DNA of 64,000 nt. Source: Umbilicaria muhlenbergii (lineage: Eukaryota; Ascomycota; Lecanoromycetes; Umbilicariales; Umbilicariaceae). Made by a program: the position numbers and the translations under genes. Positions within the stretch are counted from its first letter, which is position 1. Each line of letters starts with the position of its first letter. The stretch is taken from contig KK106981.1 in NCBI GenBank assembly GCA_000611775.1, positions 5,272,927 to 5,336,926 on the forward strand, in the 5' to 3' direction. Shown one piece after another: positions 1-64,000 of this stretch. The notes under the pieces were generated by a model. It ran no database searches and had not been told where the DNA came from. It saw nothing but the letters and a program-made list of their open reading frames with translations.

Positions 1-810
1 CTAGCCGTCCCGTCCGCAAGCAGAACCACGGCTGAAGGAAAGAATCAAATGTACTTACATTCGCGGTAACCAGACCCCAGTGGGCATGGCCACCTTCTGT
101 ACCACATATGAAAAAACAGGTAATGTGACAGAACGCTTATCCACTCTCGCCATAAAGAAGCTTGCGATTGAAATGATTTTGAATCGGTAATACAGCAGCG
201 CTGCCGTAAGTGATACTCTCAATGGATAAAGAGATCCCGATGTCTAGTGCCAGACGAATTATCAAAGCAAGTGGCGATTCAAAAGGAGAGAAATCTGGGA
301 GATCCTCAACAACCAAACAAATAGCAATGAACAGCGCATTGTCATTTATAAGCGAGAGTGTAGTGCTAGGTGTTGGGCGCCCAGTTGGGTTTGACTCGAG
401 TTGAATGTTATCTGTTGCACTAAGAAGTTTCCTCGCACTGGCCGCGATTGCCTTTTGCCTGGGTAGCTCAGTTGTGCAAGGTGACGTTCAACTGGCCGTG
501 TGTGGTCCCATCAGCTCCTCCTTTGTTTTCTCTAGGGGCTAGAGCTCAATGACTTCAACTTTTCGCATTTTTGCATTGAACCCTCTTCGAAATAATATTC
601 GCTAGCAGATTATCGAAGGGGGCCTTATCATCGGAAGACTGCCACATACTTCGACGGTTCACCTCGTGCTCCTCCGCCTTCTTGACGCTTCCATTCAGAA
701 CAGTCCTGCTGCGTCGAAAGAAGGTTGAACGACGGAAGTCCATCTCAAGATGATGCCATTTTCACATAAAGCAAGGGCATTGCCGGCTCCTATCCTCGAT
801 GCTCTCTCGA
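1..810. other. Left-edge stretch with no gene recognised
   Basis: No convincing coding region. A 64-codon plus-strand reading frame at 210-404 resembles nothing I know. On the minus strand near positions 20-100 there is a GTAAGT-like donor after a short open stretch, so an exon of a gene running off the left edge is possible but not supported. Positions 431-462 hold a 32-bp segment found again at 55934-55965 (listed separately). The last bases are the 3' flank of the minus-strand DUF3445 gene. Confidence 0.5.
431..462 (+). repeat. 32-bp dispersed repeat, copy A
   Basis: This 32-bp segment begins CCTCGCACTGGCCG and ends TTTTGCCTGG. It matches 55934-55965 in the same orientation with one mismatch (C versus T at its 14th base). 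Flanks of the two copies are unrelated. It looks like a surviving end of a dispersed element; the family is unknown. Confidence 0.6.
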
Positions 811-2581
811 TTATTCCTTTCTGCCTCCTCTACTGAGAAAACGCTTCACGCCATCTCCCCATATGTCCACACCCTTGTAGTCATACATTTCTGGCACGCT
901 TCCCTTCGTTAGACCCTCAATAGCAGCCACCAAGTCTTCTGCCACTTTACCATCCTCTTCGTCCTTGACTTCAGACAGAGGTGTCATGTATGTGTGGAAT
1001 GCGAAGATCAGCGCATTCGAACGTGGGAGGCGATGCAGGGTTTGACGCTCGCAGCGGAGGTAGCACTATTTAGTGTTACAGAAAGGAATGGTGGGGTCGG
1101 GAAGGGCAGAAAGAAAGGAGGGAAGTAGGAAACGTACGGCCGAGAAATCGTTGGGAGAGGTTGTTGTGGGTCGGCTTTTCGTGCCAGCGCCTGATGGATT
1201 ATGAAGGGTGGGAGTAGTGGAGATGCTCCACTGAATAATCAAAGGTTTAGTCTTACTCTCCTTCACCCACTCTCAGCCACTCATGAGGGGCCTCGAACTT
1301 ACGTTCGCACGCTTGACGTATTTCCCCGCTGGAATACTGGTGAAGTAGCGGTCCATACTCTTCTGCAATTTCTCGTTATAGCGTGGAACAGGGCCCTAAT
1401 CATCATCAGTAAACTGTTCCCTTAACCAGTACGGTTCTTCTGCCCTTTGCATGGTGGGATTGGCATGCACATACGTGGATATCCCTAACCCTCCAACCCA
1501 CCATCTTACGCAAGTGGAATCCGTTGGGCCAACAACAAATGAAAGCACCCAGCGTATATCCATCCGCATCGTGTGCAGGCAGTAAGATAAAGATATCCTC
1601 ATCTACCAAGGCACAGAGCATTGTGAGGGCTGCAGTGGGATCGCTTGGTGGCTCTGTAGGGTAGTCTTCTCCAGTGACCAACGACCTCATGATCAGTTCT
1701 CCTTTGATTGTCTCGATCTCGCCTGACGGCGAAATGATCCTAAACATGGTGGGATAACGTGTTGGCAAGTATGTGCTCACCAGCCAGGAATACAGTTCGT
1801 CGATGGCTGGATGTGCGCTTGCGCTTCCGGGTTGAACAACATCTTCCAGATCATTTTCTAGAAGGTGTTTTCGCAGATTGATGCGATCAAGGTAAGTGTT
1901 GTCCATTGGAAATAGATCGGAGGGACTGGTGTTTTTTAGGGCTATCATGATTGTCAGCAATTGAAGACTGCGGCTAATGGACCATAGATGGAATTGCATA
2001 CCCATAGTCATATGATATTTGTGACTGAAAGGGCGGGGTCGAAGGGGTTGTGCATTGCGCCAATCGAACGTGGGAAGGGGTTCAATTAAAGGATATTTTC
2101 CACTCAATATGGGCTCCACAACTGGCTCTGGTGCTGCAACGCCAGAGCTCTTTGGCTAAATGACATTAGCAAGCCTATCTCAAGCATAGGTATACAACGT
2201 ATTAGACAGAAACATTTCAGAAGAAGCTGAACCACACAGAGACATGATTTACTGCCCGTTATCACGTGCAGGGACCTAAAACATCCATGGTACAGAACGA
2301 AAACGTATGATTGATGGCAATACTTGGACAGTCCGAACATTCTATCCCCCACTGCATTGATAACTTGAGGGGCTTCTGAGAGCGCTGCACGCTGCCGTCC
2401 TTGAGAGCAAGGTTCGAAGGGCAATCGGATGGCAAAGACCAGGGCAACATACCAGAGAACGCATTTGCAGCAATGACCACACACGCCCCGCAACCCATAT
2501 CGACAGCTTTGCAAATACCAATAGCAGAATCAAAATCAGCCCAGCGTACTTAGAATTGTTGACGTGCTCCAGGGGATCCAT
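811..2581 (-). CDS. DUF3445 / HODM alpha-subunit-like heme protein, membrane-anchored
   Basis: The first exon starts at 2581 (MDPLEHVNNSKYAG) and encodes one hydrophobic helix. The body is exons 2155-1475, 1395-1303, 1230-1138 and 1065-811, joined in frame by canonical introns. Visible family signatures are HKYHMTMG, a DNTYLDRI stretch, the EKLQKSMDRYF segment, WSIST, and a C-terminal RCERQTLHRLPRS block followed by FAFHTYMTPLSEV. These match Pfam DUF3445 (heme-dependent oxidative N-demethylase alpha-like), which fungi often carry as an ER- or membrane-anchored protein. The substrate of the fungal proteins is unknown. The donor of exon 1 is not settled: between about 2500 and 2156 there may be one long intron or an extra exon. 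The acceptor at 2156 is preceded by a GCTAAT branch site. Confidence 0.85.
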
Positions 2582-3215
2582 AGTAAATATATATTCGTCG
2601 GATCACTTGTTTCGAAAATAGTCTCCTTGTTGTTTGTAGCGATGAGATGGCCTTTATTTAGATATAAAAAGCTAGGAAGGTAGAGCGATAAGATTGAGAG
2701 AGTATAAACGACGTTACAAAAGCGCACAGTACGAAATACAAAAGAAAGAAAGAGAGCACTGCTGGTGGAAGCCGATGAAGATAGGCCGGAAGTTATGGTG
2801 GGATAGGTGGGAATAGTTTGCCTGATCTGGACAAGCGCTACAGCTTACGCCGACGCGCCGAAGCAGATCCTTCTCAAAGACCCATTCACGACCCCAATGA
2901 ACAGTAAGACAGAAGGCAGTCTATACGCCAGGCAGCCCGAGCCCCCCTCAATTACACAACAACCAAGGCAGATTCGGAGGACCGGTTAATGCGGAGATGC
3001 TAGAAGTTATTGAACTTCTACAACGTTCAATTCCAAGATTTAGATATATTACTGTCATATTGAGAGAGCCCCGGGCTGAAGAGTGCCTCTTATTTAGTCT
3101 ATACGCCTAATGTCTGAGTGTGCGGACACTAAAGAAGATCCTCCATCATTCTAACCAATCATGCCTCCTTGAGCAAACCTGCTACAGACCCGCTACTCAA
3201 TCTCGGCATCTTTAT
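2582..3215. other. Intergenic, DUF3445 5' flank
   Basis: The upstream region of the minus-strand DUF3445 gene and the 3' flank of the hypothetical gene that ends at 3216. I see only short chance reading frames and no repeat or RNA gene. Confidence 0.5.
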
Positions 3216-3940
3216 CTAATACATCCCCCGCTTCAACCGCTCATGCTCTGTGAGCTTGTATGCACCGAGAAAGTCGAGCAAGGTATGCAGCTTGGCTGTT
3301 CTCGCGCGGGTACTACTGATCAGCTCTCTTGGATGCGCGCCACCTTGGATGGGCCTTAGATCCAGTGGCAGATGATAGGCCTCCATGATACGGTCGAGTT
3401 GCGAATCTACCATCCGAGATGTCAGTAAGGCGATGGTAACAACACACGCTGCGTGACGGCAGTTTGCTTACTGTCGAGGATTTTCACCGAATCTACTCTT
3501 TTGGGGTATCGAAAGTCTGCTGGATACGTTCCATCCATGCTCAAATGAGGAAAGATTTGGCCGTATGGTGTTTTGTGGCTCAATACCATGTTGCACATTG
3601 TCGCCGCGAGGTTGGTTCTTTGATGTGCAGTCAAGTCAACATAGGCTCGAGGGAATGCCATTCTGAATCTGATATACCTTATGATGTGGTCTGCTCGGTC
3701 CGCCTCAGCTTGGTAGGCATTATATGGCTCTTGCTCGTAACCTCCAGAATAAGGAGACCTGGGACATGGGCCTCCGCTGTATCGTGCTCCATTTCCGAAG
3801 TAGTCTGGTACCTCAAGTCCTATCCGCGCATGGTTCATCGCCATGTCCATTTCTGCCTGTGTTACGGCACGAGGATCCACGGCTAGGGGTGTGCCAGGCA
3901 TAGACCTGTAGGGATCCGGATGTGGACGAAGAGACATCAT
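3216..3940 (-). CDS. Hypothetical protein, 219 aa, two exons
   Basis: Exon 1 is 3940-3472 and exon 2 is 3406-3216, separated by a 65-nt intron with a GTAAGC donor and TAG acceptor. The frames join in phase (469 + 191 nt = 220 codons). The N-terminal third is rich in Pro, Gly and Tyr and looks disordered. A more ordered part follows (ADRADHIIRYIRFRMAFPRA, then TNLAATMCNMVLSHKTPYGQ) and leads to a helical C-terminus (LDRIMEAYHLPLDLRP, AKLHTLLDFLGAYKLTEHER). There is no signal peptide or membrane segment. I do not recognise the family. The clean splice junction and the change from disordered to ordered composition support a real gene. Confidence 0.6.
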
Positions 3941-5110
3941 CGATGATTGTGGAATCGTCTTCTGAGTAAGGTCGATTGTTTACCGACAGTGGTACGTAGA
4001 TGGAAGATTGTGAGCAAGCACACAATGCAGTAGAGTCTTGAAGAAGGTAAAGTTTTCAAGTCATATAGTGATGGATCACGGAGATGGGTAACACCAACAA
4101 GTCATACAGCTTTCCCAACAACGGACCTTTCGTGTGTGCCAGCACACAAACATAAGTTTTCACCCTCGTACAAACATTATTTGTGCATGTTCGATCTGTA
4201 AGTGCTTGCCATATATAAAGAGTGATCGAACAAAAGAAAACTTGTGAAAGTCAGGTGCCATCGGGGAGCTGCAGATAACCGGGACTCAGGATGCAGCTTC
4301 TTGGGTTCAATTACTGCAAAAGCATTGTTTATTGACAACAAGACTGGTAAGTCTAGATGTGGGTGAGTCCAACTTTGAACGGTAGAGGCTAGAAATCAAT
4401 CGTCCGGGATTTACTCCCATTAGAGGACTTGAGTTTTTCCGGCTTCTCTGTCCTCCATGTTGCATATCAAAGCTAATAAGTATCTACTCCCATATAAGCA
4501 CGCCAAATTGATGGATCCTGCCAAGGGGTGAGGTTCTCCCGTGCCTGTGGTCAGAAACTGGAGGAAACCAGGCGTACCATCAAATCAAGTGACAGTCTGA
4601 AAATGAGATATCTTGGTGATCTTTAGTAGTAATTTGATAACGAAAAGACACCTTTATATAAAGTAGACCAAGGAGGCAGAAGAAACTTTTAACGACTTCT
4701 AAGTTATCAACTGCGCAGCTTGAGACATGCTTCGCCATCAAGATATTAGGGACCTCCGCGTTTGTGAAACTCCCACTTAGTTCGATAGCGCGACTGAGAC
4801 CCTGTGCACTTGAGCCAAATCTTCTCGAACATCGATGTGCCGCCGACTTACAGGTAGGGTCCAGTTCACTCAGGACTTTCTTATTCCATATCTGCACTGT
4901 GGGCGTATCCCTAGACCCCTGGCGCTTTGCGACTATGATGGGCCCCGGAACATGGGTCCGCTTAGATAGCGGAGAAATCAAGCTGATTGGCAACGTGGAG
5001 ACTAAGACGACCTGGACATAGATTCCCACGGGCGTAAGAGGCAACGAGCACCGTCGCACTATAGGCGAAACCCGGTTCGGCAGCTTGGGCTTGGCTGAAG
5101 ATTTTCGTAA
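3941..5110. other. Intergenic, no gene recognised
   Basis: Contains a 159-codon minus-strand reading frame (4580-5059) that resembles no known family and lacks plausible neighbours or splice partners. It may include 3' flank of the decayed gene at 5111-5768. No repeats or RNA genes seen. Confidence 0.4.
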
Positions 5111-5768
5111 TCAATCTTGATCGAGAGTATGGCTGTCTTGCCCGGCGCCGGTGTTGCGTGACCTCTCTCGTAGGACTTCCTTGTCATCAGGCTCACCTCC
5201 ACTGGTTGTTGACCCGCCAATACTGAATGTGGATCGATGTCCACTGGGACGTCCTGCCAGACTTGGCGCCCGCGGCCGCTGCCTACCACGCGCTCGCCCG
5301 CCAACATACGGTATCTCATACGTAAGAGCTCGGAAAATATAGAGGAGCACATCGTAGACGATCAAAAGTAGCCACGGGCCCATAGTGAGAAGGCCAAGTA
5401 AAAGCTGACAGACATGATAAGCACGTAGCCCTCACAGGCACGACAAGGTGGTAATATGGAAGCTCACGAAAATTCGGATGATCCAGGTCTCCACAAGGCT
5501 CAAATAAGGGGGGAGAATCGAGGTCCACGACATCGCGACCGAACGAGCGGGAAGTTACAGGATCCCCAGTCCGCGATTGTGTGACAGCTCGTTAAGCGGA
5601 ACCGTTGGTTCTGGCGAAAACACGAGCGTTGAAGCTTCTGGAGATAAGTGAGGTCGTAAAGTTCGGTGGCATGGAGAGTGCTCCGTAACGTGCTAGGCTG
5701 GAGTTCTATGTGGGCTGAAGTCCAGACCCAAAGAGCATGTCTCCTAAGAGCCTTTGTGGATTCATCAT
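5111..5768 (-). pseudogene. Probable decayed gene for a small single-pass membrane protein
   Basis: From the ATG at 5768 one minus-strand frame reads protein-like sequence (MMNPQRLLGDMLFGSGLQPT, later SLISRSFNARVFARTNGSA, then SFGRDVVDLDSPPLFEP) through about 99 codons. Two in-frame stops interrupt it, TAG at 5708-5706 and TAA at 5594-5592. After an intron-like gap, another frame (to 5111) continues with a strong hydrophobic helix, MGPWLLLIVYDVLLYIFRAL. A basic juxtamembrane segment follows (GGRARGRQRPRAPS) and then a Ser/Asp-rich tail. Both stops could come from C-to-T changes (CAG to TAG, CAA to TAA). The layout resembles a fungal hypothetical membrane-protein family that I recall only loosely. 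Unrecognised introns or sequencing errors are the alternatives to decay. The junction to the membrane exon is unresolved: the only visible GT..AG pair would give a 37-nt intron. Confidence 0.45.
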
Positions 5769-6876
5769 GAAATCGAAGTTGGAGAACGGAACCTGAGCCG
5801 AGCAGATAGAAATCGACGACGAGCTTACTGGTACAAGTTGTGGTGGGAGGCCTGCTAGCTTCGAAAGTGCTGGAGCTATTCACATGCGGGGTGACGATCG
5901 CTGGTTTTCAAGGGTTAATTCTATTTCCTTGATTCCTGACTGCCCTCCCTGCCTTTGTTAGGTAAGGTATGCAATGAACACAGCAGGTGTATGCACGAAA
6001 CAAGTAACAGTCTCTTGCTGGGGATCCTCTCGATGATATAATAATGAAAAGGACATATGTAAATCCTTAGACTGAACATTGTTGAGATTCGTGCTTCAAG
6101 CATTCTACGTCTATAAGTTCTGTCTAGGACTGCCACTTGTTTTGTACACACGCCTGACCGTCAAATACTAGATTTGGAGAACACTAGGGATTGTCAGTGG
6201 TTGACGTGAAGTACCTTTAGTATAACCATATGATAGTTATATTCTGGTGTACTATACACGGGTGAAATTGTATCTGATGCGGACCGATGCAGAGACAGTG
6301 GCCTTGCTAAGATCTTCTCAAGGTCAACGAGGTTGCAGAGTGTCGAGGTCTCCATGAAGTACACCGGCCCTTATAAGCACAACACCCATCGTCTTCATCC
6401 GCTCCGTGTAGTGCACAAGATCCCCGGAACTGTAGATAATACCACGTTCCGAGTCATGTTTCCCAATCCAAAGAAAACAAAGGATCCAATCCGCCGTCTA
6501 GCCGTATATCAAGGTGGCTCACGTGGAACCACATCAACAATTGTACGTGATGCGGTTAGTGTTCGTGACCCGACCAAACCCGCGTCCTGTAATGGACACG
6601 AGTCTTTTTCGAGCCTAACCAGCCACGCCAGCGTTGAACATAGGTTCTACAACGCTGAGAATCGTGACACGACGGGCACATTGCACCCTTCACGAGCTTC
6701 AGTCTCCGGTAATAGCAGGGTCCTTTGAAGCCCGGCGACCTTCGAGGTAGTCACTGCACCCTCGACTGGTCGGCATGGCAAGCTTGCCCGCTCCGAAGTT
6801 TCACCCAAGGTCGAGGGGACGTCTCAACTATAGCCGTTATCCATATGCATGGTTTATATAAGTCCACCGCGTGTGC
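5769..6876. other. Intergenic, no gene recognised
   Basis: The 3' flank of the minus-strand Ubp16-like gene and the upstream part of the decayed gene. A 131-codon plus-strand reading frame at 6333-6728 has no recognisable features. No repeats or RNA genes seen. Confidence 0.4.
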
Positions 6877-8754
6877 TCAAGTGTTGTCATTCCCGTCTTT
6901 GTCGATCTCGTAGAAGAGCAAATAAACTTCTTTTTGCATCGCCAGCACATCACTGGTTTTACATTCTTTTACCTTTTCGTCACTGATTCGCCACCAACGG
7001 TCGTTCGTTTTCTTCCGCCTTCTGAGCCGGCCGCCATCTGCTTCACATATGTTCTTGCTTAAAGGAGAGCTGCTGAGTCTAAGCTGGGAAGGCCCCGGCT
7101 CATTGTTACTTTGGCTCCTGGGAGCAGCTATATCTGTCGAAGCGTGAGGAGACGCCAATGACGATATTGAAGATCTGAGAAGGACACCACCACCGATCGA
7201 GCCTGACGAGGGTCGTGTGGAGGGAGTTGAAACTGACGTAGATGACGGAGAAGGTGATGGCGAAATCGTCGAGGGCGATAGTTGATCATCGTGGTTCGGG
7301 GTCATTGGGCGATTACCGATGGCATGTGCGGGCAGTCCCGGGCTTGCAAGACCTCTGGAGTTCGGGATCGTTGACACATCTGGACTCGCTGACACGCTGT
7401 AAGGTCCTGAATGGTTGCGGATATTCGGAGTTGAATATGGAGCATAAAGATGCTGCCGACGGAACGTTTCGTAATGACCACTATTGTGCGTACCCTTGTG
7501 AGTAACCATACCGAGGAGCTTGTAGTTCCTCCGGTCAAGTATACCACCCATCGGTAGTCTTTCCGGGAACGCAACCTTGGCTGCGTTCTTCGTGGAACTG
7601 CTCCTGGGATCATAGATCGATCTTGAGAGGTGTACAACGAGAACCTTAGGGAAAGCAGTCATGCGGACGTGACGAGCGATACGTCTCTTGGGTGCGTATT
7701 TTATGTCTGGCAATACAACATCTTTAGGTGGCTTCTCAGGGTTTTCGTCTAGACTCCTTTGTAACTTTGCAATATCTGCCTCTATGGAGGCTTTCAGTTC
7801 CTCTGAGGAAGCTCGTAAAAGTTCCTTGGATCTCGCCGCCAAAGCATGCTCCAGACGGCACTTGTCGCACTTGTAGTCGTCGATGTATTCCGTCTTGAAA
7901 TGATTGTCGAAGCAGTCGTTGAGTGTAGTTGAGCTCTTTTGAGGCACTGACAGGGTCAACATGACGAACGTGGTAGGGTTTGCCTTTGGCTTAAAGTGGC
8001 AAAATTGGCATTCGATTTGTGCCTCGGTTTTACCCTCGAGGGGGAAGCCATCTTCGTCTTCGAAGGGCTCGCTTCCTTTCTCCGCGGATTCATGCCCCAC
8101 CACTCCTTCGGTATCGTTGTTGTCGTTGCCGCCCTGCTGGACTTCCGTGCCCTCTATACCGTGAACGTTACCCAAGGCTTGAGAGTGCTTGGCCCGTCTT
8201 CTTGCTTCGCGACCAGCGTGATACTCCTCCGATAGCCTTTCCGCCACAACCTGTAGTAGCTCCTGCGCATCTTGTTGCGCCTTGCTGATTCTGGTGTCAA
8301 AAGCACGCTCTAAAACCCGGATGAAATTAGCAGCCGAAATTGTCTTCCTGTAGATTGGCCGCTCGTTCAGACTGTCAATGATATCTTTCAACCCTTGTGT
8401 CACTTCACCCCTTTGAAGACTCTCCAATTTTCTGGCATCGATGGGTTTCCCTTGCTTGTCCTTCTCCGGAACAGTCATGTACACCTCAGGCCCATCCAGT
8501 TTTCGCCGGTGTAGTTCTCGGATGAGATACAGTCGCAAGTCGCCAAGACCAGCCAATGACTGTAGGATCGAGTTGATAAAGCAGTCATTTGCAGGGTTTG
8601 ATAACCCAACAATACCCTTCTTGCGTGTGCTGGGAGAACTCGTAGATGTTTCGCTGTCAATCAGATAGTTCGGGTTGAAGAAGTACACGAGAGCGATGGC
8701 GGCCAGCGACGCACTGGCTGCGTAGGTAATGACGGTGAGCGGTTTGTCAGGCAT
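6877..8754 (-). CDS. Ubiquitin-specific protease, Ubp16/USP30-like, N-terminal membrane anchor
   Basis: A single-exon 625-aa cysteine protease of peptidase family C19 that removes ubiquitin. Residues about 8-26 (VITYAASASLAAIALVYFF) form one membrane helix, as in yeast Ubp16 and animal USP30, which sit in the mitochondrial outer membrane; that location is inferred here. The Cys box is GLSNPANDCFINSILQSL with catalytic Cys58. The His box contains THKGTHNSGHYETF and the C-terminal block contains WWRISDEKV, followed by YLLFYE. Two CxxC pairs (CQFC and CDKC) fit the zinc-stabilised fingers subdomain. A long Ser/Pro-rich insert lies between the His box and the C-terminal block. The Cys box has PAND where most USPs have xGNT, a small deviation next to the active cysteine. 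Confidence 0.9.
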   Translation of the reverse strand: MPDKPLTVITYAASASLAAIALVYFFNPNYLIDSETSTSSPSTRKKGIVGLSNPANDCFINSILQSLAGLGDLRLYLIRELHRRKLDGPEVYMTVPEKDKQGKPIDARKLESLQRGEVTQGLKDIIDSLNERPIYRKTISAANFIRVLERAFDTRISKAQQDAQELLQVVAERLSEEYHAGREARRRAKHSQALGNVHGIEGTEVQQGGNDNNDTEGVVGHESAEKGSEPFEDEDGFPLEGKTEAQIECQFCHFKPKANPTTFVMLTLSVPQKSSTTLNDCFDNHFKTEYIDDYKCDKCRLEHALAARSKELLRASSEELKASIEADIAKLQRSLDENPEKPPKDVVLPDIKYAPKRRIARHVRMTAFPKVLVVHLSRSIYDPRSSSTKNAAKVAFPERLPMGGILDRRNYKLLGMVTHKGTHNSGHYETFRRQHLYAPYSTPNIRNHSGPYSVSASPDVSTIPNSRGLASPGLPAHAIGNRPMTPNHDDQLSPSTISPSPSPSSTSVSTPSTRPSSGSIGGGVLLRSSISSLASPHASTDIAAPRSQSNNEPGPSQLRLSSSPLSKNICEADGGRLRRRKKTNDRWWRISDEKVKECKTSDVLAMQKEVYLLFYEIDKDGNDNT

Positions 8755-9259
8755 GCTGTAGGGTGATGCTACCGCAAAGCCATGGACTAGTATTAAGTAT
8801 CAAGATGAAAGCTCGTATGGAGGATTTGCATGGATCAACTCCGGTCCATAGTAAATACAACCCCAGTTTGCCTGCGGATGTCTTCTAGTTTGAAGGGTCC
8901 TTAGGGAAAGCTGGAGTCAAAGGGGATGATCCTCTTAAGAATGCGGTCGTGGTGGAAACTCAATTTCCAGACAAGTGTATGCTAGAGGTATGGATTCTGG
9001 AAATACAACGGTCGTACAAGGGATTCGGATAGGGCGTATCGACAGATGAGATCTGATTGTCAAAAGATGCAGCTTGCCGTGATCCCCGCAAAACGGCCCC
9101 TCAGCCTTGAGGAACCCTGGGCCTGGTGAGCGTGGAACTAGCCGTAGGGCTGAAACCACCCTTGCGCTCGAAAGCATGAAGCATTCCATCCGGTACCTTA
9201 CTCTATAGTGCCTGCCTCGCGGCCCTGCTTCCTGTACTCAACTGTCATATAAACCTACA
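8755..9259. promoter_or_regulatory. Divergent intergenic region, Ubp16-like gene and bL9m
   Basis: A 505-bp gap between two divergent genes, which must hold both promoters. Both flanking proteins are predicted to act at or in mitochondria. I see no clear TATA box or known operator. Confidence 0.4.
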
Positions 9260-10221
9260 ATGGCTATGGCCACGTTCATGAGCCCTTTCAGAGCACTTCA
9301 TTGTACATCGTGCATAAGGAGGATTGTCAGCCTTGACCTATCCGAAGCAACGTTTCCTTTCCACAGACAGCTCCGAGGCAAGAAGAAAACCACGAAGCAG
9401 CCTCGTACAGTGAAAGTAAAGCTTCTTCAAGACATTCGAGGATATGGCAGACAAGGTAGACATTGGAGATCCTTAGGACACCAATGTTCAGCTAACAACC
9501 ACCCATAGGCGCAATCATCCCGGTTGCCCCTGGCCGGATGCGCAATGTCTGGTACCCACAACAAAAGGCGGAATACATGACAGACACCCAACTTCGCCGC
9601 ATGAACATGCGAGAACTTGTTGTCGAAAGAGATTTTACTTTCATACCCAAGAAACACACGGACGGGGAGGTTCCAGTGGACCAAGACACAGACACAGTGA
9701 TAGACGTGGAGATGAAGCTCTTGGCGGTATGGACCGGGCTGCTTTCGATCTATTCAAGCTCTCTTGCTACGCATTTGACTTGACTGACTATTCGATAGCC
9801 CCAACGAGCTACCGAAATTCTAAGCGCAATGCTTCCACCTCAGCTAGATTTCTATCGCAATCCTATTTCTCAGCCTTCCGAACCTGAAAAGCCGCGCATC
9901 TCGAGGTCTCGATCCGTAAGTGCCGCAGCCGCAGAATTCACCGCAGCCTCAGAACCATTGCAGAAACCGGGGCCGGTTGCGATCTACGGATCTGTGTCGA
10001 CTGCGGATATTGCTGCCAGTATCAAGGCCCTCTTGGCCATGGATGAGGAGGGCGCCAGGGTGGTCTTAGGGCCAGAGGATGTCACTATTGTTAGCGCCAA
10101 GCATGATGAGCACGGTGGAGAAGCGGACAGAATCAAGGCTTTGGGAAACTTCGAAATCGAGGTCAGGGTTAAAGGGGGCGAGGCGGTTAGGCGGACTGTG
10201 AGGGTCCAGCCCCAAGAGTAA
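9260..10221 (+). CDS. MRPL50: Mitochondrial large-subunit ribosomal protein bL9m
   Basis: Exons 9260-9455, 9509-9726 and 9799-10221 join in frame to 278 aa. The first intron has a GCTAAC branch and a TAG acceptor. The protein begins with an Arg-containing presequence-like stretch rich in hydrophobic residues. The bL9 N-terminal domain follows: VKVKLLQDIRGYGRQG, then AIIPVAPGRMRNVWYPQQKA, the hallmark of this family. The C-terminal half (from about residue 170) is an acidic and Ala-rich domain close to the bL9 C-terminal fold. It is a structural protein of the mitoribosome large subunit. The yeast counterpart is MRPL50, so the symbol is by homology only. The N-terminal domain is the diagnostic part; the C-terminal region is less conserved. 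Confidence 0.9.
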
Positions 10222-10951
10222 ACGATATCGAACAAGTCAGACATGCATTGTAATGCGACGTTCGGACCCTGGAGGTCGATCTCGGACAACAATACCACAA
10301 TTGAGAAGGTTAAGCTATCTTAAGCTACACGATATGTCATGCCCTCTTCAATGCTCATTAAATGATCTCCTGATAATCAACATCCCTACACTTCTTTCTT
10401 TAAGTAGAAATCTCCAGGTAGATGTTGAACAGTGAGCAGAGAATCTATAGGAGCTTATAGAATGGTGACGACCTTATCTTGCGACTTGACCGTAATATAC
10501 GAGCGACAGTACGGGTGGAAGTGGAAGACGAGCTCGGCCCTATCAGGACTTGCTTTCGGAGTCCGTTCGGTGAGAAGGGACCGGGATGCTGTTGCTCGAG
10601 GAAACCCCACCAAAAATGAGGATTCACATCCGAGGAACAGTAGGCAGATCCCCCCCCACAAAACGTCACACTCTTATCGTTGTAAAACAAAGCACAACTC
10701 ATACGGCTACAGCACCTGCATCACTCGCCACAGCATCTGTCAGATCCAGCAATAACAAGGAATCACACAGCGATATACTCGTACGTTCCCATCTTCAGAG
10801 AACGCCCCACAATGCCCCACCATCCAGTTGCGCCAAGCTTGTCTGCTACCAGCTTTGTCTCCAAAAAGCAAATCGAGGCGGCCATGCAGGAGCTGACATG
10901 GAAGTGGTCATACAGAGCGAGAATTCTCTCAGCAAGCCAACAAACGTAACA
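10222..10951. promoter_or_regulatory. Intergenic region and leader of the aldolase gene
   Basis: Separates bL9m from the aldolase gene on the same strand. It includes an upstream reading frame at 10812-10949 that stops two bases before the aldolase ATG (listed separately). An 8-base C run lies near 10650. No other feature seen. Confidence 0.5.
10812..10949 (+). promoter_or_regulatory. 45-codon upstream ORF abutting the aldolase start
   Basis: An ATG at 10812 opens a 45-codon frame beginning MPHHPVAPSLSATSF. Its TAA stop (10947-10949) lies two bases before the aldolase ATG at 10952, in a different frame. If the leader is not spliced, ribosomes would meet this frame first and would have to reinitiate or leak past. 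A 5'-UTR intron removing it is the main alternative. Confidence 0.4.
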
Positions 10952-12341
10952 ATGGCTACCAGTGTACTCAGCAGGAAGAAGGGCGTCATTGTCGGCGATG
11001 ATGTGCTCAAGGTACGTCTGTCTACAGCGTGCAGCGCAAACACAAGGAAGGTCTTAATACGACTCAAGAACAGACGTGCTGACCGTTTCATATGATAGCT
11101 TTTCAATTATGCCCAGGAGAAGAAGTTCGCCATCCCCGCCATTGTGAGCCTCTCGATCCATTTGCCAACGGTCGAAACTGACCAAGCTCCAGAACGTAAC
11201 GTCTTCCTCCACGGCCGTTGCAGCTCTTGAAGCTGCACGGGACAAGAAGGCACCAATCATTCTCCAAATGTCCCAGGGCGGAGCTGCATACTTCGCGGGA
11301 AAGGTAAGACTTCCGTACTCAGCCTGTACAAAAGCATTCATGCTGATGAGAATTGAGTTGCAGGGCGTTGCCAACGGTGACCAGCAAGCCTCGATCGCTG
11401 GCGCCATTGCTGGTGCTCATTACATCCGTTCCATTGCTCCCGCATATGATATTCCAGTAATTCTCCACACAGACCACTGTGCGAAAAAGCTCTTGCCTTG
11501 GCTGGATGGGATGATGGACGCAGATGAGGCATACTTTAAGGAGCACAACGAGCCCTTGTTTTCCAGTCACATGATCGACTTGTCAGAAGAAGAGGTTGAC
11601 TGGAATATTCAAACTACGGCGAAGTACTTGAAGCGTGCGGCGCCGATGAAGCAATGGCTAGAAATGGTCAGTGAAAGGCATGACACCTGAGTCAAGTCTT
11701 CTAGCATTAACCGGTCCATAGGAAATTGGTATTACTGGCGGCGAAGAGGATGGCGTGAACAATGAGGACGTTGATAACAACTCACTCTACACCCAGCCAG
11801 AAGACATTTACAATATTTACCACACCTTGTCGGCAATCAGCCCATATTTCTCGATCGCAGCAGGCTTCGGCAACGTCCACGGCGTGTACAAGCCTGGAAA
11901 CGTCAAGCTGCACCCAGAATTGCTCGGCAAGCACCAGCAGTATGTCAAGGAGAAGATCAATGCAAAGGAGGATAAGCCAGTCTTCTTGGTTTTCCATGGT
12001 GGTTCCGGGTCCACGAAGCAAGAGTACAAGGACGCTATCGGCTACGGTGTGGTCAAAGTCAACCTGGATACCGACCTACAGTATGCATACCTGACCGGTA
12101 TCCGGGACTACGTCCTGAAGAAGAAGGACTATCTCATGTCGCAAGTTGGTAACCCTGATGGCGAGGATAAGCCAAACAAACGCTACTTTGACCCGCGCGT
12201 AAGCATCTGGCATCCGAGTTTTACATGCAGAACACTGAATACTAACGATGGATTTAGGTCTGGGTCCGGGAGGGAGAAAAAACCATGTCGGCCCGTGTGC
12301 AAGAGGGTCTGGAGGACTTCAACACAGCTGGACAGCTATAA
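10952..12341 (+). CDS. Class II fructose-bisphosphate aldolase
   Basis: Six exons (10952-11011, 11099-11143, 11193-11303, 11364-11666, 11722-12198, 12258-12341) join without phase breaks to 359 aa, the usual length for fungal class II aldolase (Fba1/FbaA). It cleaves fructose 1,6-bisphosphate into the two triose phosphates in cytosolic glycolysis. Zinc-site and substrate-site motifs are present: ILHTDHCAKKLLPW, FGNVHGVYKPG and VFHGGSGS. The start MATSVLSRKKGVIVGDDVLK matches the usual N-terminus of the family. Introns have CTAAC-like branch sites (for example CATTAAC before exon 5). The C-terminus ends ...EDFNTAGQL. The gene is rich in introns near its 5' end, as in other filamentous ascomycetes. 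Confidence 0.95.
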
Positions 12342-13646
12342 GAATATTCAAGCGAAGTGCGGCATGCCAGGAGACGGGCTTGAGCGGCCATGGCGGCATT
12401 GTGTAGAGGGTGCAGCAGCGTCTCGCGAAACCTTTGGAGCCTATTCTGTCAATACTAAGAAATGCCCTACGCTTCTACATAGACATGAACCTCGAAGCAG
12501 ATGAAGGACACATCGGAACCGCGTGAGTTAGGCCGCATAAAATCGCCCTATCAGATAAGTCGTATGGCATCCGCCGAATGTATTGTAGGTGACATAATAC
12601 TCAAAGGGAGTATAAGCCGCTTGTCAGGGAGGCATATCTCGGCGCGGGGGCCCTCCTGAACACTCGACGATGGAAAGAGATGGGCACGAACTTCAAGTGT
12701 GGCCGTCGTAAAGCTCAAAGCCTTCTGCAAATTGCACACCGGATGCCTGAGGGGGTCTCTTCTTGTTGTTGAGTGGTCGAGAAGCCTCCAACCGAGGACT
12801 ACCACCAGTTTTGACTCCAAGTCTGGGACCCACACCCAGTCATGCAAGCTTACTACGTATATTGCCCATTATTTCCTTACTGTAGTTGAGTCAGATGAGA
12901 CTTATGTATTCGCTGACACGGGATGAGCGTGAGCGTGAGTGAGATAAGCATCAGGCGCAGGATTGTAGGGGATGCCAGATGTTCGGGTCAGGGAACCCCT
13001 CAAGTTCAGATGAAGCAGTCTTCTGGTATACCACGTAGAAAGAGTGCAAGTTCTAGAACCGTCAAGCTCTACAGGTCTGCCATATATGACTTGTGCATCG
13101 CGAACGAATTCCACAGAGGCTATTGTTCAATCATGCGACCAGGCAAAGTGTCCGATGTTTCGGCAGGGCCGCCTGATGATAAGGTATGCCGCCACATGCA
13201 TGCATGGTTCGGGATAAAAATAGACGAGCGCAAGAACCCCTGACAATTGAAGAATATGGGGACGTGCGAAAACTGCGGTATTGCGTCAAGCGTGCAATAT
13301 CCATCTTTTGGGCGGATAGAGAAACCCCAACGAATACGACCTTTACCGGATTTTTCCTCACTTGCTAACAGTCCTTCCTTTTTTTTTTCTCGGGGGTTTT
13401 ACATTCGATTCACCGGTGATATTGGAAACAGTTGACTGGGCTTTGTTCTCGTTCTTCGACACTGTTATCAACAACTGCCCTTTCATCTACGGCCGCATTA
13501 ACGTACTACATCCTTATTTGGGGACCCGTCCGTCTTCAACTAGGATTACAATGCCCGATTAGAGCCTAGACCTCCTATGGGCCTCCTCGAATCGTGAATT
13601 CTTCATCTCTAGTTCGCTTTTGCTGGACGTCCATTCGTTTCTTGTC
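12342..13646. other. Intergenic, aldolase 3' flank and CSC1 promoter
   Basis: About 1.3 kb with no supported gene. A pyrimidine run (about eleven Ts) at roughly 13380 lies about 265 bp before the CSC1 start and could be part of its promoter. The frame at 12551-12847 on the minus strand is not recognisable. Confidence 0.45.
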
Positions 13647-16600
13647 ATGGAAGGCACTATCCTTCAAGGCCGGCAGAACGGCGGCGAAGACACAGGCCAA
13701 ACATTTCTCGAACTTGTACAGGACCCTTTCAAAGCTAGTGTGAGTTGCTACAGCTTCCATGTCCGGGTCTACACACTAACAACGACTCTTCCAGTTTCAA
13801 GCCAATGCTTTCTGGGTGTCCCTCGGTACCTCCGTAGGCACCATGATCCTGATTACGCTGTTCTTCTCCCTTCTTCGGCCTCACAACTCCGTCGTATACG
13901 CGCCCAAGGTCAAGCACGCCGACGACAAACATGCCCCGCCTCGCATCGGGAAGGGTCTATTTGCCTGGTTTACGCCAGTATTGAGGACCAGGGAGGTAGA
14001 ATTGGTAGACAAGGTTGGACTTGATGCCACGGTCTTTCTCCGCTTTACACATATGTGCAGGAACCTGTTTCTCGTCATGAGTGTGTTTGGGTGTGGGATC
14101 TTGATCCCCACCAACGTGATCGCCAGCAACAAGGATATTGCAAAAGGGATATCAAACGAGACTAATAGGGCTTTTGCAGTGATGACGCCGCAATTCATTT
14201 TCGGATCTGCGTTATGGAGTCACGTCGTCTGTGCGTGGATATTCGACATCATCATTGCCTACTTTCTGTGGAGTAATTACAGGGCCGTGACACGCTTGCG
14301 GAGGCAGTATTTCGAGAGTCCGGAGTACCAGATGAGCCTGCATTCGCGGAGTCTAATGATGACCGACATCCCACCATCCTATCGATCAGACGAGGGAATC
14401 CTCCGCATCGCCGGCGAAGTGGAGCAAAGTTCGGGTTTGCCACGTGCAGCTATTGGTCGCAATGTCAAGGAGCTCCCCGAGCTCATTGATCAGCATAACA
14501 ACGCTGTCAGAAAGTTGGAATCTATCTTGGCAAAGTACCTCAAGAATCCTGATCGTCTGCCTCCGAGGCCCACCATACACCCATCGAAGAAAGACCATCG
14601 CGCCAAGCATGGGACCAAGGTAGATGCGATTGAGTACTTGACAGGACGTATCCGCGAGCTTGAGATGGAGATCAAGGACGTCCGTGAATCCATTGATAAG
14701 CGAAATGCTATGCCCTACGGATTTGCCAGTTACAGTAGGATCGAAGACGCCCATACAGTCGCGTATGTTGCGAGGAACAAGCACCCCCAAGGTACGACTA
14801 TCAGGCTCGCCCCACGACCAAATGATATTATCTGGGACAATCTCAAGCTTTCTAAGAAATCAAGAAGATGGAAGCGTTTCATGAATAACATTTGGGTTGC
14901 TCTCCTGACGGTCATCTGGATCGTACCTAACGCAATGATTGCTATATTCCTCACCGATCTCTCCAACCTTGGACGTGTCTGGCACGCGTTTCAGACCAGT
15001 TTGAACGGGAATCCCAAAACGTGGGCAGCAGTCCAGGGTGTAGCTTCCCCAGCGTTGATGTCGTTAGTGTACTTGGTCTTACCCATTATCTTCCGACGAC
15101 TCTCCATTCGAGCAGGTGATACGACGAAGACCTCTCGGGAGAAACATGTGACCCACAGACTCTACGCTTTCTTTGTTTTCAACAACTATATCGTCTTCTC
15201 TTTCTTCTCTGCAATTTGGGCCTGGGTCAGTGCCGTCGTCAGTCAAAGTAAGACTCACAGTGTATGGGACGCCCTCAAAGGCGGACAGTTCTTCAGCAAC
15301 CTTATGCTGGCCCTCTGCACTATCTCTCCGTTCTGGCTGACATGGCTTCTTCAACGTAACCTCGGGGCGGCCGTCGACATCGCACAGGTCATCAATCTCA
15401 CCTGGATTTGGTTTGCTCGTACGTTCGCAAGTCCCACCCCACGCCAGGCCATCGAGTGGACCGCTCCTCCTCCGTTCGATTACGCCAGCTATTACAATTA
15501 CTTCCTCTTCTACTCTACCATCGCTCTCTGCTTCGCCACACTGCAACCCCTTGTCCTTCTTGTCACAGCTCTTTATTTTACCGTTGACTCCTGGCTCAAG
15601 AAGTACCTTCTCCTTTACGTTTTCATCACCAAAACAGAATCTGGCGGCCAATTCTGGCGCATCCTGTACAACCGCTTTATCTTCGCCGCCATCCTAGCCA
15701 ACTGCACCAGCGCCCTCGTCATCAAAGCCCGAGGCACCTGGACCATGATCTTCGCCATGGCGCCCCTCCCCATCCTAATGCTCCTGTTCAAATGGTACTG
15801 CGCCCGCACCTTCGACGACCAATGCACCTACTACACCAAAGCCACCCTCATCAAAGACCCCGAGCTCGTCATACCCGATGCATCCAAAAAATCCACCCGC
15901 AACGACCGCGTCGGAACCCGCTTCGGCCACCCCGCCCTCTACAAGCCCCTCATCACCCCCATGGTCCACGCCAAAGCGCAAAAGGTCCTCGCGGAAATCT
16001 ACCGCGGCCGCCTCGACGACGGCTCCGACACCGCTTCCGTGGCCGGCTACTCGGATATCGCCATGGATCCCATGTCGCACACGCAGCCGGGCAAAGCCGC
16101 CCGCTTCGCCCCCGGCACCGGCACCCGCGATCTCTTCGAAGTGGTGCCTGAGTCGCGGCTCGATTTCGCCTACTTCAAAACGCGCGACGAATTCGGCGAC
16201 GACCATGGCGGCGACGGCGAACTCTATGGCCGTCCTGCGGATCTTGTCTCTGAGCGCAGTCATACGCCTCGTAGCTTTTTGGGCCGGGATGGCGGTTCGC
16301 TGTCTAGCTCTAGAGCATCGAGTCCGGCGCCTAAGTCTCGTCCGGCGTCCCGCGATCATCTGGGCGGCTATGGTGGCGATTTAGGGGATCAGGGTTTCCG
16401 AGGAGGGGGGGATGCCGGTGGCGGTGGGGGGATATATCATTTGGGGAATGAGAGTGAGAGTAGGTTGTTGAGCGGGGCGCAGGCGCCTGGGGTTGCGGAT
16501 AGGGATTTCGGGCACGGGCACGGGGCCCCGGAGATGGGGAGGGAAGACGAAGTGATGGGGATGGATAGGTGGCGAGGGGGGGGAAGGGGGTATGTGGGGG

Positions 16601-16659
16601 TGCCGATGGCGGCTGAGGAGGAGATTACGAGTTATGATTACTTTAGGGGGAAAAGGTAG
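13647..16659 (+). CDS. CSC1/OSCA-like stress-gated cation channel (RSN1/PHM7 family)
   Basis: Exon 1 is 13647-13739 and exon 2 is 13795-16659, giving 985 aa. The 55-nt intron has a CACTAAC branch site. The first membrane helix (WVSLGTSVGTMILITLFFSL) is followed by two more by about residue 180. A large cytosolic loop (roughly 180-370, PHM7 type) comes next, and then a multi-helix RSN1_7TM channel region from about residue 375 to 700. Known members are osmotically or mechanically gated calcium-permeable channels of the plasma membrane or ER. The tail (about 800-985) is disordered, first Ser-rich and then Gly-rich. The coding strand changes from strongly C-rich (15650-16150) to strongly G-rich (16380-16650), described in the findings. 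Confidence 0.93.
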
Positions 16660-17444
16660 AAGTGGGGGAATGGAGTGGGCGCTGTAGGTGTTTGGGGGGG
16701 GGGTTTAATGGTGTTTTTGGCTGCTTTGCTGTTAGGGCGGGAGTGGGTTAGGGGCATTGGATGTGAAGTTTAGCGGGAGTTTGGTGGTAAAAGTAGAGTA
16801 TGATTTATGAGATGAGGCATCTGAGTCGATGGTGGGGAGTAGAAGATGTGAGATGAACATCTATGAACGTCATGCATAACTTACTGAATCACTCGTCCCG
16901 TCACTGTCTGTCTACAAAGCACTGCCTGGCCGCTTTTTCGTGATTAATACGTATATTACATCCGCGACGGAGGAAATAAGCTTGGGGCCCTCTCGGGGAG
17001 TCAACAGCAAGAGTGACATACGAAATCAAGAAGTCGTCAAAAAGGATCGACTCCCACCGTTCTCTACGCGCCGTTGTGGAACCACACTCACCACCGCATC
17101 CGAAGGATCCACCAGCTGTAAGTTCTCGTGCAACGCAACACAAACGACGCAAGTATCGGACCGACCCTGCATGCATGCCCGTACGTCCGGCCATTCCCAC
17201 TCCCAATTGGCAATCCCAGCATCGCCATCACGACATCACTCGATCCACATTCCCAGAACAGAACCGTAATGTTAACATGTACTGTATTCTAAACCCTGAA
17301 AACAATAGCCGAACAAAACGCCCAAGGACCCCATCCGCTGGCCCCGCTAGACCCTCCCAAAGTCACCTTGAACAGAGAAACCCTCCCCCCAACTTCCCCC
17401 CCCCTCCGGCGGGACCCCCATTACCCCTTTCCACCCTCTCCCCC
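16660..17444. terminator. Convergent 3' intergenic region with G runs and C runs
   Basis: Lies between the 3' ends of the CSC1-like gene (plus) and the oxysterol-binding protein gene (minus), so it holds both terminators. The left part is G-rich (ten Gs near 16693) and the right part is C-rich (17385-17435), mirroring the G-rich 3' ends of both genes. A 208-codon plus-strand reading frame that enters this region is a shadow of the minus-strand gene. No RNA gene seen. Confidence 0.4.
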
Positions 17445-18870
17445 TCACGGACGCTGCTGATTCAACTGATTCACATTACCCACCCCGCCCTTGAACCGCC
17501 ACACCCCGCCCGTCCGATCACTTTCGATCCTCTCCCCAATACACCGCGACAACTTCTCAAAGACCGGATCCGGCCCGTTCAAGCGGTCAAAATACCTCCG
17601 TTCCCACTCCCTCCCTTCAGCCTGTTCCTTCCGCCTTAACTCCCGCTGCGAATTCTCAATCTTCGACTTCTCCAACCCCGTCGTATCCATATCGCCCTTC
17701 ACAATCGCCTCCGCGACCTTCTGCCACGCGCGATGCGACTCAAGCGGATCCTGCTGCTCCAGCGGCGCGACCGTCAACGGCGTCGTCTTGACCGCTTTGG
17801 CATCGTAAGTTTCGATGACAGAATGCGAGCTCTTCTTGCTGCTGCCGCCGCCTTCGCGGATCGTGAAGCCGTCGGTCCACTGGCCGTCGATAGTGTACAG
17901 GATTTCCTTTTCGCGGCCCTCCGGGAACAGGGTGGCGGTGAAGCTGTTCTTTTTGCCGGACAGCCAGCCTTTGCCGCTGTAGTCGATTTTGGCGACGTAG
18001 CCGGAGGAGGACGAGATGTAGGTTGCTTTGTTGAGTTCGACAAAGGGGCTGCCGTAAATAAGACCTTCGATGTGCAGGGCTGGGAGCGTGATTAGGTAGT
18101 CTTCGTTGTAGGCGTCGATGTGGAGGAGGGCGTGGCCGATTTGTTTGACGTGGATGGTGCGGGAGAAGGTGGCTTTTTGGGCGTTGTAGCCTTGGAGCTG
18201 GGGAGAGAGTTAGGATCGGAGATGGAGGAGCATGTGGATTTACATGACTGGGGATGGCTTACCCTGACTCCGTGCTTGTCGTTCCAGATGCTGTAGGCAG
18301 TGACGGGTGGGTGATGGCTGTACTTGAATCAGTCCCGGTCTTGACACTTCCACTGGTAACACGCCGTCCATACCTGACTTGTTCCGAAACCAAATGTGTC
18401 GTCCCGGCCTCATCCTCCCATTTCCCAAGATACAGCTCCCCCAAGAATGGGTTCAGCGGTTTCTTCTCCGATCCAAGCTTCTCACTTCGGCTGGCATATG
18501 AAGATTTCAAAGTGCTAAGAAACCACTTCAGAACGAGAAGGGCGCGTTTCTGTGGATCTGGTTCAGATGCGGGGGCGACGAAGATGGAGGGGTGTTCGAC
18601 CCAGTAAGCGGAGAACTCGACGAGGGAGATGGTGCTGAGAATGAAGGGAGGGGCGGTTAGGGAGGCGAGATCGCCGTTGAAAGATGCTATCGACTGCAGA
18701 GCGAGTCAGCAGCAGTATGGTTCGAGCAAGTACGATTGTTTGGACGTAATCACACAATAGTATGTGATGCTTCACGCTGATAACGGGGTACGCACCTTGA
18801 GGAATGAGGACCAGGAGCCTTTGTTCTGCGGTGCGACGCCGGCACCCTCTTCCCTGGACGATGAAGACAT
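17445..18870 (-). CDS. Oxysterol-binding protein, KES1/OSH4-like
   Basis: Exons 18870-18796, 18693-18374, 18317-18263 and 18197-17445 join to exactly 400 aa, typical of the short, OSBP-domain-only class. The protein starts [20 protein letters not shown]. The family signature [12 protein letters not shown] is split across the second intron. Further matches are [24 protein letters not shown] and the C-terminal helix [21 protein letters not shown]. There is no PH domain or ankyrin repeat. Members exchange sterol for phosphatidylinositol 4-phosphate between membranes. The 3' third of the coding strand is G-rich, whereas the part before it is C-rich. Confidence 0.93.
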
Positions 18871-19391
18871 ATTGATGCTTAATGAAGGAGTTTTGATGGA
18901 CTTGGCTGTGTAGGTAGATAAAGCGAGCGTGGGAGGATTGTGGGAGTAGAAGTGAAGTCGCAGTGGATAACAATTTCAACAAATGGTCAGAAGGGGGGGC
19001 TGCGTAGGCATCTGCTGGGGGGCGGCCGCAGTAGTGTTCAGTGCGTCATTCGACCAGAACCAGTTCCCTACGGAAGATCTACCGCGCTACGAGTAGGAGA
19101 ACGGCGGTGACACCTTCCTCAATTCAACATTGGTGGCCGAACGAACTATTCATCATTGTTATACGGGCCGCGAAATCCGCCTTCAAATGACCGATAACAA
19201 TATTTACAGGAGACAGGCACTTTCTTTTTGTTTGTTTATATTCGATTTCTGGAGGCATCAGGATTCTGTACATGACCGCGTGGCCCTGCATCACTTCGCC
19301 CATTCTCACCACCAGCCTTTGCAAGGCATCTATGCTTCCATCAAGAACACCGCAGAACCATCGTCATCGCTCCGTAACTCTTGATACTGTC
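18871..19391. other. Intergenic, phosphoglucomutase 3' flank and OSBP promoter
   Basis: About 520 bp between two minus-strand genes. It holds the terminator of phosphoglucomutase and the promoter of the oxysterol-binding protein gene. No RNA gene or repeat seen. Confidence 0.4.
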
Positions 19392-21210
<1,819 letters not shown>

Positions 21211-21722
21211 CTTGAGGTGTGATTGTTATCAAGTGTAATGGAAAGTGTAAGTACTCGGACAATTATTCAATGGGTTGGATGTCGTGAGCCTGGGGGAAGT
21301 CACCAATTTAAAAAGTTGTTGAAGGCCTCTTGGGCAGACCTCATGGTGGGGCAAGCGTGAGGAGGCATCGTCATTCGCTATTGCTCCGGTGCCTGCTGCG
21401 CCAACGACGAAAATGGGGTGCCGGTCTTTCAAGGGTCCTTCTGCTTGCCAAGAACGCTCATACATGAGTCCCAACGTTCGAATGGCTACGGTATCGATGA
21501 ACGTGGCCTTGCGATACGTTAAATAGCGAGAATGGCTGCATTGAAGAGGAGGCCTATTTAATAGGACGCTGCAAACTCAGCCTCTCAACCGGCAAAGCTC
21601 TCACCGCCCAGTTCTCACCGCCGAACCATATGCGGATTGATAGCTCCACCTACATTCACGAACGCCTCTTGCCTCTTGCCATTGCATGTTCGTCCCCCAG
21701 CACAATCACATTGATTTACAAT
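21211..21722. other. Intergenic, phosphoglucomutase promoter
   Basis: The upstream region of phosphoglucomutase and the 3' flank of the oligoribonuclease gene, both on the minus strand. Nothing else recognised. Confidence 0.4.
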
Positions 21723-22346
21723 CTACTTTCGGAAGATAGACTCCCGATAGAACCTGGCCTCTTCAATACTCTCCAGGATGTCTTCTCGTGCCTGATGCAG
21801 GCCTTGCTTCGTCGGTACCTGCTGCAACAGCTCGACTGGTGCCCATCGTCTAGCTGCTTCTTTAATGGAGCTGACGTCGAGGATTCGATAATGCAGGTGC
21901 TGCATCACCCTGTCATACGGCGCCTTGTTCAGGAAAGCTTTATCGCAGTGCACACTGTTTCCGGCTAGGAGGGCTGTGCGTGGCGTGGGTACGTATTTGC
22001 GGACGTACTCGAGTAGGCCATCGGCTGCTTCTTCTGGGGTCGTCTTCGAAGCAATTGCTGCTGCTGTGAGACCGGATGCGCCATGTGTATTGGTGCACCA
22101 CTCGTCCATTTTGTCCAGCGTAGCTTTGTCGTGATGGATGATGGCATCCCACCCTTTAGTGTCCAATAGATTGAGTTGAGCGTCGGTGATGAAACATGAT
22201 ATTGAGATGATCGTATCATTGGTAACATCCAATCCTGACATCTGGGAAACTTGTAATTAGCCAAGACGACTTTTGGTGCAAATATCCCTATGTCGTACCT
22301 CACAATCAATCCATACCAGCGGGTCTTCAGAACGTCCTGTCGTCAT
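21723..22346 (-). CDS. REX2: Oligoribonuclease (DEDDh exonuclease, REX2/Orn family)
   Basis: Exon 1 is 22346-22299 and exon 2 is 22241-21723, giving 188 aa, the usual size. It degrades very short RNAs to mononucleotides from the 3' end; fungal members act mainly in mitochondria. Exo I is WIDCEMSGLD, with the intron falling exactly between the Glu and the Met. Exo II is LAGNSVHCDKAFL and Exo III is HYRILDVSSIKEAARRW. The HQAREDILESI segment supplies the catalytic His and last Asp. Nothing essential is missing. No obvious long presequence is present (MTTGRSEDPLVWIDCE), so a mitochondrial location cannot be read from the start chosen here. The symbol is by homology to yeast REX2. Confidence 0.93.
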
Positions 22347-22529
22347 GATGCATGTAACCAATCAGAAGGGTGCTGCAGGTGATGTACACAGCCAGCCTTG
22401 CTCTCACTGCTGATTGATGTCGATGGCGAGGTAGAGATCGATATCTCGAGACGTTCGAGCTTCTCTTTGATCTGCAATACTTGATGACACCTATGCCGAC
22501 GTAGTCCTGGATATCGATCTACCGTTGCA
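22347..22529. promoter_or_regulatory. Short divergent promoter region
   Basis: Only 183 bp separates the ATGs of the oligoribonuclease (minus) and the Gfo/Idh/MocA oxidoreductase (plus). Both promoters and both leaders must fit here, so shared control is possible. Confidence 0.45.
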
Positions 22530-24270
22530 ATGAAAGAAGATCCGGAGGCTTTTAGAGAAACGGTGCGGTTCCCAAGCGGTGATAATACCATGTTCGAAAA
22601 CCCGCCAGTTGGGAAGGAAAACAATTGTCCAAGACTCCTCATCATCGGCGCTGGCGCAAGAGGCAACGCATACGCAAGGGCAGTCACCGAATCTACAAAT
22701 GGGATCATCGCCGCTGTTGCTGAGCCCATAGCCTACAAACGCGAGACTTTGTGGAAGAACTACATTCGACATGGTAACGAGCCCACGGAAGGACAGCTTT
22801 TCACCGGCTGGGAGGACTTCTACGAACATGAACGCCAGCGGAGAAAGTTGGCGGAAGCTGGGCAAAACGCTTCCCCCGGCGTGGATGGAGTGTTCATCTG
22901 TACACTCGATGAGATGCACGCGGATATTATCACCGGACTTGCGCCGTTGGGCCTGGCGATCATGAGCGAGAAACCTTTGGCTACGTCTCTGGAGGACTGC
23001 TTAAAGATCTACCGGTGTTTAGAGGCTGTAAAGCCGCAGGCGATCTTTACGATTGGGCATGTAAGAGGTCCCATATGATGGGTCTTTGAAATTATACTGA
23101 AATTGGGTGCTGCCAGGTTCTACGATATTCTCCACATAACATGCTTCTCCGAAGGCTATTACTAGAAGAAGACGTGATCGGGAATGTGTTATCAATGGAG
23201 CACACAGAGCCTGTAGGCTGGTGGCATTTCTCCCACTCATACGTTAGGTAAGCGTGTATCAGGAGATCATAGGGCTGAACTGACAGCTTGCCAGGGGCAA
23301 TTGGCGGAAAGAGTCTGTGACAGCGCCATCTCTGTTGACCAAATCCTGTCATGACATAGATCTCATTCTCTGGCTTTTGTGTTCTCCTCCGACGTCAAGA
23401 TCAAAAGACCCACCCCATTTTCCTGCCTTCTTGTCATCCACTGGCTCCGTGACATACTACAAGAGATCGCGCAAGCCGCTATTAGCGGGTACTGCAACAA
23501 ACTGCTTATCTTGTCCTGCCGAGACTGAATGCATCTACAGCGCTAAGAAAATATATCTTGAAAGACACCTTTCTAAAGGCAACGCCGGATGGCCAGTTCA
23601 GATTGTGGACCCAGAGATAGAAGACTGCTTGGCCACAACCGGGATGTCCGCCGCCGAATCCAAACTGATGGAACGTCTGGCAGAAGATTACGATAAGAGT
23701 ACACCTCAAGCGGAGATAGACCGCCGGCCTTGGTTCGGTCGCTGTGTATACGAATCGGATAACGATGTCTGCGATGACCAAATCGTAACCATCACCTTTG
23801 AGGAGGAACCACTTGCACCGCAAAGTGGCATGGATATGCCAGCACGGCTCAGGGGCCGAGGCGCCAAAACCGCAACGTTCCACATGGTAGCATTCACCGA
23901 GAAGCAATGCGAGCGAAGGGGCAGGATTTACGGAACCAAAGGCGAGATCGAATACGACAGTAAGACGATAAAGGTCTACGACTTCGCAAGTGGACAGACG
24001 CGAGTACACCACCCGCATCAGCCGGGTGGAGGACATGGTGGAGGGGACGATGGCCTTGCGCAGCAGTACGTCAAAGCTATCGATGCGGTGAAGAATGCAG
24101 GTACGAGTGTGGAAGAGGCCCAAAGGGCGCATATCGGGTGTACGCTGGAAGAGGTCATCAGAAGTCATGCTATGGTTTTCGCGGCGGAGGAAGCCAGGAG
24201 AGAGAGAAAAATTGTCGACTGGAAAGATTGGTGGGATTCGAATGTTCAGACTAAATTCGGACGACCATGA
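22530..24270 (+). CDS. Gfo/Idh/MocA-family NAD(P)-dependent oxidoreductase
   Basis: Exons 22530-23060, 23117-23247 and 23295-24270 join to 545 aa. The Rossmann fold is near residue 35 (LLIIGAGARGNAYARAV), followed by FICTLDEMHADIITGLAPLG and the MSEKPLATSLEDC segment with the EKP motif that is a hallmark of this family. Later parts are HTEPVGWWHFSHSYVRGNW and a KSCHDIDLILWL segment, which carries the conserved substrate-pocket Asp and His. Several Cys residues (NCLSCPAETEC) lie in an insert typical of the fungal branch. Family members oxidise sugars, inositols or related polyols; the substrate cannot be told from sequence. The start could also be the Met at residue 21 (MFENPPVG). Confidence 0.88.
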
Positions 24271-24541
24271 TATGTGGAGGACTTTCGAGGCCACCAATTT
24301 CCATTCCTTCGTAACAACGCCCAAAGAAAATCCGAACAAACTCACACAAGCTCTCTGTGGTGTTGGTTTTCTGAAGCCATTCTTTAAGGTCTGCTACCTT
24401 ATGTGGTTGAGGTCATCATTCCTCTTGGAACAACTTAGACTCGTTACGGTTCGGAAATATGCGGAATATTCTTGCTACTATGACCGTATCTTTAGCTGCT
24501 ACACTACCTCGTCCTGCACCTCAAAAGTCCCGGTATCACGT

Positions 24542-25579
24542 TCAATCTATCAGCATTGAGCTTTTTAGCCGCCCGCAGTCTGAGCTACCTCCACTTTGCT
24601 GTGATCTCCGTCTTTTCAACGACTTGGTTCCGACCAGAGTCTTGTGGGCTGTGGCTCCCTCAAGCCGCCACCCCTGGTTCTCCCAATTTTTCCGTTCCTC
24701 TTGGCGAAGCCCAAGTGTATTGCCTACAGGGTAGACCCTGATGGTAAGCTCCTGCGCTCCGGCGTCCTTGGCAATTTCCTCGGCTAGTTGGATGTCCTTT
24801 GTGTATCCTATCGTCAGTGAGTGAATCCCGACCATCTTCCGCAAGGCTTCCGGGATACAAGCATGCACTTTGGTGGTTGAGTTGGAAAATATCTCTTCGG
24901 CAAAATAGAGATTGTCGTTCGGAAGGTTCCAAATATCTCCTCCATCGACTCCGGGCAGATAGACAGTGAGACTGTCCAGATCTTGATTCGAAACGAGGAG
25001 ATGAAGTGTGCGAATGATCAAGCGGACGGTCTTCCTTTCGAGATGCTGAACCACTTTGATGAGCTGGTCGCGGTGCCGTTGGATTTCCTCCCCCTGTGAG
25101 TTCTCCATATCGGCTATTGTCTCAATGAGGCCATAGATGTTTCCACGGCCAGACTCGATTTCGACCCCGTACGCCCACCCGATCTCCAAGTGACGAATGG
25201 AACATCGATTGTGCTCACCGACATCGAGCAACCAATAAAAAATGTCGTTGTTGTCCTCCGCATAAAGGACAATCCTGTTTGTACGGTAGAAGACTGGAGT
25301 AGCTTCTTTATTGATAAGTCGACATGTACGGAGGAAGCTAGCGTTGGTAGGGACGGTGCGATGGCTGTCGCTGCCATAAACCAAACCCTGCTGGCGTGAG
25401 TCCGCGACCCAAGTGTTGGGTGGACCTTGGCTGTAATCATGCTGAGGTTCCCGTGAGAGACCGAGAAGCTCACCGTTGGGCTGGAGAAAGAGGTATTCGT
25501 AGATCATGAGACGGATCTCGGTGGAGAGATCCATAAAACTTGTCGGATTGGCCATAATCGCGCTTAGTATCGTAGACAT
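24542..25579 (-). CDS. F-box-like / DUF7730-type protein, 345 aa
   Basis: An intronless reading frame. Near the N-terminus is DLSTEIRLMIYEYLF, the usual opening of fungal F-box-like proteins. After it comes LRTCRLINKEATPVFYRTN, also typical. Such proteins often belong to lineage-expanded families of unknown role; some F-box members recruit substrates to SCF ubiquitin ligases. The middle and C-terminus are helical with no recognisable LRR or WD repeats, and the last 35 residues are basic and Ser-rich. It sits beside a gene-free, repeat-bearing stretch, as is common for such families. The function is not known. Confidence 0.7.
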   Translation of the reverse strand: MSTILSAIMANPTSFMDLSTEIRLMIYEYLFLQPNGELLGLSREPQHDYSQGPPNTWVADSRQQGLVYGSDSHRTVPTNASFLRTCRLINKEATPVFYRTNRIVLYAEDNNDIFYWLLDVGEHNRCSIRHLEIGWAYGVEIESGRGNIYGLIETIADMENSQGEEIQRHRDQLIKVVQHLERKTVRLIIRTLHLLVSNQDLDSLTVYLPGVDGGDIWNLPNDNLYFAEEIFSNSTTKVHACIPEALRKMVGIHSLTIGYTKDIQLAEEIAKDAGAQELTIRVYPVGNTLGLRQEERKNWENQGWRLEGATAHKTLVGTKSLKRRRSQQSGGSSDCGRLKSSMLID

Positions 25580-25668
25580 GGGAAAGACTGGTCATATCGA
25601 AGAGAGTGCTATCTGAGAGAAATTGAGGCATATCCGTGCAATCAGGTATCATTCGAATCTATGGGGCG

Positions 25669-25740
25669 AGGGTCCAACTCAGGGTCCAACTCAGGGTCCA
25701 ATCCAGGGTCCAATCCAGGGTCCAATCCAGGGTCCAAGGT
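25669..25740. repeat. 12-bp minisatellite, six copies
   Basis: Six tandem 12-bp units of AGGGTCCAACTC / AGGGTCCAATCC type. The first two copies end ACTC, the next three end ATCC and the sixth is degenerate (AAGGT). The array lies just upstream of the F-box-like gene. Confidence 0.9.
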
Positions 25741-25824
25741 CCGAGCTTCGTTAAGGTTTGAGCCACGTGTGCATCTTTAACGACGCCGATGCTCGATCGT
25801 ATCACGTGCTCATCAATAACCGGC

Positions 25825-26079
25825 TACTCAGGCTAGTTTTACCGGAGTGCCCAAGAAGCGAGCTTTTGGAACTGTCAATTATCAGACTTGACAACTGAAT
25901 AACTTCACAATACCACCAGATACAAAAAAAATTTCAGCTGTACAACTGTAATGCTCACATAGCTCTACATTTGTGCAGTAGAATGTTTCCTGCTATCTGC
26001 TCATGCCGGGAAGTTATCCCCTGAAAACCACAATTCTTCTTGTGGTTGTTTGGGCACTCCGGTAAAACTAGCCTGAGTA
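25825..26079. mobile_element. MITE-like element with perfect 30-bp terminal inverted repeats
   Basis: Positions 25825-25854 and 26050-26079 are perfect reverse complements over 30 bp (outer ends TACTCAGGCTAG...). The 195-bp interior is AT-rich and non-coding and contains a small hairpin (AACCACAA / TTGTGGTT). Both outermost bases are TA, so a TA target-site duplication with inverted repeats starting CTCAGG is plausible, as in Tc1/mariner or pogo-derived MITEs; the family is inferred. Perfect arms suggest recent mobility. No transposase is encoded in the window. Confidence 0.75.
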
Positions 26080-27973
26080 TTCCTGCCCACAAATCACGGA
26101 GAGCTTTGAGCAAGTTCCTTGGTGGCGGAAGCACGACTTCGGAAGTCTCCTCTCCCATTCCACCTGGGCGAGCAGGATGAGATGGCGTGGGGAGAAACAG
26201 CCAACTTTCTACGCGCTCGACATCAAGAGCAATTACATTACCTGTCTTGATTGTTGAGTGGTTGAGCGTCCCCTAAACTGAGGGCGGGCTGCATGGTTTA
26301 TGTCCGGTTCTCTTACTTACGGGCTGCGCCATTTCCGAGGACCTTGCTGCAAAAAAGAGGATGAAGCGCGCATTATTGACTTCGACCTTACATTCTCATC
26401 ACCTCAGAAAAGGTTCGCAGGGAACAGCAGCTGCATGTAGGTAGTCTTCTGCCTGGTTGCAAGGACCTTGGGATTATGCATACGAGTCTCGAAAAATTGT
26501 CATGCGAGACGCTGTCCAGCTCTGCCCTAACCACATCGGCCCGAACAAGCGAAGAGAGTCAGTGGGAAGATCGTACTTAGATCTGAGTGATCAGCAAACA
26601 ATGCAATTTTGCTTGTCAGATCTTTCTGCGTTTAACCGATGAGGACTGTAGAGTACTGATAATTAAGTCATCTCAAGTAACTTGCCTGGGGCTTCAGGTC
26701 ATCATAAGCGGAGTTCTACGCTACCGAGCGCTGGAGACGTGAAGGAGCAATGGATCGAATGCACGATTTCTGAGCAAGATGCTTGCTAATGTAAAGTAAT
26801 GCCCAACAATGCAATAGGGATTGCGTACCTGTGCATCAATGAGCCTGTCATCGGCGGATCGTTCCTTCACTAGCATGGCTAAGTCAACGAGCGATACGGC
26901 ATACATCTGACTCTATTGACGAACCTGAAACACTCTCCTTACGACTGTCGGTCTGCAGACGATGTATGTGACGACGAATGATCTTGGAGGAAGAAAGGGT
27001 ATGACTCTTCCAGATGTGTTTCATGATTGAAGATCCCCTGCAGCGGCAAGGCCAGCCAAGCTGGAACCAATAAGATGCAGCTGAGGCTAAAATGCCATTC
27101 GGCGCGTGCTGCAACTCCACCTTCCCTCTGACCTCTTCAATTCTGCGTCCTGCTCCATCTCAGTAAGCCTTGCACAGGGCGCTTTGGCGCCTATCTAGCC
27201 TTGAAACAGTCGCAAACGCTCATTCAATGCTTCGAGAATAACGAGAACAATGTGATGGTCGCTATATATGGCCGGCGCTTGGCAAATTGAAACATGGTCA
27301 ATTACACTGGCGCCCCATACCGAGACCACCGGCATCTCCATTCGGGCTTTGTCGGGCTTTGTCTGACCTGCTTTCATTCATCTGCGGTCCCGTGTCTGTT
27401 TACACTACCGCCAAGGCCATGTGAGAGTACATGTACTCAGCTGAGCCCTGTGGGCAAATTGGAAGTGCTACAATTATAGCACGCGCATCAAACCTTCTCC
27501 ACGTTGACGCGCGACATCATCAGTCCGAGAGAGGCCCTACGTTTCAAGTCATACACGCCTTGGTAAACAATGTCTGCCTTGGTTCCATTTTGGGATTCAT
27601 TCTACCTTTCTCCATGTTTCGAATGCATCTTGGGCCAAAGCCTTATTGAATTATGCTTCTTCGCGTTTCGCCGTAGTTGTGAACTCACTGGTGCTTGTGG
27701 AGGATAAGTATCGCGCCCATGTCCACAATACTTGACTCTCGTGCTTCAGTAATGATACCCATGATGAAACAACTTCTCAGTCACTTATAACGAATCCCTT
27801 TGGCTCTTTCTTTCTCACCTCTTTTCTCACCATAGACTAATACAGCGGAGCGGGTCTCCCATAATAATCGGCGCAAGCTTGACTATCACGAAGAACGGAT
27901 TGCGTGAGTAACTGTTGCCCCACCCTGGTATAGTGGCATCCTGGCTGATGTTTGATACCACAGTCTGGGAAAA

Positions 27974-29611
27974 ATGTCAACACTTCCGCCATACTCCTCC
28001 CGCCCACTTACTCCACCCATTTCCGAGCCTCCTGCGCTGGTGTTCGACAGCAACCATTCCCGCAACACCTCGAGCTCCTCTACTTGGTCCGTCTACTCGT
28101 CACCTGGCTCCGACGACACCAATGCCACCAGCCCTAGTCGTTCACCAGTCAGGCGTCATGGACCTATACTATTGCCGCGAGTCAGGACACAAGATCAAAG
28201 TGTGGAGCCGGCGTACAGAGTAACAAAACCCCACAAGAGAACTTTGTCAAGCACCTGCAACCCTCCAGGACGTGCGCGGTCCACTGTACGACCATCGGTG
28301 CAGCGAAGCACTACCAGCCCTCCGGAATGCGTCTCTCTGATCTCCCCAGTGTCGGCTACCTCACACTTTAGCCTTGGGTCCTGCAGTAGTTCTGCTCTGA
28401 ATTCGCCAATCACCGTGACGCCGTCCTTCTCGCGGGGTGGGGACACACACTCGAGATCCACATCCGCATGTAGCATTAATGATGTGACGCTGGGCAGATT
28501 TGGCTACCCTACGTATCGCCGTGCGCCAGCATACATTACCGGGGCTCAGTATAGTGCTTCATTTACACCAGGGTCATCAACTTTCATACCACCACCGCCG
28601 CCGATACCCCCACAGTCGTTGTGTTATGAAATAGCCAAGGAGCTAGAGTACGAAGGCCAAGATGATCCTCAAACGACCCTTCGGCAATACCTCACCGGCC
28701 CAAATCCAACGGTAATGCTAGTCCCCAAGGACAGTGTCGAGGGTAGAGAGGACCTACATACTCATTTCTGGTGGGACGTCCGCAACACAGAGGTATGGCA
28801 GGATTTCAATCTGGAGACCATCGAGGCTGTGCCCGATTTTCCCGCGCTTCTCGACATTCCCTTCTCAGCCGCCGCCTACAGAAACCCTAATATCGCCCAG
28901 TCCCGCCTGCAACCGCGTTCCGTAGGTGCACTCCAAGAGATCTGCAACGACTTCTACGCCACGAAAGTCACGGCCGCCCTGAAAGCGTCACTGGGGAAAC
29001 ACAACTACATCCAAATGCGGGCCCAAAAACCTCGTGACGGGCCACACTTCGTTTCCAGTTACCAGAACGACATCGAAAGGACCATCGCGGGCAATGGTCG
29101 CGGCCGCGTCGTCGGTCTCGTCAAACCCTTTGACCGCTGGAACACCGGCATGCGGCACGGCAACCCCGTCAAACAAGTCGACTACCTCCAGCACCTCTCG
29201 CATCTGCACCACTACATGCGCGAACACCAATGCCGCTACGGCTTCATCATCACCGAGATCGAACTGGTCTGCGTCCGTGCCGGCACGGAGGGCACACCTT
29301 TTTTCGGCCATTTGGAACTCTCGCCGGCGGTCGAGCTGGCCGCTCAAGAGGGGCTCACCGCGTGTCTGGCGCTGTGGTATCTGCATATGCTGGCGAAGGA
29401 GGAACCGTTGCCGGGGCAGTGCGGGTGGCCGTTGGATATTGGACCGCCGAGTTTGCTGACGAGGTCGCATGTTTTGGGGGAGAGGGACGAGTGGATGCCG
29501 AAGCCGTTGGAGGGGGAGAGGAAGACGGCGAAGAGGAAGAGGGGGTGGGTTTGGCCGGAGGATCCGTATAATAAGAAGACGGAGAAGGCGAGGGTGGGGG
29601 GGAGGTGGTAG
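27974..29611 (+). CDS. Conserved-looking fungal protein of unknown function, 545 aa
   Basis: An intronless frame. Residues 1-205 are Ser/Pro/Thr-rich and disordered with a proline run (PPPPPIPPQ). From about 210 the protein is globular: EIAKELEYEGQDDPQ, HTHFWWDVRNTEVWQDFNLE, then RVVGLVKPFDRWNTG and YGFIITEIELVCVRAG, followed by FGHLELSPAVELA. The spacing of Glu and Lys residues around the YGFIITEIELVCV strand recalls PD-(D/E)XK-like folds in fungal proteins, but this is inference. A basic tail (RKTAKRKRGWVWPEDPYNKK) could be a nuclear signal. The coding strand switches from C-rich to G-rich at about 29310. I do not know the function. Confidence 0.75.
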   Translation: MSTLPPYSSRPLTPPISEPPALVFDSNHSRNTSSSSTWSVYSSPGSDDTNATSPSRSPVRRHGPILLPRVRTQDQSVEPAYRVTKPHKRTLSSTCNPPGRARSTVRPSVQRSTTSPPECVSLISPVSATSHFSLGSCSSSALNSPITVTPSFSRGGDTHSRSTSACSINDVTLGRFGYPTYRRAPAYITGAQYSASFTPGSSTFIPPPPPIPPQSLCYEIAKELEYEGQDDPQTTLRQYLTGPNPTVMLVPKDSVEGREDLHTHFWWDVRNTEVWQDFNLETIEAVPDFPALLDIPFSAAAYRNPNIAQSRLQPRSVGALQEICNDFYATKVTAALKASLGKHNYIQMRAQKPRDGPHFVSSYQNDIERTIAGNGRGRVVGLVKPFDRWNTGMRHGNPVKQVDYLQHLSHLHHYMREHQCRYGFIITEIELVCVRAGTEGTPFFGHLELSPAVELAAQEGLTACLALWYLHMLAKEEPLPGQCGWPLDIGPPSLLTRSHVLGERDEWMPKPLEGERKTAKRKRGWVWPEDPYNKKTEKARVGGRW

Positions 29612-31010
29612 GGGGGGGGTTTTTTTAATGTAATTATTTTTGGAATGCTTGTTATGATGGTATTTGAAATGATCTTGATGGATTAGATGAGATGTTTCTT
29701 GCAGGAGGTGATCGTGCTAGGTTGTACTACGGTGGTTGGAGTTTTGTCGTTACAGCTGATTGTGGTGTGGATGTTAGGGGTACCCTCTTGGAAAATGATG
29801 GGTGCTTTATAGACTAGGAATTACCCGTCTTCATCATCATATTAGTTGAAAGCTAGCATAAGACAAAACACCTTTGAGGCGTCGAGATTGTTTTTGCTCA
29901 AGTGTACTGGACTTGAATATTATTTTCCCTTTCAGCTGCAGGGTTTCAAAGCGCAAAGGAAAAGCGTTGAGTTGGCTCGTTGGGTCCAATTTCACAAACG
30001 CTGCAACATAGAAATGCCAGAACGAAAGCCTCACTTACCCTCCAGCAGTCTCTGAAATAGTTGTCTTTTGTATGCACGAATACATCACACTGCAGTCTAA
30101 TGATATCGTAGGTTGTCGCTCGTGTAGTTCCTGCTCTGTTCTGCCAACGAGTTCATGCCCTCGCGCAATAGCAACATGATCGAGGTTCAGGGTTGACGTC
30201 TTGCCGCCAGTACACATGTCCTTACGCACACCTAGGAGTACTTCTCAGCTGGATACCTTAGCCGCATATTGGTCGGGCGTGGAGTCGGTTGTTAGCTGTG
30301 CCTCTGGCTTCTGGGTCCTTCCTCATTCACGCAAGCTCGTTTCCATAAGCCTGATGAAATGGATCGTTCTGAGATGGACGGCCAGAAGTGCGCACGCGTC
30401 TGTTCCCCCATCATCCAGGTTTGGCCGGCTAGAATTCAGCCGCCAGGCGTACTGACAGATCAAGTCGTAATTCCAAGCAAAAGACACTCCGGGCCCCCTC
30501 AGCGCCAAGCTAACTATGGTAGTGATCTAGAAGGAGTGCCTGCTTGTATCTTGCATGTACGCCGCCGATAATATCCCGACCGTACTCCAGATTGATGCTT
30601 GCGTGCCGTTTCCCCCACGCTAAAACACGGCCCGAGCCGCTTTTGACAGGATCTCTTTGTGCTTGCTTGCAGTGGCGTGAGTGGGCAGTACCTTACGCGC
30701 ATTCGGAAGCTTGGGGAGTGGAGACGCAACACGATCACAACGCGCCATCAACAGTACGCTGCCACTCCTACACCTCTCCATGTCATTGACTGTACCCAAG
30801 CCTCTTCCACATTCACACTGTTCGCTTTTCGACACTCTTTTTCAACGCTCACAATAGCTCGAAGTTTATATATTTTGGTTATCCATCATTATCACTCACC
30901 GAAGACTGCTTGCTTTGGAGCATTGTCCGAAAACCCGTCTACTGCGGTCTTTCAGCAATTCATTCACTTCTCAACAACTCCGAACGTGTGCGTGCTTGCA
31001 AATCACTAAT
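29612..31010. other. Intergenic, no gene recognised
   Basis: About 1.4 kb. It begins with a G9-T7 run immediately after the upstream stop codon (29611-29627). Only short chance frames follow. The right end is the leader of the Nrm1/Whi5-like gene. Confidence 0.45.
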
Positions 31011-32059
31011 ATGGCTGAAACGCCTACGAAGCCTACACGTCGCGTGCTTGTTGACGTGCCGGTCAATACACCTTCAAGACTCCATGCATTGAGCGGTTCC
31101 GCTGGAAAGTCCCATCTTGGAAAGCACATCATGCCCAATGCGACGAAACCCTACGCGGGTCAAAAACGAGGCATTCAGGAAGTCGACGAGCCAGAATCAC
31201 CACCGAACCCGCACCGGATGTTTGCTTCGCGTCAAGATATGCCGTTGGGAGCCACAGTGTATATGGACGAGGTATGAGATAGCTGGCATCAAGGGCTTCG
31301 TAGCATGCTAATTAGAGATCACAGGAACCAGAATTAGCACGTACCCCGCCTTCACAGACGAACGATGCAAATGAGATCGCCTTCGGTAGCACCTCGCAGC
31401 AAAGCGTCAAGACTTCAATGTCATCCCTGATCGACTTCGACCCGGAGGATGATACTCAGACATCTCAGCAGACGGCAGCGACAGAGTTGACGCAGCCAAC
31501 GCGATCCGCCGCAAGCTTGGTACGTTCAAATAACTCGTAGAGGATCCCCTTGGCTGAACATCCACAGCATGCTGAAACACTCCGCCTTCGGTTACGGGTT
31601 GCCATGTTCAAAGTGCAAACAAACCAGACGAGTATACCGATGTCGAGACTTCAGATATCATCCAGTAACACCGGCAGTCGGTCACCAGAAACACTAGGGC
31701 CCCAGGGAAATGTGGCCGAACAGCACTCAAACCAAGCAGCATTGCCGAGACTTCTTCCAGCGCCGATACTTCGGCCAACCGCGTACTCTGCGCGTCATAT
31801 CACACAAACGCAGGTTCCATCTTCTCCTCCCGACTCCGCCGAGGACAGCCCGAAGCCTGCCATGCAGGAAGAAGTATTTCGCACACCAGCTTTGCCAAGG
31901 CAGAAGAAGCTAGCTTCCCCTCTCCAACTGAGCAGTCCGCCTGACAGTCAGCCTCACGTGGGCGGAAGGCTAGAAGACGAAGAGGATAATCTGACCAGCA
32001 GTGTGGCGAAGGGTAGAGCGGCGAATGGCCTGTTGGGTCTGATGCGCATGGGACGATAG
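31011..32059 (+). CDS. Nrm1/Whi5-like G1/S transcriptional repressor
   Basis: Exons 31011-31271, 31325-31519 and 31568-32059 join in phase to 315 aa. The protein is mostly disordered and Ser/Thr/Pro-rich. The only conserved segment is HAETLRLRLRVAMFKVQTNQ (starting about residue 153), which matches the GTB motif by which Whi5 and Nrm1 bind the SBF/MBF transcription factors. Several S/T-P sites (for example NTPSRLH, RTPPSQ, RSPETL, RTPAL) could be CDK targets, as in Whi5. The third exon begins exactly at the GTB motif. It likely restrains G1/S genes in the nucleus. Whether it is the Nrm1 or the Whi5 counterpart cannot be told. Confidence 0.8.
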
Positions 32060-32594
32060 CAACAATATCGATGGTATCGAAGAGGGATCATGAAGATAGC
32101 ACACTCCGGATCTCAGTGCTGCGGCGTTGTCTTTGCCGTTGGTTGCATTGTCGGGCTGTTCTTGCTGTTTGCATTTCCAGGTTGCCTTCATTTGCACGGT
32201 TCTGTTGCATGAGGCACGGTGGTATATTCCTATCCTAGATATGTGGCAGAGGATTTCACATTTGCCCTTGACAGTGCGATCGCACACATGAAACAGTGTG
32301 ATATGCTCGTAGATGCGATGACCATGCGCGGCAAGTTGGAGCACCCCGTGTGTAGATAGCCGAGATACGAGTACAAACAACGAACCTCATCCGGAAGTCG
32401 TCCTCAATAACGACCACGGGATCGACCGACTTATCTAACTAGCACAACACTTCGATCACACGCTATTACTATATAGACATACGCATGATCTAGCTCTTGC
32501 AGTCCCGATAGCTCTTAAAGAGCCACGCGGATTATCTCCCCCGCTTTCCTACACAGTCTGTACATCGCCAATACTCCTACCATAACCCGCAACA
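32060..32594. other. Intergenic, no gene recognised
   Basis: The 3' flank of the Nrm1/Whi5-like gene and the promoter of the transporter gene that follows on the same strand. A 136-codon antisense frame is not credible. Nothing else seen. Confidence 0.4.
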
Positions 32595-34016
32595 ATGGCG
32601 ACCAAGGCTTTGGTACCATTCCTGGTAGCGATGATGTTACTGACCGGTGTCTGCAATACTTTGCTCACCAAGTATCAAGTGAGTTGATCACGTACCCCGT
32701 GCCGGATATAAGTAGCTAACATAGCCAAGGACCTGCAATGTGTCCGCAACTGCCATTCCAGTGATCCGAAGAAACGGCAGCACTTCGAACAGCCGGTCAT
32801 ACAAACGTATATACTTCATATACACTCTGTCAATATCAAGCTGACGTAACATAGAGCCCAAATGTTCATCGGCGAAATGGGATGCTGGCTCGTCGTCGCG
32901 GGCTTCAACATCTACAAGCGATACTTTGCCAAAACCGCACCTTTGCTCCAAGGCGGCTACGAAAACGTCAACGATACCCACTATGGCCCTGACTCGGACG
33001 AGGAAGACGGGCTACTATCAGATAGTCGCTCAGCCCAGGACGCAGCGAATCCTGCCGCGAAACCCTTGGTTGCGAACACTGACAATCGACGAGAGCTTGT
33101 TGGGTGGAGAGTCATACTTCTAGCGCTCCCCGCGTGCTGCGATATTGCCGGCACGACGTTGATGAATGTCGGATTACTGTTCGTGGCAGCGAGTATCTAC
33201 CAAATGACTCGAGGCGCCTTGGTGTTGTTTGTCGGTCTCTTCAGCGTCATCTTCCTACGCCGGAAGCTTTATCTCTATCAGTGGGCATCGCTGTTTATTG
33301 TGGTCCTCGGTGTCGGTATTGTTGGGCTGGCTGGAGCTATTGCGCCGAATCCACAAGCAAAGCCGGGGCCAAGATCCGTTGTGGAGACTGGGATGCTACT
33401 TCTACGAACAGTGTGTGATAATGTCCACGCAACGGCAAGGACGCCGGAAGCGGTGCAGACGATCATTGGGGTTCTTCTGATTGCGGGTGCTCAGATATTC
33501 ACTGCAACCCAGTATGTCCTCGAAGAGTGGATCCTGGAGCAATATGCACTGCAGCCGCTGAAAGTCGTTGGTTGGGAAGGTGTCTTCGGATTCATCGTCA
33601 CAGTATTGGGCATGATAATCCTGCACTTTGCGATCGGCCGGACAGAAAAAGGCCGATATGGTTACTTTGACGCAAAAGAGGGTTGGCGAGAGGTCACTCA
33701 ATACAGGTCCATTGGAATCTCTTCTCTCTTGATCATGATCAGCATCGGCGGCTTCAACTTTTTCGGACTCTCCGTCACCAAGACCGTCAGCGCCACCGCG
33801 AGGTCGACCATTGATACGTGCCGGACGCTCTTCATCTGGATCGTGTCGCTTGGGCTCGGGTGGGAAACTTTCAAATGGTTGCAGATTCTGGGGTTTGCAC
33901 TTCTGGTTTATGGAACGTTTTTGTTCAATGATATCATTAGGCCGCCGTTGAAAGCTTGTGTCCGGAGACAAAGAACCGAGCCTCTCCTGCCAGAGGACCC
34001 TATTGAGCACCTCTAG
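32595..34016 (+). CDS. SLC35F6-like drug/metabolite-superfamily transporter
   Basis: Exons 32595-32678, 32730-32806 and 32855-34016 join to 440 aa. The N-terminus MATKALVPFLVAMMLLTG, the CNTLLTKYQDLQCVRNC segment and MFIGEMGCWLVVAGFN are distinctive of the SLC35F6 group. About ten membrane helices can be picked out, with an acidic loop (DSDEEDGLLSDSRSAQD) between the second and third. The repeated EamA-type pattern includes ASIYQMTRGALVLFVGLFSV and TVSATARSTIDTCRTLFIW. SLC35 proteins move nucleotide sugars or other small metabolites across Golgi, lysosomal or mitochondrial membranes; the substrate here is unknown. The tail ends in an acidic-dileucine-like TEPLLPED. Confidence 0.88.
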
Positions 34017-35193
34017 ATACTTTATCAGAGACTACTAGGTCTCTGTGCCTGCAACAAGATAGCGGCATCGACTACAAGTCACTTACTATCTGTTTTGGAG
34101 GTCCCAGTCAACAGTTCATAATGCTGTCCAGATCCTGGCAGTCTAACGCCCATTGGCCGCTCAACCAGCCTGCTCACCGACAGCCTAGTCGCTCTTGTCC
34201 GGAGGAGCGGGATCGGTCTCTCCCATATCTAGAAAAGACAACACGTCCACACGAACGAAATCAACAAGAACACACTTCCAAAATGAAAGCTTACGTCCGA
34301 TACCTAACCGCCACCTCCGCGTTACCGTCACGCGATCCTGGAAGGAAACAGTCTTGTCAGTCTTCGCAATGGCGCCGTCGGGACAACTCGTCACTCTGCT
34401 AAGCTCTGGGGAAGAGGAAGATCACCCCGGCTTCTGGGCACCACATCATCCTTCTTCACTGCTCCGGTCTTCTGCATCTCCCCGGAGGCCGGCTGCGCGA
34501 TAACAAGCATGAGGACGACCCGTTAGGTCACCCCGTGCGCCTGTACTGTAAGAGACAGGCAGAAGCTACGAGTGCACGCTGCGTACTCCTCAAAGTACTC
34601 AGATCACCGAGAGCAGATACATCGATGTAAGGAATCTTATCTTACAACACGACAATTCCAATCCGGGGGTGCAGATGTGGGATGTTGTACAAACCTTCTC
34701 AGACCTTTTCTCACTCCCAAGCAGGGCCATAATTCCGTCTTATACTGCCTCACTCATCATCTGTATTAGAAATATCATATTCTCAAAGACAGATTTAGAT
34801 TTAGATCTAGCGCGAGAGTAGCTAGCTACAAAAGACCGTACCGCAATGCAGAAAAGCCCCATACCATCCGTAGAAGACAAAACAAAACGATCCTCATCTA
34901 CCCATGACCTGACCTGCCCTCTTCAAGAGGTCCTTTGTTTTGAAACCAGCAAATCCATCTATGCCCGAAAGCCCATCTGTACGTTTCAAAGCGCCCGCGC
35001 AAAACGCCAGCCCGCCACCTTGTCGGCAGGTACATTCCAACTAAATTTCTTGATAACACGCCTTCCTCCCCAACGCCCGTCGCGACCCGAGTGCCCGCCT
35101 CGAACTATCTTATCTTCATCTTCATCTTCCCCAACACCACTAGCAGATCTCCTCCCCCTCATACCGTCCTCCCTCCCCGCCTACAACCTCGTC
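34017..35193. other. Convergent 3' intergenic region
   Basis: Between the 3' ends of the transporter (plus) and Med15 (minus). The plus strand becomes strongly C-rich from about 35080 toward the Med15 stop, mirroring the G-rich 3' end of that gene. The frames at 34121-34503 and 34846-35511 are unsupported or shadows. Confidence 0.45.
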
Positions 35194-38100
35194 TCAAAAC
35201 ACCATCGGATCAAACCCCTTCCCCTTCGCCTCCTCCCCCACCTCCATCTTCCCAAACGCGCTTTCCCAATCCACATCCCCCAAATCGACCTCCAACCCGC
35301 CCTCCGCACCCCCCAACCGCCACCTCACCTCCGCGCCCCCGCCCACACCCGCGTCGTCAAACCACTCCTGCGGCAACCAGCTGCGATCGTCCGAGATGCG
35401 AAGCTTCAGATCCAGCGCGTCCGTCTCGGCGATGTCGCTCGCGCGCGGACTGTTCTTGTCGGAGGATTTCCCACTGCGGCTGCTGCTACTGCTGCTGCTG
35501 TTGGGGGATAGGGAGGAAGAAGAAGGAGGATGAGGAGGGGTGAGGGCGGGTTGGAGGTCGGACCAAGGGATGGATTGGATGTCAGACAGGCCGGAGAAGC
35601 AGTGGGAGAGGTCGGCGGGGGAGATGGAACTGTCGGCCCAGAGGTCGAGTGCGGGTGGTGGTGGTGTGTGGGGAGACTTGGTGACGGCGGCGGGGTTTGG
35701 GGATTTCGGCTTGGTGTCTTTGAGCGTTTCGAGCTTGGTGCCGGAGGTGGCGGATGCGGGGGTTTTGACGTGGATGGAGGCTTGGGGCGTCTTCAACATC
35801 TGCGAGGCGGGTGATGGGCCCGTCTGCGTCGCCGCGCGGCTCATGGGTAGACCGGCTTGACCGGCTGGTGTGGCGACTTCTTGCTTCATTGGCGTTTGAG
35901 ACTGCTGGGAGGCCGAAAGCTTCATCTTCGGTGCTTCCAGCGTTTTGTTTTCCGGTTTGGGTTCCTCCTTTCTGGGCTTCATCTTCCCGTTCACGTCTAG
36001 GCCTAGACCTAGTCGAACGCTCTCCATAGCCCATGCCAAAGGATCCTCGATTGGGGGTTCCTTCGGTTCATGTGTATCCGCTGTATGCTTAGTAAGTTCT
36101 GTTTGTGAGCTGAACCCAGTCTTGTTCGCATCGCAACTTCCAACAGGACACTTGAATGTCTGGGGCACCGCTTGCTGACGTTGAGCCTCTGGTGATGGTA
36201 TCTTGACCATTTGGGGCGGGGAGCTCGACGCTGGCGTTGCTTGTACCTGAGCAGGCGTGGAGGCTGCACTATTTTGCTGATTGGGTTTCCGCTTCTTCGG
36301 TGGCGGGAATTTGAGTTGATCTTGCGTGAGTACGGTCGGGCCATATGCATGTGGAGTACCATCTGGAGATTGGGCTCCCAGAAGAAACGGTGGTTGCGTC
36401 GCGGTAGGAGCAGCCGGGGCTCGATTTTGTCGATGGCTTTCGTTCCTCTGCAACTTAAGCTGCGCTGCTGCCTGAAGGGCTTGTTGCTGCTGTTGTAGAT
36501 TTGCTGCGTTAAGCTCAGGAGTCTGCGCTTGATTCCCTCCTGGTGGTGGTTGAGCCTGACGATCCTGCGCCGGTTGTTGGTTTCCTTGCGCTTGCACGTT
36601 GGAGTTCCTTTGCTGAAGCATTTTTTGCATCGCGAAGGCGAAATACTTTCGAAGCTTTGTGATCGACGCCTCAAGTTCTTCTGGAGAGATGGTAAAATGA
36701 TCTCCAGGGTTGTACTCCTTATCGCGATACTGTTGAACAAGCAGCAGGCGCTACTTATTGTTAGCTTCCCTTCAATCTCCTAATGAACAAATCAGGCGTA
36801 CTGTGCGGATTAACTCCCTTGTCATGTCCTCATCCCCGAACATCCTGAAGAACATGGGCAGCGACTGCTCCATCCTAGTAACCATTTCTTTGGCTTCCCG
36901 AAGCTGTTGGGCCATCTTCCCCATTGTTTGAGGATTAAGGGGTAGAGGAGGCCGCTTCGGGGTACTCTGCAGTACTTCCTGAACAATTTGCTTCAGTCGT
37001 GCGTCCTTTCTCATGTTTTCCTCATTAGGCTGACGCTCATTGATCACTTGGCCTTCCGCCTTGGTACCATGAATTGACTGTGACTGAGGGGTAGCCTGTG
37101 CTCTCTGGGCGGCTTGTCTCTTCATTTCTTCGAATTGTGCTCTTTGCTGTGGGGGCATAGAAGTCATTTGCTGAGCAGTAGTTTGCGGCACGTTGAGCCG
37201 ATTCTGATTAGGATTTTGCGGGTTGGTTGGAGTTTGTGAGTGCTGTTGCTGCTGCTGAGGTTGTGGCTGCTTTTGTTGCGTTAGGTTGGGGTTAGGGACC
37301 TCGACCACGTCGTCGTTGGATCGTTTAACACCTTTCTGGGTGGTTTGACCTTGAGCTTGTGCTTGAGGTCCTTGCCGACCTTGCTGAGTGAGCCTTGGTG
37401 GCTTTTCATTGTTCTGCACCGCCGGAACTCTGCTAACAGGGGCCTGCTGTGGAGGTTGTAGCTGCGGCGGAGGAGCGAGCTGAGCTGAAGGTGTCTGGGC
37501 CATTTGCCTTTGAAGCTGCTGTTGTTGGGATTGCTGCTGTGCTCTTTGCATTGCCATATAGTGCGCCTGTTGCTGGGTCATCACTTGCTGACCTTGACCA
37601 GCTCTCATCATTTCCATTTGTCTGCGTCTTAGGATCATGGCTCGTACTTGGTCATCCGTCAATGTCCTCATCTGCTCGGGCAGACGAGCGCGAGCCGCTT
37701 GAATCTCTTGAATGGTCGGCGGTGGCAAAGAAGTCGCACCAGTGGGTGCCACCATCTGCGGTCCGTTCGTTGCTTGCATTAGCGGCTGAGTGTTACGCGA
37801 TGTGACTGACTGCGCTTGGAGAGCCGCGTTCATTGGGATATTCTGTTGCGTACCCGGCTGGCCATGGTTCATCTGAGCCATGTTTCTATGCTGGTTGTTT
37901 GAGATGTTCAGATAGTGGAGCCCCTGAAGGCCTCTCAGCTTACCCAGGCTCTCAGCAGGTAATGTATGGGCATTTTGTGCGACCCAGGATTTCAGCTGCC
38001 CCCATGTCGAGACGTTTGCAGGTAGCTGTGACAGCGCATTGTTAGCATTGAGAATACCTGTTGGAAAGTTCACTTTGTCCATTTCCCTAGCTTGATCCTC

Positions 38101-40352
38101 TGTCAATGAAGTCGCAGCTAACTCAGCAGCTCTACGTTGCTGCATGTTTTGACGGCGCACCATCTCCTGATGCTGTGCTTGGTCTCTTTGCTGTGGCCCG
38201 AGTTGCTGATGTACATTTGTAGGACCTTGAGGTTGTCTCTGTGCAGATGGAGGCCGTTGAAGGGCATTCAAATTTGAAACAGGAGCTGGCTGAGTAGTCT
38301 TCACTTGACCCGGCGGTAAGGTTTGAGGAGGTAGTTGGCCAGGTTGACTTTGTTGGCTTTGCATAGGTACAGCATTCGATGGTATTGCTTGCATCCCATT
38401 CATTTGCATGGCTTGAGAACGCTGCTGCTGCTGCTGCTGCTGTAGACGTTGATGCTGCCACTGATTCATCAAAAGCCTCTGCTGATCCTCTGGTAGGTTC
38501 GCCAATTGCTGTTGAATAGCCGTCATAGGTCGATTCCGTGGAGGACCTGGGGGGACGCCTTGCTGCGGTGCCTGCTGCGAAGGCTGCTGCACCATCGTCT
38601 GTTCCTGGCTCTGCATTTGGTTCATGTTTGGAGTCTGCTGTTGTGGTCGTTGCTGGGGTGTCCCTTGCGGTTGTGACTGCTGGTTGAGAGGTCGATTGAG
38701 CATCGACATCGCCGGGCTTGGTTGTTGTGCAGGTCTCGCCCCGAGGTGATTACCTAGCCCACCAACCTGGCCTTGAAGCTGCTGCGCATGAGACTGTGCG
38801 TTCATGCGAGCTTGGGCTTGAGCTTGAGCTTGTGCCTGAGCCTGCAACTGAACGGCATGTTGAGCTTTTTCTTGTTGTATCTGCTGAGCGTTGAAAAATT
38901 GCTGCTGCGGCTGAGTCATGGTCTTTGGATTCTGCATAGGCCGGGGTATCGCTGCCTGTCCGTCCATCTTCTGTTGAGGTGTGTCATGATAATTCGCCCT
39001 CTGCTGTTGGGCCTGGGCTAACTTCTGGCTGTCACTGGCGGGAACGACAAGATGACCAGCTTCTTGCGAGCGCAAAGCATCTTGCTGTTGCCCAAGGATT
39101 TGATTCATATTGCCTAGGAAAGATGGGTCGAAACCCTGGGATACAGCAACAGCTGCAGATTGTTGGCCTTGCATGGCTAAGGGGTTTTGAGACATTGGCC
39201 GTGCCTGCGGTAGCATGGGTGTGCCTGTTGGAGGCATGCCGCCCTGTCGCAGATGACCTTGCGCTTGTATGTTCGCTTTGGCAGCAATGAATTGCTTGGT
39301 TGCCGCCTCATGGAAGAAGTAGGCTAAAGGATCGACATTTTGGTTCATCAAGTGCTGCCTCTGTTCCGGTGATATGTTCTGAAGATTATTTCTGATCTTA
39401 TCTAACGCAGTCCTGGGAGTGCTTTGGGCCAATCTCTGCGCCCGACGGTTAATCTGCTCCTTCTCCTCTGGTGTGAAGGAAGTGTCGGCTGGACCCATAT
39501 GACCCGCCGGTTGGTACATGTTCTGGGACATTTGCTGTACTTGCTGCATGGGCATCTGAGCATTGGGCATACCGTAGCTCATAGACAACTGTTGTGGGGT
39601 CTGCGATTGTTGCTGCTGATGTGGTACTGGAGATGCCTGCATGGGATGCTGCAGTTGAGGATTCGGAAAGCCGGACTGGAATTGGCTCTGATTCTGGTTG
39701 GACATGGGTCCTTGCACAGGTATTTGCTGCTGAGACATCATGCTCATCTGCGGAGGTTGAAGGGTTTGCATCTGCTGTTGTAGATTCGCCGTTTGTCTTG
39801 ATCGAGTATCCCGAATGTGGCCAAGCTTATCTCGACATTGTTGCTCATAGGAAGCCTGGAATTTTGCTTTAACACGGCTCTAAGAATGACGGGCATTACA
39901 ACGCCACTGTTTGTAAGATAGAGTGGTTACTGACCTTATCGGAACATTCTCTGAAGGTCTTCGACTCATAGGAGATTGCGACTTTGATAACCTCATTAAT
40001 GTCCATGTCTTGCTTGATCAGGCGCAGCGATGATATCCTAGAAAATATAAGCTTCTCTGCCATGGAATAAAGTGGACAGATTCGAGTTACGCCACCAGAA
40101 TGCTGGTACAGGAATGATCCCACAAGAAAGGCTGGAAGTGAAAAGGGCGACTTACAGTTGCAGCACGTTGTTCGTCCGCTGCTGCACAGTAACAGTTGTC
40201 TGCCACCCCGGTGGATGCTGTTGCTGCTGTAGCGTCCTGAAAATATGCTGTATCTGACCTTGGCCGCCGCCCCTCTGTAGGCCCGCTTGCTGTTGACCAG
40301 CCGGGGTAGGGCCCCGCAGAGCTGCCATGTTTTGAAAATTCCCGGCGTTCAT
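35194..40352 (-). CDS. Mediator complex subunit 15 (Gal11/Med15), very large
   Basis: Exons 40352-40156, 40037-39935, 39879-36802 and 36750-35194 join in phase to 1644 aa. Med15 is a tail-module subunit of Mediator that receives activator signals in the nucleus. The N-terminal KIX-like domain (about residues 35-95) contains GWQTTVTVQQRTNNVLQLIS and INEVIKVAISYESKTF. A later conserved block is FTPEEKEQINRRAQRLAQST, followed by PLAYFFHEAATKQFIAAKA. Most of the centre is Gln-rich low complexity with CAG/CAA runs. Another ordered segment (PKRPPLPLNPQTMGKM...LPMFFRMFGDEDMTRELIRT) precedes the last intron. The C-terminal 500 residues are Pro/Gln/Ser-rich. The length exceeds that of many fungal Med15 proteins because of the Gln-rich centre. 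The 3' end of the coding strand is G-rich. Confidence 0.88.
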
Positions 40353-43300
40353 CGTGTCAGATGTTGCAGCCTGTGATCAAGAGAAATGACCTTCTCAAAA
40401 GCGACGATAAGATCGCGGAGCGATAAGCGGGACTGTTCAGGAGATACCATACGAGATTCAGCTATTCGTGATGTTGTCAAGAACGTGGGGAGAGATAACA
40501 CGGCGTTTGCCCGCTGCCTGTCTGTAACAGAAGTCCGAGTCAGTCGCACAGCCCGGGCAGTCTGGTGTGTAACGACAGGGACGAGAAGTTGCGGCTATGC
40601 TCGGGTCCGTCAGCTGGCAGGGTAAGGGTAGACAGTGCCGACAAATCTTCGCCTGGTTGCAACAGTCATGTGGAAAGGATAACTCCTTATACGAAGTTTC
40701 GGAGGACCAGCGGTGGGGGATGGGGGCCTAAATTCCTTAGGTCGACGAATTCAGAACGAGGCAACGAAGCGATGATTGGACGCAGAAGCCTTGTGACAGC
40801 GCATCGGGGGTCGTGATCAAATGGCTGCCGCCCGGTGGACTGGTGGAAACGATGGAGGAGAGCTTGTGAGGCTGTAAGAGATTCTGCGAGGACAGTGTCG
40901 ACGTCGGAATGCCCTCGAGCTATGTGGTGTCCCTGGAGGAGGTGGAAAGAGGGTAGCGTACTCCGTGTCGTAAAGGCTTTGCGTCCCGCTGGCGCAGCAG
41001 TACGGCAAAGGTCCGCGAATTAAAGACGGAGGGAAAGTCAGATCATAGGGTGCAGTAGATGCAGGGTGTGTACGGAATGCCGACGACTCGTAGCAGCAGC
41101 AGCGTGGGTTGGCGCAGGCCGCATCACAGGCCGGAGGCAGTCGAAGTGTTCGGCCAGCCTGGAGTGCCTGGCAGGCCTGGCTAATCGTTCTTCCCTGAGG
41201 GTCTGAGTAGCTCGCACGCACATGCAGAGACGCCTCCAGATTGTGGAAGTCGGCCGGCAGCCCAGGCCTTGTTCCGGCCTTTCGCTTTTGCCCTCTAGCC
41301 CTTTCGGGGCATCCTCACGGGCGCGGCAACTTTCGGGCCCTTCCTTAAATTTAGCACCCTGCCGTGCCTGCTTGGCTAGCGGGCTAAGGTACCTAGCTGG
41401 ACGTCAAATTACGAAGAGCCTAAGGCCCTCGAGGGACCCCTCCACTGCCCACTTCATCAAACCACTGGATCGTCCCACTTCATCAAACTATCATCCCCCT
41501 GGCAGATAACGCCTGCTTCCTTCTAGCATGAACCAGCAGCAGCTGGCGGGGATGCGCTTCTGATCCTTCCGCTGTTTCCACCACCGATCTGGTAGTTGGA
41601 AAATGCAGGTACAAGTAGCCTCGACGTCCTCGCGAAATGACCCACGGCCAAGTACAGGGCATGACGGACGTATGTCTAGGCACTACCCTACTTGTGGCCT
41701 TCTCATTTTGTCTCTACTCATGGCCTATCATTCAGCTCCCCCGAATAATCAGCGGAACACATAAATGCAATATCATGTCCCAACTACCAAAGCTCTTGCA
41801 GCATTCGGCCGGAAGCGCAGATTGATGATCTTGCCCAATCCCGCTCAAATGCCAGTTCTCCAACGGTTGCTTCTCCATCCAGCCCCTTGTCATACCTTGT
41901 AATAACGGCTTCCTCATTTCACCAAATCTATAGGGTTAATGACTAGCTGGTTGCCGCTTACAGTCGGTTGAATACTCCTCTAGCGACTAGAAATAGTATC
42001 AGGCAGTGGAGGATTGGCGTTTAGAAAACACAAATAGGATTCACGTCAGCCTGTTTCGGTTGCTTTACATCTCGCCTCGGACGTTATCCGCGGAGAAGGA
42101 CACTGAAATAATAATAGAAGAATACCACCACGCCAAATTGTTCGAATGCAGTCAGTTCGTAAGATTCGGTTGTTTTCAACGCCTCCTCATGAGGTACCTT
42201 CCATGGCTAAGGAGAGCGCCGATAATACAACTTCGCGCTAGGACCCATTTGGTGGCCTACGTAAGAGAATCGCACATAAGTCATGCAGAGAGAGAGAACT
42301 GCCAGACCACAGCTGAGGGGCCCCTCAACCACTCAGCAGCTAAGACAAATATCTAGGACCAGTTAACGCAGTGATAGTAAAAGCTGCGGATCTCTTTCAC
42401 TTACCTTTCAAGGACTTAGATATATCATTTTCGCTGTTGTGATATCAGGAGGGGCCTCAGCTGAAGATTGCCACTAATAGCGGTACTTGGAAATTCGCAA
42501 CAGCTCGCTAGGAGATTTGCCTGGGGGGTTCTCCGCTATTTGCGAGCAGCGAAAGCACTCATAACCCTGCAAAGCCTCTAGGGTTCCTAATCCAGGGACT
42601 TTCGTATTGCCTCACAGTCAGCACAGGAGGAAGAAACGGAGGTCTCTGCCTGCCTCCTCACGTTGCTGCGGCTAATGCAGCGTCTGTGGGCTCCCTTGAC
42701 ATGACTTTCAGGTTGGTTCTGTAAAGGATTTGGTCTTGCTCTCCTGGCGTTCTTACATGTAAACATCGTTTCCGAGTATGCGATGGAGAGCCGCGACAGA
42801 TGTCGGTCTATTTACATCAATCTTCATGATGTGCATCAACGTTCGCCACAGCCTACATTCAATCAGGCGCGACGTCACCAGCATGCATTCAAACCCTCTC
42901 GATGTTCGAATAGTCTCGAAGATCTCTCTGGGAGTAAAGCGTCTCGAGTCTTACCAGGAACGCAGCTTTGTCCTACGATGGAAAGCGGTGAGTGACGGCA
43001 GAGGAGATACTAGTGTCGCCACTTAGTCGGCAGTGGCGTCAGGTACCGCTATCACAAACTCGGCATAGCGTCGCCTCGTCAAGGATTTTGAGTTGATGGG
43101 GGTCTTCAACATTGCTCTATCTCTATCGCTCTCCGTCCCATATGAGCTCGGTCGTTCTCTAAGGCTCAGCACCACATTCGTTCCGCATTCTGGAGGCTAT
43201 GAGATAGGGTCTGCAGACTCTAGGGATTGCTGCTTTCGAGTCGCATGGTTCATCGACCCCTCGACATCTGACATCCTAATCAGTCAAGGGCCTCGGCGCG

Positions 43301-43377
43301 CTCCTTTCATCGGATTTGAACAGTCTATTTCCCCCATAGGCCTCGCTCACCTCAGGGGCAATCCTAGTACCCCAAAC
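40353..43377. other. Gene-free region between Med15 and the ceramide synthase gene
   Basis: About 3 kb between two divergent genes. No frame resembles a known protein; the longest are 134 codons (40817-41221, minus) and 116 codons (42006-42356, plus). The left part, near Med15, is GC-richer and probably promoter; the middle is AT-richer with loose inverted sequences. No RNA gene or recognisable transposon was identified. Confidence 0.45.
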
Positions 43378-44891
43378 ATGGCCAATGTATCAGTGGCGGG
43401 CATTGTCGCAAAGAAGCATAGAGCTCTACCGAAACACAGCCGAACAGTCACCAGAACGAGCCTCGAGTCTATAGTACGGGTCTTTGGCGACCAATTGGGT
43501 GATTGTCGTGCTTGCCCTTGCATGTCAGTGAAACTAATGGTCGAACAGGATTTGCGGGGGGACTTATTTCTCTATTGATGACAATACACACAGTGTACCC
43601 ACCAGCAAGGGCTTCCACACGGCGATTCTTCGAGCTTTCCTACTATGATCCTACAACCAAAACATATGTACAGGGTTGGGACGACCTTTATTTCGTTTTA
43701 GGCTGGATGGTGATCTTCACTGCTGTAAGAGCAGTTGCTATTGACTGGGTGTTCACACCCATTGCTAGGCAGGCTGGCCTTAAGAGGAAGGCCTGTATTC
43801 GATTCGCCGAGCAAGGGTGGCTGTTGTTGTATTATGGAGTCTTTTGGTCTCTAGGCATGGTACGGATCTGGTGCTCACGAGCTGCTCCGCATATTCTTTG
43901 CTGTGTGGGAGTCTTGCTAACGGGTTGGGTAGTATATCATGTGCACGTCCACATATTGGCTCAACAATTGGAATTTGTGGACCCATTGGCCCGCACGCCA
44001 GATGTCGGGAACATTCAAATGGTATTACCTTGTGCAATTAGCATTCTGGATCCAACAGATAATTATTGTCAACATCGAGGAGCGGAGGAAGGATTACCAC
44101 CAGATGTTCACGCATCACATCATCACAAGCAGCCTGCTCTTCCTCACTTATGTATACCGCTTCACCAACGCAGCGAATGTAATACTGTGCCTCATGGATG
44201 TTGTTGATTTCTTACTTCCGGTTAGTGTTTTAGTACCACTCTGTATAAGCAGGAAACTAAATACTCCCAGATGGCCAAGATGCTCAGGTATCTTGGATTC
44301 CAGTCCGCATGCAATTGGGCATTTGGTCTCTTCGTCGCCACTTGGTTTGTGGCCCGCCACGTGTTCTACCTGATCGTGATATATTCCATTTATCGCGATG
44401 TTCCAGGGGTTATGCTCTACGGTTGTTACTCCGGAAAGACCGCGGAGATAATTTCGACGAACGGTACCCCCAACGCGTTGAGTCACATGCTATGGCCTTT
44501 CCAGGACCTTGACGGCACAATCTGCTTGAACAAGCGGATAAAGTGGGTCTTTCTGTCAATGTTGATCTCGCTACAAATCTTGAGTATGGTATGGTTCGTG
44601 ATGATTATTAGGGTGGTCGTCAAGGTTGTAAAGGGAGGCACTGCGGAGGATACTCGCAGCGATGATGAAGAAGATGTGCGGGACGTCAAGGGATCAGCAC
44701 AGGGAACTTCGGCAGAGAGCTCGAGTTCTGGAATCACCAGCCTTACGGTTTGCAATTCCAGCTCCGTCGGTTCTAGCAAATCAAATCTCGGACGCGGGCC
44801 TTTCCGTACCAGCGGAGGACGGGTCAGACTCGTCGACCAAAGCGATAGAGAAGCGTTACTTAGAAGGATCGGATGCGACAAGCCCGCCTGA
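43378..44891 (+). CDS. Acyl-CoA-dependent ceramide synthase (LAG1/LAC1, TLC domain)
   Basis: Exons 43378-43498, 43549-43859, 43933-44220 and 44271-44891 join to 446 aa. The enzyme N-acylates sphingoid bases in the ER. Recognised segments are RRFFELSYYDPTTKTYVQGW, WLLLYYGVFWSLGMYIM and FKWYYLVQLAFWIQQI. The Lag1 motif MFTHHIITSSLLFLTYVYR, with its two catalytic-type histidines, is followed by NVILCLMDVVDFLLP. Then come WFVARHVFYLIVIYS and the loop with WPFQDLDG. Seven to eight membrane helices can be picked out. The C-terminal 120 residues are acidic and Ser-rich. The upstream frame is open back to 43093, but the ATG at 43378 gives a normal short N-terminus. The first intron is only 50 nt with an ACTAAT branch. 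Confidence 0.92.
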
Positions 44892-45416
44892 GCAGAGAGG
44901 AAAAGATACCACTTCAGTGGTTTACGATGACAATGACGGAAATGGAGCGGACAGGCGCCACACACACAAGGGAGAGGTGCCAAACTCTGATTGCGAAGAC
45001 TTTCGTTCATAGAAGCTGGAATCTTGTGCATATTCTTACTTGCCGAATAATACCTTACTGTATACCCTAGCTATGCTACAAAAGTATCCTGTGCCCACTG
45101 TATGGTATGTGGAGGCACCGTGCAGAAGGCAGTACTTTGTGTAGTAGTATCATAGCCCAGTATTCTAGACCGGCCGCACTTTGTTCAGGTCGCCTCAAGC
45201 AAGCGGTTCGCGGTATGGTTGGTTGGTTGATAGCCAAATGGCTTGCTTGTAAAGCACGTGACTGCATGTCTTCAGTCAAGGTAGATAAGGCGGCCGGGAT
45301 GGCTCGATTACGTTCCCGAGAACCCTAGACTCGACGTCACTGGGAACAACGAACAACGCCTTGGCGATGCGGCACAATAGTCTGAAAGAGATCCAGCACA
45401 CAACTGTTTGAACAAG
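44892..45416. other. Intergenic, no gene recognised
   Basis: The 3' flank of the ceramide synthase gene and the promoter of the LMBR1-domain gene on the same strand. Nothing else seen. Confidence 0.4.
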
Positions 45417-47580
45417 ATGGCGTCCGGGTCGTCTGTAGGCTCTGATGCCTTTGCGCTTCTTGCTCTTCTCATCATTTCTCTCCTGGTCCTCCTGCTGCTC
45501 CGGCACTTCCTACCACTCCGAACAACGCCTGCCTATCTACTCACTCCTGTTTTTCTGGCGCTTGCACTTCCCGTCAGTATAATACTCCTGGTACCGATAG
45601 ATCTTGCCTCTAGCTCTGGGACCGACGATGAAGCTTCCCGGGGTATTTGGTTGCCACAGAAGGTCGTGCTTGTTGCCTGGCGCATCGCCTACTGGCTCAC
45701 CTTTGCGCTGACATGGTATGTCCTCCAGAGCGGTGATGCTGTGTCGTATGGGACCGTTGTTGACGTGACGCAGGGTCATCCTACCTGTCCTGGGCGAATA
45801 CACAGATTCGGGGTTTCGAACACCAAAGGACCGCCTACTGTACTCACTACGTTCGAATGCGCGCTACCAACTCATTGTTCTTGGTTGTGGCGCAGTTGGG
45901 CTTGCCTATGTATTCTACGAAAACGGATTTCGGACGACATCAGTCAAATCACTAGTGATGGCATTGGCATATTTCTGGGGTTTGTCGTTGGCAATATACC
46001 TCATGGGCCATGGCTTGGTTGCGGTACCACGGAGACTTTTCCGCAATGCGAGTGTCAGTGGCAGGTTGAGGAGGATACAAGCACAGGCGCCGAAGATACA
46101 TGAGAAGATGACAGACGCCATTGCAGAGCTGGATGAGGTGGAGGCGCAGGTCTTTGAGCTGAGGAAAAGAAAGAACGGCATTTCTAGGGACCATCAAGAA
46201 TGGATCGAAGACCTTGCTGAAACATCGAGTCTGCCCGAGTCTCGGGCGAACTCAGCTCCTACAGTCCGCGTCTCTGGCACTACAGTTCCTGCAGTGGTTA
46301 CGGACCGATATCTTGCAGAGCTGACGCGGAAACTGGATCGAGCTCGTCATAAACGAGTACGTTTTATCGATGCTTGGGATCGCTTGACACGGGAAGCAGC
46401 AGATACGCAGGCTGTTCTTGATGCATCGGCGTCTAAGCAGTTGGACTTCGGAAAGGCCTCGCCACATGCGTCTGCATGGGAAAGGTTCACCGTCTTGACC
46501 CCATACGCTCGGTACCTGCTGTATGTCAAAGTGGTCCCAGCGACCAGATTGACGTTTGGCGGGCTTTTCACGCTGGCATCAATCTGCATCATCTGGTCTG
46601 AGCTCATCAAGTTTGTGGCACCAAAGCTCTCGATTCTCTCATATACGGTAATTCATCACCGCAACAGTGAGAAGGGCGAGATTGGATTCGCTGGGCAAGT
46701 CATAGCCTCTCTGTGGATCTTCTACATGTGCGCGGCCGCTCTGGCGAGCTTTGAAGATGTAAAAGTGTGGGGCAATAGAGCCTTGGTCCGAAGGAACACT
46801 TTCTTTGAGAGTGCATGCTGGTATGCTGGCCAGATCGCAAAGCTGACCGTACCGTTGGCCTACAACTTTCTGACTTTCCTCCCGTTGGACATCCGTTCGA
46901 AAACTACTTTTTACCAGTTCCTCGGTCGCTTGATTCATCTCACAACGCTTGGCAAAGGGTTCGAATATTTCTTTTCAATTTTTATTTTGGTGCCTGTATG
47001 CGCTACACTTTTCAATCTCTATGGCAAGGTCAAGAACGTTTTTGGATTCGGGTTCCTTGAAGAAGATGAAGAAGGCAATCCTTCCGGGTTCGGCACCGGG
47101 GGTTGGAGGGAAGGTCGAGACTTGATCGCCCGAGAGCTGAACGGATCGTCAGGGCTAGGTCTGTCGAGCCGTCTGAACCATGAACGTTCGCCACTTGCTT
47201 CTGGTCATAGCAGTCCCACTGGCAATGAAGGGCGGCGGAGTCAGCTTCCAACCATACCCAATACCTCTTCACAAGCATCCACATTATATACACCGCCTGC
47301 ACAAGACACGGACTTTTCCAGACGGCAGGCGGAACGCCTTTCCGCCGCGACTCAGGCTGCAGAGGACGAGGACGAGAATGTGTTCCAAGGGTTCGCGCAC
47401 AGGGTACGGAACACATTCGAGAGCGTGGAAAGGCCGGATTGGTTGGCGGAATTGGGCAAACGGCCGAAATGGATGGGCGGGGTTAACGGCAACGGGGAAG
47501 GTAGCGGTCGGGCTGATTCCGGACGTGGCATGGGAAGATGGTTCGGTGGAAGGCCTTCGGATGGCCGGTTAAGGTTATGA
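45417..47580 (+). CDS. LMBR1-domain multi-pass membrane protein (LMBRD2-like)
   Basis: Exon 1 is 45417-45715 and exon 2 is 45774-47580, giving 701 aa; the intron splits the Trp codon of LTFALTW. The protein opens with three membrane helices, and IWLPQKVVLVAWRIAYWLTF leads into the third. The next segment has GEYTDSGFRTPKDRLLYSLR, YVFYENGFRTTS and LAIYLMGHGLVAVPRRLF. A coiled-coil stretch (about residues 235-360) follows, then five or six further helices including GKGFEYFFSIFILVPVCATL. The C-terminal 170 residues are disordered and Ser/Gly-rich. LMBR1 proteins are lipocalin-receptor-like or receptor-associated membrane proteins; the fungal role is unknown. Confidence 0.88.
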
Positions 47581-48615
47581 TTGTAACGATACCTTGATTT
47601 GGGCATAGCGAAGGCGCCTGGGCTGGATCGGTAAAGAGGTCAAACGTCACTTCCAGCCAGAGAGCATGGTTGACTCGGATAAGTCAATATTGTGTTGGAG
47701 GATAGCAGCTATATTCCTCGAGCAAAGTCATGGATGAATGAGGAGTGATGACAATAAAGTGCACTAACATTCCCATGACTTTCTTTCAGGCACGCATGAT
47801 AGGTGCAGAACCTGCACACTTTCTTGCTGAGGCTCTTCCGCTTAGGTTGAGGCACAGGTAAGGTCAGGTACCTGAAGGTCAGGTACACTCGAGCGCTTGG
47901 CTTCGCGTGGGGACGGAAATAGGCGAAAGGCTTGCTGTTCGACTGCAGATCAGCAGGCCAATGAGAGCGGCGACTAGGTCAACCACCAACATCAACCAAG
48001 AACCTTGACCCCCCTTGGCCCCCCTGCTCCCTCGAAGCTCAGACCAAATGCAGAGTCAAAGCATCATCCGCCGAACTCCATCGGAGATGCGAAACTATGT
48101 GCGACCACTGTTGACTTGTTGACCTGTTGACCTGTTGACTTGTTGACATCCTCCTCACCAAAGGAACAAGTGACAAGAGGCTTATGGGGAGGGCCAGAGA
48201 GGAAAAAGGACGTCGGAAGCATGCTCAACTAAACCGCCGGCCTCACAGCTGCCACCCGCCTCCGCGCCTCTCTGCAAGCCGTCTGTATGGAAGTTGCCTC
48301 TCTGCATGCCGCCCGTGCACTTTCTTGACCTCCGCCTCTTCTCGACAACTACAGCACTATCGCCTGTCTTATGCCACCTTCTTAAGCAATCTCCCGCTGC
48401 CTCAAACCCCGTAAGCCTCTACGGAATACTTTCCGCAGTTTAACACCAGCGATCGCGTACAACAAGCATTGACTCTGCGTCTAGATTCTGCACAATTCTT
48501 CTGGGGCACACCGGTAGCATAGAGAACCCTGGAGACTGGGAGTGGTGATCGCCGAGGGGGAGAATCCAATCAATCTAAGACTGTCGCATACAGACGCTGG
48601 GAGAGGTCACAAGAA
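47581..48615. other. Intergenic, with a short GTTGACYT tandem repeat
   Basis: About 1 kb between the LMBR1 gene and the CaaX-ended gene. Positions 48110-48149 are five 8-bp units GTTGACTT/GTTGACCT/GTTGACAT. The rest is promoter-like, C-rich and TC-rich toward the gene. No gene seen; a 76-codon frame at 48184 is not credible. Confidence 0.5.
48110..48149. repeat. Five tandem 8-bp GTTGACYT units
   Basis: Five head-to-tail octamers, GTTGACTT, GTTGACCT, GTTGACCT, GTTGACTT and GTTGACAT. They lie about 470 bp upstream of the CaaX-ended protein start. Each contains the TTGAC core, so they could be clustered protein-binding sites or a simple microsatellite. Confidence 0.8.
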
Positions 48616-50609
48616 ATGGCAGCGGTCTCAGCACCGCATGACCGAGGCTCTTTTACGTCATCCAGAAGTCCGCAGAGAGATCAGGGCACATGGGACTTTG
48701 CGGTGCCAGTCAGTCATGAGGTAAGCTAGAGTCCAGGAGTCTTTCTCGTTCATCTATTCCCTGTGCACAAGTTAGAACACGCGACTGCCGCGGTGATAGA
48801 GTTGTTCAGCCACCAGAGCGCAATGTCCATAGCTTATTACTGTGCTGTTAGTATTGGCTTACGCTCCGTGAATTACAGCAGAGTAGAAATTTCTCCTTCC
48901 CCAAGTCTTACGCGTCAAACAACAATCATCCAGTACCAACACCAACCACGCGACAACAACCAAAGGAGGAACAACAACAACAGAGCGAGCGTCAAATAAG
49001 AAGTCACTATAACGATGGAGCTCCAGGACCGCAAGAGATTATCATAACACCCGATGCGCAAGGGCAGTCTGACAAGACGCAGCCCCAACTACAGTCAGGG
49101 CCGGCCCAGAACACAACTTCCACGTATCTGGTACCATACAAGACTGACGGCTTGGGACGAATACTGGCCGATGTCAGTAGAAGCGGCAGTGAGGCAGACA
49201 GCCTACTCGATCTTTACAGCCACCGAAGGAGTATGTTCAACCCCATGGAAGACAGTGAGCGCATCGGGGTGGTGGGAGAGCCTTACCTTGACGGTGAAGA
49301 GCTTGACAATTCGAGATGGATACATCGCGATAAGCTAGCAATGATCGAGAGCCAGGAGATGCAGCAGGCTGGGTTCAAACTACCGCTACCGGAAACGTCC
49401 AAGAGTTCGTCAAACCAGAGAAGAGACCATAGCCGCGACCAATACAGCAATGGCATCGGGCCGTCTTTCTCGGACGTACCGCAGGCTAGATCAGAAAAAT
49501 GGCAGAGGATGCAATCTCCATCACCTGAAGGACAAGAAGCAGAGGCCGAGGGCAACCATGCTCATTACAATCTCCGAGCTACTGAAGAAATCGCAGCGGA
49601 GTCGAGTGAAGACAACAGCACACAGCTCAAGTATAGGCAGCCTGGGATGCGTGCGAGCCCATCAAGAATACCGATATTGACATCAAGCCCTATACCCATT
49701 CCTCAAGAGCACCTGGAAAGGGATACACCTTTGCCACGAAGACACGGCGCTAGTGGAAACTGGAGCGGTGGAGACGAAGATGGGTTGGCAAATACTAAGA
49801 TCAGAAGGCGAAGTCAAAGCCTCGGAAGTCAAAAGCTTTTGAATGGCCGAGAGCATCCAAATGGTACACCAACGCCGAGGTCACGTCCTGTCAGCCGAGG
49901 ATTACCAACCCCGTCGGCCGTGAATCGTAAGACTTCCGTCAAGAATGGTCCTGTATCTGGCGGACGAAATACTTCTACAGCAAGCCGAGCGGTATCTGCC
50001 TCTCAGAAACCTCGTACAACGTCTGCTACCCATCGCAGCTCACCGACTCAGCGACCAACTACACGATCAGGACCTGATAGTCGGCCGTCGACTGCAGTCA
50101 ACCGACCTGAAGGCGATCCGCCTTGGCTAGCAACAATGTACAAGCCCGATCCGCGTCTACCGCAAGATCAGCAGATGTTACCAACACATGCCAAACGGCT
50201 GCAGCAAGAGCAGTGGGAGAAAGAAGGCAAATTCGGCACCACTTTTGATCGAGAATTCAACCCATTAACGGTACATACTCAGGACGGTTTACAACCCCCT
50301 TCGCCAGCTGGTGAAATCAAACCCAACGGGACGAAAGCCGACGACAGCCAGGCTTGGCCACTTAGGCCGGAACTAAGACCTCCTTCGGTGGATTCAAAAC
50401 CTGAAATTAGTAGCACGGATCCTAGCGGGTATAGTACCACGGAGCATGGCGGGTATAGCACCATCCCAAAGGTGCAGGGTATGCCTGGGACCCCCTCCCT
50501 CTCGAAAGCACCAAGCCCAAAACCACCACAGCAGCCGCTGCAGATGCAGGACCCGCCGAAGGAGAAGGCGATAAAAGAAAAGGGATGCGGATGTTGCGTG
50601 ATGATGTAG
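48616..50609 (+). CDS. Disordered fungal protein with C-terminal CaaX-like motif, 611 aa
   Basis: Exon 1 is 48616-48720 (MAAVSAPHDRGSFTSSRSPQ...) and exon 2 is 48879-50609, joined in phase 0 by a 158-nt intron with a GTAAGC donor and TACAG acceptor. Most of the protein is low complexity, rich in Ser, Pro, Gln, Arg and Thr. More ordered stretches are TYLVPYKTDGLGRILADVS (about residue 85) and the segment WLATMYKPDPRLPQDQQMLPTHAKRL. The protein ends KEKGCGCCVMM: the last four residues (CVMM) fit a CaaX prenylation box, with extra cysteines that could be palmitoylated and a basic/acidic Lys-Glu run before it. Membrane attachment is therefore likely but inferred. No catalytic domain is seen. The short GYSTTEHGGYSTIPKV repeat lies near the C-terminus. 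Confidence 0.75.
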
Positions 50610-51282
50610 TGGAGAGACTTTTGAGGCTGAAGTCTTTACTTCTTGTACATCTCTTGGACTTCCCAACTGATGTTCTGAAATGTATTAGGGCGTTGGCTTG
50701 TGTCCTACATAAGCTACCACATTGGAGTTGCTGCACTTTGAGCAGGTGGACTTGGATTGTGTGATGAGCCTGGTGCGTCCGGTGTCCAAGCGTGCTCTCG
50801 TGTTCAGCAAGCCTTTGACTGTTATTGAACCTTTTTTCGAGGCTGTAAGGACCTTTTTCATTTGGACATTACTGCATGTACATAATTTCCGTGTACAATG
50901 TTTGGAAACGGAGCACAACCTCAATGGCTCCGAGGACATTCCATTGTAGATTCATTATCTACGTGTCTCATATGAGAGGAGACGGGAAGAGATGCTTGAC
51001 ATTGTATAGTGGTGTCCATAGGATAGTATTATATGGACTTTGCCGTAGCGGCGAAGCATGAGGAATATGAATCAGGCGCAAGCCACCAAGCTCTAGGCAC
51101 GCAGACAATGATTGATATGCAAGAATCAATTCCGTATAGAAGTTTAAATCAAGGACTCTCAATGTAATTGAACAAGTTACCATAAACACCCAATAAGTGA
51201 CTGAGTTTAAAATATTGAAGCTAGCCATATCTTACCATCACCACCTCCAACTCCTACCCAAAAAATCCCACCACCCACAAAA
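50610..51282. other. Intergenic, no gene recognised
   Basis: The 3' flank of the CaaX-ended gene and the promoter of AIM18. The last 60 bp before the AIM18 ATG are C/A-rich. No gene or repeat seen. Confidence 0.4.
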
Positions 51283-52519
51283 ATGTCCAACAAATCCACC
51301 CTCCGCCTCCTCACCCACTCCCCTTCCCTCCGCCATCCCCCTCGCCCCCCCCGCGCCCCTCTCAGCCCTTTTCCTCACCACCGCCTCTTCGCCACCAACC
51401 ACCGCCCCTCTACGCCTCGATCCCACCCCACCCCCCCTCACAACCCCTTCGACCCCATCGCCGCCCACCGCTACGAAGCCGAACGCCGCGCCTACCACAC
51501 CCGCCGCATTATCTACAGCGCCGCCGGCGCCCTCGTCTGCGTCCTCGCGACCGTCGCCCTCGCCCAATCCGTCGACACCGTGCCGCCCAAAGCCCAGCAA
51601 TGCGATGCCGGGCCCGAGCGGCTGGAGCGGGGGAGAGCGATCGTGGGCGGGGTGGCCGGGGGAGCGGAGTTGAGGAAGGTGGGGGAGGGCGAGAAGCCGA
51701 AAGAGGAGAAGGGGGACGGGGACGACGGGGTCGAACAAGTCCCCACGGGGACGTCGACGATCCCGACATTCCCCAAGACGATCCGCCTGCCGGCGTCGGC
51801 GGCGAGTTCGCGCTCGACCGTGTCGGCGGCGCTGCCCGCGGGCACGGGGACGCGGGCCCCGGACGCGGAGTTCCAGCTCCTGGGGCTGGGCGTGCGCACG
51901 GTCTCCTTCCTCGGCATCCAGGTCTATGTCGTGGGCTTGTATGTCGCGACGGCGGATGTTGCGGTGCTGCAGCAGCAGCTGGTGAGGCGGGTGGCGGGCA
52001 CGGAAACGGCGACGACGCTCGTGGGGGGGGAGAAGGATCGGCTCCGGGAGTTGCTGATGGATGCCGAGGGCAGCGAAAGGGTCTGGGGGGAGGTGCTCAA
52101 GGAGGGCGGGGTCAGGAGTGTGTGGCGGATTGTGCCGACGCGGAATACGGATTTTGCGCACTTGAGGGATGGGTGGGTTAGGGGCATTACGGCGAGGAGT
52201 CAGCAGCGGAATGGCGGGGGCGGGGAGGTTGAGGATGCGGGGTTTGGGGCTGTCTCTTATACAGGGGGTGAAGAAGGGGAAGGTACTTTTGTTGGAGAGG
52301 GATAAGAGGGGGGGGTTGGGGGCGTGGGTGGAGGATGGGGAGGAGGGGGGGATGGTGAGGTTGGGGGAGGTGGGGGATGAGAGGGTGGGGAGGCTGGTTT
52401 GGTTGGGGTATTTGGCGGGGAGGAAGGTTAGTAGTGAGGGGGCGAGGAGGAGCGTGGTGGATGGGGTGATGGAATTTGTGGAGAGGCCGGTAGGCACGGT
52501 TGCTACGCAGGTTGTCTGA
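51283..52519 (+). CDS. AIM18: AIM18-like mitochondrial protein, chalcone-isomerase fold; frame broken
   Basis: The N-terminus is Ser/Arg/Pro-rich and presequence-like, followed by a membrane helix (RIIYSAAGALVCVLATVALA). The chalcone-isomerase-like domain begins with LLGLGVRTVSFLGIQVYVVG and continues to RNTDFAHLRDGWVRGITARS. Frame 1 stays open to 52305 but becomes nonsense after about 52240. The expected C-terminal part (VLLLERDKRGGLG, then RLVWLGYLAGRKV, then VVDGVMEFVERPVGTVATQV) is in another frame ending at 52519. The switch coincides with CTGTCTCTTATACA at 52250-52263, which looks like sequencing adapter (see findings). A 37-nt intron would also restore the frame but lacks a branch site and is shorter than any other intron here. 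The coding strand is C-rich before about 51600 and G-rich after. Confidence 0.82.
52250..52263 (+). other. 14-base match to Tn5/Nextera mosaic end (likely assembly artefact)
   Basis: CTGTCTCTTATACA equals the first 14 bases of the 19-base Tn5 mosaic end used as the Nextera adapter (CTGTCTCTTATACACATCT). It sits exactly where the AIM18 frame changes and within extreme G-rich sequence. By chance a given 14-mer is expected on the order of 0.0005 times in 64 kb counting both strands. Confidence 0.7.
52296..52420 (+). other. Dense G-run tract with G-quadruplex potential in AIM18
   Basis: The AIM18 coding strand carries many runs of three to seven Gs separated by one to eight bases (for example GGGGGG TT GGGGG, then GGG, GGGG and GGGGGGG). 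This fits the usual four-run G-quadruplex pattern several times over. It still encodes the conserved C-terminal frame. Confidence 0.6.
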
Positions 52520-52719
52520 GCTTTTGAGCATGGTTGCTGGGGTTAGGGCTCCAAATTTAGATTGAAGTCACGAGGGTTCGGTGTTTAAAGCAACCCAAGC
52601 TGCTGTGAACTACCCAGTATTTCACTAGGAGGACTTGTGAGTTGCGGGTCTTGATTGCGTAGGTTTCACATGTACAGTCAGGCGTTGTTCACGCCATCCA
52701 AATCCACAGGCTCCACCAC

Positions 52720-53171
52720 CTACGCAGCACCAGCCTCCTTCAACAAGCTCGGGAGCTCCTGTTTCTTCGCTTGCAGATCCGAATTTCCACCAATGTGCTG
52801 TTGCTTGATGAAGATGTTCGGTACGGTGCGCTGGCCGGTTATCTCATGGAGAGCGTCTTGCATCGCAGCACCATCGTCTAAGTTGTGTCGATTCAGCCTA
52901 TGCCGAATGACTGCGACAGGCACATCATGAAGGGTTTGGATGAGACATACCGACTTGATCCAGCTCTATGATTTCCGCTCTAGCGCCCATCTCGGTCAAC
53001 AGCTGCTTTGACGCTTTGCAGTATGGGCAGTACGACTTGCTGAAGACGGCTGCGGTACAAGATTATGAACATCAGCTACAGTCCATCCACTGGAAGCTTG
53101 AGTCTTGTGGGAAACGTACCAACAGCATTGTTGTCAATGATGCCTTGGACCTTGGTCTTTGCTGCGGACAT
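52720..53171 (-). CDS. Dithiol glutaredoxin (CPYC type)
   Basis: Exons 53171-53120, 53049-52951 and 52877-52720 join in phase to 102 aa, the standard length of a classical glutaredoxin. The active site is SYCPYC with Cys25 and Cys28. The cis-proline loop TVPNIFI and the glutathione-binding GGNSDL follow, with [16 protein letters not shown] just before. It reduces protein disulfides and glutathionylated thiols with glutathione in the cytosol and possibly in mitochondria. The frame is open upstream of the chosen Met (ISFLRRFFGSSVNPAA) and looks like a presequence, but no ATG is visible there; yeast Grx2 uses two starts in a similar way. The gene is convergent with AIM18, 200 bp away. Confidence 0.93.
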
Positions 53172-53984
53172 GGCGGCGGGGTTTACGCTGGACCCGAAGA
53201 ATCGGCGTAGGAACGAAATGATGGGCAACAGGTACGGGTGAACAGGTCGGTTTGGTAAAGTCTATGAGTTCGATTGATTTACTTATGTGTGGAGTTATCA
53301 GTGGATAGATTGATTCCTCATCTTCTAACAACGCCAAAGAAGCGACCCTTCTACCAAGCCACGCGGCACAAAGAAGCTAGCTCAGTCACGTGTAATCACT
53401 TGACTACGAGACTGCTCAGTGCTCAGTATGCTCAGGGGGCTGAGCACTGAGCACGCTGAGCAGCCATCTGAATAGAGATCTCTAAAGACAGTGCGCTCGT
53501 TACCACTGTCCTAGTTTAGACTTACCATCGTAGTCAACTTAGTATATTGATCCGCTCTATACTACGCTCCAGACTCCAGGTGCTCGTTTGGTAATCCTTA
53601 CCGTATACTTCCCACACAAGACCCAACCCTTGGACTAGTTCCTTCTAGGCTTGGCCTATCAGAGCAGTTCATAACACTCGTCTGCCACAATTGTAGGCAT
53701 TCTGCTTATGCAGTCTCATCGCTGGTTAGCATCGACACGAATAAGCGACATTCGTGATCAGCTGCTCTCAGTAAAGAGGTCATGAAGAACAACGACTTGA
53801 GTGCCCAATCATCATCAAGGCCATCCACTGTCATCCGGTGTCAGGATAATGCAGAGCCAATACAGGTCCGGGCCAGGAGCTGACTCTTGACATCTTTCAA
53901 GATTAGGCCACGTCGTGATCGGCCAATGTCAACCCCAGGCTTCTGTGTGTTCGAAGACTCATTCTTTAAAATACTTACTACAAA
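53172..53984. other. Intergenic with a heptamer-built hairpin
   Basis: About 0.8 kb upstream of glutaredoxin. It holds the hairpin at 53412-53463 (listed). The rest, 53464-53984, has no recognisable gene and may be remnant sequence ahead of the degraded MDR gene. Confidence 0.45.
53412..53463. repeat. Hairpin built from TGCTCAG / CTGAGCA heptamers
   Basis: The left arm is CTGCTCAG, TGCTCAG, TA, TGCTCAG. The loop is GGGG. The right arm is CTGAGCA, CTGAGCA, CG, CTGAGCAG. It folds into a stem of 22 paired bases in three blocks separated by two 2-base bulges. Three direct heptamer copies on each side make it a tandem repeat and an inverted repeat at once. Confidence 0.8.
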
Positions 53985-55091
53985 TTGCTGTTAATTTCTG
54001 AACTACCCACCACAAATTGTGGGTGGTGTAAAGGATATTTCACTCCTACCAAGGGGCTGGCAGCTGAGGTGTACTCGCATAACAATCCAGAAGGAGGATC
54101 CGCCCGTGAAGGGCAGGATACAGAAAGAGCCAGTAGCCTTCTCCGGCGGTCGTCCTCAGCTTTCCTGTGGACTGTGGCAACGCAAGCGATGGCACGCAGC
54201 TTGGTACAAAACATGAGGACAGCATCTTGCAACGCTCAGACCACTGTCATCTGCGGTAATCAGGTTGTGGACGTTCACCCCTCCCTGGCCGATGTCTACA
54301 GCATCGGTGATCGTGTCATTGGCGCAGCCGCATGTTTGAATAGGAAAGACGGCACGTACTGTTACTCCGCCTTCCAAGAGTATGTGGTTCTGAAGTTGCC
54401 CTCCATTGCCAAAATTCCGAAAGAGGTGGCATACGAGGATGCCGCGGTGTTGCCACTGGGGATCAATACCGCCGCCAGCTGTTTGTTTATGGATGAGACC
54501 CTTGGGCTCAAAGCGCCATCCATTGATGGCACCAAAGCCAGTCAAGGCAAGACGCTCTTGGTTTGGGGTGCCAGTAGCAGTGTAGGCTCTTGCGGCGTGC
54601 AAATGGCCACTCACGCCGGGTACGAGGTTGTGGGTGTGGCGAGTAAGAGAAATCATGAAATGGTCAGAGGCTTGGGAGCGAGCATGTGCTTTGATCAGAG
54701 TGATCCAACTCTTGTTGATGATATTGTGACATACTTGAATGGTAAAGAGGTAGTCGGGGCATACGATGCCATTTCTAATGATTCAACTTTGAATGCCATT
54801 TGCGAGATCCTAGACAGAAGCGGCGGGAGGAAATTAGTGGCGTCGGTGATGCCAGGTGCAGAAGAGAAGGCAACGAAAGGAGTGAAAATCATAACAAACT
54901 TTGCCACGGACATGGCTAGCAATGAGTTTTTCAAGGCCATTTGGCAATGGCTTAACAAAGCCATGGAGGAGAACAGGATAAAGTATATGCCACAGTCGGA
55001 GGTCGTTGGAAAAGGACTGGAGCATGTGCAGCAGGCTGTTGATCTGTTGGCGAAAGGAGTCAGTGCGAAGAAGCTGGTCATGTCGATGTGA
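53985..55091 (+). CDS. MDR-family (zinc-binding-dehydrogenase-like) reductase with degraded N-terminus
   Basis: The frame is open over 368 codons, but there is no in-frame ATG before 54189. From VYSIGDRVIGAAA (about residue 105) onward the protein is a normal medium-chain dehydrogenase/reductase. It has EDAAVLPLGINTAASCLF, the NADPH-binding LLVWGASSSVGSCGVQMA, and YEVVGVASKRNHEMVRGLG. It ends with the usual LEHVQQAVDLLAKGVSAKKLVM. The expected N-terminal GroES-like domain matches only in patches: NPEGG near the start, then TTVICGNQVVDVHPSL where TVLGxDVAGEVVEV would be expected. It may be a decaying gene, a frameshifted sequence, or one with unseen N-terminal exons. The C-terminal two-thirds looks intact. 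Such enzymes reduce quinones or enoyl substrates; the substrate is unknown. Confidence 0.65.
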   Translation: MLLISELPTTNCGWCKGYFTPTKGLAAEVYSHNNPEGGSAREGQDTERASSLLRRSSSAFLWTVATQAMARSLVQNMRTASCNAQTTVICGNQVVDVHPSLADVYSIGDRVIGAAACLNRKDGTYCYSAFQEYVVLKLPSIAKIPKEVAYEDAAVLPLGINTAASCLFMDETLGLKAPSIDGTKASQGKTLLVWGASSSVGSCGVQMATHAGYEVVGVASKRNHEMVRGLGASMCFDQSDPTLVDDIVTYLNGKEVVGAYDAISNDSTLNAICEILDRSGGRKLVASVMPGAEEKATKGVKIITNFATDMASNEFFKAIWQWLNKAMEENRIKYMPQSEVVGKGLEHVQQAVDLLAKGVSAKKLVMSM

Positions 55092-55222
55092 GCTTCCTTA
55101 CCGTATTCTGCGATTGGAATTGATAGAAACTCTCCTATGGTACAAGCAATGCTCACACGAAGTACTTTAAAGGAAACTCAACTCAACATGCACCCACCTG
55201 GCATGCTCTCCCACAGCGCTGA

Positions 55223-55607
55223 TTACATGCCTTTCTTGTCGAGGTCTGTGATCAATCTTCGGGTCTTGTGAGGAGATTGAGACTCTACTTTTCTCTTGGC
55301 GTTGCGGCGTCGTCTGTTGACTGCAGACGGTGAGTGACATCGATAATGGACAGCTAGAACCGTAGTATAGATATAAAGGGACTACTGACGACTCTCCTGT
55401 ATTCTTGGGCTCTTGCGCATGTGCCCAGTTGCGTCTTCGTCTTTGGAGCCACGAAGCCGCTTGCCTATATACAGTCAGCGACGTCAAGATCTGGAAGGAT
55501 GAAAAAGTGCTCTCACGGTTTGGCTGATCTGGCCCGACCTGCTTGTCAGGTTTGGTATGGTCTCTTCGCGCTCGGCCAGTGTGTCGCTTCGTAACGACAG
55601 CTTTCAT
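55223..55607 (-). CDS. Tentative small, very basic protein, 87 aa, three exons
   Basis: Exons 55607-55517, 55464-55390 and 55320-55223 join without a phase break. The first intron is 53 nt with a GCTGAC branch and TATATAG acceptor. The second has a GTCAGT donor and CTGCAG acceptor. The product begins MKAVVTKRHTGRARRDHTKP and contains SLNRRRRNAKRKVESQ, ending LITDLDKKGM. About a third of the residues are Lys or Arg, suggesting nucleic-acid or ribosome binding. I do not recognise a family; comparison with small ribosomal proteins in memory gave no convincing match. A longer single frame (146 codons) exists if nothing is spliced. This could be a chance model. Confidence 0.35.
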
Positions 55608-55933
55608 ATTGATTGGTAGCGGGAGGGGATTTGGATCTTTTCATAGTTCGGACGGGAGAGACAATGATTCCTTTGGAAGTGGAATGAGAAGCGGGGTTTG
55701 CGGAGGTTGCAAAACTGTCGTGGGCGGCTGGCATCAGTCGTCGAGAACCAACCATTTGCCATAGTCAATCACGCAATCCTATGCCATAGTTAATCACGCA
55801 ACCCTATGCTGATCCTTACGGAAACGCCAAGAAGCAAGATAAATGACGCCATACCGTACGTCCAGAACATCAACAACAGCACTGTTGTCTGCTTTTCATG
55901 ATATGGTGTTTGCATAGTATTACAAGACAGCTA

Positions 55934-55965
55934 CCTCGCACTGGCCGTGATTGCCTTTTGCCTGG
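55934..55965 (+). repeat. 32-bp dispersed repeat, copy B
   Basis: The same 32-bp segment as at 431-462, with one mismatch and the same orientation. The flanking sequence is different. See copy A. Confidence 0.6.
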
Positions 55966-56318
55966 TTTTGGCTTGAGTGATACTATGAGTGAGTTTCCCG
56001 TTGAGAATTCAGATTTTCTAGCACGTGACTAGGTAATCCATGTGAATCATACCTTGGCGGCTTGCCTCAGTTAACTCAGACCCATTGCGAAGAACATGGC
56101 TGCGCCACAACTAGTCCTTTTCAAGGACTTCTTCTCCACGTTATTGATAATTACAGGCTGAAATCACTTCCAGACATGTAATTTAAGTTTAGTGCAATGC
56201 TCAAATATTTCTGCTGTGTACATCTGAGAAATACTTGTTTTCTATTTAATAATCAAAAACATAAACAAACTTCTCACACGTTGAGAACTTATCTCTTTAC
56301 ACTTATTTTCTATCACTG

Positions 56319-56682
56319 CTCTGCTGCCTTTTCTGCTGTCTTTTCTGCTGTTTTCTCTGCTGTTTTCTCTGCTGTTTTCTCTGCTGTTTTCTCTGCTGTT
56401 TTCTCTGCTGTTTTCTCTGCTGTTTTCTCTGCTGTTTTCTCTGCTGTTTTCTCTGCTGTTTTCTCTGCTGTTTTCTCTGCTGTTTTCTCTGCTGTTTTCT
56501 CTGCTGTTTTCTCTGCTGTTTTCTCTGCTGTTTTCTCTGCTGTTTTCTCTGCTGTTTTCTCTGCTGTTTTCTCTGCTGTTTTCTCTGCTGTTTTCTCTGC
56601 TGTTTTCTCTGCTGTTTTCTCTGCTGTTTTCTCTGCTGTTTTCTCTGCTGTTTTCTCTGCTCTTTTCTCTGCTGTTTTCTGC
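56319..56682. repeat. 12-bp minisatellite, about 30 copies
   Basis: A tandem array of GCTGTTTTCTCT, with slightly variant first copies and one variant near the right end (GCTCTTTTCTCT). The unit is a multiple of three with no stops in five frames, so it makes long open frames: Ala-Val-Phe-Ser on plus; Arg-Glu-Asn-Ser, Gln-Arg-Lys-Gln and Thr-Ala-Glu-Lys types on minus. The copies are almost identical, so the array expanded or homogenised recently. Confidence 0.95.
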
Positions 56683-57394
56683 GCGCGCAAGTTTTGTGCA
56701 TGTTATGCACATCACTATGCAGAAGTTATGCAAAATCTCTACATTTTCATCACACAGAAGATTCAGTGCTAGGGATTTCTATATAACTCAGTCTGAAGGC
56801 TGCTATCAATGAGTTTAAATGGCGAAGCAATTTTGAGAGAGTGTGACCGTCTAGTTTTTGAGATATAAGATGACTGTTTTGAACTGAAAAGTGCACTCTG
56901 TGAAGACTTAAGAAACTGTTCAATAACAAGACACTTTTTGGAAATACTGACTACAGCATTAGATAACGCGGCCATTATATAATCTATTACAGTTGTAACA
57001 TTGAATAACAAAATTGTGGTTGATTTTGTGTGACTGTTGTGCCTCCATGACTTGAGATTTTGACATGAAGCGTTTTCTACATACAGTCATAATGAGTGTG
57101 TGTACAGCTAAACGAAGCGTTTTCTGGCCTGTTTTTAGAATTACGCCCTCAGACCCTCCCCGGAAAACGCACGTAGTAAGCAGTTTTCGCTAAGCCACAG
57201 GCTAGCGAGGGGTGGTCTGAGTGACTGAGGCAATTGGCGGCTTGAAAGATGATCAGGTATGGTAGGTGCAAGTACCTTATGCAACTTCATTTTGTCATCG
57301 TTTCGACTGCTGCGTGCTGGCTTCGAGAATTACTTCTACATGAAAATGCCTCATCAATCTCTTCAAGTGACAAATACCCGCTGCAATCGCAGTG

Positions 57395-58865
57395 ATGGCT
57401 CCCATATCACGTAAGACCCGCTTTGTCTGTATCTCGGACACTCATAACGCATCTCCGCTCCATGGAACTTTCAAGCTGCCGCGCGGCGATGTACTAATTC
57501 ATGCGGGTGACTTGACGAACCAAGGAAGTTTGTCTGAGCTCCGGAGGACCGTTGATTGGATTGAAAAAGCAGACTTCGAGGTCAAGATTGTGATCGCAGG
57601 TAGCTGGACTGCCCTCTGTCACTGATACTACTGACCGTCACAGGCAACCATGATATTACCCTTGATGCAGACTTCTATGGTCAACACGGCTTGTACTTCC
57701 ATAACCAGCATCCTCAGGACCCTCAAGAATGTCTCCAACTGCTTACGGGCTCTTCAACTATTAAATATCTGAATCATCAGTCGGCCGACATTCGTCTGAC
57801 CAAGGAGGGCGGCCCTCAAACAACGTTTAAGATCTTCGGATCGCCCTACTCACCTTCGCGAGGTCTATGGGCATTCGGTTACCCTCCAGAAAGAGCCTCG
57901 CAATTATGGGATCAGATACCTCTCGATACAGACATTATCGTCACTCATACGCCACCGAAATTTCACTGCGATGAGTCAGGGGGTCGCGGTGCGGCGGGCT
58001 GCGAGATTCTTCGGCAGACCTTGTGGCGGGTACGACCGAGACTTACTGTTTGTGGTCACATACACGAAGGGAGAGGTGCCGAGAGGGTCATCTGGGATCT
58101 TGCGGCCCCTAAGTCCGAGGCACCGCAACGGAACGTGAAGATATGCTGATCGTTTGAGATAGCGTCAAGTACAAAGAAGAAGACACTGGCTACTGGAACG
58201 ACCCTGGCTGCGACAACAACAAACAGTCCACGGTAGATCTGACTGCTAAAGGCGGGGCGGCGTTGGACAACGACGGCTCCCATAACATTGATGAGAGCGG
58301 GGTCGAACCCATCATCCGACCTGGCTCGCCACTCAGCAAGTCGACCTTTCGGGCCGTTGTTGAAAAGAGACAGGCCAAGAAGGCCATTCCTCCAGTCAAG
58401 AAGCCGACTTTTCTACCAAGGCCCCCAAAGAATTCTGATTGCCAGCCTTCTACCTCCGTCTCTCATTTGGCCGGTACAGAAATCAGTACTCATATTTCAT
58501 CTACTATCCCTACTATAGACACTCAGTCCGTTGGAACTCAGCCTAACAAGCGTACTGTTATCTTCCTTGAGCCAAACGCTACCATTCCATCCCTTTCTGC
58601 AGCCGCCAACGCACCATCTCCATCATCGGGCATTGATGACGTACCCTCGGCCACTCGTGGGCAAGGAGGGTTACCACCCTCTCGACGTTGCGATCTTGAA
58701 GCTCTGTTCGGAAGAACGGGCAGGAGAGAGACATGCGTCATCAACGCCGCCATCATGGCATCCAGTTGGCCGCATAAAGGCAGTGGCGGCAAGAAATACA
58801 ACAAGCCAATAGTTGTTGATATCGATATGCCCGTTTGGGCCGATAGCGCGTCGGGAAATTACTAA
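57395..58865 (+). CDS. Calcineurin-like metallophosphoesterase (MPPED-like) with long disordered tail
   Basis: Exons 57395-57599, 57644-58112 and 58163-58865 join to 458 aa. The phosphoesterase motifs are ISDTHN (D-x-H), HAGDLTNQG (GD), AGNHD (GNHD, split by intron 1), IIVTHTPP and VCGHIHEGRG (GHxH), all in order within about 215 residues. These bind two metals. Related MPPED1/2 proteins hydrolyse cyclic or small phosphodiesters. After the domain come NVKYKEEDTGYWNDPG and VDLTAKGGAALDNDGS, which resemble the fungal family. A 200-residue Ser/Pro-rich tail follows. The intron 2 donor (GTCCGA) is weak; if that intron is kept, translation stops at 58149 just after the domain (ends NVKIC). The start ATG is at 57395. 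Confidence 0.8.
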
Positions 58866-60882
58866 GGATTTGTACGTGACAGGCAGCAGCGGATCGGAAC
58901 CACGAGATGCTGCTTTAGACTCTTGTCAGGCTCCAAAGTCCGAAGAGACTGGTCGCCTCCGCGCGGGGCCGTGGGCAGTTTCTTCTATCGTTACATACCT
59001 GCTTAGGTTCGATTGGCAGGGGGAGCGGGCAGTGTCCCACAATTGGCAGCCCGACCGGGAGACTAAGCAGAAAATGCCCCAAGTTACCATAGCACATTTG
59101 GCCTTGCTGTCCGCCCTGTGCCCCTATTGCGGAGGCTCCTGCTCTCCACAATAACCTGTGGGAGCAATATACCCCTACCCATTGCATTCGTCCTTGACCC
59201 TGTGAATTCCATACGTCCTGCTTGATTGGCGATTCATTCCCAGCATGACAAGGTCAACAAGCTGCAATTGGGCTGATAATAGCACCACCACGCGTCATGT
59301 TGTAGTACCTTCTGCGACACTGCTACTGTACGGTATTCGAAGCGCCCTCTTGGCCGTGCATGTGCAAGGCAGTGGACTCACAGACTCGTCCGAATTACAC
59401 CATTACAAGCTGCAGTAAGAATACTACTTACTAAGGCATCTGCCGCACGGAAACAATCGACTGAATTCTGTAGCGATATCTCACACCGTCAACCCTAGGC
59501 CACGACCTTGATCTGATTGGCCTGATGTTTCTGACCTAATGTTTCCGAGCACATGCAGCAAGCTTCTAACCGCCGAACCACGGTTCTGCGCCCCCAACGT
59601 TGGCAGCAGACACCTTGGAGCAGGCCTTGCACACATGCAGAGGGCACGAAATGGGTATGTTCCTGCACCCACCCCGCAACATCCGCGCTCCGGCCTGCAC
59701 CTGATTCGTCATGAACCGTAGCATTCTTCTTGCCATGGCAGCCGGCACAATTGTCAGATGCGGTCGACCACATGTGCGGGCCGTGGGTCGCGCATACGCA
59801 AACCCAAGGCTTTTGGTCTCATGCATGAAAGGCCAATGATTGCCCAAAGGCCGAGGGTGGCGGAGACGTTAGAAAGCAAGCCGTTTGATGAGCGAATGGT
59901 ACGGGACTCTGCCATAACGAGGGGACGATAGTATAGCCAGTAGACACCTAGTTGATGTGCCAGGCTGCCAGCTCACTTGCACTACCTTGCCTCGTTGTAC
60001 ACACCCAAGCCTGGTCTCTGTTTCTCCAGCATTCCGCCGAGGCTGCCATATTTGCTGTAAGAAGGAACGCACAGCCATTAACTCCTAACTCCTATTATTG
60101 CCCTGAGGATCAGTGTTTGCGACGCCCCAAACCAGCTGAAGATTCCTGCCCGCGTGCCATCCCAGCCCTCAAGCCTTTAAAACCAAGCGACGGGTACCTG
60201 GCACGCCTGGATGCGTGGACAGTATTCTGTACAGTGACTCCGTGTGTCAAAGTCAAAACAGTGAGACGGAGAAGTACCTGGATTTCGCACTTCTCCCGAC
60301 CCGGACCTCTTCATCGCCCAGTGGGCCTCAGCCTGAGGAACCCTTCCAGTGTTGGACGCTTACACCAGTGGACGTGCCACCCCGACCGTGACTCTTCACC
60401 GCCGATTCCAATTAGAACACATCACACCTCCTGGCATTTACACATCAAAATACTCTTCCACATTCCCTCGCTGTCCATGGCCTTCAGTTCCAAACTTCCC
60501 ATGCGCCATTAATAATCAACACAGCCACCACTGGCCGCGTCCCTCTGGCAGTGGCAATCTGCAGAATTGAGTCTGCTCGCTAGAAATTACGTCGCCTCCG
60601 CTCTCTCGGCGCTGCGACAAGTGATTTGTTTTCTCATCCATCTCCGTGCTTTATCGCTTACCAAAGGCTTTCCATCAAACCCAAACCCGGACCTTGTGTG
60701 GAGGGCTGCGTTCCGTTCTTGAGCTCTCATAAGCACCTTAATAAGAGGTGTAGGTGCATACTGCGTTGACACCACTGCGAGACTACTTTCGTCTCTTCTT
60801 CTAGATAAAGCCACGCTCCATGACCTGAACTTCCATCGGGGCTCTCACTCTAAGCATCTCACCGTTCCACAATTTCACGGTC
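58866..60882. other. Gene-free region, no feature recognised
   Basis: About 2 kb upstream of the J-domain gene. The longest frame (186 codons at 59952-60512, plus) is not protein-like. I saw no tRNA-like A/B-box pair, repeat or transposon. The last few hundred bases must contain the J-domain gene promoter. Confidence 0.4.
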
Positions 60883-62802
60883 ATGGCCTCACCTCTACCC
60901 CCCGATCCATATGCGGCTCTCAACGTCTCGAAAGATGCAACGCTCGCCGCCATCCGAAGCGCCTATCGAAAGCTCGTACTTACGTGTCATCCCGACAAGG
61001 TCCAGGACGAGGCTTTGAGGGCTCAGAAGACTCATCAATTCACACAAGTTCAACAAGCATACGAAATACTCAGCGACGAACACAAAAGGAGGCAATATGA
61101 CGATCAGGTCAGGTCGGCCGAATTACGGGCGGAAACGCTCATGACAGGCACGCGTGGAACACGTATCGTACCAGAATTTGCAGGACCTCGGGGTGGCGTC
61201 TTTGAGAATCGTGGGGAATGGTTGTACGAAGAGCGAGCCCCTCGGCGGTCCTACGACTCTGATGATGCGAGCCCGTTTGAAGAGCCTCGCGTGAGGAGAT
61301 CTACGTATGACAACTCTACATCCAGGAGAACATCGGGACGTGTACAGGAGGAAAGGAGGAAAACTAGAGAGGTGGAGGTGGAGCGTGAACGTGAACGGCT
61401 TCGCACTACCAAGGAAGCACAGCGGTCAAGTCATTCCGACCGTAGGAGGACACGGGATAAGGATCGTAGGAGAGAGTACGACGACAAGCATACCGAGCGA
61501 AGAGCGTTCGTGGAGGATGACTCTGGTTCTGATTCTGAGAGCACAGCGCGATACTCTAGCGTCCGGAGGGATTCATATCCAAGAAGAACGTATGAAGATT
61601 CTCGACGAGGAGATTGGGAGGAAACGCCACGAAGGAGGAGCCAGCGTGAGGTTACCGAGTACCCCGACCACTTCGAGGTAAAGATTATGGGCGCGCAAGA
61701 CTATATCTCGAAGTCAAAAACTGTCTCCGTACCCGAGGGTAGTTCGCGTCGCCCTCTCCCATATAGGACCGTCTCAGCCGCACAACCGCCGCCGCCTCCG
61801 CCACCACCGCCCACAGAACCCGAACGACGCCCATCTGGTGGTCGCACGCGCGGTACCAGGGACAGCAGTCGCACAAGATCCGGAAAGAGCGCCAGATCGC
61901 CCGAGATCGTAGATGCACCCAGCAGGTATGAGACGCCTATCCGAAAACCAAGCGTACCTATTTCTTCGTCGGATCCGACCAATATCAAGGTTCCCACTTC
62001 ACAAAGGAGGCAACCAGTGCGATCGACCACACGGCAACCGCCAGTGTATGCACAGCAGGAACAGAGAATGCCAAGAATGCCGCGATCTGAAACTGCTCCT
62101 CTCATTGTCGGGACTTCTCGATGCCCAGATAATGTACCCGCGAAGTCATCAAAACTAAAGAACTCAGAAATCCACGACTCAGGCTATTCAAGTCTCTCAG
62201 GTCCTGGTACGCCAGAGATGGCCTATCCTCAGCAGTCGAAGTACAAAGCCGCTGTCAGCGATGAGGACGAGGACCATTTTAGAGGTCCTCCGTCTACGAA
62301 ATACAAAGTGGTCGTCAGCGACGAGGACGAGGACCGGGACCGTCATCGAAATCATCGAACCTACCTGGTGGAGCCAGAAGACACAGTCCCTAAGCTAACT
62401 CGCCGTGCTACAGAGCGTCCTGCCGTTGCAAGTCGTGTCTCCTCCTCAGCTACTCGAGGGCCGCCATCTCGCTCCCAGTCCTACGCTTATCCAGTCGAGT
62501 CGCATTCGTCTCCCCGTCCACCTGCATTTTCGCGTTCGGAGACTAGTCGACCGTCGTTTCAGAGTCGCGCATCTACTCGCGGCTCCTTGTTGGGCGACTT
62601 CACGGAAGAGCCGTTGCAGTACAAGGAGCCCGCGCCGTACAAGGTCCAGTACGAATCACCAAAGATCAGGACCCAAGATATCCGATATGCTACAGACCGA
62701 CGCGGATCCGGAGCCTCGCCCAGGGATGCTTATCCCTACGCCGAAATACGCCGCCCTGGTATGGAGAGAAGAGGCGATTCTTATCAGTCCGTGTGCTCCT
62801 GA
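60883..62802 (+). CDS. J-domain (DnaJ) protein with long charged, disordered tail
   Basis: An intronless 639-aa frame. Residues about 8-75 are a complete J domain: DPYAALNVSKDATLAAIRSA, YRKLVLTCHPDKVQDE with the HPD motif, and FTQVQQAYEILSDEHKRRQYD. It should stimulate an Hsp70 partner. After residue 90 there is no Gly/Phe region or zinc finger; the rest is low complexity, so this is a class III (DnaJC-like) protein. The tail has Arg/Glu-rich stretches (VEVERERERLRTTKE), a proline run of about nine residues and repeated KYK-x3-VSDEDED motifs. It is Ser/Arg-rich toward the end. The client or partner is unknown, and the J domain is the only recognisable part. Confidence 0.9.
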   Translation: MASPLPPDPYAALNVSKDATLAAIRSAYRKLVLTCHPDKVQDEALRAQKTHQFTQVQQAYEILSDEHKRRQYDDQVRSAELRAETLMTGTRGTRIVPEFAGPRGGVFENRGEWLYEERAPRRSYDSDDASPFEEPRVRRSTYDNSTSRRTSGRVQEERRKTREVEVERERERLRTTKEAQRSSHSDRRRTRDKDRRREYDDKHTERRAFVEDDSGSDSESTARYSSVRRDSYPRRTYEDSRRGDWEETPRRRSQREVTEYPDHFEVKIMGAQDYISKSKTVSVPEGSSRRPLPYRTVSAAQPPPPPPPPPTEPERRPSGGRTRGTRDSSRTRSGKSARSPEIVDAPSRYETPIRKPSVPISSSDPTNIKVPTSQRRQPVRSTTRQPPVYAQQEQRMPRMPRSETAPLIVGTSRCPDNVPAKSSKLKNSEIHDSGYSSLSGPGTPEMAYPQQSKYKAAVSDEDEDHFRGPPSTKYKVVVSDEDEDRDRHRNHRTYLVEPEDTVPKLTRRATERPAVASRVSSSATRGPPSRSQSYAYPVESHSSPRPPAFSRSETSRPSFQSRASTRGSLLGDFTEEPLQYKEPAPYKVQYESPKIRTQDIRYATDRRGSGASPRDAYPYAEIRRPGMERRGDSYQSVCS

Positions 62803-64000
62803 AATCTTCCAGCAACCGAAACACAGCTGGAGATGATTGTTACAGAGTACACTGTGTTCTCTTACCGTGCGTGCAAACAGTCACCATTGCCATCGCTACC
62901 TTGGCATCACTTGCATCACTTGGCGCTATACCCCTTCCCTCGTTGGCATTTAATCGTCTTCCGCGGGCGCATAGCCCCTTTGGTACACATAGATATTCAC
63001 GCTCTTTAAGTGGAGATGCTGCTTCGCGATGAGGCTTGGCGAATGGCTGTCCTCGATCGCTTCTACTGCATAGCTGCGTGCTTTTCTACCGGTGTATTGT
63101 TAGATTAGGGTTTCTTTTCCTGTTCGCTTGAATGTTCCGGGGCAAACAGTGCTCACATAGCTGACAATGGTTAGCTAGCAATGACTCCAATAAAAAATCC
63201 ATTTCTGCGTTACTGCTCTCTGTTGTGTCCGTGACCGCCTTTATGCTAACGTCTATCCGAGGTGTTATGCGATACTGATCTATCCAGACTTCATGCCAAC
63301 GACCAATGAGCGAATCCTGACAGTGCTTACCCCTGGCACTTCTGCAGACTACCCTTCCTGTGGGGTGCCTCCCCACATCAGACCGTGGTTCTCAACGCTC
63401 GCTACCACTGTTGCACCAGAAACTCTGATATGTTCCCTACACTAAACCGCATAGAGGCGAATACGACAACCATCTTTTCCAAGTCGCGACTGATTTCAAA
63501 TGGGCATGAATATTCAGGGGCTTTTGCGAAAATACGACGTGGTCCTCAAGGTTCTGTCTTTTCTTTGGAAGGCTCGAAGGTGTTCAGGCAGTTACATCGC
63601 GGCCATATACTAAACCACATACAGGCAAAGTGATAACAACATTTTCCAGTTCCGGATGAAATCCATATGGATACGAATGCTTGGAGGCCTCCAGGAAGGT
63701 ATGGGGCAGTCAAAAGACGAATCCAGGGCATGTCTGTGCCCGCTGGAGGCCCTGGTACAAATACCAGACGCCCTTCTCTCTTCGTTGTCCATTGTTTTAG
63801 AGTATTGCCAGAACAGTTTGCAAACAACACTGACACTGTGACTTGCTGTCATTCGCTGCTGAAGCACTCCCTGCCTGTATGTCAACACTCCTCTGCTTCT
63901 CTCTCTAGTCACCATCATATCCATCTGAAACACTTCCGGTATGTTCATTCAAAACAATTTCTACATTCCCATTGCAGCTTTTATCCTTTCCACACATATA
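62803..64000. other. Right-edge stretch with a diverged direct repeat
   Basis: About 1.2 kb with no supportable gene. Positions about 63440-63512 and 63609-63682 are diverged direct repeats (both begin ACTAAACC.CATA.AGGC), roughly 170 bp apart. Minus-strand frames across both copies give weakly similar peptides, so a decayed duplicated coding piece is possible. Confidence 0.45.
63440..63682. repeat. Diverged direct repeat pair
   Basis: Two related segments of about 70 bp (63440-63512 and 63609-63682). They share ACTAAACCRCATASAGGC, then ACAACNAT...TTTCCA, and end GGNNATGAAT / GGATACGAAT. Identity is moderate. They lie in gene-free DNA. Confidence 0.5.

Follow-up and report, generated by a model that had tools for sequence, protein, structure and literature searches.

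Two-armed C-to-G switches near gene 3' ends of Umbilicaria muhlenbergii and their apparent link to convergent gene pairs

Results

C-to-G switches in the sampled genome

The strand composition of this fungal genome flips from C-rich to G-rich close to the 3' ends of a set of genes, which in our gene models are mainly members of convergent pairs. The window, a stretch of 64,000 nucleotides (positions 5272927-5336926 of contig 1), belongs to a genome of 34.79 Mb in seven contigs that contains fungal genes such as Med15_fungi and MAT alpha box. An earlier note had described the flip in this window. We scanned 314 kb of the same genome, consisting of 264 contiguous kb around the window and five 10-kb stretches from contigs 2-6; three further stretches (contigs 7, 1, and 3) brought the sample to 344 kb of about 34,800 kb, and two 3.4-kb loci were added. 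The flip was confirmed and extends beyond the window. In the 314 kb, two-armed switches with z ≥ 5 ran from C to G in 43 cases and from G to C in 15; the numbers were 18 vs 2 at z ≥ 8, 11 vs 0 at z ≥ 10, and 61 vs 47 at z ≥ 4. The eight stretches outside the 264 kb gave 11 vs 3. Three first-order Markov copies of the 264 kb contained, at z ≥ 4, no C-to-G switch and one marginal G-to-C switch. When even bases were used for detection and odd bases for measurement, the same profile was obtained (34 vs 11 switches), indicating that the switch is more than a selection effect.

Comparison with shuffled synonymous codons, proposed in the earlier note, also favored the switch. Among 73 genes of at least 200 aa, the C-to-G change lay beyond all 60 shuffles in 22 (about one expected), and the G-to-C change did so in 9. 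With 300 shuffles per gene, the values of the 545-aa gene and the Med15 ORF were reached by none, that of CSC1 by 14, and that of AIM18 by 36, with OSBP outside this test; shuffling within single genes is a weak test, too weak for short genes. The description of the switch as abrupt suited 13 of 27 fits, in which the transition scale was below 160, and failed for the other 14, which were broad. Med15 had a narrow transition, CSC1, OSBP, and AIM18 had broad ones, and the 545-aa gene did not reach the threshold for fitting.

Switches in the window

In a scan of the window, the five switches named earlier took the first five places among C-to-G changes when arms of 400 or 600 were used, but not with arms of 200. 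In 100-bp profiles, C-then-G order was found in OSBP (near 17800), the 545-aa gene (near 29300), Med15 (near 35430), and AIM18 (near 51600). The third positions of CSC1 are C-rich and then G-rich to the stop (G 0.62 from 16471 onward), with a mixed zone of roughly 200 bp between. On the + strand of OSBP, 17300-17799 is C-rich and 18000-18299 G-rich; in the AIM18 profile, 51300-51599 is C-rich and 51900-52499 G-rich. The location at the gene 3' end, stated for all five, does not apply to AIM18, where the switch comes before the midpoint of the ORF. The skew continues beyond the stop into the 3' flank. Phosphoglucomutase, given earlier as a gene free of the pattern, indeed had no called switch at its tandem end; its closest structure match was PDB 7p5o, which we take to be an Aspergillus fumigatus structure. 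The Med15_fungi match covers profile positions 5-71 of 112 and stops close to where the ORF of the first exon ends.

Table 1 Features of the window (positions within the 64,000 nucleotides)
Feature	Positions	Strand	Basis and remarks
CSC1-like gene (RSN1_7TM / PHM7)	13647..16659	+	Pfam, gene model; + member of a convergent pair
CSC1 C-rich arm	15655..16266	+	C3 0.50-0.76 in six 102-bp bins
CSC1 C-to-G switch	16171..16360	.	Centre varies in this range with arm length
CSC1 G-rich arm	16400..16799	+	G 43-56 and C 6-11 per 100 bp; reaches about 140 bp beyond the stop
G-to-C crossing between the facing CSC1 and OSBP	16980..17060	.	z 8.1 at window 17018 (117018 of the joined stretch)
Oxysterol-binding protein (OSBP) gene	17445..18870	-	Pfam Oxysterol_BP, model; - member of the pair, stop 17445
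OSBP C-to-G switch	17300..18299	-	Scan, profile, fit; centre about 17729-17857
Phosphoglucomutase	19392..21210	-	Pfam; tandem end, control, no called switch
545-aa gene	27974..29611	+	Scan, Pfam (no match); switch near 29254-29361
EamA-like transporter	32862..34016	+	Pfam, end classification; faces Med15, no called switch
Med15 gene	35194..39771	-	Pfam, two-exon model; stop 35194, faces the EamA gene
Med15 C-to-G switch	35000..35899	-	Scan, profile, fit; centre about 35378-35475
AIM18-like gene (Chalcone_2)	51283..52305	+	Pfam, scan, profile, fit; switch about 51534-51839

Several other features were observed. Over the Med15 gene, the sense strand is rich in A, with a long, strong AT skew at 36000-39500 that measures -0.25 to -0.38 on the + strand. 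At 31568-32056, the three-exon model of a small gene contains a Whi5-like domain, from a family of cell-cycle inhibitors. No gene was called within 3.4 kb of a narrow C-to-G switch near 957-977 (within 900-1050); the z of this switch was 7.1 at arm 200 and 5.1-5.4 at arm 400, and it was absent from the arm-600 list. At 56319-56680 there is a 12-bp minisatellite (30.2 copies, 98% match) with a minus-strand (KQQR)n frame of 132 aa; the gene model at 56303-56701 is this minisatellite and not a gene, and was taken out of the final counts. Outside the window, an ORF at L023:3839-4663 has a weak HORMA-domain match (E 0.0005, below Pfam's cut-off) and a strong switch 44 bp before its stop.

Position relative to genes

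The earlier note had argued that the C-then-G order follows gene direction, being seen in genes of either strand. This is no evidence: CCC...GGG reads CCC...GGG on both strands, and since the order is its own reverse complement, finding it in genes of both orientations is uninformative on transcription. Its tie to gene 3' ends, on the other hand, was borne out. Of the 20 strong switches (z ≥ 7) in the contiguous 264 kb, 17 were centred 0-850 bp upstream of a stop; 2000 random shifts gave a mean of 3.9 and a maximum of 10. Gene models were home-made, with a coding share of 46% of the 264 kb. Eighteen of 30 tested switch-adjacent ORFs had Pfam matches at E ≤ 0.01, some of them below Pfam's own cut-off, and the strand of the matching genes is thereby fixed.

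Regions up to 600 bp from starts showed no excess of switches, with 14 of 43 against an expected fraction of 0.28. Median switch scores were 25 at 73 5' ends, 23 at tandem 3' ends, and 56.5 at convergent 3' ends. In the sets of 34, 20, and 10 switches, 12, 7, and 1 fell in the first 850 bp of genes (null 6.6, 3.9, and 1.9), and 9, 7, and 3 just downstream of stops (null 5.8, 3.5, and 1.7). We take these start-side and post-stop excesses as putative double counts arising from short genes and close neighbors.

Convergent and tandem gene ends

Gene ends were classed with a filter of gene score ≥ 30, neighbor score ≥ 25, and gap ≤ 2.5 kb after removal of the minisatellite model. A switch was present at 17 of 24 convergent ends and 4 of 23 tandem ends (Fisher p 0.0004). 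The genes described earlier simply as a subset are thus mainly convergent pairs, a point that had been missed. Before removal of the minisatellite, the counts were 17/26 vs 4/23, and a looser filter gave 18/31 vs 4/26. Of 12 convergent pairs, seven had a switch at both ends, three at one end, and two at neither; in the seven pairs with two switches, these were 0.8-1.7 kb apart. Exceptions went both ways: a switch was present at four tandem ends, among them that of the 545-aa gene, whose next called gene is in tandem, and missing from seven convergent ends, among them those of the EamA gene and a DnaJ gene.

The difference lay in the C-rich arm, whose median was -0.463 at 23 convergent ends and -0.219 at 23 tandem ends (p 0.003; also p 0.003 at the level of the 12 pairs). 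The G-arm was 0.377 vs 0.254, with no significant difference between convergent and tandem ends (p 0.68). Interior positions of long genes (n = 36) gave -0.200 for the C-arm and 0.086 for the G-arm. Set against these interior values, the tandem ends taken together carry the G half but lack the C half. In measures that still included the minisatellite model (25 convergent ends), the G-arm was numerically higher at convergent ends (0.556 vs 0.359, p 0.15; 0.322 vs 0.254), GC over the last 900 bp was 0.573 vs 0.533 (p 0.03), and the C-arm showed no clear trend of fading with the intergenic gap (rho 0.23, p 0.26) and gave no clear support for partner read-through over a set distance, a reading that was rejected (C-arm vs partner stop, rho -0.39, p 0.14).

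In ten Pfam-confirmed convergent pairs, 17 of 20 ends carried a switch, which is no test of convergence because these genes were mostly chosen near switches. The held-out loci L028-L030 contained five called genes, none in a convergent pair. Since a single set of 47 gene ends, from home-made models, served both to find the link to convergence and to test it, we regard the link as a strong lead and not as a settled result. It points to a DNA mark at facing gene ends that opposing transcription either produces or requires.

Composition of the arms

Averaged over the 43 switches, the C content of the left side climbed from 0.26 to 0.45 and the G content of the right side reached 0.42, with the depleted partner falling to about 0.16. 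At the switch centre, GC had a peak of about 0.60-0.62 vs 0.52, and held-out bases showed the rise as well. At four-fold sites within 400 bp, the upstream arm had A 0.09-0.15, C 0.60-0.64, G 0.13-0.16, and T 0.11-0.13, and the downstream arm A 0.07-0.08, C 0.15-0.24, G 0.57-0.65, and T 0.12-0.13; far from switches, the values were A 0.23, C 0.28, G 0.23, and T 0.25. Because switches were selected by G minus C, the strength of the bias is inflated. Four-fold A fell from about 0.24 to 0.13 toward the stop in 77 genes and to 0.07 in the switch arms. The same shift was seen in first and second positions, 3' flanks, and predicted intron cores, where bins were small (103-363 bases). Its presence in predicted intron cores and 3' flanks argues against translation alone as the source. 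In the proteins, Gly and Trp were about twofold up after the switch and Pro 1.8-fold up before it. Arm lengths were about equal, the upstream arm being longer in 13 of 26 by hand count (one geneless fit of the 27 was left out).

We fitted substitution equilibria under one mutation model with an assumed transition bias of 3; the direction of change is inferred from the composition of one genome. With the arms pooled, the best one-parameter fit favored one base over the other three, C on one side and G on the other, with B about 1.5 and a deviance of 63. The other one-parameter deviances were 732 for T-to-C, 1023 for GC-biased conversion, 1251 for C over G, and 1399 for deamination asymmetry. 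Among two-force fits, GC-biased conversion with C over G (two parameters) gave 81, and C over all with slight GC-biased conversion gave 7. In the downstream arm alone, GC-biased conversion with C over G gave 62 vs 88 for C over all.

Two candidate structures were rejected. An RNA hairpin between the arms was at the level of local composition (mean z 0.0 on one strand of 24 loci and 0.24 on the other), with outliers at Med15 (z -3.2 and -2.7) and at one further locus (-2.1). For a specific centre motif, the words enriched at 24 centres were just GC-rich; CCGCCGC occurred in 10 of 24 central windows vs 3 of 48 side windows in a count uncontrolled for composition.

Discussion

We prefer, with a confidence somewhat short of an even chance, a transcription-linked bias for G on the non-template strand that acts in both directions, a switch being two such biases back to back. 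About the last 250 bp of genes and the 3' flank are rich in G on the sense strand, with no significant difference between convergent and tandem ends; farther upstream, chiefly in convergent pairs, C is enriched on the sense strand and hence G on the antisense strand. Where the polymerase of the gene itself ends, G would be favored on the non-template strand; on the opposite strand it would be favored in the gene-end zone that the polymerase of the facing gene may enter. Together, the two biases would give the C-to-G junction and the GC peak. Because the G half corresponds to the published gene-end bias and the C half lies where a facing polymerase can come, this two-way bias is our preferred reading. 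Its source could be weak selection, in both directions, for G-rich pause or termination stretches that form a 'fence' between colliding polymerases, or, about equally likely, strand-biased mutation or repair by ending polymerases. That the switches are two-way fences, each half a G-rich non-template strand for one direction of travel, produced by weak genome-wide pressure at facing genes that is strong enough to alter the encoded C-termini, we consider unlikely. Speaking against the preferred reading are the exceptions among both classes of gene ends, a C-arm with neither a clear fixed distance from the partner's stop nor clear fading with the gap, and the about equal arm lengths. The higher G-arm medians and GC at convergent ends make a source common to both arms possible.

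A rather unlikely contender is a recurrent DNA break or recombination hotspot at the centre, with the 3'-ended strand on each side converted toward C. Poor repair of C-C mismatches combined with GC-biased conversion, or error-prone resynthesis, would then make the left arm C-rich and the right arm G-rich and raise GC between them. C-C mismatches are described as often escaping canonical repair in S. pombe (PMC4154643), and by our own derivation such escape would favor C on the 3'-ended strand, a sign that fits. Breaks account well for the GC peak and the nearly mirror-like four-fold composition of the arms, and the about equal arm lengths and the sharp centres in 13 of 27 fits are also in keeping with them. 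GC-biased conversion with C over G fits nearly as well as the best one-parameter model in the pooled arms and better than it in the downstream arm, and the genome contains Spo11-type TP6A_N, Mnd1, and MAT alpha box, so that sex is possible. Against breaks, tandem ends as a group have a G half and no C half, so that the halves seem not to scale together; nothing accounts for breaks lying in facing ORF ends, two per pair; and the 24 centres had no specific motif.

We regard it as quite unlikely that the switches are merely the published fungal trend, C-biased at the 5' and G-biased at the 3' ends of genes, with the stronger genes picked. The start-aligned skew (-0.17 to -0.18, 77 genes) and the last 100 bp of 48 switchless genes (+0.26) speak for it, and both biases are reported with four-fold sites and UTRs included (PMC3315797). 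However, the published trend is a gene average with a ramp, whereas the 29 switch genes have a local C-rich zone that is no farther than about 1.2 kb from the stop, has G immediately after it, raises GC, and tracks the direction of the neighbor. Deamination of cytosine on a strand exposed in R-loops or as single-stranded DNA would account for a G-rich, C-poor non-template strand near gene ends, but T excess is expected where C is lost, and A and T both drop; with the deviance of 1399 against 63 for the best one-parameter model, it is very improbable. Replication origins at the switches are likewise hardly credible. Bacterial origins give a C-to-G jump, so this sign would agree, yet the average skew is back at background within about 700 bp of the centre, and two switches 0.8-1.7 kb apart occur in seven convergent pairs. 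The earlier interpretation therefore keeps its tie to 3' ends and its view that the pattern does not look like a replication strand, and loses its direction argument. Of the causes it offered, R-loop deamination agrees poorly with the data, as the complementary T excess is missing, GC-biased gene conversion alone is unable to create skew, and 3'-end signals or a terminator-linked process may still apply.

If the C half depends on the direction of the neighbor, convergent and tandem ends in any annotated fungal genome can separate the readings based on transcription, recombination, and an average trend. The C-termini and codon usage of switch genes may carry a signal unrelated to the protein.

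Comparison with known systems

At G-rich terminator or pause regions with R-loops, the non-template strand is G-rich at gene ends, as it is here. To our knowledge, a facing C-rich arm inside the ORF is no part of that picture. As in hotspots of GC-biased gene conversion, GC rises over several hundred bp at synonymous and amino-acid-changing positions alike; unlike under such conversion, G and C are not equal on each strand (four-fold C 0.62 and G 0.15 in the upstream arm; deviance 1023). In Zymoseptoria, 1435 of 2578 Z. tritici hotspots are reported in exons, and GC-biased conversion is described as extremely weak or absent (PMC5844332). The 'GC skew' of PMC7403616 denotes GC-biased evolution.

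Among the matches listed from the titles and abstract beginnings of open-licence literature, the two-armed form and the convergent link were not found, gene-end skew of fungal nuclear genes appeared only in PMC3315797, and no later explanation of its cause turned up. The average 3' G bias was already published in 2011, and the two-armed form and its link to convergence are apparently new, although such a search is no proof. In that work, McLean and Tirosh reported for dozens of fungi genes that are C-biased at their 5' and G-biased at their 3' ends, as an average ramp along the gene that affects four-fold sites, UTRs, and amino acids and leaves A and T little changed; they proposed polymerase-phase mutation or selection on elongation and left the cause open (PMC3315797). 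Our genes share the start-aligned skew, the positive skew of the last 100 bp (+0.62 in the 29 switch genes), and its reach into four-fold sites and the 3' flank. As to the gradual ramp, switch genes gave a mixed picture, with a local reversal that was sharp in the 13 narrow fits and broad in the rest. Our genes differ in that four-fold A and T drop and in having a local two-armed switch with a GC peak, whose C half is found mainly at convergent ends.
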